Below are positions 1-64,000 of a DNA stretch of 64,000 nucleotides, piece by piece. The DNA comes from Agarophyton chilense (lineage: Eukaryota; Rhodophyta; Florideophyceae; Gracilariales; Gracilariaceae): contig JARGXX010000115.1 of assembly GCA_030374765.1 (NCBI GenBank), positions 620,001 through 684,000 on the forward strand. The letters are read 5' to 3'. Positions within the stretch are counted from its first letter, which is position 1. Each line of letters opens with the position of its first letter. The notes under the pieces are model-generated. The model was not told the origin of the DNA, did no database searches, and saw only the letters and a program-made list of their open reading frames with translations. A program made the translations under genes and the position numbers.

Positions 1-1195
1 AAGTTTCGAATCTACATTCGGCCGCCCGGAACATTTCACAATTCCATCCGGTCAGCAATCTAGTTCCCTCCGACTAGTACCGGTTGGTAAACCTCAAACA
101 GGAAGTCTTCTAAGTTTCGAATATATTTTTGGCCGCCCTGCAGCGTTGAGACATCCATCCGATCACCGATCCAGTTCTTTCCGAATACAGCCGCTTGGAA
201 AATCTCAGCCGAGAACTCTTCCAAGTTTCGAATCTACATTCGGCCGCCCGAAACTCTACTCTGTTCTTCAAAACGTAACATGAACACAGGATTAGTCAAA
301 TCGTACTTGAATATCGGCTCCGAAACGAATTCGGACCACGGCACTGGTTTTTCGTCGTTCTTGAGACCATTGCCATCAAAGCTCGGCCGGAATGTTCAGG
401 TGCTAGATAAAGATGGCGCCACGGAAAGCTGGGTGCGAGGTACATGGGCCTTTTCTTTGAAGGATTTCTGGTGCCCTCTTGGCGCGTCACCCCGTGTCCT
501 GAGAGAGAAAATATTCCAACAACAACAGCCGGCCGATGAAAGGGTTGCCGTGGGCCACCGAGAACCTCTAGCGCACACAACTGTATCAAAAGGCCTACAG
601 GTCGAACGGCGCCCACGGTGGACTTCCGCCATGCTGACAGAGAGTTTCGAACTATGCAATGTGCGTCCGCGGCCCAGAGCAAAGTCTTTCCAGGTAATAA
701 TTGCTAGCGACAATGTATCTAAATGAGCAAAGCTACTATACTGAGGACGGCTCGCTTCTTCGCTGGTGTCATTTGGAATAGATCACCGTTGCCTGTGATG
801 TCGTGCCTGTGGTTTCTTTTTTCGTCCTTTGAAGACATGATTCGGTCTAACTTGTTGACAAAACGCAAAAAAGTGTTGTATCGATGGCAACGTGTAGTGC
901 GTGTCTTGTTACATGAGAGACACGAGACGAAAGGTTCCACGTTTACTCCGCCGTACATCGCAAGGACTGGTTAGATGGCCGAATCGAAGCCTGTCATATT
1001 CTGAGCAGCCGAATGAAGATTCGAAACTCAGAAGATTTCTTGTTTGAGGGTTTCCAAGCGGCTTTAGTCGGATGGAACTGGATTGATGACCAGATGGAAG
1101 TCGTGGATCTTCCGGGCGGCGGAATAGAGATTCAAAGCTTGGAAGACTCCCTGGTTGAGGGTTTCCAAGCGGCGGTAGTCGGAGAGCGGGGGGGG
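1..1195. repeat. Foldback-like element: inverted arrays of a 111-bp tandem repeat
   Basis: The left arm (1 to about 262) holds units starting at 1, 112 and 223, each opening with AAGTTTCGAAT followed by a GGCCGCCC block, so the period is 111 bp. The right arm (about 1003 to 1192) holds nearly two units of the same repeat in reverse complement, recognisable by ATTCGAAACT and by GGGTTTCCAAGCGGC, which occurs twice. The arms enclose about 740 bp of unrelated DNA with no recognisable gene; a 148-codon open stretch at 280-726 has no motif I know. Inverted arms built of tandem repeats are typical of foldback elements and also of subterminal repeats of CACTA-like transposons. The left end lies outside the window, so the true termini and target duplication cannot be seen. 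Confidence 0.65.
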
Positions 1196-1198
1196 TGA

Positions 1199-4100
1199 TC
1201 CATCTGGGCTTCTTCCGTTTCCGTTGCTGCGATTGTGTCGCGCGGCCCCGCACTGATCAGAAAACCCGAAACCTGGTGCCCAATAAGCTCATCGTCCATC
1301 TTAAATGATTGGGTTGTTTGTTCTGTCTTTTTTATTTACTGAGATGCCTTGGTTATTTCGAGGGACGACACAAGGATTGAAACCGAATTGAGGTACCCAG
1401 GACAGTGAGAGAAACGCTTTACCTTATGCTAAATAAAAAGCTGTTGCAGCAGACACGAACAAGCAGGACGAAATGCACTCGGCGTTGCTTTGGATGTAGT
1501 TTCCGCAATTGCTGTCGACGAAGGAAACAAGTGATTCAAGATATCGACACAGTTGGGACAGTAAGTGAGTGTGGTAGTTGCTGGTCTGTCTCGTGTAGTA
1601 GGATAGAGGTACATGTTGGACGGCTCCTACTTGTATCGTTGGCATTCAAAAGCGATAGGTACTACTTTAGTGGCGCTCGAAAAGTATCTTGAGCAGCTGT
1701 GAACACAAGAGTGATCACATCTGATAAGCGATTGGAATAGGATATAAAAGTTGCGTTGTGGATGCAGTTTACAGAATTGGGAGCGATTGCTGAACGGGGA
1801 AGGGATGTTCAGTTTGATGGAAAGCCGCGGGCTCTGGAAACAAGAATGGACATCCATTAGCATATAGTGCCTGTCATGATCGATGAGAACAGCTTGCGTA
1901 AAACATACATGTTGTTCGCGACTGTGTCCCAAGCACAAAAACGTGCACCGCAACCTTTCCGTCTCCAACCTCTTTGTCACTCGACCACATCTGAACAGAT
2001 GCTGATTCGGCAGCATATATGAAAAAGGCAGATGAGCAACCAATTACGTGCAACAGTTGCGTTTGTATACGGGGGTCGCGTACGTCACCTACTAGTATAT
2101 TTCCTCCTGAGCGTAAAGAATGTTAACTGTATCCATGAGCTTACGCAAATGTAGCTATCAAGTAGTTTAGTACATGACACTCCAGCAAAACAAATACTTT
2201 GGCAGCTTTGCCTCTTTCCGTATCTGCGGAATCTCCACAGCTCGTATCGCTCGTAGCGAGTGCGGCTCTTTCGCGAATGAACGAATATTAACTAACATGG
2301 CATTTTGACTCGGTCCGTTATCGAAGTGTGAAATTCACACAAGAAAAAAGGCGGGTTTGGAGAGAGCGAGGACATGAGCGGCAACGGCCTGTTTGTATTG
2401 GTTACTGAGCTGAACGACCCAGGCCAGCACGGAACGGATGAAAGATCACCTGTCATGGTTCGCTGCGAGAGGGAGGGGTGGGGAGGGTCGAGCGCGAGGG
2501 CGGCGAAGAAGAATGGTGGCAGCCGCACACGCGGGCTGCACGCGCACACGCAGTTGCTTCTCGCATGTCATACTTCCAGCTACTATCAGACTCCGATTTT
2601 GGTTGGCGACGTACAAGCTCACCGAGATCGCACCTCGTGCGAAGCTAAGGCGTGCTGAGCGCAAGCCCTATGGGGCGACCATCGACGTGCATTGCGCCCG
2701 CCTCACCGCCGTCGTTCGTGGTGATACACCTTCCGTACCGTCTGCAGCGCTGCCCATTCTGATTCTTCCCCGTCTTTATCACTCATCTCGGCGGTGGAAC
2801 GCCCTTCTTGTTACATCAGCAGCTGAATCACAGGCTTCTCAATTTGCTGCACAAACATGTGTCGTTTTCTCCGCTTGGGTTCACAATCAAAATGGACCCT
2901 TTCGCGTTTTTGCTTAAGCAAACCCCGTCAACTCGCCGAAGGTTGTAATAATCGGGTCTCAGGTGGCAGCCCAAATGTTCGGAGCTCAATTGCTCGAACT
3001 GTAATGTCGCGTGCAGTTGCTGTCAGCAATAGCATTTCCGTTTCTACGCTTCACTGCGCCTCCATATCCAACGTGTCATACGACCTCATTTACACTTTGC
3101 CACATCAGATTGCCCATGTCTGGCTTCCATCTTTTAAAGAAGCCATTTTGCTTTATATGGAACACATCTCGATATACTACCTGACTCTTGATCATAAATT
3201 TTTATTGGCACGCACGTACTCGCCAGGCGTCCACCATGAACCAAAGAAAAACGTACAAGCCAATATTCCATCCGAGGCACATGAAACTATCTCGTGTACA
3301 GGCTACAACTCTTATGACGCGGGCAACATTTCGAGAACGCTACCATAGAATACCTACAACGAAAGAAACTGGGGTAGGGTAGTTGTTTGGGACCGCGATG
3401 TGACAAAGTGATTCAATAGGATCTACTTTCTTACTTCAGCGGTCTGGGATCTCTTGTACTGACGATCATTTGAATGGAGGGTGAAACCCTGCTTATCTAG
3501 ATTTTTGACCTCGACAAACACCCCGAAGAAGGTATGCTTTCTAGAATGTTCTAGAAACATCTTAAAAGTTTTTAAAATAGAATACAAAACTTCTAGATAT
3601 TTCTAGTTTCATGATTAATATAATTATATCACATGATTGATGCAAGATCTGAATATCTTTGTTGCGCTATTTCTTACTCCTACTTATTGACATCTGCTTC
3701 AATGATAGTGCGAAAATCTATTTCTATTTTGGATGTAGATGTGCCATACATCTGTCATAGATTTATCTTGATACACAAAATCTAAAGCGGTGTGCCCCGT
3801 TTCATTGGGCGTCGGAGATTATTTCGTTAACGTCAGAAACCGGTACCCCTTCCCATTCCTACGCTGCTTGACAATCAGATCCACGTGTTTCTCATCACCG
3901 TCAATAACTAGAATGCTTTTCGGTTTGTCGACGACTCAGGCTCTGTTGACCACACACTAGCATAGCTGATGTGCGTAGGTGCACCCCAAAGCACAGTGCC
4001 GCGAAATTGGGACGGAACAGCGCAACTGTAGCCCAAAGTGGACTCTGGTATGGATTGGTGAGCGGGCGTTTGGACTGCGTAGTGGACAGCTGCCCGGTGA

Positions 4101-5690
4101 CAGCCGCATTTACGCAGCGCATGCATCATAAAAAATCTAGAAGCCTAACTCACGAGCCGGTCTGGAAGAAACAGAGACTGCTATTAAATAGAGAATAGCA
4201 GACTCTCTTACAGGATCTGGGATAATGCGACACAGAGAGAAACTTTTCTTTGGTGCCCAACCATTTTGCTTCACGCTAAAGGAGCGCGAATCGAGACATT
4301 TCAACAAAACTCTTTGCTTCTAAAGACTACACTGTTTGCTTTTTGCGCTCAATTAACTTCGAAGTATGAAGTTGTGTCAAACTTTTTGGCTCCCGGGCTG
4401 GAGGGGTTTACACAAACTGGCATGATCAAATTGACAGTAGTGTGTGCTGCGTACAGAGATTTTTTCGCTCGTTTCAACCAGACGCGCGCTGCTGAAGATC
4501 ATATGCAACCAGCCACGATACGACAGTGCGTCAAACTGGAAATGCTAGGCAGTTTGTGAGTTTTGATAGATATCGATGACACGAGCACAATCATCGATGA
4601 CACCAACGGAGTGAGGAAAAAGTGGTTCGGAAATGCATTCAACCACGCTTAAAAGAAAATTTTGGCAATGTTAAACTGAATAAAGTAACAAACGCATTTA
4701 GACGCGTCTTGGAGTTTCTATAAAACGTAATGTTGAAGATGTAAGAACTATCTTTAAACAAAATTATTGGAGCGCACGCTACCCAACACAATTTGGAAAG
4801 CACACATATTAGACTTAAGTAATATAGGTTTTGTACCAATGCGGGACACAGTAGACACCTACGATCAGTATAAGAGACTGCTTTAAGTTACAACTCAGTA
4901 AACGGGGGATCGAATTCTCTACATTACATCTTTGGTCTTTCTTTGACGCCAACAGCTGCAGAAACAGCACAATCATCACTGCCCTAACCGTAACTGTACT
5001 TTAAACTGAAACGGTAGCAGGTATGTAAGACATGTCGGTTCTGGGCAGCGTGCAACCATCTCGACCTAGGAGACGGAGATTGAGGATACCTGTAGGGTGT
5101 GGAAGCACCAACTACTAAACGGTGTGACAGAAATGGCGAACGTACTGATCTCATGTTGATAGATGGTGTTTAAAGGCGCACGTGGGTCGGGAAAACCGTC
5201 AAGGCACTAGACCTGCATTCATGGTCGACTATAGAAACCAAAATGTGTACAAGTAGAGTAATATGGGCTTAAATTAACAAGGTTGATCGTGATGGCCATG
5301 CTTGGTGAATAAATATATCTCACAAGCCACCCAACCTACGGTGGCGCTCTTCGTCAGGTGGTCACAGGAGGTCTACTTGAGGTTTCCTTCCCTATCTACT
5401 TAATCCTATCTATCTAATACTAAACTATCGTAAAGCTTATCTAATTGCTAACTAAATCATCATTGTAGTACACGGATGCATGTCGTCAAACATCCATTTT
5501 CAACACGTTTCCATCATTACATCCTTGATGTAGCTCACTATACTACAGATCCCCTCCGAGAGACAGTTTCGCCCCGTGATTGTATCTGGGTGAGTTCGCC
5601 AGTGCTGTAGAACACATTGCAGCAGTCGCCAGTGCAGGATGCAGTGTACCTTTAAGTAATGCCAGGTGGTGAAAAGAACGCTTTCGATCA
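1199..5690. other. Long spacer without a convincing gene
   Basis: Open stretches here are short (at most about 160 codons), overlap on both strands and show no domain, signal peptide or repeat that I recognise. The segment 2,430-2,920 is GC-rich and open on both strands, which favours chance. From about 3,540 to 3,800 the sequence is AT-rich. The part next to 5,690 is where the 3' LTR of the degraded gypsy element to its right would be expected, but without a second LTR to compare I cannot delimit it. Confidence 0.5.
3539..3556. promoter_or_regulatory. Perfect four-unit heat-shock-element-like palindrome
   Basis: The sequence TTCTAGAATGTTCTAGAA matches the heat-shock factor consensus of alternating TTC and GAA triplets separated by two bases, four units in a row without mismatch. 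Two further TTCTAG motifs follow within 60 bp. The match is visible directly; binding is inference. No gene is recognisable within 1.5 kb on either side, so it could be a relic of an element promoter, part of an inverted-repeat end, or chance. Confidence 0.35.
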
Positions 5691-5729
5691 CCGTCGTAGA
5701 GCTTGAGGTTCATCCCCCGTGGTCGTTAG

Positions 5730-6764
5730 TTGTGCGTTTCGACTCCCCCCGTGCTGGCATACTTTGGCAGCCATTGTGACCGACACGAGGGGCACTGTCA
5801 TACCATTCGGTGCATGGCTCTCGCGGAATGGGCCGTTCTCGTTGCCCATCTAGTTGTTAAAGCTTCCCGCGACGTTATTACCTGTGACAGCCGTTGCCCC
5901 GATCCTCGGATTACCAATGATGGCTTCTTACCTGTTGTTCGTGTTTTCCAGTTTCCTCGCTCTACAGTTGACCTCATCGGCCAGATCGGCGTGAAAAAGA
6001 TTCTCTTTGGTATGCTGTTCACCGTTGTTAAGATGGAGACCTACCTGGAAGTGTCTTTGTCGCATCGGTGGAAGAATGACCAATATAGGGAAGTTTGGGA
6101 GTTCGAGAAGCTAGCCACTCTCAGTGGGGGGAACTGGGTATTACCATTCGGGGAGCCCATTGGTGGGTCTCCTGAGCCCTTTACCCATGAAGTGAAGACC
6201 CCGGAAAGTATTACCTCCGTCTCCGCTACCGCCCCACCTGTTGGTTCCGCTCACGTTTCTTCTATCCTCGCTCCCCGTTCGGTTTCTGCTCCTTCTGCTG
6301 AACCTGCGCAGTCCCTCTTGGTGAAACCTACCACTGCCGGCGGTGGTGACTCTGTTATGGCTCCTGCCACTAGTGGTCCGCTTATCAGAATCCAGCGCGT
6401 CTGTGTCTCTCGTCTCAACCGTCCCGGTTCGCGCTCTCTCCAAGAAGCTCTCGCGCTCTTGGAGCAGCTTATTTCTCGCCACGTGGACTATATCGATTTT
6501 ATCCACCAGACTGATGCTTTTTGTAATCGGTTCAAGGGCGGGATGTACCAGGCGGTCACGAATCACGTCGCGGATTTCAGCACCATTGGGGAACGAGCGG
6601 GTACCTCGAGCGATCCACTCATTGGCACAATTGTTTGTCTTTTGTTGGCTTCCGCCAGCAATGACCCTGTAAGTAATGTGCCGATACCCACTCCTGGATC
6701 TCCTTCTTTCCTACTGCTTCGTTCCCTTCGGGTGTCTCTTCCGGTCTGCCGCCCTTACCTTTGA
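5730..6764 (+). CDS. Antisense ORF of the degraded gypsy element
   Basis: An open frame of 344 codons lies on the strand opposite to the gypsy pol, between the integrase end and the expected position of the 3' LTR. It has no domain I recognise. The N-terminal half contains an ALAEWAVLVAHL block and a GGNWVLPFGEP block. The middle, around residues 140-220, is rich in Ser, Pro and Ala, and a helical segment follows (LQEALALLEQLI). The young gypsy element has an ORF in the same relative place with the similar blocks ALVAAEWAARVAAHL and SGNWVYYNTFGG. I infer a shared extra gene; whether it is expressed is unknown. The element itself is a fossil. Confidence 0.45.
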   Translation: MCVSTPPVLAYFGSHCDRHEGHCHTIRCMALAEWAVLVAHLVVKASRDVITCDSRCPDPRITNDGFLPVVRVFQFPRSTVDLIGQIGVKKILFGMLFTVVKMETYLEVSLSHRWKNDQYREVWEFEKLATLSGGNWVLPFGEPIGGSPEPFTHEVKTPESITSVSATAPPVGSAHVSSILAPRSVSAPSAEPAQSLLVKPTTAGGGDSVMAPATSGPLIRIQRVCVSRLNRPGSRSLQEALALLEQLISRHVDYIDFIHQTDAFCNRFKGGMYQAVTNHVADFSTIGERAGTSSDPLIGTIVCLLLASASNDPVSNVPIPTPGSPSFLLLRSLRVSLPVCRPYL

Positions 6765-7353
6765 CTCCTCAGGGGTTCGCTCCCCATTGTTATAGTACGG
6801 GCTCACAGTTACACACTCCAAACCTTCCGGGTACTTCTGAAGGACCTTCTGAGGGACCTTCTACCACGCGTGATACGGACCCCTTCCAAAAGGGGCTTTT
6901 GTAGGTTTCTTACCTAGAGCGGTTTTCAATTTTCTCTTGCTTCTTCTTAAGTATACCTTTCTTTTCTCTCCACGCCGAGTAACCGCACAGCGAATGTCTC
7001 CCCTCCCCCTCCTTGGCAGATTGCATCAGTGTCAGTCCTTATGTATAGGTTGGGAGGTGTGCGTTGCGCCTGCGCCAGCACCGTAATAGGAAGTTGCGTT
7101 GTATGTGATGAGGGGGTTCTAATTTGTCATCTTCAGGGCCATAGCCATACCACCGGACGTAGTAAAGAAGACCTGATGGTGTTCTTATGTGATCTTCAAT
7201 GGTGTCGATCGCGCATTCGGAATCTGTGACCTCAGGGTGTCCGCCTAGGTGAGGTGCGGAGCCCTGCTATTGGGCTCCTTGGTTTTTCGTAGGGTCTTGA
7301 ATGTTCTCCAGGTCTTGCGATTGAACGATTTCCTTACCACTTGGTCAATCCGA
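6765..7353. other. Spacer between convergent antisense ORF and gypsy pol
   Basis: No gene is seen. The stretch around 6,920-6,990 is pyrimidine-rich (TTCTCTTGCTTCTTC). A comparable pyrimidine-rich spacer lies between the antisense ORF and pol of the young gypsy element at 25,000-25,140. Both are places where convergent transcripts would have to end. Confidence 0.4.
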
Positions 7354-9810
7354 CTACGGTTCTGCGGGTGCCGGATTAACGGCTGGGTTCGCGGTCGTGC
7401 CATATTTCCTAAGGTCTATTGAGACCCGTTCTACCGATACAGTGTTTTTGAGTCCATCCATTTCGACCGTAAGGGTGTGCTCATTTGCTGAGATTACTTC
7501 ATATAGTCCTGTAGGCTTAAAGAGTAGCTTCGATTTGATATAAATATTGATTCGAATATCGTCTCTTTTCTCAGATGGTGTTGGTCTCGATTCACAGGGA
7601 GGGATATCAATGAAGACATATTCCCCAGTTTCCACCGTGGTTGTGCTCTTCTCCCCTTGATCGTAGTAGGCCTCATTACGCTTCTGGGCTACTGTACATT
7701 TGGAAATTGCTTCTTGTGAGGTTTTCCTGAGCTTTCTGAATATATCTTTCTTGACCTGAGTGGAGATAAGTGTACCTGATGCTCTATAGTTCTCGGGTCC
7801 TGGTTGAAAGGTAATACCATGAGATGTCTGTGAAAAGACCCGTTCGAAGGGAATAGTCTGCGTAGATCTATGTACCTGAAGGTTATAGGCAATTGTTAGG
7901 GGCTGTACATAATCAGCCCATCCAGTTTGGTGTTCTTCTAAATTTTGTAGTAGTATTTTTCCCAGGGGTGTTGTTGAAGCGTTCCGCTTTTCCGTGTGTC
8001 TGCGTATGTTACGCCGTGGTGAAGTAATGCTTCAACCCAAGCATTTTACAGACTGTTTCGAAGAACTTCGATGCTAAGTTCGGGCTATTGTCGGTGAGTA
8101 GGTACATTGGGGCAACGTACGGGTTTACCAAAGTATTCAGGAAGGCTCTTGCCAAGACCGTCAAGGTTGTGCATTTTAAGGGTATGTCGTTTTTGAGTTT
8201 GGAAAACCGATCGGTGATGACAACCACGAATCAATATCTCTCTGAGGGTTTCGGCAGTGAGCCCAGGATGTTGATAGCTACAAATTCCAAGGACCGCGCC
8301 GCGAGGAACAGCTTCATTTGGTTCTTGTGCTTTTTTAAACCACCTCTGGTCTCTACATTCGAGGCGCAGCGAGCCACATGGTTATGAAGATCGTTGGCTA
8401 TGTGGGGCCAGTACAAGTGTTTTCGAAAGGTATTATAAAACATTGTGGCTCCTGGATGATCTGCCAGTCTTTCGAAATGCCCTAAATATATTCCCTACGT
8501 GCGTAGGGACTCTGGTACAACCTTCTGGAGTGCTGCATGCAGGGTAGGACGACGCACTAGGTAGTCTCCATGGTATTTCTTGAACTGCGATCCTTCGATA
8601 CCAACTTGGTTTTTCAATGTCCTGCAATAGGTGTCCGTAGCTTGCGCTCGCGAGAGTTCCACTGGGGTTATCGGAGTGTCCTCCCCTTTTTCGATAGCTC
8701 CTAGCATTTCGATTGATTCTTCCTTCTGTCCTTCTTCATCATTCCATAGTCCTATTCGTTCGTCCATACCATATGGTTCTGCCAGCTAAATCGTGAAGCA
8801 TGGTACATCATCTTCTACCGGTTTGGTTTCCAGCTCATCTGTATTTAGCTGGGATATCGCATTCGCGGTGTTGTGTTCTATACCAGGGCGGCTTTAGACT
8901 TCATAGTCAAACTTCGAAGGTTGGAGTTTCCAACGACCTAATAATCTGGAGGCGTTTGCCAGACCCAATATCCACCTTAAGGCTTCGTGATCCGTTCGTA
9001 CATTAAAACGAGCACCATGAAGGTAAGGTCGCAACATCAAGGTGTTGTATACCACTTCGAGTCATTTCTTTTCCGTGACGGAGGAGTTTTGTTCCGTCTC
9101 TGTGAGTGCTCGGCTCCAGTAACCAATTGGTGCTTTTTATTCATCGTCCTACTCCTGCATTAGACAGCAACCAATGCAGTCGTCTGAGGCATTAGAACAC
9201 AATGTGTATGGTTTTCCCGCTTTCGGTAATGCCAATATGGGAGGTGAAAACAGCCACGCTTTCAAGAGTTTGAAGGAGTCCAGTTTGTCGTATTACAAAC
9301 CTTTCCGGTTGTTCTTTTTGGAGACGTAGGTTTAGAAGGGCTGCTATCTTTGCAAAGCCTTTGATAAACCTGCGGTAGACATTGGAAAACCCCGTGAAGG
9401 AGCGCATCTCCGTTTGGGTTGAAGGGAGTTTTGCCTTTTGTACTGCTCTGAAGTTTCGTTTGGCTACTTGAAGTTTTCCTGAATTGATTTTGTACTCGAG
9501 ATACTGTATCTTCTGGTAGAAGAATATACACTTTCTTGAATTCATAATTACTCCCGCCTTTCTCACGAGATCTAGTACGGTCCGGACGTTGTCGTAGTGC
9601 TTCTTCATGGTTCTGGAGTAGATCACGATGTCGTCTATATACACCACATCTTTCGCAAGCTTTCTCCCACACTTCCCGCCTCCCATGCACCCTGGGGAGA
9701 GAGACAGCATAGCATTCAATAAAACTTCACCACGTGAATTTTCATTCAAAACTATACTCTCCGCTTCACCCTTTGACACCCTCCCACCTCCATCTCATCC
9801 ATCTCCCGTC

Positions 9811-12801
9811 ATGCTGTCTTGCTGCTCTCACGGTTGCTTTTATCGAACAACTCCCTCTACTCCCTCTCTCAGCATCAAAAACGATGTCGACACGGCAAAA
9901 CCTCTAACCCCTACTTCATTCAAACCCCCAGAGCGGTTTCACACTGGCTCCACACATCAAAAAGCCACACATCCAAACATCAAATGGTCATTCCAATATC
10001 CGCCATCGCCACCAAACTCGTAAATCGAACCGGAGACGAACTCATTCACATCCTCAAAGACCCCTCCTTCTCACCCTCATACTTACAGTTTTTCATCTTC
10101 TCCGCCTCCCATTGCCTACAGCTCCACTCCAAACTATTCGAGCACACTATAGGCTCCATCTAATTCAAAACCTCCATCATATCAGACAAACTCAACAATT
10201 TCTCTGCAACATCATATTTCTAAGATCCCACACACGTCCTGCGCCAGCAACTGCAACTGGATTTCCACAACAACTACTTCTTCTACCAAGTCGGGCAATC
10301 TCCCACAGCCTGCATCACCCCCTTCACCCACCCCATGGCTTCTGAACTCGGCTCACACGTGTTCCCTGAAATGAAAGAACACATCCACTCCCAAGACCCA
10401 GACGTCATCTGGCACGAACCCAAACCCACCGCCCTCGACTCCTTCTTCTGATCTGTATAATAATACTCATACGAGTCCTTCACCACTCTCAAAATCTCCT
10501 TCCTCACCTTCTACACCTGGCGCATCACCCTCCTCAACTTCATAGATCCTTTTCGCCGCCACAGTATCTCTCGTAACTACATCCTCGTCGGTTACATCCC
10601 CATTTCATTCAACAACACTTCCTGTCCCTCAGACGACGAGTCCTTCGACATCAACCCCTCCTCCTACTCCATGACCCGCCCAATTCGTATGGAACTCGTC
10701 CAGAAGTCATTCAACACAATCCTCGACCCCCTCTGCTCCGCCGGTTCAAAAGGTCTTCGGTTATAAGACGCTGACGGCGTCCTTAGTCAATTTCATCCTG
10801 GCATCGCAAACTATAGCGCAGACATCCCGGAAGCAAAGGACACCCTCCCCGTCCTCCACGGCACAAAACCAATGAAGCCTTTCCATAGAAGCATCGATCC
10901 CCGCTCAGAGCCCAACCTTTACACTCCCCCCCTCATTCCACGAGCTGTCTCCCATACCATTCAAACAAGATCTTGGCACAAGCACCTCCTCTAAAACTCC
11001 GAGGAAGGCCTCCTTTCCCGAAAAGCGTGTGTCGCAAGAACGCGAAGAAACTAAGCCACAGAACTCCTCCATTCCAAAGCCCTCTCCTCCCACACCTCAT
11101 TCCTCGAGTCGTACCCCCTCCTCAATGTCTCCCCACTCCTCACCCTCTACTCCATCTTCTCCTTCGAACCACTTCACGACTTCCACCCCAGCATCTTAGA
11201 GCTCACCAAGCTCGCCACCATTGAAAGACTCAAGTCCTAACAACAATTATCCAACTTCGGTCCCTTACCCTCCCCCACCTCACTCAAGATCATCTGTACC
11301 TCACTTTTGAACCACTCCAACACATTCTCGCAGGCATTGAATTCCACTTCCCCACTCCGGGTGTTCATATCGACTTTTTAACTCCCGCAAAGGGTAAATC
11401 ACTCAACGGCTTCCTCACCCCCGACAGTATCAAATGAATGCTAGAAGCAAAGAAATACATAGCACTGGATGTCGTCTTCCCCTTCACCTGCTCCTTCGTC
11501 AACCTATGCTTCGATGAAAATGACACAGCACCCATCACCTCCATCTTCAAGTCCTACGCCGATTTCGTCATCAATGTGCTCCACTACCACAACTCCCCAG
11601 TATGGACACAGACCCGCATTTACTCCTTGGAGAGCCTCATCAAGAACTTCAAGTCAAACGCCCTTCCCATTCTCCGCCTCTTCCAGGCGTCTAACTTCTG
11701 AACACTCAAGTTCCATCTCCTCGATCAAATCATCTCAGACATCTGAAGATATGGAGGCCTTCTATTTAGGTGACGCTGGCGTCTACGAACATGCACATGT
11801 CCTCTTCAATAACCACGACCGCCGCACCTCCCGCAGAAGATTACCAGCTCATAGAGAGACAATCGACGCCATTTAACAATCAGAGAACTTCCGCAACTCC
11901 ATCTCCATCTCAACCTCAAACTTCTCCTCTTCTTCTCCACCTCGACGGCCCTGACTATTCTGCTATGGCATTGCAATTCTCCTTCGCGAATTCACCACCG
12001 CCGAAAAGTACCTCCTCTCCAATCCTCATTCCACAATCTCTTCTCTCTCAAACATCTTCCCCATTTCCATCATCTCCTTCATCAACCAGATCTCTCGAGG
12101 CACCCCCCCCCCCCCTCCCCGCTTTCCATAACCTGTGCCTCGAAACCCTCGGCCTCTCGTCATCCTCTTCTCATCTTCACAATCTCAAGTTCAAATTCGT
12201 CGACTCAGCTTTCGTTCGAGGCGGTTTCAACCTTTTTTTACGTTATTTTGACTCCCATCTCAATTGCATCCGTTCATCAGAGCCAAGCGCCTCACTCCTC
12301 CAGCGCATCTACGCGACCCCCTCTTTTCGTCCATCGAAGTCTCCCAAATCTTCCTAAATCTTGGTCTTCGTTACTACCTCTAAAAACTGCACCTTCCCCA
12401 CTACGTGGATCTACAATCTTCTAGCCCTTATCCGGTTTGATTTCAAAGAAAATGACTCAAACGATGGAAATTATGCCTTGGTACGCTTCTTCGAGGTTAC
12501 CAAGCCAGTCGATCTCGTCCATCGCAACCTCAACTGTGTCTCCCTTCTTTGGACCAAATATGATGAACTCGACTACGCCCTCTTTCTCAATCACAGCAAT
12601 TTCTCCCGAAACGTCTCCCCGTAGTTCAGTCTCATCCCTTTCTCCTTCATCGAAGGTTTGATTAACGTCGTCATCCAGAAATATCTCGCCAAGCCCTTCT
12701 TTCCTTCCGTTCACTGGCGATTCCACCGCTTCTACGTTCACAAATTCTACAGAGATCCACGCTCTCGTGTATACGTCTCAACCCAAAGCAAACATGCTTG
12801 A
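9811..12801 (+). pseudogene. Plavaka-type transposase, decayed
   Basis: Coding remains lie in all three plus frames, so this is a pseudogene with many frameshifts and stops. The order of blocks is as follows. First is a Cys/His finger at 9,811-9,900 (paired Cys, then QHQKRCRH). Then IPISAIATKL with KDPSFSPSY lies near 9,990-10,080, and a block ending DPFRRHSISRNYILVGYIPIS at 10,545-10,610. A D-A-D-G element is followed by ANYSADIPEAKDTL at 10,770-10,840; the Y-x-A-D-x-P-E string is a hallmark of Plavaka transposases. FEPLHDFH follows near 11,170. The C-terminal KFHLLDQII...RYGG...YEHAH block at 11,705-11,800 corresponds to the conserved KxH, E and H residues of the catalytic core. A domain ending ALVRFFEV...SLLWTKYDELDYALF at 12,470-12,590 is also typical of large CMC-type transposases. 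The same N-terminal blocks recur at 62,936-64,000. Confidence 0.7.
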
Positions 12802-12862
12802 ACTTCACATCCATAACACTGAGCATCTTCTTACAAGCATTGAACACATATTCTGCAGAGTC

Positions 12863-15090
12863 TCATACACTCCCCAAACCATCTCTTACCCCCTCTTCTC
12901 CTTCTTGTAGCATTGCATGATTCTCTCCTCTATGAACAGAACTTACTGCAACCTCCAGATCACATGGAAGTGGCTCAAACTCCAAATCATTCGGTCTGCA
13001 ACTCTTTACGTAACAGTCCGCAACGCATCCCAGGTGGTCCGTGAACTCGCTCATGAATAAATTTTCACGAACTGCCAAATACACAATTTTCTTCAAAGGC
13101 GTCCATAGTGCAACAGTTCCGACCCGCTCCGAATCGCCAAACACGTTCCTAGTTTCTTTCGTATTCACCCCTTTTCCTCCAGTTTCTCCCTGTGTCTTCC
13201 TTTCGCCTTCTCCCTCGCCGTCTCTAAAATCCCTTCTACGGCCAACGGAAGGCACTTTGAAGACAAATTCGTGAAAAGTATCTACAGTCTCCCACATCTT
13301 CCCATATCAAAATTCATTGCCTGCACTATAGACGTAATCCACCCATCTAGGCATCCTAACTGCACAACACTCCCATCCACATACATATACCTTTCCTCCG
13401 CTTCCCGCGACTATTGTTGCACGTTTTACCAAAGAAACTCCCTCAGCACTTACAAACTCATTCCGTTTTGGAATGACATATCATGAGGCTCATTCTCATA
13501 ATTCTTCGAACATACACGAAACCCAGGGAAATTTATCTTTTCTACTATCCTCATCCTCCAAGTCCACAATTGTTCATTCCCACCGATATCCTTCCGAATT
13601 ATCTTCTGAAGCGCCTTCTACAATAGCAACACGTACATTCTCCGCACTTAGTTGTCCTTTTCTTTTCTAGGACGCCTAGCTATCAAATTATACCCCAGTT
13701 CCAAAAACAGCTTCTCCCTCGCATTACTCTTTCGTACACCCACAGTATCGCTCAAAGACTGCTTCAGCCTATTCTACAAACACGCATCCTTCGTCAACTT
13801 CTGCACACACTCCGACTCCTTCCCCAACGACCGTACTGATGCCCATATCGGCCTTTCCAACTGCATACTCACCACATCGTACAACCACACCGCACTTCCT
13901 CCCTTCACCAACGGCGTAAACGGTTTCATCTCTCGCACTACTTCCATCGCACATATCCGAAAAATCTCTTTCCCATCCATGACCATTAAGTTTTTCTTCC
14001 CTCTCTTCTCCCACAACCCTACACTTGTTCGCCCAGTTCCTCGCCACAGGACCAGAAAGACACAGCTCCGACGTCTCACTCTTCGCATACTGAAGCACAC
14101 TGTAATATACATTCTTCGCCACCCTCATAGAACCTTTCATCCCCTTCTATCCCATGGCGCATTCTCCTACCTCTCTCCATCACATTCGACTTCCCTTTTT
14201 TGTTCGTCACCGCCTGCCGTAACGATTGTATAAGAAGTTGGTGATCTTTTACCTCCTTATTAAACCGTTGGATCTCTTCCTGGGCCAACAACAAACTCAT
14301 CTTGAAACTTTTACAATCATCCCTAGCACTATATACTTCCCCCTTCACCCTATCCATCTTCATAAGCAGTTCATCCCGTATGAAATTCGACTCCCCTACA
14401 CACCGCACTCCGCTAGTCTCTCCATTAGGGTTTTCAAACCCAATTTCCTCCTCAAAATCATCCCCCCGGTCCCGTTCCCTTCTCATACTCCCATGCTGAC
14501 CTTCTATCCAATCTTCTTCTTGTTCACCCTGGCTCTCCTACCATCGCTTGCACCCTCTCTCCGGATCCCTGTGAAACAGGATGCACGCAGTCTTCATATT
14601 CTACCGGTATCTAGATTTCGTTTTCTTTATCTGCGTGTTCTTCCACCCAATTCGTAGACCCCTCACCCCGATCCCGTGGTCGAAGAATCTATCCTATACA
14701 TCTCGTCCCCGTCATACATATCGCACTTGTAGCCGGCTCAGGGAGCTCTGAACCTCTATTTGAAAACTTCACCTTCGCTGGCACTACCTTTGTTCAAGAC
14801 GCGGATTTCATAGTTTTTGGTCTAGGCGATGCTCTCGTCGCTTTCTTCGCTTCTTGCACGGTCCGTCGCGTAATCTTCGGCAGCTCGATCATGTTTTCTA
14901 TAGCAGATACGCCCGTAGAATCTGATACGAAATCCTAGTGCCTTCTCTTTCCATACCCATCCTCCCTACGATTCGATGGGGCCTTCTCCGACGGCTTCCC
15001 GCGCTCCACATGAGTAGCCTCCGCAGAATCCCTGCGCGCCGGCTTCGGCTTCGGGGTCGGCTTCTCCTTCACCTTCGACTTCAGACGGTA
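12863..15090 (-). pseudogene. Transposon ORF B: charged protein with a coiled coil
   Basis: The gene reads leftward and ends 62 bp from the end of the transposase gene, so the two converge. It begins near 15,090 with a Lys/Pro-rich low-complexity stretch (KEKPTPKPKPARRDSAE), followed by IENMIELPKITRRTVQEAKKATRAS. At 14,486-14,076 there is a clear heptad coiled coil (FIRDELLMKMDRVKGEVYSA, then LLLAQEEIQRFNKEVKDHQL). The C-terminal part (13,297-12,863) is an open frame of 144 codons with no family I know. Several stops and frameshifts separate the pieces. The minus strand is purine-rich here, as expected for coding of a charged protein. Function unknown; accessory proteins in CMC elements often help the transposase bind DNA, but that is only analogy. 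Confidence 0.5.
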
Positions 15091-15596
15091 TGAGAGAAAG
15101 AGGGAGGAACATGAAAAAGAAGAGAGAAACCAGGCGGAGAAGGAGACGGAGAGTGTGGATGGTGGGAAGGGAGAGAAAGGGCCTTGCGACAGTTTCGGCT
15201 GGAGAAACTAAGAACCGTGGGGTGGAAGCTCGATTTCGTAGTTTCCAAAGATTTGGGAGTTATATTTTCATCTCTAACTGTGCTGCCCGCAACGCCCTTA
15301 AAGCACAAAACACCCAATACGGTTTTAATAGGATTGATGTGAATATCACCTGCTTAGAAGGATCGACACGACGCGGAAGAGTACTGTATGTCTCGCGAGA
15401 GTTGTACAGCGGTTCATTAGAATCCGACCGGGGTTTTTCGCGCGCGCTGGGAGTTTCCCGACCGTTAGCGCGTTGCGAACAGACAGTGCCCTTCCTTGTC
15501 AAAATGCGACGAGGTGACCTAAGGCGAACCCGGAAGTCAAAGGGTAATCCTACTGGAAGGAACCAAGGCGCCCTGAGGAAAGCAGAACGCCACGAG

Positions 15597-18500
15597 ATGG
15601 TGATAACGAGAAGCAATGCGAATGGGGGGAGTGAAACGAGTCCGGCGCCAAAGCCTGAAGCGCAAGGGAATCATCTGGTGCAGGGACCGAGTGGGTCAAA
15701 GAAAACGGTTGGTATAGTGGTGTTGATGTCGGTGATTCTCCCACCTGGGAGCTTAGTGCTGCAGCGATATTTACACTTTCATAGTATACAGATAAAGTCG
15801 AGTCAGGATATGGTGGCAATATAAAAGGCCAATATTATAAACGAGAAGGGGTTGAAGTACATGTACCTCTTTTTTGGTCTCGATCCTGATGCTCTGCCGA
15901 AAACGCTGGGGGATATGTACGACAAGAACCTTTACGCTTGGGACGCAAATTTCATAGGGCCGCTTGCTCTACCTGTAGCAACCGCAAAGACCACCGCTAC
16001 CCCCAACCCCATCCATCCCGAAAGCGAAGACAGCCCCGAAGCCGAGTCCAACGCCGAAGAAAACGCCGAATCCGAAGGGGAGGTCAGAGACGTTGAGAAC
16101 CATTTTCAGCCTCAGTGATGATGATGATCAGGAGAAGATCAGGCCAGTGGTACGTTTAGCAACGTGAAAACTCGGACGAAGCATGGGAACCCTAAAAACG
16201 TAACTCTAAACGCAACCAAGGGGAACCAAGTCATTGCACCGAATAGTGCGGCGACGGGCGGTGCCGAGAATATTGCGACACCTTCGAAGCCTGCTGCTAA
16301 GGGTGGTGAGGGGAATGTGCAGGTGTTGAAGACGCCGGAGACTGTTCAGTCAGAAACTAAGGCTTTTATGTGGGCGTCGGCATCGATCTGATTCACCCCC
16401 CAGAGGTAACGGTGAAGGCTGTTTGTGAACCCCATGTACTGAAATTGTTGAATTCTGTACGAGGCAGCGGATTCCTGGGAGAGGCGGGTACCTTGAGCAT
16501 TTCTGTGGCTAAATCCGATAAGCCGATGAGCTAATGGGTGATGGACAATGTATGTGGGTGACATCCTTGCCCATTGATGGCCTTCATCGACACCTTGCTT
16601 TCAACGGCCTGAAGCCAACGCTACGAGACATTACGGATGTGTGCAGGAAGCCAAATTTGTCGTAGTGGAGACTAAAGAATGGGCGTATGATTACGATGAG
16701 GGAGACTCTGGCAATTGAGAATGCTTTGAACAACACGATGGAATTTGGGAAGAAAATGTCGTTTGCCGACAAGTTTCACAATGTAGTATCGATAGTGAAA
16801 ATGATTGCCCAGTTGGAGAAGATAGAAATGTCGTTCATTACCGTCAGTTCTCTTGCCGGGGCTCTAAAGATGAGTCGTGTAGTGAGAGACTACACCATCC
16901 GCCCTTTGACTCGTTTCGCAGAGCTTGGTTTGGAATTCGCAAGGACGGATGGGCTTTTGGAGTATGTGGAAGACGTTTGTTTGAAGTATGGGGAGCTGGG
17001 GTTGACCCACTTATCGAGCGATATATTCCGACACATGAAAGGTGATGGAACGTACTTTTCGTTGGAAACCCTGAGGGAGTATCTGGAAAGGAAGAGGAAT
17101 GCGAGGAGTGCGATGGGAAGGTTTGAGGGCATAAGAAGAAGGTCTCTCTATGACTGCCTTTAACAGATGTTGTAAAGTCTGTGCGGAGCTGGTGGGTCTG
17201 AAGAACAAGACGTTGGAGGAGATGTTTGAGAAGCCAGTGCAGGTGACAAAAGTGTCAATCCTCCCGTTACGGGAGTTTGTGGGTCGGAACATGGCTCAGT
17301 TGGAGGTGGTGGCGACGACGAAGGCGATGTGGGCTGGAAAAATCTCGAACACGTTGAAGCTTGTGCAAGCGAAGCTCAACAAGCAGTTCAAAGTTGAGCT
17401 TAGTGGTACCAGGCCCACCAATGCTGCGACCCAAGCGCCGAGCGCAGCTGAGGCTGCTGCCCTCTCTGGAGGAGAAAGACCCGCCAGGAAAAGTGCAAGA
17501 AAGAAGAAGGCTAAGAAGATAGCTGCAGAAAACGATGATGAGAATGAAGAAGAAGACGATGTGCATGTTCCGCGGAGCGCTCGGAGGAAGCGTGTGGAGA
17601 AGGGGGGATGTGGACAGGTTTTGAAGAAGGCGAGGCTGGAGGACCCTGTTGCGGAGTATGTGATAAGCCAGTTCCGGACGATAGGATCTCGTGGTATGCG
17701 GCTGTTATTCAGAAGCAAGGATATCACCCTCCTGAGTGATTCGGAGCACGACGAAGAGAGCGGCAATTTTGGGGCGTTTAATGAACTTTTTCCGGCGGTC
17801 TTGGAGCCTGAACTGGAGTAGGCGAAATAAGTAGTGGTGAAAGGGGGGAAGTCGTGGCTTGCATATGCGACGCAGTTGGCGAGCAGGCGGCCGGAGGGCA
17901 TTGAAGAGGAGATTAAGGACATGTATTCGTGGATGGATATGGTGCATTTGCGAATGGAGCACCGTGGCCATCTGCTGAGACCAAAGACATGAGAGCTGTT
18001 CATCGTGTGGTATTCTGCCATGCGCCGTACGAGAAGCAGAGGGCGGCGGTAATTAAGGAGGGAGCGGTGGAAAAGAAAGAGGAGGAGAGATTATGGAAGG
18101 GGGCGACGACTGAAGATTATTATTCTTTCGTGTACTTTGCGAGGATGCCAAAGGATGTGAAAGAGCCCAGGCTCTGTAGGCTGGAAGGGTTTGCGACGTA
18201 TTCAGGAATTGTGGAGAAACTGGCGGAGATGAGCGAACAGATGGATGGGGATGTAAGTATAGGAATGCTGGAGTTCTTTGAGACCAGCTTCAGGAAGCAA
18301 GATGGGTTTCGGAAGCCAGAGAACCAGACGACATGGACTGCTGTCATTTGTGCCGGGGAAGAGCAGGATCCGTCTGATAGGAGCAGGGGGCTCGGAAGGT
18401 ATATGACGACGAGTAGGGGGACAGTTGATGAGATGGAGTAGAACGCGAATAGGCATGTGTGGGTGAAAAAGCGTGCGATGTTGGATGCACGAATGAGACA

Positions 18501-19146
18501 GATATGTGTGTGCCTTGGTTTGGAAGAAAACCGAGTGGCGGTGAAAAAGATGTACGGTCCGACTACTGGAGGAAGGGTGTTGTGTACGGGGAAGGGATGT
18601 CCCGGGCCTAAGCTAAATACTGACTTTCAGAAGCTGACCGATGATGAGAAGATGTAGGGGAAGACCCCGGGCTATTTCATGTTAGCGTCTGGGAAGTATT
18701 CGTTTCCATTGTGGGTGTGTGAAAGATCGCATACCCATTATGTGACGAGCAATGCTGAGTTAGAGTGGTTGGAGCAGGGGGTGTATGTGAGGAAGTTCAC
18801 GATACCGCCAATGTCGATATTTATTGGGAGGGAGGATGTGTTCTATGCTGAAACGGGCAGTTCGGAAGGTTGTATGCCGGATAAAGAGCTGTTCCGGTAC
18901 CATATGTACGTGGTTCCGGATAACTACAGCGGGCCTGATGGGGTGCACCTGGAGACAAGATTTAAGCCAAGGTTTAGAGAGGACTGTGCTTTGCTGGGGG
19001 AGAAGGGGGTGGATGAAGGGGATGCAGACGTGGCAAGGGATGTTGAAGAGGGGGTGGTTAAGGTGATATCGGGGGGAGAGGTGGAGGGAGATCACAATGA
19101 TGAGAGCTATGAACCTTCGAAGGGGGAAAATGCGGTGGAGGATTAA
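15597..19146 (+). pseudogene. Transposon ORF C: long charged protein with possible beta-helix C-terminus
   Basis: The likely start is the ATG at 15,597 (MVITRSNANGG). Coding remains continue through several frames: a Glu/Ser-rich stretch near 16,010-16,110, a Thr/Ala/Lys-rich stretch at 16,160-16,380, a helical region at 16,690-17,160 (FHNVVSIVKMIAQLEKIEMS) and a basic nuclear-localisation-like run (RKSARKKKAKK) followed by an acidic run near 17,480-17,560. The last block, 18,679-19,146, contains IPPMSIFIGREDVFYAETG, then FRYHMYVVP and DGVHLE. This spacing of a proline-flanked strand, a polar turn and R-x-H resembles the second half of a double-stranded beta-helix (cupin or 2-oxoglutarate oxygenase type), though the histidine expected at the metal site appears as Tyr. 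Stops and frameshifts break the gene. Function unknown. Confidence 0.45.
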
Positions 19147-19247
19147 GAAGAAAACTGAGTGGTTAAATGGGGCGTGTTTTTATTTGGTTTTATCTTTTTC
19201 GAAGAGAATGAACGTTTGTTAAGGTGGAATTGCAATTCCTACTGCTA

Positions 19248-20300
19248 TTAGAAGGGAAGGAGGTCGCTGGTTCTTAGTCTTGGGTACTCACTGATTGCGG
19301 AGATGTAGCACTTGAATTTGTATTTGTGTTCGTAGTTGATGGCGGCGGAGGAGATGAGAAGGGTGATGAAGAGGTAGTTGGTAAGTACTGGAGGGACGGC
19401 TGTGAGGGAGGTGAAGGAAGAGTGGGTCGAATATCTGAGGAGGAAGTGAGCTAAGAACACGAGAACAACTCTACAGAGGAATGTTTGAATGGAGAAGACG
19501 ATGTCGTCGAGGAGAAGAGCAAGACGCAAAGACTTGGGAAGGTGATTTAGATGAAATAGAGAATGCCGTGAGGGTGGGGGGGTGTTGGGGAGGGGAAAGA
19601 GGATGTGGAAAGGATTTTCGGCGTGGCAAAACATTAAGAGTCTGTCTACGGAGTAGGCTGTGAGGGCGAAGAGTACACCGCCGGGGAAGAATGAAATTGA
19701 GGCGGTCTTGATGGAAGAGAGGAGGGAGGGTTGGGGAGGGAAAAATTGGTATGCCAAAGAGATGGAGGCGTTGAGGGCGATGAGGCCACCTAGGGCAAGT
19801 CTTGTGATTTTGGGTGCCAGAGTGCGCAGTCCTCCGGAGTGAAGATTTGAGTTGATGGGAGTGATGGCTACGGATCCATGGGAAGTGTTATGGAGGTCGA
19901 AAGCGAAGTCGAACAGGAGGATGTGAAACAATGTTTTGATGATGCTGTAAGGGATAGTGAAATCTCTTCCTCTTTCGCAGGAGGTGTGAACGATAAGAAG
20001 GTAGTAGGTGAGAATAGGTTTGACAATGCCGTAGAGTGTTCTTACAGCAAATGAGAGTAGGAGTTCGAAGGAGAGGAGAAAAGTAAGAGTAAATACGTGA
20101 GAAAGGGTTCGGGAGATGGGACGTGCAGAAGGGATGCATTTGAAGAGATGCTGAAGGGAAGGGAGGAGAGAGAGGAAAACAGTGTTGTCTAGGGGGCGGT
20201 GATGGTAAGAATTTGTGAAGAGAGCGCTTACTATGTCGTTGAGTTCAGTGAATAGTTGTTTTGTGATGAGTACTGCACCACCTCGCACTTGGGCGGACAT
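19248..20300 (-). CDS. Intact multipass membrane protein inside the transposon
   Basis: A complete frame of 350 codons starts at an ATG (MSAQVRGGAVLITK) and ends 101 bp from the end of ORF C, so it converges with that gene. It has about six hydrophobic segments, including LTFLLSFELLLSFAV, TLFHILLFDFAF, LALGGLIALNASISLAYQFF, FPGGVLFALTAY, FLCRVVLVFLAHFLL and YLFITLLISSAA. The loops are short and rich in His, Arg and Ser. I recognise no family. Its frame is open over 1 kb while every neighbouring gene of the transposon is broken. It may be a late cargo, or a pyrimidine-rich strand that stays open by composition alone; the plus strand here gives only short, interrupted frames. Confidence 0.45.
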   Translation of the reverse strand: MSAQVRGGAVLITKQLFTELNDIVSALFTNSYHHRPLDNTVFLSLLPSLQHLFKCIPSARPISRTLSHVFTLTFLLSFELLLSFAVRTLYGIVKPILTYYLLIVHTSCERGRDFTIPYSIIKTLFHILLFDFAFDLHNTSHGSVAITPINSNLHSGGLRTLAPKITRLALGGLIALNASISLAYQFFPPQPSLLSSIKTASISFFPGGVLFALTAYSVDRLLMFCHAENPFHILFPLPNTPPPSRHSLFHLNHLPKSLRLALLLDDIVFSIQTFLCRVVLVFLAHFLLRYSTHSSFTSLTAVPPVLTNYLFITLLISSAAINYEHKYKFKCYISAISEYPRLRTSDLLPF

Positions 20301-20380
20301 GGTATCTCTAGAGGACTCGATTTCTAAGGATTAGGTGTAGGTAAAAAGAATTCTGTCTGGGATTAGCGGAGGCAAAGTTG

Positions 20381-20860
20381 AGGGATATGGAGAAGAGAGT
20401 GGTTCAGTTGGAAGGTAAGGGTCGAGGTGGTGGAGCGCCTCGGGGGTCTTCTGTGACGCAGAAGTTCAGGGTTGTGAAGGTTGGAAAGCCTAGAGCGTGT
20501 CTCGGGAATGAGGAAAATGTCTAGAAGGTGGAGGCAACGCAGGAGGTGGACAAGACGAAAGGGAGAGTTGGAAAGAAGAGGCCGATTGTGGCGAGCGATA
20601 TGGAGGTGGAGCAAAGGAAGGTGAAGTTGAAAGTAAGGGAGAAGAAGGGGGAGGAGAGATAGGGGAGGGTTGGTGGCTTTAGGACTTTGGGGGCTGCAGT
20701 GAGTGAGGTGGCGAGGATTCTAGCGGAGCAAGAGATGAAGAGATGGGATGCTTTGGAGCGGAAGGACGCACGTGGTGGGGGTGGAGATGTGAAAGAGGAA
20801 TGGGATAGGTTTCCGGAAAACTTCTGTGCGCTGACGTTCCTGGGGACGGAAGCGTAGCCG
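20381..20860 (+). pseudogene. Transposon ORF E: short charged protein remnant
   Basis: Plus-strand remains read LRDMEKRVVQLEGKGR, then VGKKRPIVASDMEVEQRK, then AAVSEVARILAEQEMKRWDA and end FPENFCALTFLGTEA. Two in-frame stops interrupt them. The segment is rich in Lys, Glu and Arg with helical, coiled-coil character. It is divergent from the membrane-protein ORF, with starts about 80 bp apart. No family is recognised; it may be the start of a gene cut off at the transposon end near 20,930. Confidence 0.35.
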
Positions 20861-22081
20861 CCACTGGTCGGGGAGTGCTTCTGAGGAGGAGAAATGGTGG
20901 GGATCGTACGTCGATGGTGGGTTTATTGAAAGGTTAATTGGTGTTTGGTAAAGAGAAGAAATCTAGCGTTTCACTTCCATCGAAAGAGGTGCAAACTAGC
21001 TATTCAGAGCACTTCCCTTCTGCATTCACCACTGCTAGTGTCTTTACGAGCACTGGCCTCATATATGAGGCCAAAATTTTAACATTTATTATTTTTGTAA
21101 ACTTTGTCAATTTCCTTAAATTTTGTGCCTAGAAGTTGTCAAGACTCCTTCTTCTCCGGCGTCAACTTCAAAGATAACGAACGATCGTCCAAAACCTGTA
21201 AACAACATCATCCTTACTTCATTCTTTCACAATTTATCAAATATGTCATCATCTATGGATCTCTGTCGTGTAGTGGGAAATAGAGTAAATACCCGCTCGC
21301 CTCTCATCACATCAGAGAGCGACTGTAAACGCTTCTTTGGCACGCAATGAAAGACGAAACTGGTCAGCAGAAGTGTTACAAAAGTGGACGTTGTTGTCAA
21401 AATTAATCGGAGATAAACTTTTGTCACTATAAACTTCGAGCTACCTGGTCGCAAGAAAGAATGCACTCTCAAACTTTTCAATTTGAAAGCCGGGGATCAT
21501 TTCACGCTTCAGAAAACTGCTCAAGAAGCCATCAATTCCAACATGGAGATAAATGGTGCTGTTATTACTAATGAAGTTTCGAACAATGAAGATCAGCATA
21601 CTTTCACGGATGGCGATGACAGTCATACAATAAATCCGTTGAGCCCTTCTACTGTGAAAAAAAAGTGACACGCAAGACAGCTTTGTGGAAGTTCATTCGA
21701 CGAAATGGAACAACAGAAAATGTATCCTTGACTCTGAATGGTCCAGTGCAAATGCATCAATGGAAAGTCACTGGACCTGTTGGAGATTTTATCTCCTCCA
21801 TTCATGCCCCCTGGCGACTTTCTTCATACGATTTCTTCATGTGGATGTTTCTTGTAGCTCATTTGAAAAAAATAGTTCGATCTACCATCTCTCGGCGGGA
21901 AGGAAAAGGCTTAAAGTAGACTACAGGAGGTGAAATTTTTAAGTTTTTCGGTTTGATGGTGTTAATGACAGGCTTTGAGTTTTCGAAAAGAAGATCAGTT
22001 TAGTCTAAAGACATGTTTTCAAAGTATATTTAATCTCCGCAGCTCGTTAAGATCATGTAACGAAAACGGTTTGAACATATG

Positions 22082-22997
22082 TGTGGAGCAAAACCCGGCG
22101 ACGGGAAGTGCTCTCAAGGTGTTCGAAGCCTTGCTCCCTGGGGGAGGCAGACTCAGAGACAGAGCCCTCCGTTCCACCCGTAGTGTGGGGTGTAACTCCC
22201 ACGGGGGATTCCGGCAGTACCGACGGAGGTGAGGGGTAGAAACCGTTGGATCGGGAATGGGTATGGGTATCCCAAAGAATGGGGGAAAATCCGGCGAAGA
22301 GGAAAAACGGGGCGAGGGTCGGGCACTAACAGGCACCGGACCCGAGAACCAGAAAAGGGGCGAAACAACAAAAGAAACACAATACAGGGGCGAAAACCTG
22401 TCCTCGAAAGGAAACACAAAAAGCACGCAACAAGTAAGCAGAACCCCCACGGGGTATCGTGCACGCAGGTCGTCTGAGCGGTCCCAAGGGGGTGGTTGCA
22501 CGGAACCCAAACGTGGGCACTCTCCAAGTGAAGTCGTGTCCCTACGCAGGCGTTGCTAACCAGAGCCCTTTCCGGGTTGTAAGGCCGAAACGATGGCGAC
22601 GAAGAACCTCTAAAGGTATCGAAGACCAACCTTGGTTACCATTTACTTTGAGCTTCGGACTGTCAGATCTCATCTCCCTAAGAAGGGCCCACTAACTAAA
22701 CTCTACAGTAGTGCACACCTGCTCAGGGCCATACACGTAGAGATCCCACTGTCAGGGCCCAAAAGTCCAACGTTCTAACAAATATCCGAAAATCGGTGCC
22801 AAAACTAAGCCACGTGTATCACGGGGCCAATCCAACCATGGGCCATCCGAATTGTCACTTCATAGGCGAACTCTAACCAGAAAACAGTGCCACCTCAGTA
22901 CACCTTAGAGGGGATCATAGTCATAACCCTCGGAGGGTTCAATCCTCATTCTATGAGTTGCATCTTCAAGTATCCCCTAACTGGGCGTTGCTCTACA
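22082..22997 (-). repeat. 3' LTR of the chromodomain gypsy element
   Basis: 916 bp, opening TGTGGAGC and closing GCTCTACA on the plus strand, so it has the usual TG...CA ends. It matches the LTR at 32,923-33,838 over its full length with about ten substitutions and no length change. The flanking ATATG repeats on the far side of the other LTR. Confidence 0.95.
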
Positions 22998-23011
22998 TCT
23001 CCCCCTCCTTA
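22998..23011 (-). other. Polypurine tract of the gypsy element
   Basis: Directly inside the 3' LTR the minus strand reads AAGGAGGGGGAGA, the expected position and composition of the plus-strand priming tract of an LTR retrotransposon. Confidence 0.8.
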
Positions 23012-23078
23012 AGACGAGGAAGAACATTCCGGACCGTGGGTGTCTCGCTTTCCGGTCACTATATATACTTCTCTCCCA

Positions 23079-24983
23079 ATGGGGTCCTTCACCACTTCTG
23101 ACAATCGCCACAAAACCGGCACATCGGTACAATTTTCTTCTACTCCTCCGACTTTCGGCGATAAGCAACTTCTGGCAACAGCAGTCTCAACCAGCCCTCT
23201 CAAGGGAATGAACCCATACGTCCTCAACCCACTCTCGGGGCCATCGGCCTCCGCGCCGGTGGACAACGAAGCTCCCCAGCAGGGTGGATATTTCTCCGGT
23301 TTGGATGCGGCTCCGTCAGGTACCGAACCTTCCGCCTCGGCGAGCAACCGACATCCTCAGGAGGATTTGGACATTAACGCGGTGGCGTGGAACTCCGCTC
23401 ATGCGATGCCCTTGGTAGCAAAATCCAGAGGTTGGATCTCAAACGAATCCTTTCGAAGGTGGAGTCCCCTTACCGATCCGGTGATATATTCCCGCGCTCC
23501 GGTGGTTCCATCTGACAGCGGTTCGCGACGATGAGCTCATCGACTCCTACGTGGAGGACGGCTTATTGCCGGGTGGCCTACCTGTCGAGGTTGTACGTTC
23601 TCCCGATTGGAGGGCGCGGGTAGCCATAGAGCCTCAGTATCTATACCGCGGTCGCGGGGAGTCCCTGTACAAGGCGCGCGCAGCGATGGCGGCTCTGGCC
23701 TACCAGCGATTGGAGAGAGGTCACGCTTTGACCATCTGGTTCCCCCGGAGTACGGGTTCCATGTCGCCTATTACCGCACGTACGGTGAGGTCTCCTACGG
23801 GGATAACCTGGCAGCCTTTCCCGAAGCCGAGTTCCGCGGACCGGGTTTTCCTCTCCGAGAAGATATGCTCCAATGGAGTCGTCCCATCCTTCGGGCTGAA
23901 TTCAGGTACCTTCAACGGCAGTTTACCCAGTATGGGTTCGATCGACGAGTGCGCTTCGAGCGCCGCTCGCGCTCCCGTTTCGGGTTCCTTGTCCCGTATC
24001 CTCACGTGAAACTGGAGCGTATCCGTAACACGGCGAAGGTTGGGCGATTCGTGCCCCTTCCAGCTTGGTGGAGTAAGGTCGAGGTCCCCCGAGGGTGCTT
24101 TGCTGAACTGCCCCCATGCATCTACTATATCGGGTCTCGTTTGATGCCCGATCCGAACTCGGTATACTGGGCCCTCGTTGCAGCCGAGTGGGCAGCCCGC
24201 GTAGCGGCGCACCTCCTCTGGGATGCTCATGACCATTTCCGTATCTGGTATATTCCTCCGATGCTACGGACCATCATGCGTCAGATCGACCTTGTCCCAG
24301 CGTTGGGGTCGGCCAGCAGCGTGCAGGACCTGTATCCAATCTTGGACGTGATCGACAACACCCAATGGGATCGAGTTCCAGTGGCAAATCAGCCCGCAGG
24401 GGAAGGATCCGCGCGAGACAAGTCTCCTGGCCGGTACGATCCGGGCTCCGGTAACTGGGTCTATTACAATACCTTCGGAGGGGTTCGCATCAGCGCGGCG
24501 CAAGCACGGGCGCTGATTGACTCGCCTCGACCGATGCCGGTGGGACACCCGACGGGGTTCATTTATACCGACGATTACGAGTACGAGCCTCCAGTAGACC
24601 TGGACGATCCAGCGTTGGATAACGACATGCCAGCTCCTAGTGGAGTACTCCCTGTGGAGCCATCTGCACCCTTCCAACCAGTGGGAACGACCTCAGCTGC
24701 GGCGGCGAATGCATCCGGTGGAGGTCCATCTGCTCCCCCCGGGTGGGGTGTGAACACCCTTGCGCAGGCGCCGGTTGCCACTCCGCAAGAGGATAGTGTG
24801 CGACAAGGCCTCGTGAACGCGGGCATTCCGATTCCCCCGGGTATGACGGATGTGAGCCAGATGTTGGCTTTCGCCTCGGCGTACCATCAGGGTCAGAATC
24901 CCAACGGTGGGGCGGGTCCCTCCTCGGGCTTTCCGTTGTTCCGCCTTCGGGCAATTGTGGAGTCCATAGCTTGGCGACAATAG
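23079..24983 (+). CDS. Antisense ORF of the young gypsy element
   Basis: An ORF region on the strand opposite to gag-pol begins at the ATG at 23,079 (MGSFTTSDN), only 82 bp inside the 3' LTR, and ends at 24,983, facing the chromodomain end. It is not entirely intact; its largest uninterrupted part covers about 23,607-24,983. Blocks include YYRTYGEVSYGDNLA, LVPYPHVKLERIRN, ALVAAEWAARVAAHLL and SGNWVYYNTFGG. The C-terminal third is rich in Pro, Gly and Ala. I recognise no domain. The LTR would have to supply an antisense promoter. A similarly placed ORF with similar blocks accompanies the old gypsy remnant at 5,730. Antisense ORFs have been reported in some plant Ty3/gypsy lineages; I cannot tell whether this one is related. 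Confidence 0.6.
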
Positions 24984-25004
24984 TAAACTTCTGATATTTG
25001 CATA

Positions 25005-25140
25005 ACTTTTTTTCTTCTTCCTTCCTAGGATCTTAACTTCTACTTTTTTTCTTCTTCCTTCTTAGGATCTTCTTCATCTTCGTCTTCATCTTCTTCCCTT
25101 CCTAGGGTCCAATCTTCTTCTTAATCTTTTTCTCCACTTC
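25005..25140 (+). repeat. Pyrimidine-rich tract with short direct repeats
   Basis: Two copies of a unit containing TTTTTTCTTCTTCCTTC and TAGGATCTT are followed by an irregular CTTCTT run. It lies between the stop of the antisense ORF and the chromodomain end of pol. Convergent transcripts would terminate here; that role is inferred from position only. Confidence 0.55.
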
Positions 25141-25339
25141 GTGGGTCTTCTTTTCCTTTTTTTTATCATAAACTGTCCCGAGAACCGGTGCTGTGTTCCC
25201 CGGTTAACGGCGCTAGGCCGAGGGCCAGTAAACATTCTCTCTCAATACGTGTTCTTCGGGATACTCTCCTCAATTCCTCTTCAGAGGTCCAACATCTTTC
25301 TCACTTCGAGGTCGCATCCACACGAGTTCCCGTGGTGGC

Positions 25340-28300
25340 TTACCCGACTTGGGCACGATCCAGATTTGGAGGCAAGGTTACCCGAGCGCGTCGGTGATAG
25401 GATAAAACCTTAGACCTCGGAAGGTGTTCAATGGGTTCCACTGTATCCTCATCAGGCGAGAATCCGTACCATCGGACTTGGTAGCGAACTTCTCCCTCGG
25501 GGGTGTAGATGTGAGGCACAATGCGATCGATAACGAATTCCTGCGGGTACACTTTTCCCTGTTCGGGCTTCTCTTCCATCTTGGAACGCTCTAGTTCCCT
25601 TGAGGGTGTCAACGTAGGGTCTAGACAAACCCCGGTGGGTTCTTTTCCGTGTTGCGAGCGGGTCTCAGCACTTTGTCCAAACGGCGCCGAGTGGCCTGTG
25701 GGCTACGTTGTAACTTCCGTCTACGTAGTCAAAACGGCCCAGTTTTGGGTTCTTCTTAAAGCTGAGATCTTCCCGATAACAACTGTGTTCTTAGAATCCG
25801 TGACGGTTGAGAAACCGCGACACAGTAGCGTCTCCAATCTCATGGGGGTAAGACTTCAACGTCAACCCGAGCTACGGGGACGAAGGTTGCTCTTGTGCAA
25901 CGCGCCGTGCGACGGAGGCGGTTTGTGCGACGGTTGTTCGTCAGAGCCTTTTGATTGGCTCGGTGCCATTCGACGTGGGCCACATAAATGCGCGGGCGCC
26001 GGTTGCCACTCCGCAAGCGGATGTGAGGTGGCGCTTTCAACACGTGCTAGCACTCTCTTGAGCTGTCTCCGACGGGTCTCACTCATTTCTTTCCCATTCC
26101 TGAGGGTTCCAGTGTCTCCATAGGAGTTCCTATTCCCATTCCATAACGGAGAGCCAAATTTGGTCAACCTCGTCGTCGAGATCTTCCCCGTGCGGGTCCG
26201 CTGACACAGCTCGTTCCCGAGAAAGCGGGGTTTGAGTGTGCGACACCTCAGTGTCTTGTCCGCGGCGGCGGGTGATCGTCGGCTCTGTAGGCGTTCCGGG
26301 TGCGGAGTTCTCCACACGACTCTCCCTAGGCGGGTTTTCGTCATCTTTTCTGACGTCGTGCTCGGCTGGGTCGGCGGTGATGTCGCTACCCATATGCTGG
26401 GGTTGTGACTTCTCTGTCGCCGGCTCGGTCGGGCTTGCCGTCTCACTGTGAGAACTAGATTCCATGTTAGGGCGAGTGGCTGACGCCGAAACATCGTCCT
26501 GCGAAGGAACTAAGTCCTCCTCCCCCTCCTTAGGCGGAGAGCCAGGAGGCTTGATTACCTCCGGTGGGGGAGTAACTCTGTAAGAGTTCGTTGACTGGGC
26601 CCTTGAGGGAGCGGGCCCAGGTTCGGGAGTATCGGAAGTTTCCGGTAGGTCGGTTAAACCACGTTCCGGGTGCGGAAGTATAACGGGGCGGGTGTTCGAA
26701 TCTCCGCCTGACGGGTTAACTTCCGTTGAATCATCCCCTGTGGAGGGCGTTGGTGCCGACACCACTTCCACATTTGGGTTGGACGCTCGTGTGATGCGGT
26801 CCCTGGAGATCCGTTCGTGGCGGTTAGCGATATCCAATACCACCGTGTCCGGGTCTACAGGAACCACACGATAGGGTCCGTCCACAATTGGCGAAAGCTT
26901 GTGCCTACGTTCCTTCTCAGGATTGTAGTATTCCTTTCGAAGGAAGACGAAGTCGTCGGGCTCCACCTGAGGTAGAGGTTTGCGAACCCGATTGTCAAAG
27001 TCCTTCTTGTAGGCGCGTTGAGCTTTGTCCATTGCTTTCCGGGCTATCGGCACCATCTTCGTAATCCACTCCTTCCAGGCTTCTCGGTACAATCCCGGTG
27101 ACGGGTACGTCGACAGCGTCGGTTGAGCCTCAATGGCGACCGGCGGCGGTGTCTTCGACAGTACCAGTTCGAATGGGGATAACGATGTAACCCGATGTAC
27201 CTGGGTGTTGTATGCATACGTGATAGCGTCTGTGTACAAGTCCCAATTTTTGGGGTGATCAGCAACATACGATCTCAAAGCGTTGAGTATCGTGCGGTTA
27301 AACCTCTCCACCTGGCCATTACCCTGAGGGTGATACGTAGTAACAAACAAATTCCTTACATCAAGGATTCGACATACATCCTGAAAGAACTTTGATGCGA
27401 ATTGCCCTCCGTTGTCGGATAACAACTGCACCGGCGGTCCATATACGAACACGCAATGGGTCACGAACGCTTGCGCGACGGTAGCGGCGGTGATCCGCTT
27501 CAGCGGCACAGTTCTCGTTAGCTTAGAGAATCAGTCAGAAATGACAAGCAGATACCGATGACCTCGGGGCGTCCTGATAAACTCCCCTAGGATGTCTATG
27601 GCCACGAATTCGAGTGGAGCCCGTGCCGGGAACAGCGTCAACTTCTTAGAGTGCTTCCGAAGTTTGACGTCATTCTTGGCGCAATTGGCGCAGGCCCGTC
27701 TGACGGCGTAACAATCGAATACCATTTCCGGCCAGTAAAAGTCCCTTCTCAACGTGAGGTACAGTTTTCTTCCCCCGGGGTGGGCGCCAACCTTTAAATA
27801 GTGAGTGAGGTGTAATACCCTCTGGTGTAGGGTGTGCGGCACCACTATCCTCGGGCGAGGTTCAACGGTCCTGATTAGGTAACCCTGATCGTCGTCCTCG
27901 AAAGGTAACTGAAATCCTCCGTTGAGGCGAGCCCGAATCCGTGTACAGAATGGGTCGAGCTGTTGCTCGCGTATCATCTCCTCTAGAGAGATAGGTATAA
28001 AAGAGCCGGTCGGCGAATCCAGACTCTCGTTGACGAGTATATCGTCACAAACATCATCCGTCAGCGGTTGAGCTCCTCCCTTGAGGTCCGATACCATAAA
28101 GCATGGGATGTCATCGTCCTCGTAGGGTTCCGTTTCTGCTGTGGTTCCCAAGCGGGATAGTGCATCAGCCTGAGTTTTCAGCTTCCCTTTCTTGTACAGG
28201 ATCTCAAAGTCGAATTCCGACAGTCGGAGACGCCAGCGCATAAGGCGGCCCGAGGGTTCGGAGATCTCCAGGAGCCAACGCAAGCATGCGTGGTCCGTAT

Positions 28301-30662
28301 GGACTTTGAAACGAGTACCCATCAGATAGGGGCGAAGTGTAGCTAAGGCCCACACAACGGCTAAACATTCTTTCTCGGAGACCGAGTAGTTCCTTTCATG
28401 GACATTCAGGGAACGTGACCAGTACCCAATAGGGTGACGTTCACCATCCTCAGAGGATTGGAACAGTGCACACCCTACTTGGTTTGCACTAGCATCGGTG
28501 TCCACTTCGTAAGGGAGCCCAGGATTGGGTAGAGCCAAGATTGGCGGTGATGTTACGGAATTCACCAATGCCGTGAAGGCAGACGCTTCCGCGTCGCCAA
28601 AAGGTTCCAGTTCAACTGGTTGTCCCTTCGTCAGGAGCCTGTTGAGGGGGGTGGCAATATCCGCAAAGTTCGGGACGAATCGGCGATACACGTTACACAG
28701 ACCTAAGAAGGATCGCAACTCCGTTTGAGTTTTCGGGTGTTTTGCTTCCTTCAAGGATTTCACTCGTACTTCATCGATTGAAAGCTGTCCGGGACGGATG
28801 ATATGACCCAGATACTTAACCGAATCGGTGAAAAACTCTCACTTCTTGAGTGTCAAGGTGATTCCCGGGTCGCGGGGTATCTTCATTACGTTCCTGACGT
28901 GTTCGAGGTGGTCATCCAGGTTGTTGGAGAAGACAATAATGTCGTCTAAATACACTAGACACGTCCTCCACTTGAAGGGAGCCAACAGAATGTCTATCGC
29001 CCGTTGAAACGTTGCGGGGGCATTTGTCAACCCAAAAGGCATCCTCCGGAATCGGAAAAGTCCTTGATGACACACGAAAGCCGTTTTGTCTCGATCTTCC
29101 TCCCTAATAGGGACTTGCCAGTAGCCCGAATTGGCGTCGAGGGTAGAGAAAACAGTAGCGCTCCCAAGGGAGTCGATGTATTCGTCCATCCTAGGGATCG
29201 GGTACACATCCTTAATGGTTACCTCGTTCAGGCGTCTGTAATCGATGCAGAAACGCCACGATCCATCCGGTTTCGGAACTAACACCACTGGTGAGGCCCA
29301 AGCGGACTGGGCAGGTTCAATTACGCCCGCTTTAAGCATCTTCTCCACCTGAGATTTCTCCTCTTCCCGAGCTTTCGGTCCAGCCCTGTAAGGGTGTTGG
29401 GCAATAGGCCGAGTGTTCGGTAACAAGTCGATGCAGTGTTCTGTAATCCCAATAGTTCCAAGGGAACCATCCCACATGGGGCTAAATTCACGAAGCATGT
29501 GCCTCAGCTTCTCCCGATGAGATGCGGGTACATGGTTGAGATCCCATTTCTCCAATTCCTGAACAGGATCCGTCTGGTCTGCTCCTGTGATAGGGGCCGT
29601 AACCTTCTGAGGTTTAAAGTGTTCAGCGTGTGGAGCTGCAGTCGTATGCTCACTGTCTTCCGCGATTTCGGCAGTGTCCTCCCCCTCCTTAGGGTCCGCC
29701 ACACCAAGGACCTCTGCGATAGAGATCTTTGTAAGTACGACCGCATGCGGGTGTGGAAGAACAGAACCCAGGATCTGGTGTTTGACCAAATGCTGCGTTG
29801 TCTTTCCAAAGTTGGCTACCAAAACCTTGAAAGGTTTATCCGGTTCCACGGAGACAACCCCATTCGCAAGGGCGAGTTGACGCCGCGTATACAGAGACGG
29901 GTTCGGTTGTACCACATGCACACCAATTTGCTTGGTAACAACTGTGACCCAAACCTGGGTTTGTGGCGGGATAGCCACTGACTTCGCAACCTTTACCCGT
30001 GTAGACACCGGGTCCTTCTTCACAGATTCCTGCGCGACAGGGAGAGGAACGCGTGTTCGCGCTGCTCCCTGTAAGGGTTTACGAACAATTGGGATCGTAG
30101 ACCGGTCTTCGAGTTCCACAGTTCTATTCCGAGGACGGATGGCTTCCACGAAGCGGTCGCAAAAGTCACAACCCAGTATGACTTGTGCTGCAAGTGACTT
30201 GCATACAATAAACTCTTGCTGAACGAGATAGGAGCCTAACCTCACCATGAGGGAAATTATACCCAGTGTCCGTAGCGGGTTGTTGTTCGCATCGGCGATA
30301 TCCAAACGTGGACCGGTACGAACTTGGACCCGGAGCAGCCGGGGTAACAATTCAACATGAATTAAGTTAGGAGCGGCTCCTGTATCCAGGACAGATATTT
30401 GACGAACCATAAACTGGTTGGACAGGACGAAGTCGGCGAATAATTTATAATTCCGCTTGGCCATTACCATAACTCGATCCGGAATACGGAGATTACGGGA
30501 CCGTTTCCACGGGCGACGGAGGACACTAAAGTATCCCGAGTTAACGTCGGTGTCAGCCGTTCTCCTTGAAAGGATAGTCACAGCTGGGAAGCGAAGCTGG
30601 AGTGCCTCGGGCGTCTTCAACTCCGGCTTAGAAGACGCCCCTCCCGCAGGGGAGACTCCCAA
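25340..30662 (-). pseudogene. Pol of the gypsy element: protease, RT, RNase H, integrase, chromodomain
   Basis: On the minus strand, in order: aspartic protease with DTGAAPNLI near 30,380; reverse transcriptase with a VYLDDIIVFS catalytic block near 28,940; RNase H with TDASANQVGCALF near 28,490; an integrase H2C2 finger near 27,650-27,800; the integrase core, where Asp (AIDILGEF), Asp (LSDNGGQF) and Glu (NGQVERFN) can all be seen between 27,600 and 27,300; and a chromodomain (FVIDRIVPHIY, RYQVRWYGFSPDEDT, EPIEHLP) at about 25,400-25,560. Chromodomains on integrase tails are known to steer insertion toward modified chromatin. The gene is nearly complete but has a few breaks, so I treat it as non-functional. 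Confidence 0.9.
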
Positions 30663-30664
30663 GT

Positions 30665-32695
30665 TTAGTTTTTCGAAGCGGACCCCACCGAATTCGGTGC
30701 AGCTGCCTCGAAGGGGACCGGTTGTTCCTTGTTCGCGGGTACATGTTCTATATCCCTGTCAGCAAGGTGAGCTCGGAGTATCCTTTGTTCCTCATAGGAC
30801 CTACTCGGGACTCGAGCTTTCTCCTCAGGGGTCAGAGCCTCGTACTGAGCGATAATTCGTGAACCCTCCCGCAGGGGTAATGTGCAGTCTGGTGCTTTGT
30901 GACCACGGAGGTAACACAAATAGCAAATCAGCTCTGCCGGGTTCGGTTGTGGACGCGAATCCACGCGACGTGGTGCTGTATCCCTCCATCCGGGGCGAGA
31001 GAACCGAGCAGCGGTATTCGCAAAAGGTAGCGATGCGGCTGGCACCCTCCGTCCTTGGGTATAGAGCGCAGGGTCTTCATCCGTAGTCGGAGCGGATGTC
31101 GACGGCAACTCAGACGTACCCATAGATTCGGGGTTACTTCCCATGAAGTGAATGTTATCATTGACCCCCACAGGGGCAGGGCCTCCTGCGAGTGACAAAG
31201 ACGAGTTACCTCCATCGGCGAGGAGTGCACGTGTCGGCCGACTCTTTCGGTTCTGCCGGGCACGGAGAGTATCCCCCTCAGCCTGGGCGTACTGAACCAG
31301 TTCCAAGTAGGTCAGCTTGCGCTTCTCTTCCCGATGTCGGGCAACCAATGCCCTTATCGAGGGGTCCAAACCATCCACAAACATGGTGCATCTCTCGTAG
31401 GCGGGGAATACATTCCCGCATCGGTGAAACGCTTTATTCAAGCGAGTTGAATACACCGTTTCGGTTTCCATCGGCTTCTGCCGCGTATCCCTTAATGCAA
31501 GGATTGCTTCCTGAATCGCATTTCCAGTAGCATATGACCTCAAGAGGTACTGCACCGCTTCGGGCCAGCACGTGACTCCCCCTTCCGAGGCTCGGGATGA
31601 TCCACGGACGGAGTTGAACTGGTCTTCAGCTATCCCCATTAAGAAATAGGGTAATGCAAGATACGCTTGCGCTTCACTCATACCGAGGATGTCAGCCTCC
31701 TGGACGAACCTCGCAAAGAAATCGAGCACCAGAATTGGGTCTGTTCCTGTGAACTCCCTCTTCTGTAGGGTGATGCTCAGCCTTTTGATGTAGTCCTTGA
31801 CCTTACCCGTTCCGCGGGATGTCCGATCTCCCGAAGGGTTATCCAACCGGTAATAGCCGTACGATAGCTGCTTCCGATAGAGAGGATTCGTCGGCTTCAG
31901 CTCCCTTAATCCAAGATGTTTCCTACCCTTCTTCCGGGTACGGATTGCCCCTTGAGAGGTGTAAGTAGACTTCGACCGAGTCGCCCGGGATGACCGGCGT
32001 CCATCTTCACTATCCGAAGATTCGGAGGACGAACTCGATGACGAGCGATTGGGATCGGAATCCGATAAATCCTCTTGGAGGTGAACCCTCTTCTTGGACT
32101 TGCGGCGGTCCCGTTTAGCGGAGCGGTGTTCTTCGTCTTTCGAAACGTTGGGTTTATCCTTCGAGGCTTCTGTGTCTCCGTCCATACGGATAATGGCCTC
32201 GAGGGTGTCCAGCCGAGCTCGGAAGCGTTCCGCTTGCACGCGGTGTTCCTCCACGAGGCTGCGGTACTCCTGGATAAAGACCCCAGGGGTACCAAAGCTT
32301 TCCAAAAGGGAGTTCACATCCCTCCTCAGGGTACGAAGGTCGTCGGCGACTCCCCGCACCTGGGCGTCCTCCACCTTGAGGCGGAGGGTAGTAACCTCCT
32401 GAAGGAGCTCGATGTGAGCCGCGTTGGCGATATCGATTCGAGTCTCCAGGCGCTGTAATTCAGGGTCGGCCCGACTTCAGGGTGCTGCTGAGGGGGTCTC
32501 CACCACTGGAGCTGGGCCCACAGCCACGACCTCTCGAGGACCTGAAACCACTGAGGGTGCTCTCCGAGTGTCCGGATCGATACCGGAATCGTTCCGACCT
32601 TCGGGAATTGAGCTCCTCGGCCTAGGCGGGGCCGGGGGCACTGAATCCGCTTGACGGTTCGATCCAGTCCTGGAACCACGGGTAGGCGGCGACAT
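30665..32695 (-). CDS. Gag of the gypsy element
   Basis: The gag region starts near 32,695 (MSPPTRGSRTG) and ends at 30,665, just upstream of pol. It has a helical stretch, a low-complexity Ser/Lys/Arg segment (KKRVHLQED, then SSSSSSESSDSEDG), a capsid-like helical region with LDFFARFVQEADILG and YLALPYFLMGIAEDQF, and a CCHC zinc knuckle (CYLCYLRGHKAPDC) near 30,890-30,930 for RNA binding. Length and order fit Ty3/gypsy gag. Part of the element fossil; not entirely intact. Confidence 0.85.
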
Positions 32696-32901
32696 GCTGC
32701 AGACACAACACCGACGATTCGGGGTAGCGATGAAATTCGATCACGAGATTCCCGGAGAACGGATGACGTAACACAAAACAAAAATAAAAACCAATTCCAC
32801 CCTTTCCAAAGGGGACCACTACAACAAATCTTCACGACGGTGCTTCCTCTTCCAAGAGATATTCCAACACGTGGATGACCAACCCAAAAGTCCGAGAACG
32901 G

Positions 32902-32922
32902 ATTCTAGGTCGGGAGACCACT
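32902..32922 (-). other. Candidate primer-binding site
   Basis: Two bases inside the 5' LTR the minus strand reads TGGTCTCCCGACC. The leading TGG pairs with a tRNA CCA end, as in normal primer sites. I could not assign the tRNA. The stretch is also partly self-complementary (GGTC and GACC). Confidence 0.5.
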
Positions 32923-33838
32923 TGTGGAGCAAAACCCGGCGACGGGAAGTGCTCTCAAGGTGTTCCAAGCCTTGCTCCCTGGGGGAGGCAGACTCAGAGA
33001 CAGAGCCCTCCGTTCCACCCGTAGTGTGGGGTGTAACTCCCACGGGGGATTCCGGCAGTACCGACGGAGGTGAGGGGTAGAAACCGTTGGATCGGGAATG
33101 GGTATGGGTATCCCAAAGAATGGGGGAAAATCCGGCGAAGAGGAAAAACGGGGCGAGGGTCGGGCACTAACAGGCACCGGACCCGAGAACCAGAAAAGGG
33201 GCGAAACAACAAAAGAAACACAATACAGGGGCGAAAACCTGTCCTCGAAAGGAAACACAAAAAGCACGCAACAAGTAAGCAGAACCCCCACGGGGTATCG
33301 TGCACGCAGGTCGTCCGAGCGGTCCCAAGGGGGTGGTTGCACGGAACCCAAACGTGGGCACTCTCCAAGTGGAGTCGTGTCCCTACGCAGGCGTTGCTAA
33401 CCAGAGCCCTTTCCGGGTTGTAAAGCCGAAACGATGGCGACGAAGAACCTCTAAAGGTATCGAAGACCAACCTTGGTTACCATTTACTTTGAGCTTCGGA
33501 CTGTCAGATCTCATCTCCCTAAGTAGGGCCCACTAACTAAACTCTACAGTAGTGCACACCTGCTCAGGGCCATACACGTGGAGATCCCACTGTCAGGGCC
33601 CAAAAGTCCAACGTTCTAACAAATATCCGAAAATCGGTGCCAAAATTAAGCCACGTGTATCACGGGGCCAATCCAACCATGGGCCATCCGAATTGTCACT
33701 TCATAGGCGAACTCTAACCAGAAAACAGTGCCACCTCAGCACACCTCAGAGGGGATCATAATCATAACCCTCGGAGGGTTCAATCCTCATTCTATGAGTT
33801 GCATCTTCAAGTATCCCCTAACTGGGCGTTGCTCTACA
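32923..33838 (-). repeat. 5' LTR of the chromodomain gypsy element
   Basis: Full-length partner of the LTR at 22,082-22,997, the same 916 bp, offset 10,841 bp. It carries the element promoter on the minus strand. It is followed outward by the ATATG target duplication and then by PiggyBac-like transposase sequence. Confidence 0.95.
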
Positions 33839-36800
33839 ATATGCGACAAGTTATCGTTTTCAGTGGCTCTGAAAACAATAAAAAATCAGAAGAATGCAGG
33901 TGTCCATGCGTTTCTGAGTTTTTGAAAGCTATAAATGACCATCGCAAAGATTTCGTTACCCCATCACGCACTTTGTGCGTGGACGAAAGAATGTCAAGTT
34001 GGGATGGACTCGGAGGAAACTGGATTGAAATTGGACTTCCACACTACACTTCTCTTAATAGGAAACCTGAAAATGTTTTGAATTAAAGACAGAGTGTTGT
34101 GGAAGGAGTGGAATTATTCTAAAAATAAAAATCACTGTGAGAGCTGCGCAACCAGATGTACAGCCTTTTCAATCCGAACATGCGCATAGAACAGCTGTTG
34201 CAATGAGACCTGTTGAAAATGGGCTCGCAACTGATTGAATCTTTTGTGCCCATTCATATTTTGCATCTGTTGAAACAGCTGAAGAACTTTTAAAAAGAGT
34301 AATGCATTTTATTGGGGTTGTAAAATCACTGACCAGACGGTTTCTTATGAAACATCTTTCTGAACTTATGATGACGGCACGAGGCCAGCACGTCTCAATG
34401 GTCGCAATACTGCCTGAATTGGATCGGAAGTTGATTTCTGTCCTCTGGGTGGACCATGAAAGGAGATCATTCATCAGAATTTGTAGTAGTACCCAACCAG
34501 GAACTCTCATTTTCCGTGAAAGATGGAGGACAACTGATGAAATTACAAAGAAAAACCCGCTTTTTATTACTATTCAAGAGGTTTTCGAGGTGTACTATTA
34601 TTTTTATTCAAGAATAGATAGGCATAATAGGTCACGCCAAGATGACTTAAATATGGAAAAGGAGTTTGAAGTGAAAGGAAGATCTTTTCGAGTGAATACT
34701 TCTTTGTTTGCAATTTTCATGGTTGATGTTTAGAATATTTACAAAGGGGCATACGAAAACACATTGAATCTTGCACAGCATAATTTCTATTTTAATCTCG
34801 CAGATGGATTAATAGATATCAACCAGGATGCTATTAGAACTATAAAAAAGAAATTTAAGGAGTAAGACGAAATAGAAAACCCATATATGACTGGTACCGG
34901 CATTAATTTAATGAAGACCAATAAAAAAGGAAAATTGGATGGTTTTTTATGTCTCAAACATATCAAGGACGATGAAAAGTCTGCAAAACCACTTAAAACT
35001 CTATATTTGTTTGTGCAGAATGCAAAAATTGCAAGGATATGTATGCTTATATATTTTTACAGTATAACCAGTTTTGAGTGTTTTGCAGATCTTCTGCGTG
35101 ATATTGATCACATTTCGAGCAACATTTAGTCCAACAAAATGATGGTCGTGTGTCAAAATGAGTTTTAAGGCTTTTTAGAGGGAATCTTTAAAGTATAAAG
35201 CAAAATTCCAAATAACTTTAAGCCACCTACTAATTTAATCCCTAAAACAGGAGGAACATGGTTAGAAAATAATATTTTTAATTAGGAAATGGAATATGCC
35301 GCTGCAGTGCGATTTTTACTATTTTTTGGAAAATAGAACTGGCCTCATGGGAGGCCAATCCGCCGAACGCGTCACAACCAGGACAAAAGTAGGAACGACA
35401 CAGCGTGCAGAACCGACGTAGTTAGTAGGAAGATTAACTGCAAGAGCCGTTGCCGGCTCGTTGTCAGTTGTTCCTGTGTGAACGCGAATATGTTTACTAC
35501 TAATTATCGGATTCCGTGCTAGAATCTCTTCCATAATCGCCCAAAGTTGCGTTCCGGTTTTCGTTTCAGAAGATAGATTAAGAGTTGCGATATGGACGGA
35601 GTGAAAACGCCAAGTCACATCAATGAAGTGCCAGTTCATTCTTAGTTTGGGTGTTACGAGGCCTGAGCTCCACCCATCTCCAGTCAAACCACCTGATTTG
35701 GCTTTCGCAACGGACTATCGGAGAATTCTGCAGACCACCCGGTAACACCTAAACAAAGTGATATTGGAATTCTTCTTGCTCGAATTCTGAAGGCTTCCTC
35801 TACATACATCGAAGAGATCTTGTGAAAGTGGTAAAAAGCAAATCGATGAAGGTGTTTCAGATGCACATGAAAAAAGTGTTATAGCAACCCCTTGTACAAG
35901 CTTTTGGTTGGATACCGAGGCGCTTTGAGAGCACGTTTGGTCTTGTGCGAGGCCATTGGGACCGAAGAAGCGATAAATACTACCATGGCTGCTTTTTTGT
36001 GAAAATAGTTGCTTAGCCTGCCTTAGTGTTGTTTGAATAACAATTTGAGATGCATTGGTTGCGCCGTATTTATTCAGTGCTTCCAATATCGAAGGATGGT
36101 GGACTGTTTAATGCTGGGTGAAGTTGCTAGTCGATCTATTTGTGTTTGACGAGCCCAGGGAAGAACAAAGGTCACACAAAAACATTGGTTTTTCAATCAC
36201 TTGTTACATCTTAGAAGCCAGAATGGACCATAGAGATTTATTTAAACCAGATGTACGCCCATCAGAACTGCCGTTTCTTCTTCTTTGCAGCTCGCCCTGG
36301 GCGGTAACAAGCATCTTCGCTGCGACGGTCATATTTGCAACATTGCCTGCTTCATCAGTTTGGGAGCTGAAATCATCGAAATTTATTTTCGATTTTGCAG
36401 GAGTCATGATTTCCATGATCAGAGAATAAAAGATAGGGTGATGACTGAAAGAAGCACAGTAGACTTGGAAATGTTGAGATGATTGTATTTTCTGGGCATC
36501 CGATCACAACAGATGTAGACAAAATTACGACGGCGGCGATGGTATGATATTTTAAGCCCTACATGGGAACATGTGCGCAGCTGTTGGTCGTGGCAGCCTG
36601 ATGATCAGATTCTAGTCATTATACTTAAAAATGGAAGTCAGTCAGTCAGAAGTCATCAAAATGTAATCCTAGTCAGTCAATCAAAAGCACGGCCATGGTG
36701 TAAGTTCTACAAGGGATGGGAATCATCTCTCACTACGAAACATGCAATATATATTTTTCCCCGTCAACCATGTTGGACTCGGAGGGTCGGAGCTTCTCTC

Positions 36801-36939
36801 TCGCCTTTCTTCCCTGACCGTGCCTGTCACCACCGCCGGCGACCGTGCATTTTATTAGTTTCAGTGGAAGCTACGGAACACGGCGGAGCGCACACGTAAT
36901 GATGCGGGTGTCGTGCTGCGCCTTCGCCTGGCATGAGGT

Positions 36940-37491
36940 AATATTAACAAACCAAAGCAAACAGAACAATACCAATCAGGCGTAGCCGCATCGGTGTTTT
37001 CTATCGTACAGTAGCAAATGCGAAAGCTACAGTAATACTCTTGCAGCATCGCTACTTTCTCCGTTCGGTCACGTGCACGCGTGAGCCTCACGGGGAGAGC
37101 TATTGCGTGAATGAACCGTACGGTCTTGTACATTGTAGGACGAGAACTCTACTGTAGAAACCGGAGAGCTCTAAGATGAATTCTTTCACATACCGTTTTC
37201 TCCTGTATTAGCAGCAACGCAAACGTTCATGAGATATACTGATCATTGACTATCCTACATGTGGCGCTTTTGCACTTTCTCAGCCCACTGGTTCATTTCG
37301 CTCAAGGTTTTGACCAAGAAATCGCATGTATCTCTTTATATCTAGAATGCTAATCAAGAGACCGCTTTAGACCACCATAGCCTAAGAACGGTTATTTAAT
37401 TTATTAAAGTCAAACAATATTTCTTGATGATTGATTCACACTGATTTATTCTAGCATTAGCGTTGTTTCACGCTAGTCTAATGCCAGAAAT
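36940..37491. other. Spacer downstream of vWA gene 1
   Basis: No gene is recognised. AT content rises toward 37,440, just beyond the gene's stop, as expected for a 3' untranslated region on the minus strand. Confidence 0.4.
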
Positions 37492-38232
37492 TTAGAACTC
37501 CACTGCCGAAGCACCGCAAACATCGGCAACGAGTTCGGAAAGAACAAAGATGACATTCATCCATTCATCAACGCCGAACACCCTGTCAGCAGAACCAGCA
37601 ATACCTTCGAGCATGCTCAGCACTTGTGCGTTGCCCACACCAACAGCAGATATCGAAGCCTTAGGGTTGGCAAGGAAGGATTGCGCTATGGAAATCGGGT
37701 CGAGCGGCGGGGACAGGGAATCGAAGTTACTGCCACCATCACCAAGAAGAACAATCTTCCACGGCTGGTCGGGGACTTTCATAAGCTGTCTCCAGCATCC
37801 GCCAATTCCAGGAGCAATAAAAGTTCTCGGAGCTTTCATGTGTACAGTTGCATCCACGTGAAGGAGGAATTGAGCGGCATCGGGGGTGAGCATGCTTATG
37901 AATTTCGGGCGAAGACCATACTGAATACCAGCAAATTGGGATTCTGGATCGAGAGAAATCACTGCCGCAACTAATTTCACGAAGTCCAACTCTAGCTGGA
38001 ACTCTGCATCACTCATAGATCCACTTCCATCCACGGCGAAACAGATGTTGGCGTTGCAGTTTGTAGAGTTGACGATATTTATGGCGGCCTGAACCTCAGC
38101 TTGCTGAGCGGTGCCTTGAGTGAGAGGGGTGTCGATGTCATCAACTGCGCGGGTAGCGCTATCAGCTGACACCGTGGCGGCTGCCAATCCTAGAAGCAAT
38201 GAACCAGAGAGAATAAAGAGAGAACGGAACAT
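37492..38232 (-). CDS. Secreted von Willebrand factor A-like protein 1
   Basis: 246 residues, starting at the ATG at 38,232. A signal peptide is clear (MFRSLFILSGSLLLGLAAATVSA). The A domain begins with a C-x4-C motif and CFAVDGSGSMSDAEF, giving the metal-site D-x-S-x-S at residues 68-72. The Thr of the site lies in KAPRTFIAPGI and the distal Asp in VLLGDGGSN, so all metal-ion-dependent adhesion-site ligands are present. The domain fills most of the protein and ends at LVADVCGASAVEF with a conserved Cys. An Asn glycosylation sequon precedes the domain (NSTNC). Such domains bind proteins or matrix outside the cell; the partner is unknown. Related genes follow at 40,268 and 42,435. Gene 1 lies between the inverted repeats described at 36,785-39,700. 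Confidence 0.85.
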   Translation of the reverse strand: MFRSLFILSGSLLLGLAAATVSADSATRAVDDIDTPLTQGTAQQAEVQAAINIVNSTNCNANICFAVDGSGSMSDAEFQLELDFVKLVAAVISLDPESQFAGIQYGLRPKFISMLTPDAAQFLLHVDATVHMKAPRTFIAPGIGGCWRQLMKVPDQPWKIVLLGDGGSNFDSLSPPLDPISIAQSFLANPKASISAVGVGNAQVLSMLEGIAGSADRVFGVDEWMNVIFVLSELVADVCGASAVEF

Positions 38233-38337
38233 TATGAAGACCACGACAGAAAGATAAAGGTTGGTTTCTTGATTTGTTGCAGTTCAGTTTGTATGTGTTG
38301 AGAAAAGACTCGGACTGTGCTGCCTGCTTCCTCTCCT

Positions 38338-38344
38338 TTTTATA
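38338..38344 (-). promoter_or_regulatory. Candidate TATA box of vWA gene 1
   Basis: The minus strand reads TATAAAA about 106 bp before the start codon, followed by a purine-rich leader. The spacing suits a TATA-driven gene with a short 5' leader. It is a short motif, so chance is possible. Confidence 0.4.
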
Positions 38345-38887
38345 CTGTTCTGGGCTCTCATTATATTTGCATATGTACAAAATGGTAGTAAGGGGTTCTA
38401 TCTGTAAAGGGCAAATCACCTCCAGTTGTTGGAAGATTGTCATCACAATCTTTTGCACAATTCAAGAGAATAATGGCATTGCTTACAAATCAATCTGATG
38501 AAAATGCGTATTTCCGTCTTGACACGACACAAAGTCTTGCCCTGTAGCACTGCTTGTCCGTTCTTCCACAGCAATAGGCTTTCTTGTCGATAAAGACTGC
38601 TTTTTCGAATATGATCAGAATGAGCCTCCTTTCCATGAGCAACAGCTTTACAACAGAACGCTAGTCTCTCCGAATTAGCTACCACAAACTCAGATGCCCA
38701 TAAAGGGTGAGCAAAAGTCCAGAGATGATTTGTTGGTACTTACGCATAAACCAGGAATCTGCGGAATTTACACGCGAATGACATGAATAAAAGGGTTCAA
38801 TGGAAGCTTCAAGGGACATGTTCTGTGATGAACAAAGTACGAACCAAGGCGCATCAACGTTTCTTCTAACCCAAATATCAAGTAGTG

Positions 38888-39352
38888 TTATTCAAGAGTC
38901 ATACACGTCAAGGATTGTTCTTTTCCGGTGCTTCTATTTTGGAGGTCCCCTATCGCAGGCTCCATGACTTCAGGTAGTAGAGCCTGTGCCCTTGCCTTCA
39001 AAGATGAACACACAAGGTGCATGAAGTTGAGGGTTTTCGAATCCAGTTGTTTTTTAAAGCCAAGCATGACAACAAGCGGTGAACACGCCCTTTGCATTTG
39101 CAGCATGTTTGTATCAAAATGAACCAAGGCAAAGAGCATTGGACTGTTTTGATTGGCTACACATCTACGGCATGTATTTCGAGAAGGGGAGCCGCAGTTG
39201 GTGGGCGGTAGGTAGTTGTGTATATTTTTAAAAGGTTTCTTGGGAAAGCTCTGGCATGCGAAAGAGATGCTCAATGTCGCCAAGGCTCGATTGGATTTGC
39301 TACATGTACAGGACAAGCATTGGCGCGCCAAGGCCAAATGAATATCAGACAT
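38888..39352 (-). CDS. Unrecognised Cys-rich open frame (weak)
   Basis: An ATG-started frame of 154 codons (MSDIHLALARQCLSCTC) lies between the vWA gene and the right inverted-repeat arm. It contains many Cys residues but no spacing I recognise as a finger or toxin fold, and no signal peptide. Overlapping plus-strand frames are shorter. It may be a decayed gene or chance. Confidence 0.15.
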   Translation of the reverse strand: MSDIHLALARQCLSCTCSKSNRALATLSISFACQSFPKKPFKNIHNYLPPTNCGSPSRNTCRRCVANQNSPMLFALVHFDTNMLQMQRACSPLVVMLGFKKQLDSKTLNFMHLVCSSLKARAQALLPEVMEPAIGDLQNRSTGKEQSLTCMTLE

Positions 39353-40267
39353 CGTGCATCCCAAGTTCAAATTGAAGACAATTCCTCGAGATAGGATTCT
39401 TGTGATTGCAAATTTGCGCCCTAATTGAAACAAAGCTATCGAATTCAGAGGGAATCACCCATGCTAGCTTTGTCGGGAGAAATCAACTTGACATGAAATA
39501 GTCAAAGCTCCGGCGAAACACGGACGTGCTGTTGATATCCGTGCGCCTCATGCAAGGCGAAGGCGCATCACGGCACACGCATCATTACGTGTGCACTGCG
39601 CCCCGGACCTTAGGTTGCACTGAAACAAATAACATGCATAGCCGCCGACGGGGGGGACGCCCACCGGGCGGACAAGGGGTGCATGGGGAGGCTCCGACCC
39701 CTTCGTTTTGTACAAGTGCAAGAGATTCTATGAGGAGCTTCCGTGAATTGCGTAGCAAATATCTGAAACAGAAGGGATTCTTATCATCTGAGGACCGAAA
39801 GCGGCAGATCAAATGCAGCTACACGCCATGGAAACTCAGAATCAAGGGTCTCACACGTGGTTGATGCTGCCGGCAGCAAGCTCAACGAGCATCATGGGGA
39901 TCCAATAAGCAGCCGCATGGAAAGCACTATTTTGGTTTCTGCTAAACTCGCGAATTGCAATTATGGTACACCAGACCTAGATAGATGCCTGCACAAACCC
40001 AGCAATGCGAGGAGAAAATGGGAACTAATGTTATGCATGAACATCTTCCACTTGCGCCATCAATTCATTTCGTCTCTGATCCCGACCTTCGCCACGTCTT
40101 GGGCTCACCTTCACGTGCAGCTCTTTTTCTGATCGCCTACTGTGTAACCCATTTCATTGTCCAGGTGTAGACAGTGCAGGATCAAGTACGCTGCTCAGCA
40201 AGCATCTAACTCGTATTTTGCTCAGCGTTCGTTGCCAGCCTCCTGAAGCCTCAGCCAGATATTCATC

Positions 40268-41023
40268 ATGTCGCCGTCAACTATCTTCGTCGCGCTCTTT
40301 GCAGCGATTTTCTTACTTGACTCTCGAGCATGCGCCTCCCCGCTTCGTGATCCGACCGTGCCCCCTTGGCCGCAGCTTCTGCAAAATCGTACTGAGACGC
40401 TCGTCGAGGAGAATGCTGTTGCAGCGGACTTGGGTGCTGATCTTGTACTCAAGATCCAACAGAACATTGTCCGAAACGGAAGATGTGACAGTAGGACATG
40501 CTTCGCCATCGATGGAAGCGCTTCGGTGCCGCCCGCAGCGTTTGAGTTTCAGAAGGATCTGGTCAAATTACTCGCCGCCTTCGCCGCACTAGACGATGAA
40601 GCAGAGTTCTCCGCTGTGCAGTACGGGCTTGCTAACATTGACATATCTCTAGAGACCTCAAACATCACCAAGTTCCTCGCACGGGTAGGTGGTGCTGTGC
40701 AAGTTAACGCTACCCGAACATTTGTTTCGGCTGGAATCGGAAGTTGTCTTCGACGAATTCGGCGTGGGTCAAAAGAAACAGCCGAAGGAACGGTGATTGT
40801 GTTGGGAGATGGACGAGCGAACTTCGGGCTGGAGTTCTTGGACCAGGTCTTGAATGAAGTTGAGAAAGAAACAATTGTTTCGGTAGGATTTGGAAACTTT
40901 GACAGAGAGCTGTTAGAGAAGATTGCCAGCAGCGAGGATGGAGTATTCTTGCTCGGCGAGTACGCCAACTTTGAGATGATTGTTTATTCCTTATTGAAAA
41001 ACATGTGCACCTTCAGCTGGTGA
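40268..41023 (+). CDS. Secreted von Willebrand factor A-like protein 2
   Basis: 251 residues with a signal peptide (MSPSTIFVALFAAIFLLDSRACA). The A domain opens CDSRTCFAIDGSASVPPAAF, with metal-site residues D82, S84 and S86; the Thr is in ATRTFVSAGI and the distal Asp in VIVLGDGRANF. Three glycosylation sequons can be seen (NRT, NIT, NAT). It ends near a conserved Cys (KNMCTFSW). It is the most divergent of the three paralogues but keeps the same C-x4-C-F-A-[VIL]-D-G-S signature, length and single-domain plan. It lies 2 kb from gene 1 in the opposite orientation and 1.4 kb upstream of gene 3 in the same orientation. Likely an extracellular or wall-associated binding protein. Confidence 0.85.
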   Translation: MSPSTIFVALFAAIFLLDSRACASPLRDPTVPPWPQLLQNRTETLVEENAVAADLGADLVLKIQQNIVRNGRCDSRTCFAIDGSASVPPAAFEFQKDLVKLLAAFAALDDEAEFSAVQYGLANIDISLETSNITKFLARVGGAVQVNATRTFVSAGIGSCLRRIRRGSKETAEGTVIVLGDGRANFGLEFLDQVLNEVEKETIVSVGFGNFDRELLEKIASSEDGVFLLGEYANFEMIVYSLLKNMCTFSW

Positions 41024-42434
41024 TGGCGGAGTTCGTTAGGGCTACTCTCTGGGTACTAAGTGCATTTTAACGTGAATACTTTTAGAGGCGAATGCAACAG
41101 GATAGTAAACTTGACGAGTGTTCTCTTTATTCTAATGTTTAAGTGCAGGTTCCAGACATTGTTCGGCGAGCGAGAACAGATGGATCTTCGATGCGTCATC
41201 CTGGTCTGATATTTTTTCGCGCTTACCAGACAAGAAAGCAGCAAATCTTTGACCGTAACCCCCACATCGAGGACCCATCGACTTCTCTTCCAAAAGTGGC
41301 AGAACCGTCGAAAACATGCGCAGCTTGCGAATACGACGAGAGAAAGAAAACGTCCAAAGTTCGTGTCAAAAATTTGAAAGTTGTAAGAAAGGAGAAACTG
41401 CAATGGCCAGCGGTGGGTTGTGGTTGGTCGTTGTGGACCGCTCAAAAATTGGACGTTGCCAGTAGCAATGCAGCGTTGAAGATCAAGGCGGAATGATGAA
41501 ATCGCAGTAGCGCTGCACGTTTTAAAGAGCAACAAATGCTTCGCCTCCGTATCAGCAGCGCGTACACCTCTCGTAACATGGGTATGAAGATTCGGGAGGA
41601 TACAGAAGTGTTGCAGGTTTTGTGCCGCGAGGCAATGTCCCACGTGAAATGAATGCTTTTGGATTACATGGCATGTGGTTTAACCTTCCATGCACTTCCG
41701 CGATGCGGATTTGTGTGATGCGATCGATATGTTGAGTTCGCATAAAACATCATTGGATACACATTCCGTTTGTTTTTGCATTATTGTTTTGCGTCTCGTT
41801 TGCCGTTGAGTCTTTTGACCGCAGTTGTTCGGAACACGTTTCTTTCAGTGCAACTTCGCCCAGGTTGTTTTGGCTTCCACTGATGTTTGTACAACAGATT
41901 GAAAGAACCGCTTCTCCTAATTATGATCATCTTTGTGGTTCACCGAGCACCATTATAGAAACGTCGCTCAATTCCAGACCAAATTCAAAATGTACTGCAG
42001 TACTGCCGGGAGGGTTTCTCTCTTCTTGAGCTATTCTTCTAAAGAACAAATTCACCATCAAACAAAGCAATAAAAGGCTAGCATGCGGTTATTGATCCTA
42101 CCGAGTACTTATGCGTCCTGTCTCAAACTCAGAAGCAACGGCAGCAATGTTACATGCGGCGCTGTCGAGAGGTACACGTCCAATACGCATGATTTTCATC
42201 ATGAAGCAATGGTTTTCACTCAATGACTCAACACTTCTTCTCGCCCAGATTTTGATTGCAAGGCGTCAGCGGCCTCACTATACTTTGCGAATGTCTCGTT
42301 GTCAAGTCAAACTCCCATCTCTTATTAAACTGCACCGCGCCTTCTTGTTTGCGCTCTCGAGATTTCGGCCGCTTCTACCGCTCGCATTGAGAATTCAAGC
42401 AGAAATTGTTCCACGAAAAGCTTTGGCAGTCACC
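41024..42434. other. Spacer between vWA genes 2 and 3
   Basis: Open frames on opposite strands overlap at 41,056-41,643 (up to 195 codons) without a recognisable domain, so I do not call either. The last 320 bp before 42,435 are open in frame with vWA gene 3, but the translation there is not signal-like and is probably leader sequence. Confidence 0.4.
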
Positions 42435-43247
42435 ATGAAAAGCCTAACAATTGTATCAGGCGTCCTGTTCCTTGTCGTTTTGGTGCGTGCTCAAGTCCCA
42501 CGTCCAGTTCCAAAAACGCTTCCGTTTGGAGTTGGAACGCTTCCGCTGTCGGTAGAGTCTCGTCTGGAATCGCGATTTGAAACAGCTAAAGCGCGCCTCG
42601 AATCAATAAATTCGCCACTGTTGGGTCGGCCTCGGGCAGCTAGGGCGTTGGCGCTGGCGTTTGGGGAAGTGGCAGAAGGCGGATGCGATCCCAACGTGTG
42701 CTTCGCGCTGGACGGGAGTCGCTTCATTGATGAGGACAGCTTCTTGCTGCAAAAGGATTTTGTGAAGCTAGTGGCAGGAGTCATCTCTCTCGACGAGCAA
42801 TCGCAATTTGCAGCGTTGCAATACGCGACCACAACGTCTACGATCAGTGAATTAACGATGGACGCCAATGATTTCCTGCTCAAAGTGGACTCGGCGGTTC
42901 AGAGTAAAGCACCCAGAACGTTTATTGCACAGGGCATCTTTGGATGTATGTTGCAGCTGATGCGCACGCCGAATGAAGCCAATCATATCGTGCTGCTGGG
43001 AGACGGGGCTGACAGTGACGTGAACCGTTTATTCTCGGCTGGAAGCTCTTTTATTGTCAAGTCTTTCTTGAGGAACGCGAATAATCAAATTTCGGCGGTG
43101 GCAGTGGGATTCGACGACACAAGCGGGCTGGAAGAGGTTGTGGGAAGCGCAGATCGGGTGTTTACTGTGGGTGAATGGTCGGAGGTTGTGGATGTGACTG
43201 CGGAGCTTGTGGCGGATGTTTGTGGCATCGAAGAGCTTGAGTTCTAA
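42435..43247 (+). CDS. Secreted von Willebrand factor A-like protein 3, degenerate metal site
   Basis: 270 residues from the ATG at 42,435, chosen over an in-frame ATG 324 bp upstream because it has a CACCATGA context and opens a clean signal peptide (MKSLTIVSGVLFLVVLVRAQ). A charged linker follows, then the A domain with CFALDGSRFIDEDSF. The metal site reads D-G-S-R-F, so the last Ser is replaced by Phe. The Thr (KAPRTFIAQGI) and distal Asp (VLLGDGADS) remain. Similarity to gene 1 is high (FVKLVAGVISLDEQSQFA; GSADRVFTVGEW; LVADVCG). Metal-dependent binding may be weakened or altered. Confidence 0.85.
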   Translation: MKSLTIVSGVLFLVVLVRAQVPRPVPKTLPFGVGTLPLSVESRLESRFETAKARLESINSPLLGRPRAARALALAFGEVAEGGCDPNVCFALDGSRFIDEDSFLLQKDFVKLVAGVISLDEQSQFAALQYATTTSTISELTMDANDFLLKVDSAVQSKAPRTFIAQGIFGCMLQLMRTPNEANHIVLLGDGADSDVNRLFSAGSSFIVKSFLRNANNQISAVAVGFDDTSGLEEVVGSADRVFTVGEWSEVVDVTAELVADVCGIEELEF

Positions 43248-43635
43248 AATGTTGGGGAGTAATGTTAGTTTACTTGCGCACTTGTATTTGAATGTTGGCG
43301 AGCACGAGAAACTCTCGAGAGAGTTGCTCTTGCGCAGAAAATGTTCGTCCTATGTAACCAGAGGTGGCACGTTGATTCCATTCTTGCCACATATGACGGA
43401 TTGAGTGAGAGGGAGCATGAGCACACGCGAGTGCGAGGGTAGGCACGAACGGTACATTGTTACCAATGGAACTGTGTACTGCGAGTTCACGAAGCGTGCG
43501 CTGCGTCACCCACACTGTCATCTTTAATCATCATCTCATTTCTCTACCACTAGCTAGTAGCTAGATATACTCTACTAATCTTGTAAATGCTTATGTCAGC
43601 ACCTCGCCCGCCTTCCCAAACAACGCGCTCGCGTT
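43248..43635. other. Convergent spacer
   Basis: The spacer lies between the stops of vWA gene 3 (+) and the repeat protein gene (-). It holds no gene. Two genes end here facing each other, so it should contain both 3' ends. Confidence 0.5.
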
Positions 43636-46600
43636 TCACCCGCTGCCGCTATCGGCCGTCACCTTACCGCCTTCATCTGCCGCCACCATGTCCGTGTCGC
43701 CTCCCACTGGTGCTTTTGCGCCACCGCCCAGCACAACCTCCGCCTCCTTCCCGACCGCGTCCGCTGCCACCTCGCTAGTAGTTTTAGTCGGCGCGTCCGC
43801 GCCATCGTCTGCTACCACCTTGACGGCGTCGTCCTTCACTGCGTCCACGCCATCGTCCGTCTCCGCCTTGGCGGCGTCGTCCTTCACTGCGTCTGCGCCA
43901 TCGTCTGCTACCACCTTGACAGCGTCGTCATTCACCTTGTCCGCACCGGCCTCCGTCTCCACCTTGACGGCGTCGTCCTTCACTGCGTCCACGCCATCGT
44001 CCGTCTCCGCCTTGGCGGCGTCGTCCTTCACTGCGTCTGCGCCATCGTCTGCTACCACCTTGACAGCGTCGTCATTCACCTTGTCCGCACCGGCCTCCGT
44101 CTCCACCTTGACGGCGTCGTCCTTCACTGCGTCCACGCCATCGTCCGTCTCCGCCTTGGCGGCGTCGTCCTTCACTGCGTCTGCGCCATCGTCTGCTACC
44201 ACCTTGACAGCGTCGTCATTCACCTTGTCCGCACCGGCCTCCGTCTCCACCTTGACGGCGTCGTCCTTCACTGCGTCCACGCCATTGTCCGTCTCCGCCT
44301 TGGCGGCGTCGTCCTTCACTGCGTCTGCGCCATCGTCCGTCTCCGCCTTGACGGCGTCGTCCTTTACTGCGCCCACGCCATCGTCCGTCTCCGCCTTGAC
44401 GGCGTCGTCCTTCACAGCATTCGCGCCATCGTCCGTCTCCGCCTTGATGGCGTCGTCTGTCTCTGCATCTGCGACAGGATCCACCTCGGCCTTGACAGTG
44501 TCGTCCTCTATCGCTCCTGCGCCGACGTCTGGCTCCGCCTTGACGGCGTCGTCCTTCACTGCGTCCACGCCATCGTCCGTCTCCGCCTTGGCGGCGTCGT
44601 CCTTTACTGCGCCCACGCCATCGTCCGTCTCCGCCTTGACAGTGTCGTCCTCTATCGCTCCTGCGCCAACGTCTGGCTCCACCTTGACGGCGTCGTCCTT
44701 CACTGCGTCCACGCCATCGTCCGTCTCCGCCTTGACGGCGTCGTCCTTTACTGCGCCCACGCCATCGTCCGTCTCCGCCTTGACAGTGTCGTCCTCTATC
44801 GCTCCTGCGCCAACGTCTGGCTCCACCTTGACGGCGTCGTCCTTCACTGCGTCCGCGCCATCGTCCGTCTCCGCCTTGACGGCGTCGTCCTTTACTGCGC
44901 CCACGCCATCGTCCGTCTCCGCCTTGACGGCGTCGTCCTTCTCAGCATTCGCGCCATCGTCCGTCTCCGCCTTGATGGCGTCGTCTGTTTCTGCATCTGC
45001 GACAGCGTCCACCTCGGCCTTGACAGTGTCGCCCTCTATCGCTCCTGCGCCAACGTCCGGCTGCGCCTTGATGGCGTTGTCTGTTTCTGCATCTGCGACA
45101 GGATCCACCTCGGCCTTGACAGTGTCGTCTTCCATTGCTCCTGCGCCAACGTCTGGCTCCACCTTGACGCTGTCGTCCTTCACTGCATCCGCGCCATCGT
45201 CCGTCTCCGCCTTGATGGCGTCGTCTGTTTCTGCATCTGCGACAGCGTCCACCTCGGCCTTGACAGTGTCGCCCTCTATCGCTCCTGCGCCAACGTCCGG
45301 TTCCGCCTTGATGGCGTCGTCTGTTTCTGCATCTGCGACAGGATCCACCTCGGCCTTGACAGTGTCGTCTTCCATTGCTTCTGCGCCAACGTCTGGCTCC
45401 GCCTTGACGGCGTCGTTCTTCTCTGCGTCGGCGCCAATGCCCATCTCCGCCTCGACGACGTCATCCTTCACTGCGTCCGCACCAGGGTTCGCCCCTGCGT
45501 CCGGCCCTACCTTGGAGGCGTTGTCCGTCTTTGCGTCTGCGGCCACCTCTGTAGCAGCCCCCTCCTTCACGTCCATGCCAGTCACGGGCTCTGCGGCATC
45601 GCCTGCCGCTTGGGCAGTCTGAGCCACGGTCGCGGCGACAGGCGCGGTGAGCGCCTCTGCGCCACCATGCACGTTTTCGTACGCCGCGTCATCCGCAGCA
45701 GCGGCCTCCTTTCCGTCGGCGTCTATCACGGCCGTCTCAAGCTTGGGAGCAAATTGCACGTGCCGCTCCACATGAGCTTGCGGGTGCGTCTGCTCTACAG
45801 CGTGCTCCTTTCCGGTGACGTCTTCCGTTGCGTGTGATACAGCGTCAACTTGGGCATCCGCTACGGTGTGTTCGGTGGAGCGCGTGTGCACTTGTTCCAC
45901 AGGAAACTGCTGAGCTTCCGCTGCATCGGGTGCGTGCGCCTTTGTGGGGGCGTGCTCGACGGCATTCGTCTCGGAAGCTTCTACAGCATCGTCGGCGGCA
46001 GCGGATGGTTGCATCGGGGTGACGACGGGCTCCTCGTCAGCGATAGCGGGCATGTGAGGGTGGGCGTTGGAGGCAGCGTCGGTGGAAGGGGGCACGGGGC
46101 CGTCGGCGACGACGACGACCTCGGCGGTGCCGTTGAGCCCTTCGTGTAGGGCAGCGTCCGCGGGTGCGGGCTCGTGCTGCGGCGACTCGTCCATGAGGTT
46201 GACCTCGCGAGCCCAGTCCTCCAGCTCGGCCTTGACGGCGTACAGCTCCTCCTTAAGGTCGGCGCTCTCGTTGGCGAGCACGTCGCGCTCACGCTGCACC
46301 TCGACCAGCTGGTGAGCGCCGGAGCGCAAGTCGGCGCGAAGCGCGAGCTCCACGGCGTCACGTTGCTCAACTAGCGCCTCCAACGCGGCCTTGTCGCGCA
46401 GCAGGGCGTCACAGCGGCTTTTGGCATCCTGATCGCGGCGCGTGATGACGAGCTCGCGCTCGGCCACAACGGACTGCGCCTCGCGCAGGCGCGCCTCTAA
46501 GGCGGCGTTCTCGGCGGTGACGGCGACCAAGGCGGCGTTCTCAGCGGCGAGGGCGGCGGTGGCTGTGGCGCGCGCCGCACTCTCGCTCTGCAGCGAACTG

Positions 46601-46875
46601 TCGGCGACGGCGAGCCGCTTGGCGAGCACGCCGTGTTGGGCGCGCAAGTGCTGCACGAGCTCCTGCAGCTTCATGACGTCCTTACGGGCGGTTTGTAGCT
46701 CGGCGCGAAGACGGTCTCTCTCGGAGTGCGATTCTTGCAGCGAATGGAGCAGCTGATCGAGCTGCGGCGGGGTGGATGACGGCGGCGGAGGCGGCGGCGG
46801 AGGCGGCGGAGGCTGCTGGCGCTGCTTATCTCGTCGCAGCAAGCGCAGCGGATTGAGATTCCACAAGCCAAACAT
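43636..46875 (-). CDS. Proline-rich/coiled-coil protein with acidic 16-residue repeats
   Basis: 1,079 residues from the ATG at 46,875 (MFGLWNLNPLRLLRRDK). The frame extends 51 codons further upstream, but this ATG has the better context. A run of 11 prolines at residues 22-32 is followed by a long heptad coiled coil (about 40-240; e.g. LLHSLQESHSERDRLRAEL, MKLQELVQHLRAQHGVLAK). The middle is Ala/His/Thr-rich. From about residue 480 to 1,040 a repeat of 16 residues recurs, built on VKDDAVKAETDDGADA and variants with KVEPDVGAGAIEDD. Near the C-terminus three copies of a 48-residue higher-order unit are almost identical in DNA (144-bp period, about 43,850-44,290). No signal peptide or membrane segment. 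Family unknown; a scaffold or structural protein is likely. Confidence 0.8.
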   Translation of the reverse strand: MFGLWNLNPLRLLRRDKQRQQPPPPPPPPPPPSSTPPQLDQLLHSLQESHSERDRLRAELQTARKDVMKLQELVQHLRAQHGVLAKRLAVADSSLQSESAARATATAALAAENAALVAVTAENAALEARLREAQSVVAERELVITRRDQDAKSRCDALLRDKAALEALVEQRDAVELALRADLRSGAHQLVEVQRERDVLANESADLKEELYAVKAELEDWAREVNLMDESPQHEPAPADAALHEGLNGTAEVVVVADGPVPPSTDAASNAHPHMPAIADEEPVVTPMQPSAAADDAVEASETNAVEHAPTKAHAPDAAEAQQFPVEQVHTRSTEHTVADAQVDAVSHATEDVTGKEHAVEQTHPQAHVERHVQFAPKLETAVIDADGKEAAAADDAAYENVHGGAEALTAPVAATVAQTAQAAGDAAEPVTGMDVKEGAATEVAADAKTDNASKVGPDAGANPGADAVKDDVVEAEMGIGADAEKNDAVKAEPDVGAEAMEDDTVKAEVDPVADAETDDAIKAEPDVGAGAIEGDTVKAEVDAVADAETDDAIKAETDDGADAVKDDSVKVEPDVGAGAMEDDTVKAEVDPVADAETDNAIKAQPDVGAGAIEGDTVKAEVDAVADAETDDAIKAETDDGANAEKDDAVKAETDDGVGAVKDDAVKAETDDGADAVKDDAVKVEPDVGAGAIEDDTVKAETDDGVGAVKDDAVKAETDDGVDAVKDDAVKVEPDVGAGAIEDDTVKAETDDGVGAVKDDAAKAETDDGVDAVKDDAVKAEPDVGAGAIEDDTVKAEVDPVADAETDDAIKAETDDGANAVKDDAVKAETDDGVGAVKDDAVKAETDDGADAVKDDAAKAETDNGVDAVKDDAVKVETEAGADKVNDDAVKVVADDGADAVKDDAAKAETDDGVDAVKDDAVKVETEAGADKVNDDAVKVVADDGADAVKDDAAKAETDDGVDAVKDDAVKVETEAGADKVNDDAVKVVADDGADAVKDDAAKAETDDGVDAVKDDAVKVVADDGADAPTKTTSEVAADAVGKEAEVVLGGGAKAPVGGDTDMVAADEGGKVTADSGSG
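43850..44290 (-). repeat. 144-bp higher-order tandem repeat, three copies
   Basis: Units starting near 43,850, 43,994 and 44,138 are nearly identical and each consists of three 48-bp subunits. They lie in frame in the repeat protein. Near-identity suggests recent amplification by slippage or unequal exchange, so copy number probably varies between individuals. Confidence 0.85.
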
Positions 46876-47390
46876 GGCAGCGCTCTGGCGCCGGGGCGCG
46901 CTCTCGTCGCCCGCCGCGCGTCGCCAGAAGCGCCCCGCTGCACCTTCGCTGGAAGGCGCCAAGCCGCTTCGCCGCCACCCCCCCCCTGCCTGCACCTGAC
47001 TGACAGCACTCGCGCGATCTCGCCGCACACGCGCGCGACGCTTCCTGCCCTGCTGGACCCGCCTTCGTCCCCAACAGTTGGCGCATCCCCACTGGCGCCC
47101 TATTGTTGCCGTCTCTCGCCTTCGTCGCCACTCTACGCGCCGTCTACCCTCCAGCCCCGCCCGTACCCTCCAGCACGGTCCGTGTCCCGTCTCGAGCCCT
47201 CACTCGAGAGCGCCCATGCGTTCGCGAGCGCGTCTTGAGCGCGTCTTCTCCACGCTGTTTCTCGTGTCTCGTCTCTCCCATCTGCAAAATAAACTCCTAC
47301 CCTCCAGCTCATCAAACAGTTTCACTGCTCTTGAGCATTCACAAGTGCTGCTGCTGTTTTCATGTGTACCCTTCCTTCCGTAGCTTATTC
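46876..47390. other. GC-rich region upstream of the repeat protein gene
   Basis: This holds the likely promoter and 5' leader of the repeat protein gene on the minus strand. Open frames at 47,078-47,450 on the plus strand are Ser/Arg/Pro-rich and probably reflect composition. No TATA box is evident. Confidence 0.3.
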
Positions 47391-50007
47391 TTTCACTGCA
47401 CTCCACATACCATCTGCCTACCATTGGTCACCATCCGTGTCAGTCAATAACAATTGGTGCTTAGCCTGCCAAGTCATCTTTTTCAACCAAGTCCTTCACC
47501 ACCGGTTATTCACACCCAAGGGGACACAAGTAGTGGACATGCTCCCGAGAAAACCAGAAAAAGTCACTTTCAACTACATAACCTTTATTGCATCATCTTT
47601 ACTCAAACGCGAGTTGAATAGTTAATAATAGCTTCCTTCCACTTTACTACGCTTATAAAGCGCTTTGAAATTGATTTTCTAAAACGCTTGATGCCATTAC
47701 TGTCACTTTTATTACCACAAATCTTTGATACAACTTTTCAAATTAAAAAACTAAAAACTGTACCACATTTCCAATCTTGCCCATAAACCACTCAAAACAA
47801 CATTCCCCAAATGCTTTCCATAGGCTTGAAATAAAAAACGCGCAGTCCATTTCATACTCGACATGTTTTAATCATTAAACCATCATAGAACTAAAATTAT
47901 GCACAAGGGCAAAATCATGCTGAAAACTAAATTCTTCTTTGTACATTAAGTATGTGAACGGTAGCACTTAGTTTTTTACATCGTCAGCATTTGTGAAGGG
48001 TTCATCAGATATAGATCAATGAAAATTCTTCGTATTCTGCGTAACAACTACTAAAAGTTTCCTTTATGCCATGGCACATTGTGAATGGTGTTTATTAGTG
48101 TCAGCACTGCTTCAATGTGTGTTGCTTTTTCAAGCAAATTCGGCGCAAGTGACTGAAAAAGCGCCATGTACTCGTTACTAGTGGTCAGAATTTGTTTTGT
48201 GTTTTTCGTCCAGACTGCCATTGGATGAAATTTCTCTTTTTTTAAATTTTTTTGTTTATCATTCTTATTACTACAATTATTATATGTGCTTCTTCTGGCA
48301 CTCTTAATAATTACGACTATGCTAAAAGAAACCTCAAGCGGTTCCTCAACGACCTTTTTAATGACATGTGCCCTGCATTTTTCTGTTTGCTACGTACAAT
48401 ACGATTTGGAAATATCTTAAGCGGTGCTTTTTTCTTTTGTCCTTCTGTAACTCATTGCGTTGCTGAAAAACGAACATCAGAGCTTTAATTTCTGCAAAGT
48501 TAGATGACAAATGTAATAACGGTATTAAACGTTGTTTGTTCAGTAAGGTCAAACGGATTGGGGTTTGAACCAAAATTTTGGGTGGCTTAGTAATTTTGAA
48601 CATATATGACAGATGTTAGTGACATATTTCAGACAATATCGAGTTCATGAGCAAAAGAAATATCAAAACAGAAGCTTTTCGAAGCAATGATATTGACAAT
48701 AGGATATTTAACAAAGTTTTAATGAGTAAAACGTTTACATGAGAAAGTGTTGAAGGCTTTATAGATACTAGATCAAGCTATCAACTTTAAAAATTTCGAA
48801 AAGAAAGTGTATAGAATAATAGCACAGTTTATGTTTAATAATAGTTTGGAAGCCAAAATAGCAAATTTAATCAAATTTTTTAACAAAATGAGCTGACAAA
48901 AGTTAATGTGCATTGACCAGAGTGAGGCTTCTGTAGTTTTTAAGCAGGTCTAAAGTTTTCTTTGCGTATTGTTTTTTGAATCAGATAATGTTGTTGGTAA
49001 CTGCGTGATGTATTTGACTCAGAATGTGTGAGCTCACCAAGTCCAAGTTCATCACATTTCAAACTCGTTTTCACCCACGCTTGTGGGAGCTTACTACTAG
49101 TACAGCTGTCCAGGTTTTTTTTGTGTCTAGCCGGACACTTTTATAGCCTAGAGGTTGCCACACAGAATGCATCGGCGTTTCGTGGTGAATTCGTTGTTCT
49201 CAATAAGTTGTTTTTCTTCAGCGCTACATCTAAATAATGTTATTACCGTATTAGATGAGTGGAAGTGTAAGGCCAATGCGCGTTGCTTGCGCTATTTACA
49301 TTATGCGACACGCGTTGGACACGTGGGTTTTACACACGTTGCACTACTGTACTGTTGTTGCAATTATTTTTGTTTTTTTGCTGCCGGTTACCTTTTCGGT
49401 CGGTCGAGCGAGCTTTCTAAGAATCTATGCAGAGCCAGCTGATCGAGTGATACCTCCAAAGTTGAGCTTGGAAGAGTCGGTTGCAGCCAAGAACTAATAC
49501 TGTGTTTACATGGTACGAGAGGATTGAATCTTGTTCCAAGAAAACTGAGTTGTATCCCCTCCGCTTTGGATAGCTCACAACGGAAAGCAAGAGCACCTGT
49601 CGGGTGCAGGACACAGTACTTTCTCATCAGGGCTCCATGAGACGAGTTCCACGTTTGGAAAAATCGGAAACTGTGTACCGTTTACTTTGGCGTAGATTTG
49701 TTTTTTTTTTATATTCTTTCTTTTCCACTTTTGGTGACCACACCCTTGTCGTCCGTGAAGCTTCGTGCATCTCTCAGTCGGTCATGGCTCTGATACTGTT
49801 TGATCTTCGTCCAATATTTGACAGCTTCACTTCATTATTATTAAATCTTTGAAGGAATTCCTGGAACAAGTTCTGCAATTAGGCGTTTATAACTTTTCTT
49901 GCTATGAGCGGCTTCTTGGTCCCAGGTGAGGTCAAAGAGTTCGTGGAATAGACCCGAAGGGAAGAATCATAACCTTTTTACAGAACATACATGTATACCT
50001 CCAAGAC
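47391..50007. other. AT-rich spacer, one weak small ORF
   Basis: From 47,640 to about 49,020 the sequence is AT-rich without a recognisable gene. At 49,255-49,497 (+) an 80-codon frame (MSGSVRPMRVACAIYIMRH) has one hydrophobic segment (TVVAIIFVFLLPVTFSV) and could be a small single-pass membrane protein, but nothing else supports it. Confidence 0.35.
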
Positions 50008-50754
50008 TTATACGAGAATGTTCCCAGAGTTATCGACAAAATTGTGGATGTTTTCCCCTGTGCGAATAGCGTTTCGAATATCTGTGTAATAGATGGAATG
50101 AAGCAAGTGCTGAATGGAAACAAAAAGCAAGAAAAAAGAGCCAAAAACTAAAATTACAAGAGCTATTGAATTGGGACTCTGTCCTATTTGCCCACCAAGT
50201 TTTGCCACTTCCTCCTGAGGAACAGAAATGAATCCTTTGGGCGAGGGCTTGATAAGCGCAAGATAAAGCGCCACATTTAGACATGTGTTAAACGCGAGAT
50301 CCAAAGATCCTGAAAACAAGCCTATGAGAATAATGTTAAAGTAATCTATTTTAAAAACAGATGACAACAATGGTGCTATTCCAGGCATGAATGAAATTGC
50401 GAATAAGAAAAGCAGATAGAGCTCTGCTCCTTGGATCTGGTTCACATGATCAACAAACCAGTTTTGAAACAATTTTGAAGAAACCAAAAGATAGACGGAA
50501 AGGGGCGTGATTGATATGGCAACAGAGATGAGTATAATGAACATGAAAAATACAAAATGGGCTCTCTCGAAAAAACTGACGCGAATCAAAAACAGGTTCA
50601 CACTTCTTATCGAAACTGCAGAAGTCAGAGTTAGTGCCGTTTCGTTTGCATTTCCACCATAACGCTCGTCGATTGCCGGTTCACTTGCGTTAAGAAGAGA
50701 CCCGTAGTCGGCTCCGTGATGATTCATTTCAGCTTCTTCATTGTTTTCGGACAT
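50008..50754 (-). CDS. Four-pass membrane protein of unknown function
   Basis: 248 residues, ATG-started (MSENNEEAEMNHHG). The acidic N-terminal 60 residues look cytosolic. Four hydrophobic segments lie at about 65-92 (HFVFFMFIILISVAISITPL), 110-134 (LYLLFLFAISFMPGIAPLL), 138-168 (IILIGLFSGSLDLAF) and 196-221 (IALVILVFGSFFLLFVSIQH). The loop 169-195 is polar (KPSPKGFISVPQEEVAKLGG) and the C-terminus is short. No signal peptide and no family motif that I recognise. The frame is clean, and overlapping frames on the other strand are short, so it is probably a host gene. It stands alone between spacer regions. Confidence 0.7.
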   Translation of the reverse strand: MSENNEEAEMNHHGADYGSLLNASEPAIDERYGGNANETALTLTSAVSIRSVNLFLIRVSFFERAHFVFFMFIILISVAISITPLSVYLLVSSKLFQNWFVDHVNQIQGAELYLLFLFAISFMPGIAPLLSSVFKIDYFNIILIGLFSGSLDLAFNTCLNVALYLALIKPSPKGFISVPQEEVAKLGGQIGQSPNSIALVILVFGSFFLLFVSIQHLLHSIYYTDIRNAIRTGENIHNFVDNSGNILV

Positions 50755-53700
50755 GTTGCGCAGAACTCTAGAATCTAATGCGCAAGGCGGAAGGGGTGCA
50801 GAGCAGCTGGACGAGGATTCATATAATTTAAGTGTGCTTCAGAGACTGGGATAACGGAGAAAGGTTATTGCCGCGAAGGTGGCGGTTGACGGCGGGCATT
50901 ATTCAGTTCTGTTGACAGGGAAGCTTTGTTGGTACATGTACACGGGATGAAGTGCTCCAATTCGCTCGGGATTTCGATTGCTGTCAGGCAACTGCAACTT
51001 TGTGTAAGCATCCTGGAGGTCAATGTACATGTAGCTGTTCTCCGTCGGGCACACTTGCTGACTTGTCCTAACAGTCATGGCCTCTTTTAAGAGCATCTCC
51101 ACCGGTGTCCCAAATCCACTCCAATTGCAACCTGACCAACAAGATACAAGTGCTACAGTCATCAGCAAACTCTCTTCGCAATTCCGAGATACTCTGTTCT
51201 GTTACGAAGGCACCCCTCAGAAACGCCTCCAGGTTTTCACACAATAACAAACAAGATACAGTTATCGAATTATCCGACGCGTGCGACCTTCCGTTGACTC
51301 TACAAGAAAAAAGATATTCAAAAGGAGAGATTGAGAATAGAGAAAAATGTCAAAGTTAAAACAGGCAATAGAACAGCACAGGTGGAGAGTTCTTGTTGCC
51401 TCTTGGTTCTTCTGTCCTTCTTCTCTCCTTTCAGTCCCTCTATTTGGTCCCGGTTCTCTTAAATAAACTTCGGATCTCTTTAGTTTCTATTCTTTTCTAT
51501 GGATCTCTTGCGTAACTACGTAGGAACAACGTGCTCTGGTCGATTCGCTAATGAGCTCCTTGCGTTCTTTCAACGCGCATTTTTAAGTTATTTTGTTTAT
51601 TACTTTCAGGTGTTGTTGGTTGATTTAATGCATTTCGGTTCAATATCGAGAGGTAGGTTGTGCATGTATTCCAGTTCCGATTTTACCTTATCACGTAGCT
51701 CTCTCTTTCTCTTGTCGTTCTCTTAAGACTCAACATTCACAACAGTTGTAAAACATTTGAAACCAACAAAAGGCTTTTGTAGAGCAAACAAAGCCCATAC
51801 CGAAGGCTCAAACGTGACTTTAAAAAGAATTCTCCGATGATCGTCACGCTGCTAACTCATGAATTTGCCTTAAAAGTTTGGGTTATTTTCGGAGGTGTAT
51901 TTTTAGAGATTTCAAATGGTGGCAGTGGTATACGTTTAAATACACAGCCTGTGTATGGATTCTTATTTGCAGGGACTTGAAGGGAAATTGACGTCTCTGC
52001 GTTTGGTCGACTAAAGACTTGCTCCAATTCCTAGTGGTGTAGAACGAGCAGCGTAAGCTGGCTAACGGAGTAACACAGGCAGTAATCCTTGTTGGGTGGG
52101 CAAATGATCAATCCTCCGGAAGGGAATGATCATTGTTTGTTCTTGTTGGTCTTGTTTTTTTATAATTCCTGAAATTTAATTCTATTTTTGTGAAACTTGA
52201 CGTACTTGTGGCATGACCTCTAGTGTCTACACGCCCGGAAAATTGCCCTCACATGAGGCCAAAACTTCTCTTGACAAGTAACTCAAATTCATTCAAGATA
52301 TGAGTTTTCAAATTTAGAGCAGAAAAAAAGAAAACAAAAATAAAAACCATACATCTTTATTGTTGACAATAAGCCTCAGGAATCTAGTCAAACAGACCTT
52401 TAATGATCTTCTTTAAAAGGTATTCTTTTGATGTAGTAAACTTAAAAAGTCGTAAAAACACAGCAACCAAATATTTTTGGCGTCAAACGATCCCAAAAAA
52501 TAAGTCGAAAGAAAATATCTCTTTCAATCATCTATTAATGCATATGTCAAATGTTGAGGAAATCAAAGCAAGAGTTTTTGGCCATATGATCCAGTTATGC
52601 AGACCTTGTAGATTGCATTTATTGCATAATTAAAAAAATTTAAAAAATAGCTTAATATGAGGCCCATTGACCTCACATGAGACCATCGGTCGTATAGACA
52701 CTAGCAATGTTATATTCTTGACAAAAACGAATTCTTTTTTTTCCTGAAATTTGTTTATCAGCCATTTTCTGAACAGAAAATGTTCAACTTTTTGTACCAT
52801 GTTCATTTGAGAATGACGTAGAGCAAGGGTGTTAGAATCACTTATTTCTCACCAGTGATAACTGTTGGTATTTTGATACATAAAAACGTTTCAGAGATGT
52901 GGCGGATACAAGACCTTTCATACAGAATATGCACACTGTGAGCGTCAAAGCTGAGTTCTCAGTCGATGACCAAAGACTGCTTTGTGCCTGTCTCTATTTA
53001 GTTCTAAAATGTAGTGTAATAATTTACTAGTCGTCATCAAATTCTACGTCCCAAGTGTCCAATACGCATAGACCATTATAGGGGAAAGATACGCAAGACG
53101 TCCTTTCAGATCATCCTTAGGAATCCTTGAAGATGTACTGACTTGATCATACATGTCGCCTGAATGCGGCATCGTCCTTGCAGTACGTGAGCGTTTTCAA
53201 AACTGCACACGCAGATGCACAGTTTGTCAAATAAAATATTCCACCATTCCATTTGCTTCTTGCTATTTTTCCACATTCTTCAACAAGACCCAAATTTAGT
53301 TTCGCTTTTATGGGATTGGGTGACAACTGGATCTATTTAGGTTCCTCTTCTGTCCAGAAGCGGTCCTTTTAAAAGCGAAAGCCTTCCTTACGGGTTGGGA
53401 AGTGCTGGAAACGGATTTTGTTGACTTTTTTGAGAAAAGCTGGACCAATTACAGATGAATAATCAAAACGCAAAGTTTTTCGTCAAATACTCAAGAATAT
53501 TAAAACCCATGCATTTTTAGTTTATGAGAAGATTTGTTATCTCCTATCAGTTCATTCCAGAGCTAGGTTCATAATGAGAACTCTCTATTATTTAATTAGG
53601 AATGCGTTACCTAGAAGCTGTTCAGATAGTAGAAATGATACACTGTTTTGTTAAAATGGGAACGATATGCACTCCATTACTGTTACCCAGAGTGTTTCGA

Positions 53701-54140
53701 AAGATACGAACTGGAGATGGTATCTGTCACGTAGTTGGTATCGAAAACTGTTCCAAAATAACTTGGATAAAAGGATAAACCCGTATTTGCTGTTGAGAAC
53801 GCATCGCTCGGTTAAGTACTAAAGAATGACAAAAAAACAAAACATAAATCAAAACATAAACGGTAGTAGAACAAAGTACGCCCGTACAACAAACGATTGA
53901 AAAAACACAAATTCGAAGACATCAATAGTTCAAATATTTGGACGCAATAGATTTGGTTCAATCCTTTGAACAGAATTTAAATTCAAAATTAAGATATTTA
54001 AAGGAAAAAATGAGTACTAGAATTGTAAACAAGTCCGTTCTAAATTCTTTACATCGGTCTAAAATAGTCAAGAAAAGCACTGAGGGTGATATTGGCGATT
54101 CAATACAAATTTAATTACACTACGTATTAAGATTCAACCA
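50755..54140. other. AT-rich spacer
   Basis: No convincing gene. Frames at 50,899-51,250 (-) and 51,499-51,726 (+) are short and lack recognisable motifs. A MITE lies at 52,220-52,704. The rest, especially 53,000-54,140, is AT-rich; the LTR of the copia remnant to the right should lie here but cannot be delimited from a single copy. Confidence 0.45.
52220..52704. mobile_element. MITE with PiggyBac-like-element ends
   Basis: A 485-bp AT-rich segment with inverted ends: CTAGTGTCTACACG at the left and the complement of CTAGTGTCTATACGACCG at the right. Both ends also carry an inner CCTCA/TGAGG palindrome. The same end pattern (CTAGTGTCTTTACG plus CCTCATATATGAGG) starts the PiggyBac-like element at 21,031. 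It has no coding capacity beyond a 76-codon frame. It is probably a non-autonomous relative moved by the same transposase family. CTAG at both borders is either the first bases of the terminal repeat or a 4-bp target duplication. Confidence 0.7.
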
Positions 54141-54146
54141 AAGAAA

Positions 54147-57100
54147 TTGTTGCCAGTCCGGCGCACCGTACTCAGCAATCGGGCATGTGAAATTACGGCT
54201 ACTGTCGCAAGATTCGGCTTTCCTGCTGATGGCACATTGGCCCTGATCCCTGACTCCTTAGACGGACATACTAGATGGCAGTATGGCACTGGCCAACACG
54301 CAAGCCCTCAACGAAGAATCCTTGGCATAGTAATTCTGATGGCCACATAAGAAAATTGGGCCTTAATAGATAACACGCACTTAGTTTTCGAAGGATCCTC
54401 GCAATGGGTGATTAATAAAAATGTCACCAGTAAAACGTGCATTTTGCATCTAGGACGTAATGAAATGTGTTTTAATATCCCACGAGAGCCTCCTTCGATA
54501 TCCAAAATCAACGTGAGGTTCCTCAGCTACATTCCGGTTGGGAATTTAAACTCTTTGACAGAGTACCTCGGTTCTAATTTGTACTTTCTATCAGCTGTCA
54601 CCCTTGAGAAGTCGCCTTGGTCCGATATCAAGCCCATTATGAATGAAGTTTTCAAGCATGTCTGCGGACATGCATGTTCCAGTGATTTCAAGCTGCTGTT
54701 GCAACGAAATGGTATAGTGAACAATACGGTGGCAATGTATATTGCTGACAGCATGAAAAGCTTTATAGCCATTCGATCAACTGCAGTTCCTTCTCTAACT
54801 CGGAAAGCTTCGATAAGCACTCTCTTGAAGTCATTTAATGAAGTAGTTGCATCAATCACTTGTTCCTAGATTAACTGTGTGTTATGCACATTATGGATTT
54901 GGTTTCAAGAGGCTCCTCAGCCCACGTTGTATCAACAACTGCTCTTAAAGAAGCGGTCATAACAATTTAATCAAGTTTGGTGTCGGCTTTCTGTTACCCC
55001 AATGAAATACGTTGCGTCAAAGCCTTCACGGTGTGTCAATGTCGAGATAATTGTGACTCGCTAACAATACCCCTGCATCCTGTTGTACCCCACCGTCATG
55101 CTAAAAACGCAATAGAATCAAAACATATTATCATAAGGAGCGTGTTTCTTCGTCTCAAGGAAGAGGATGGCGACAGTCTTGATCCTGTTCTATCGTCCTA
55201 CAGATCTGTGACCATATCAAACGATCTTTACGGTAGCGACCAACTCTCTGCATTTGAATTGGCAAAATGGTTCACGAAACCTGTGGGAAAAAGACAATTG
55301 ACAACTCCATTTCTGCTGAAATATTTTAATCAAGAGAACCGTTCATTTCTCGAAGACATTTAGCACGGATTTTCTGTTAAAAATCGATCAACGAAGTTCC
55401 CATATTGACTGGAGATACAGTAGAGGTCTTCATCAGGAAGGACAAATAGACATGGGGTCACTAGTCCACCCTTAAGACAGTAACATCTGTCGACACGCTG
55501 GCATGCACCGTCACAGTGCCAGGTGAAAATGGCAGAGAGATGACAGCTGTCTTTGAAGACAATCTGTTGTCATTTCCAGACACTAGCCTCTCAAAGATCG
55601 TACAAGATGGCCTGCATTCCATCAGAAAGGCTAATTATATTGAGCCAGTGCTACCAACCATCAATGAGATTGAGTACAGCCGAGATGATGCTTACTCTCA
55701 TGGCTTCGATGTCAAATTAGATGTTGATGTCTCTGGGAACAATGCCAAAGTCGGAGATAGGGACGAATCTTTCTGGCCTTTTGACGACACCTATTCCCGG
55801 GTCCTGTACACTCTGAAGCTACGGACGGCATTTCAATCTATACTACGACGATTGTGGAACTGAAGTGCACGATATTTCAAAGAAAATTTGGAACTACACC
55901 GATAGCTTGCCTCCAAACTCAAGCCAAGTGGCTGTACCTCTGGAAATGGTACGCAAAGAAGACACTGTTTTCAACTCCATTCTTGATCACTTCGGAAACA
56001 AGCCTTTCTGTTAGCACCAGGCGCGAGGGTTTGATCAGTATCCAATTCACAATTGTGTACACCAAAGAAGAAGAGAGATTTTTCAAAACTTCTGAGCCAG
56101 TGTTTCTCCTATATCGCACTGCATGAAAATGAGGATGACATAAAAGATGAGCTTAGTAAAAACTGTGCAACTTATCCTCCTACCGGTCCCCGCATTTTGG
56201 AAGTAACAGAGTCGCTTAATGGCTGGAAGCTACACAAGGAAGATGTAACAGTTGCTTTTCTACAAAAGGGAGAGGCACAGTGCGATGTATACGTAAGGCC
56301 ACCCAAAGAAAGTAGAATGAAGTCTAGCCATTTCTGGCTACTCTTGAATGCTGCATATGGATTGGGGAATACCAATGCAAAGTGGCAGAATGCGTCTGAC
56401 AACGTGATGCGACAAATTGACCTCTCACAGTCTTCATACATACGGCAGCTCTTCTACCAGAAAGAGAATGGAAGACTGGATCTGATGGTAGCCAAGATCG
56501 TAGATGATCTCAAGGTGGATGGTGACAGAGACCGTGGGAAAAGGTTCCTAGAAGGCTTCAATGATGAGTTTGGCGTCATCAAGAATGGCCCCGGCTAACT
56601 ACTGTTCTTTGGAATTAACACCATCCAAATCACGGACTTCACCATCCTGAAAAACGCCGAAGACAAGATGGAAAGTGTCATGAAATATCCCATATCGCAT
56701 CCGCGACGAAAAGAGTATGCAGCAATCCTCCACAAGATTAAGAAGTCCGCATTTGAATCAATCAGAAGCTCATTTAGCTAGACAAAAAACTTCTGCATCA
56801 CCAATGTGCTCATTTTATAGCAATTTTTTTCCAAAGAAAGAAGCTGAAACCTGCGTTGGTCAGCTTATTGAGCAAATCAATACGACCAGAAAGATTGAGA
56901 AGCTAGGCAGAGTTATCGCATATACAGGCCAACCGACAAAACTGACTACGAACTCGGTATTATTGAATTCTCTGACACATCTCGTAGAGACGATGTTAAC
57001 CAACTGAGAATTATAACTGGCCTATTGATAGGCAAGATGTATAATAATGCAATCTATCATTTTTTCTTCTGTATTTCACAAAAACCAAAGCGCCAAGTGA

Positions 57101-57490
57101 AAAATTGTCAGCTGCAGAAATTTTTGCAGCAAAAGAAAGGATAGATGACGGGAAGAATGTCATGAACGCCTATCGAGAACTATCGAACAAGGAAGTAAAG
57201 GTGAGAATTGTTGTGGACTTCAAAGGTTTGTTCACGTCGATATTTACGCAGAAAAATTCTATCGAAAAGTCAATCAGAGGTGATTTCAGGAAGCTTTAGA
57301 TTTGAGTTAGAAACTGGAACTCTATATTCAATCTCATATATTCCCGGCTCCCTAAATCTAGGGAGTCGCCTCACGAAGAAGGATAGCTCTTCAAATGATG
57401 CCCTAAAATTAACACTGTTTGCTAGAAGATTGAATATCGATTTCGGTGATGTAATTCAGACGAAGGGTTCAGGGAAGCATTTCGGTTAGC
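54147..57490 (+). mobile_element. Ty1/copia remnant A (fossil)
   Basis: Plus-strand pol remains in order: a pre-integrase region (HVCGHACSSDFKLLLQRNGI) near 54,660; an integrase part (NAIESKHIIIRSVFLRLKE and SNDLYGSDQLSAFELAKWF) at 55,110-55,280; reverse transcriptase (VTVAFLQKGEAQCDVYVRPP, AAYGLGNTNAKW, VDDLKVDGD) at 56,200-56,600; and RNase H (SAAEIFAAKERIDDG, IRGDFRKLRFELETG, YIPGSLNLGSRLTKK) at 57,100-57,380. The order and motifs are those of copia-type pol. It carries many breaks and looks old. No LTR was identified. Confidence 0.8.
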
Positions 57491-57689
57491 CGAAAAGAGA
57501 GGAATATGAATGCCATGGACTGCAAGAAATATAAACCAGAGAATAGATATTGCATTTCAAACGCTCATGTCTCTCGAGATGTATCACAAAGCACTATTAT
57601 GTAGGCTGAACACTGAAATTTCTATAAACACAGCCCCGACTGCCGGTAGTCATCTGATTACCGTGCACATGTGGCAAAAATTCAACCAG

Positions 57690-57960
57690 CTCTAACTGGA
57701 ACTGTCATAGTATCCGAATACTGCTAACTACCTAACCATCACCACGCTTCACGAATGCTGTCACCATCGGCTGAGAGTAACATTTGCGCGCGTCAGAGAT
57801 TCCCTTGAAACATATGAGATCTCGATTCTTCAATGGGTGCGTGGAACCCAAAACCTGGCGGATGCGATAACAAAGAGGAGCGTAGATACGTTCCCCAAGC
57901 TTAATGAAATTGAGTTGCATAGAATTCGAGATGTTTGCAGATGCAAAGACAGTAATTAAT
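57690..57960 (+). mobile_element. Ty1/copia remnant B, RNase H tail only (fossil)
   Basis: A second, different copia RNase H end: ARVRDSLETYEISILQWV, TQNLADAITKRSVDTFPKLN, LHRIRDV. It lies about 200 bp after the RNase H end of remnant A and its motifs differ from A's, so it belongs to another copy or family. Confidence 0.65.
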
Positions 57961-59170
57961 TCGGAATGAGTTTCCTTGTTTATCTTTTTGTTCGAAGGTC
58001 GACTAATGTGGCTTAATCTTCTTCCAGGTCTTCGTCATTAACATAGACAGAGCACTTCTTTTCTTCATCGACCACACCAATCTTCGTTCCACAACTCGGA
58101 TTTCCATCACGCCTCTTAACGTTCCAGAATTTTCAGCGCAACATTTCAGGGACTCAATCGGTAGTGTCATGGGGTTTGGCATTACAGAATCCAGGATGAG
58201 ACTTTGATTTTCGTGTACGCAGACCACGAGGTCCATGTTAAACCCACGTAGTCTTGCAATATACACGACGCTTTGTTTTGCTCGATAGTCGGGACATATG
58301 TAGGGTCTCCGAATTGCCCGATTTCGAAATGTATCCTGCAGAGTACGACTTCTTTGCAGGTAGTCTAAACCGATCTCGATTCATCTTTGAGATTGCACTT
58401 TTCGACGAGCGCATACTTCGAATTCAATCGGTGGGTGGCGACGTCGTTCACTGTAACCTCGAAAGCGTTCAGTAGCTCTGCTTGCAAGCAGGGTGTGGCT
58501 GAGTTGGAAATGAAAATTTCTGTACCATCTGCGATGTACTATAGTCTGTATTTAGTGACTGGCCTGGTGGCGGTTTCGATACACGTACTGCTTGGTTTGG
58601 GTGACGCATCCCTTACTAATCTAGAGCATCCAGGACATCTGTCGGTGCATCCCCGACGAACGACATAGTGTTCTCCCTTAGGTTTTTGTCTAGGCATATT
58701 GAAATAGAACCGCGTCAAATACTTTAGTACATCAAAGCATTGGCCAGGTTCATGCATTTTAGGGTGTGCAGTTGTATGGGCCACCACTCACTCTCTGATT
58801 CATCTAAGTCCCTGCCAAGATAAGTCCTGTCCGGCAATAGCACCTTTTGGCAGGGACAAGAGAATACCCGAGCACCTCGGTAGTACATAATTTCATCGAT
58901 ATGCAATTCAAACTCTGCGGCATCACTAGCCATTATCCCCAAACGAAACAAATCTCCGCCATTAACCGCCACCCAGACCTTCGATTACACCAGTCCTTGG
59001 CGTCCAGCCCGATCATCAATTATACTTGCTGCTGTCTGCACCGCCGTTCTTGCCCCGAGGCGCGGCTAAAAGGGATAGCATTCTCGCTTATTTTCTGTCG
59101 AAAAGCATTACAGTACAGATAATAGTAGATAAGAACGACGACGACGACGAACTCAAGTAAAAGACAAGAG
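57961..59170. other. Spacer with short minus-strand open stretches
   Basis: Minus-strand frames at 58,003-58,266, 58,539-58,787 and 58,724-58,972 read like coding remains (IARLRGFNMDLVVCVHENQS; LGIMASDAAEFELHIDEIMY), but I recognise no family. They may be pieces of another decayed element in the opposite orientation. Confidence 0.35.
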
Positions 59171-59173
59171 GTA

Positions 59174-62100
59174 GTGCCTTTCACTCACAGATCACGCGCC
59201 CTACGCAAACCTCACCCTCGCCCCACCCCTTCCTCCGAATTCAACACGGATCCCAACAATCAGCGTCTCGCCAGCCGTTTAGTACGCGAACTCTGCGGCA
59301 ACCCGCACATTCAAGAACTGTATACGAACGAAATTACAACAGACAACGATAAATACATCGCACACGACACCACCAGCCATTCCGATACATCACAAAACCA
59401 CCACTTCATGGATTACGACATACCACACAAGCTATCGGACTTAGATACCACCAATTACGCGCTGTGGCATTTAGCACTCAAGACTTAAGCGCATACCATT
59501 GATTCACTCCTGCATTTTTTGAGCAACCTGGAACCACCGCCAGAACCAGCAGCACGCAAATCATTTGACAACAAGAAGAACAGCATACTATCCTCGATAC
59601 TTAGTAGCGTTTCCATAGACATTCGTGGTCTTCTGATCGTTCCCGAATTGGACCCCACTCCACGTGATCTAGTTCAAGATATCATTCAACACATCAACCA
59701 ATCAACGAAAGAGGACCACCAATTCTTGAAGACAGAAGCAGAAAGCATCAACCTCGCAGATACATGCTAGAATGATGACTACTTCAAAGAACACCTCGCA
59801 GTCCGAAAAAAAAGATAGCTGCACGATATTACAACATCACCGATGAGGACACAACAATCGAATTTATGCTATACGGACTGAAGAAGCAACCCATTCTGAC
59901 CCCCGTACTGGGACACATTATTTCCAACAAACCCAACACGATTCGAAAATTCATACACTTCTTCGAAGCCCTCAACAACCTATATCAACAATCATCTTCT
60001 GAACAGCCACCAACCAAAATCCAGATTTACCGGAGACTATGGCCCTCCCCGCAACACCACAACCCCCGACCCACGTATAGACGCAACCAATTCCCTTCTC
60101 AGAGAATACCATTCAAGGTTTTATTCTCATATCAGAAAGCACTTGGAGTCCGGTGCAATCACACCGACGACCAATGTCGAGACGAGGGACACCCCAAATT
60201 TCAAACCTCCAAACCTCCTCACCACGCCAAATACATCCAGGAAGGACCACTCCAGACACAACATTACAACCATCCCACGCCGGCACTTCACAACTATAAA
60301 GCAGTGCACCAGCCTCTCCCACACCCCGACAACACAGTCGACGTAACCTTCGACGAAGACATCAACCCAGCCGTTACGTGTCTTCTAGACAGCGGAGCAC
60401 ACCCTATCAACATAAAAAACCCCATACAGACCATGAAACCCCTAGAATCACCCATCCTAACCGATTTGGCTACGCACCACCAGACGCACAGCATCCACAC
60501 TGGAATACTACAGATGAATACGAACAAGAATAAAACTATACACACTCAACCGGCAGCCAACTCATATATTCGACAGATCCTATTATCAGTACACCGTCTG
60601 GCCGACCGATATGGCCTGGTCACATTCACAGGAAAGAGCGGTTATGTATTCGATACAGCAAAGCACCCACCATTCATACTCGCTACGGCACCCTGACACG
60701 ACAACCAGTACGGTCTCAAAGCCAATATTATAAACACTTCCCAAGTCCACACAGAATGAGCCTCTCCACACATGCGTCGCAGCAATACCAATACCAAACC
60801 CACTTCCCCAGCACCCAAACCTCCACAGCCAGCCCAACGGAACAACACACGCCCATCACCCTGCAAAAAAAACATTCCTCTCACTTCACCCCCACAACAC
60901 ATCACTAATACCAAATAGCTCCCGCGACTTGCCAACTCACGACCATCAACGAGAAAATCCAACGTACAAGCAACCACACACGACTGGCATCTGCGTCTGA
61001 TTCATGCCAGTCCCAGCAAACTGGCACTCACAGCCTAAAAGAGAACTATTATCCAACATGCCATCACACATCCCCGGAGTCATCAAGCTAACATGCAGCG
61101 CTTGCGCCGACTCTTAACGACACTCCGCCCCACACAAACCCAAACTAAACACATATCCTACAGGCACCGACATCAGCTCTGACACGTGCGGACCCATCAG
61201 CCTCACATCTCTTCACGGAAACAACCATCTACTCCTCTTTGTTTGCGCCACAAGCAAATTGGTAATGGTACATTTTCTTCGAGACCACAAAGACATCTCG
61301 CCGCACAAAGAAACCACATTTTATCACAACAAAATGAGACATCCGCTGTCAGATTTTCGCAGCGACAACGCAAAGGAGTACACATCCAACCAAGTCAAAT
61401 CTATTTACGCAGCACACAAAGTTACACATCACCTCCGCACACCCCACCAACCACAAGAAAACGGCATAGCGGGGCGCCTGAACAGAACGATCATGGACTC
61501 CTTCAGAGCTCTCATACACACCGCCGGACTGCCGGACGAGTACTTGGAAGACGCAGCCATAGAAACTATATTCAAGTACAACCTAATGCATCCCACCACC
61601 ATGGACACATATCCATATCACTTTTGGTACAAATCCCAACCCTAACCTAAGCGCATCTTCACTTTCGGACACTTAAGGAACTTACCAGTCTACGCACCTA
61701 AAACGAAGCTCGAAAATAGGGCAGACCCTGTGCGATACATGTACGCCACATCAATGCAAACGGTAGTCATTCGCAATCCAAGAACAAATACATACGAACA
61801 AATAAGAGCTGATGACTTTCCCCTATACAAAAAGCAAATCGACCCAAGCACAATCACCACCAAAGCATTCAAGACACATTGAAATTAGAAATAAACGACT
61901 CCAAAAGCAATTGAAGTCACATCACCCCCGCCAAAATGCCTACAGCAAGCACAACGATACTTCGACGCGCAATCCTGGCAGCTCGCACATGATCAAGAAT
62001 TGCAAAACATAGGCGCACACCGGAGCATCAAATGGCTCCCCAAAGACTTCCATCCACCACAAGAATCCATCATCCTTCCCATGATGTTGTACCGTTATAT

Positions 62101-62452
62101 ACGATTAGCAGAAGGCAACATAGTACAACGCAAAACACGCTGCAACTTTCGAGGAGACCTCATGAAGCCAGGGCTTCATCATGATCCTAAACATACTATT
62201 TCATACACGGCAGATAGAAAGACACAACGCATGCTCTCAGCCCTACACGCAGCACTCAACCTTTCCCTCGAGCACTTCGACATCAATTCCGCCTACCTCC
62301 ATGAGAAGTACGAATATTCCCGAGCAGTTCATATCAAACAGATTCAAAAGTTCGACTGCACATATCTTCATGATAGCACATATGCACGGCTGATCGGCAA
62401 TCTCGTCTGTGTTCTCATGATGCTAGTTCAGGCGTCACAAAGAACGAACTAA
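59174..62452 (+). mobile_element. Ty1/copia remnant C (fossil), truncated in reverse transcriptase
   Basis: Plus-strand parts in order: a gag start with KLSDLDTTNYALWHLALKT, as in copia gag; a Cys/His knuckle region near 60,150; protease with CLLDSGAHPINI near 60,380; the integrase core (RSDNAKEYTS, PHQPQENGIAGRLNRTIMD) at 61,350-61,510 and its tail; then the first part of reverse transcriptase (LEHFDINSAYLHEKYEY) to about 62,450. The rest of reverse transcriptase and RNase H are absent. It carries many breaks. Its family differs from remnants A and B. Confidence 0.8.
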
Positions 62453-62935
62453 AATGTATAGAAAACCCATGAATTTTTTCATTGTTGCAGTTCCACATTT
62501 TCTCAAAATAACTTCACTCATTCAAAGTTGCTAGTTTTTAGGGAAAATGAACTAGCAAAAACTGCATAATCCGAAGTTTTTGAGAGCCCCCATCAGGTGT
62601 AGAAACTAAAACATTGCGCATGTATTTCGAGTTTTCGCTACCTTCACTCATGTTCGCGTAATAGCAATTAAAGCCTGGCAATAGCAATGTGTATCAAAAT
62701 AGGAATAGAAATCTGGCACATCGGCGGCACCTAACCAAATTCTTATATGAACACAACGCCGGTGTCAGCTCCCGCACTCCATCTCGACTCCCACCTCATA
62801 GTCCTGCATCACGTGATCTGCATGCACCACAACTCTCGCCATATAATTATTACTGCACCCCACGCGCCATAACCTTTACGCCCCCCTGCTTCTTTTCCCT
62901 TCTTCCGCGTCAATGCACTCCCCGCATTCTACACC
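62453..62935. other. Spacer and presumed 5' end of the second Plavaka-like element
   Basis: No gene seen. From about 62,750 the plus strand becomes C-rich, like the leader of the copy at 9,690-9,810, so the element end probably lies in this stretch. No terminal repeat could be matched between the two copies. Confidence 0.4.
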
Positions 62936-64000
62936 ATGCCTCGCTTCTGCTTCTCCCGTTGCTCCTTGTTCGCCCGCACCACCCCTGCCCTACAGCGCCA
63001 CCAACAAAGGTGCCCTCACCGGCTCTCCTCCACAAAACGCACGCCCCCACCAACCATAACCAGCTTCCCTCCACGCACAAAGCGCCACAAGTCCATTCCT
63101 CAACTGCACGCCCCTCTCACCCCCTCAAACCGCCCCTCCAATAACGTCCTCTTCTCAGATGAAGTCTGCTACCACCACCAGGAACATTCCCTGTCCCTCC
63201 AAACTGCAGACGCAAACCACATCGCTTACAGTCCTCTCTGCTCCGTCTCATTCTCAGCCCCACTCCCTCATCCCCCCCTCACCCCCACAAGTAGAGCAGC
63301 CCGTCCTCAACATCTCCTCGATTGCCACCAACCTCGGCCACCGAAAAGCAAAGGAGCTCATCGCCATCTTCAGCGATCCAAGCTTCTCCAAATCAAGCTT
63401 CCAGCGAACCATCTCCTGCGCCCGCCAATGAATCGAGCTCCAGGAAAACCTCTGTAAGCACCGCATCCGTTCCTTCGGCTTCGTCCCACACTCCATCAAC
63501 GACACTCTCAACTGCTTCTCCGCAACCGTCTACCTCAAAAACCCAATAGATGTCCTCAATCATCAGCTCTCCCTCGCACATCACCACAACACCTTCTTCC
63601 GCCCCATCGCCCGAAAGTTCCAATTCGGTTCCCCCGCCTTCGCTCACTCCATGGCCGCCGCTCTGGGGCATAAGGCCTTCCCCGCACTCAAATCCGCCAT
63701 CATGCAGTCCAAGAACGACAAGATCATATGGCACTGCTCCCACACAACCGGAATGGACTCCTTCATCGGTTTCATCCAGCTCTACTCGAACAAGTCCTTC
63801 ACCTCCCTCAAAGCCTTCTCCGTCACCCTTTGCCGCGTCCACATCACCCTCCTTAACTTCTCAGACTCTTTCAGACGAAAAAGAATCTCTCAAAACCTCA
63901 CCCTCGTCGGGGACCTCCTAACCTTTTTCCAACCCACTGCATCTGCCCCCGAAGCGGACGCTATCCTCCGCTCGTCCGCGGATATCCATCGCGAAACAAG
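62936..64000 (+). pseudogene. Second Plavaka-like transposase, N-terminal part, cut by window end
   Basis: The start reads MPRFCFSRCSLFARTTPALQ followed by RHQQRCPH, a C2HC-type finger as in Plavaka transposases (F-x-T-x3-L-x2-H-x4-C pattern). Then come LNISSIATNLGHRKAKELIA with DPSFS at 63,305-63,390, and a block at 63,540-63,930: HSMAAALGHKAFPALKSAIM, TGMDSFIGFIQLYSNKSFTS, SVTLCRVHITLLNFSDSFRR, ISQNLTLVGD. The MDSF residue is the likely first catalytic Asp. The order and residues match 9,811-10,620 (e.g. ITLLNF-D-FRR-IS-N-LVG), but the two copies are well diverged. At least two frameshifts occur in the visible part. The remainder lies outside the window. Confidence 0.7.

What the first reader, a model, noticed from the sequence alone, without database searches (positions are those of the whole stretch)
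9690..20935. An 11-kb Plavaka-like transposon carrying four extra genes
The transposase signature blocks (C2HC finger, DIPE string, KxH/E-H block) point to the Plavaka/CMC group. Between it and the right border lie four more ORFs in alternating orientation: a coiled-coil gene, a long charged gene with a beta-helix-like end, a multipass membrane protein and a short charged ORF. A membrane protein and an oxygenase-like or cupin-like partner on such a transposon would be unusual cargo. The strand-switching purine bias over the whole block suggests the genes travel together.
Basis: partly seen in the sequence, partly recalled or inferred. Interest (0 to 1): 0.85.

Follow-up and report, generated by a model that had tools for sequence, protein, structure and literature searches.

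The report
Jumping gene with DNA-marking enzymes (fossil)
The block is the broken remains of a large jumping gene; a complete relative in the same genome carries its own DNA- and histone-methylating enzyme and a second likely DNA-modifying enzyme, which suggests that such elements set their own chemical marks on chromatin.

Summary
Window 9652-21039 is a decayed copy of a large Plavaka DNA transposon carrying other genes in alternating orientation. Relatives share inverted tips CGTCTGTGTT[C/T]TCGGAA (455 matches with at most 1 mismatch, 0 in the control) and 2-bp target duplications (12 of 14 pairs read). Window segments recur in the same order in 40 of 40 multi-segment clusters. The window copy lacks both tips, carries stops and frameshifts, and has lost one gene.

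A complete 18.8-kb relative in the same genome (C10:918487-937296) has open frames for: Plavaka transposase; coiled-coil protein; a 1043-aa protein joining a DNA N6/N4 amino-methyltransferase to a SET domain; a 1228-aa protein with a conserved HxD...H...R motif (iron dioxygenase-like) and a DGxHR motif; a small membrane protein; a short ORF. Methyltransferase remnants occur in 3 of 10 fetched window-type copies in the same orientation.

Variants exist: one element keeps the transposase and has other cargo (Rieske oxygenase); another lost transposase and coiled-coil gene but keeps the dioxygenase-like gene. Self-marking of the element's chromatin is inferred, not shown. The termini differ from both Plavaka lineages described in the paper read.

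The parts
9192..9651 (-). Fragment of a Gypsy-type reverse transcriptase that lies where other copies continue to their left tip
   Evidence: PF00078 3.9e-8 on window 9195-9794 (-), matched residues 50-102; in other copies the element continues here
9652..21039 (.). Remnant of a large Plavaka transposon (window type), both tips missing
   Evidence: homology to 10 other copies on the left, limit 9652-9678 in 8 of 10; right-end copies match up to 21032-21039, one to 21075
9811..12780 (+). Plavaka transposase pseudogene (DIPE block at about 10.8 kb; first catalytic Asp position changed)
   Evidence: tblastn 50-56% aa to the 957-aa ORF of element C21, 37-43% to the element C10 transposase; 15 in-frame stops over four pieces in three frames; Asp change read by eye from ORFs
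12870..14537 (-). Coiled-coil gene, decayed
   Evidence: tblastn 39-48% aa to the coiled-coil ORF of element C10, 33-44% to element C21; DNA copies mostly at 78-83%
15270..15325 (-). Approximate place where related copies hold a methyltransferase-SET gene that is absent here
   Evidence: homology of five copies to the window stops at 15214-15324; methyltransferase remnants beyond that point in L019 (1e-13) and L009 (3e-5), and further right in L018 (4e-11)
15609..19143 (+). Long charged gene (dioxygenase-like), decayed
   Evidence: tblastn to the 1228-aa ORF of element C10 in four pieces, best 41.6% over 394 aa, E 4e-84
16573..16590 (+). DGxHR motif (IDGLHR), ParB/sulfiredoxin-like by resemblance (recalled)
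   Evidence: translation; relatives read IDGHHR and VDGLHR
17983..19134 (+). C-terminal dioxygenase-like domain; HTD reads NTD and FHAG reads FYAE in this copy
   Evidence: alignment A1
19251..20330 (-). Membrane protein ORF, 360 aa open
   Evidence: 28% aa over 211 aa to the membrane ORF of element C10, E 8e-15; hydrophobic segments
20361..20860 (+). Short charged ORF with stops
   Evidence: sequence; no tblastn match to the short ORF of element C10, so its identity is open

Best explanation
The block is a dead copy of a lineage of giant Plavaka cut-and-paste DNA transposons. SHOWN: shared inverted tips, mostly 2-bp target duplications, a Plavaka DDE transposase, and the order transposase(+), coiled-coil(-), methyltransferase-SET(-), charged dioxygenase-like(+), membrane(-), short(+), seen complete in one 18.8-kb element and in parts in window-type copies. 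INFERRED: the transposase cuts at the tips. The methyltransferase-SET protein puts methyl groups on DNA amino groups and on histones at the element. The dioxygenase-like protein oxidises or removes marks. Together they would keep the element open for expression and transposition, or mark it as self. The coiled-coil and membrane proteins are accessory, function unknown.
Against: No activity was measured. The charged protein matches nothing significant in Pfam, PDB sequences or the 5.8-billion-protein collection (7991 candidates scored), so 'dioxygenase' rests on motifs. SET is only 1 bit over its cut-off in the query, is precomputed in only 7 of 21 relatives, and the C-terminus varies. Element C21 lacks the charged gene and no methyltransferase remnant was found in it, so these genes are probably not needed for transposition. 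Two of 14 tip pairs lack a duplication. No transcription data. How many members hold the full set could not be counted because the last genome searches did not complete.
Confidence: 0.68

Rival explanations
1. The transposase is a stand-alone Plavaka element, and the other genes are unrelated insertions or host genes that happen to lie beside it.
For: Element C21 carries transposase and coiled-coil gene without the window's right-hand genes; C77 carries the charged gene without transposase.
Against: 40 of 40 clusters colinear; complete C10 element with both tips and a TA duplication; C77 matches C21 on both sides of its gap at 85-94%, so it is a deletion form.
Confidence: 0.05
2. The extra genes are passenger cargo kept by chance or useful to the host (Starship-like gene shuttling), not part of the transposon's own life.
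For: Cargo varies: C21 has a Rieske/PaO-type oxygenase and a TsaD-like fragment and no charged gene, and the Rieske stretch lacks the strong skew of the other modules.
Against: The gene set recurs in the same order and orientation, complete in one lineage and in parts in another, although their transposases share only 37-43% aa, which argues for long shared retention; 24 of 104 charged-gene matches lie in open frames of at least 1000 aa without a stop in the match (my count).
Confidence: 0.22
3. The membrane and other ORFs are artefacts of strong strand composition.
For: Pyrimidine-rich strands have few stop codons (reasoning); window-type copies show no codon-position bias in the membrane stretch (69/64/71 substitutions).
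Against: The window membrane ORF matches a separate lineage at protein level with E 8e-15, and the other frames of the same DNA show fewer hydrophobic segments: 0 against 3 in C10, 0 or 1 against 2 in the window. For the short ORF the rival stands.
Confidence: 0.05

Closest known systems
Plavaka transposons, lineages PlavakaA and PlavakaB (Kojima 2025, PMC12730594; abstract, outline, passages, sections 3.2 and 3.4 read)
   Same: PF18759 transposase, DDE with C(2)C and H(3)H motifs, 2-bp target duplications
   Different: Tips read CGTCT..AGACG here, TGT..ACA (A) and CATCA..TGATG (B) there; a methyltransferase-SET gene is not mentioned in the parts read
TET/JBP-bearing fungal transposons (same paper)
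   Same: A DNA transposon with a dioxygenase-like gene, thought there to help escape silencing
   Different: Our protein gave no Pfam match, has HxD where the paper's PE type has HxE, and is a 1.2-1.3 kaa protein with a DGxHR motif; membership not shown
Plavaka giant repeats of Amoebidium (PMC11244446; passages read)
   Same: Large blocks associated with a Plavaka transposase
   Different: Those are tandem clusters up to 50 kb, many genes being tyrosine recombinases
Bdelloid rotifer N4CMT (PMC8885841; abstract and passages read)
   Same: Permuted bacterial-type N6_N4 methyltransferase joined to a chromatin domain; its structures 8s9m, 8s9n and 8s9o are among the fold matches
   Different: N4CMT is a host gene with a chromodomain, depositing 4mC on transposons; ours lies on a transposon with a SET domain
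DNMT-bearing retrotransposons of dinoflagellates and charophytes (PMC5890265; abstract and outline read)
   Same: A transposable element carrying a DNA methyltransferase
   Different: C5 cytosine enzymes on retrotransposons
Starships (search listing with abstract starts only)
   Same: Large fungal elements with variable cargo
   Different: Starships use a tyrosine recombinase; here the transposase is a DDE Plavaka enzyme

Membership tests
Plavaka | PF18759 transposase domain | tested here: met
   9.8e-22 (element C21), 1.4e-22 (element C10); the c3 fragment of a window-type copy is below the cut-off (18.9 of 26.3 bits); window pieces linked by 50-56% aa identity
Plavaka | DDE with C(2)C and H(3-4)H between second D and E | tested here: met
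   motifs in both intact ORFs; definition from PMC12730594
Plavaka | terminal inverted repeats with 2 to 3-bp target duplications | tested here: met
   8 of 10 plus 4 of 4 others, all 2 bp; not testable for the window copy, whose tips are gone
PlavakaA | termini TGT..ACA | tested here: not met
   tips CGTCT..AGACG
PlavakaB | termini CATCA..TGATG | tested here: not met
   tips CGTCT..AGACG
TET/JBP dioxygenase | sequence match to the Tet_JBP family (PF12851) | tested here: inconclusive
   no Pfam hit for the protein; genome search for PF12851 empty, but its controls did not ring either
TET/JBP PE type | HxE in place of HxD | tested here: not met
   HTD in both intact proteins
Fe(II)/2-oxoglutarate dioxygenases | HxD...H facial triad plus downstream R | tested here: met
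   HTDF, FHAG, RYH with identical spacing in two proteins; motif logic partly recalled, fold not confirmed
Fe(II)/2-oxoglutarate dioxygenases | double-stranded beta-helix fold | tested here: inconclusive
   single-sequence model of the window segment has pLDDT 33
ParB/sulfiredoxin-like domain | family match | tested here: inconclusive
   no Pfam hit; only a DGxHR motif, recalled
N6_N4 DNA methyltransferase | PF01555, DPPY motif, permuted order | tested here: met
   3.4e-18 over the cut-off; DPPY before the SAM motif; fold of a relative
N6_N4 DNA methyltransferase | methyl transfer to DNA | not testable with these tools
   needs an assay
SET histone methyltransferase | PF00856 domain | tested here: met
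   23.4 bits, cut-off 22.4; 7 of 21 relatives carry the precomputed domain; marginal
Starship | tyrosine recombinase captain | tested here: not met
   the transposase is PF18759; no recombinase hit among the ORFs scanned with Pfam

The most novel reading that the evidence does not exclude
A eukaryotic DNA transposon lineage carries a private epigenome kit: a writer that joins DNA amino-methylation (N6mA or N4mC) to histone methylation in one protein, and a dioxygenase-like eraser or modifier, used to mark its own copies and escape host silencing.
Probability: 0.42. Interest if true: 0.9.

Novelty: new variant of a known kind. Interest (0 to 1): 0.74.

Why it matters
Eukaryotic transposons with 5mC writers or TET-type erasers are in print (PMC5890265, PMC12730594). 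A DNA transposon with a bacterial-type amino-methyltransferase fused to a SET domain, beside a dioxygenase-like gene, was not found in the paper searches made here, which cover only openly licensed papers. It makes a question testable: do transposons write their own DNA and histone marks to stay active? The identical 601-bp segment in a second copy points to recent movement or duplication, so the system may be alive in this genome. Whoever annotates such genomes could also misread these genes as host epigenetic enzymes.

Tried and rejected
Nested insertion in element C75 (first reading, also in notebook entry 1): rejected, where C77 proved to be the deletion form. Virus: scans of viral contigs with the charged-domain alignment and with the methyltransferase-SET alignment found no relative (0 confirmed of 255 and of 53 pattern matches). 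TET/JBP by Pfam genome search: empty, uninformative. Fold of the window dioxygenase segment from one sequence: useless, pLDDT 33. PDB profile search with the four-row alignment: no match. Codon-position tests: weak signal between window and C77, none in the membrane stretch among window-type copies. No SET chain appears among the 50 rows shown of either structural comparison; those lists are filled by the methyltransferase domain. The host species was not identified; the rRNA search did not complete. The paper search for ParB and dioxygenase on transposons returned five papers, all on bacteria by title. A first colinearity count used 141 of 210 rows and gave 35 of 35; the count reported uses all 210. 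Passages of PMC8290104 and PMC12695648 were read and not used.

Full report
WHAT WAS GIVEN. The window is part of an unnamed 79.8-Mb eukaryote-sized assembly (C115:620001-684000). I did not identify the host; that it is a eukaryote follows from its size, introns-aware tool notes and its transposons, not from a marker gene.

THE BLOCK. The transposase DNA (window 10000-12000) has, besides the window, 17 matches of at least 900 bp at 78-82% identity and 21 of at least 1 kb at 66-70% (46 match rows in all; 40 of 206 candidates scored, so lower bounds). Ten window-type copies were fetched. Blast of these against the window gives a left limit at 9652-9678 in 8 of 10; five run on to about 15084 in one piece, and one of the others has pieces up to 18349. 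Separate searches with four further segments gave hits that I transcribed by hand and clustered, the five rows of the window itself left out: of 96 clusters, 40 hold two or more segments and all 40 are colinear with the window (210 rows). Nineteen clusters hold a transposase piece at 76% or more (one only through a 66-base piece); 14 of them keep the coiled-coil gene and 9 keep any segment further right within the 16-kb gap limit.

ENDS. Of four window-type copies whose left side was extended, three start at CGTCTGTGTTCTCGGAA about 1.06 kb left of the window's limit and the fourth has a degenerate form; a fifth copy (C6) has the tip too. On the right, C6 and C100 end in the exact inverse and C73, C1, C95 and C7 in close versions, while C13, like the window, does not. 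The tip occurs 455 times with at most one mismatch and never in the reversed control. The first 100 listed sites hold thirteen further plus/minus pairs within 30 kb; I fetched ten and left out three of 25-30 kb. Eight of ten have matching 2-bp flanks and none a 3-bp match, against 9 of 90 for mismatched pairings. The four other pairs read (C77, C6, C21, C10) all have matching 2-bp flanks. In the window the left tip is replaced by a Gypsy reverse-transcriptase fragment and the right end loses homology at 21039. A search of the window for tips with up to 4 mismatches finds 9 sites, against a mean of 3.8 in five shuffles; none lies at the element's ends.

THREE RELATED ELEMENTS. C21:389558-408974 (19.4 kb, flanks CA/CA) has a 957-aa transposase frame (PF18759 9.8e-22), the coiled-coil gene, a TsaD-like fragment (PF00814 2.1e-9) and, at 14.3-19.2 kb, Rieske and PaO oxygenase domains (PF00355, PF08417) and no charged gene. 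C77:31.75-39.63 kb has the same tips and the charged gene, but an 11.6-kb gap relative to C21 removes transposase and coiled-coil gene. C10:918487-937296 (18.81 kb, flanks TA/TA, one mismatch in one tip) is complete and has open frames: short (166 aa), membrane (231 aa from a TTG), charged (1228 aa), methyltransferase-SET (1043 aa), coiled-coil (583-aa frame plus an overlapping 396-aa frame) and transposase (1137-aa frame, 1087 from the chosen Met).

THE CHARGED PROTEIN. 104 genome matches (102 of 171 candidates scored), of which 24 lie in frames of at least 1000 aa with no stop in the match (my count). Two intact forms, 1228 and 1316 aa, are 36% identical and keep HTDF, FHAG and RYHMY at equal spacing, and DG(H/L)HR further up. 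This fits an iron/2-oxoglutarate dioxygenase and perhaps a ParB-like domain, but no library supports either. In the window HTD reads NTD and FHAG reads FYAE.

THE MEMBRANE AND SHORT GENES. The window membrane ORF matches the C10 ORF at 28% over 211 aa, E 8e-15, and in both elements it runs towards the 3' end of the charged gene. The short ORFs share place and orientation only.

MECHANISM. Shown: mobility signature, gene set, conserved order, inactivity of the window copy. Inferred: cut-and-paste by the transposase, and self-marking by the two modifying proteins. Kojima 2025 argues similarly that transposon TET/JBP genes likely help escape from silencing (PMC12730594, abstract and sections 3.2 and 3.4 read).

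NOVELTY. Plavaka, dioxygenase-bearing Plavaka and large Plavaka repeats are in print. The tips, the methyltransferase-SET fusion and the six-gene order were not met in the papers I searched and the parts I read; supplements were not available. I file this as a new variant of a known kind.

LIMITS. One complete C10-type element was read in full. No expression or enzyme data exist here.

Noticed in passing
window 62404-64000 (+): A second Plavaka element probably starts here: tip with 3 mismatches at 62404, transposase match from 62936 (up to 54.6% aa to the C10 transposase), running to the window end.
   Followed up: partly
window 9652-21039; L049/L071; L044/L045: Very strong GC skew (about -0.5 in the left part, up to +0.5 in the right part). 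In element C10 it follows distance from the tips and not the coding strand: transposase -0.53 and coiled-coil gene +0.51 on their own coding strands. Cause unknown.
   Followed up: partly
L050 (C31:727300-731500) and places: The 1316-aa form of the charged gene occurs in 13 nearly equal-scoring copies, at least ten of them within 30 kb of a contig end (for example C96:3057, C33:3550, C95:4092 and C95:2992077), which suggests a subtelomeric family.
   Followed up: no
L045:5244-6882: Rieske/PaO-type oxygenase gene inside transposon C21, in a stretch without the element's skew, so probably captured recently.
   Followed up: partly
L044:8485-9312 (-): TsaD-like (tRNA modification) fragment carried by the C21 element; its translation also matches C75 at 78-84%.
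   Followed up: no
window 22082-22997 and 32923-33838: Direct 916-bp repeats, 98.9% identical and 10.8 kb apart, probably the LTRs of a young retrotransposon.
   Followed up: no
L044:7904-8383 (-) and L049:7190-7708 (-): The N-terminal domain of the charged protein is also present in an ORF beside the coiled-coil gene of element C21 (about 30% aa, E 5e-14).
   Followed up: no
window 43793-45541: Large tandem repeat array with about 71-85% identity between shifted copies.
   Followed up: no
window 21054-21073: Perfect 20-bp palindrome TGGCCTCATATATGAGGCCA just beyond the point where the right end loses homology.
   Followed up: no
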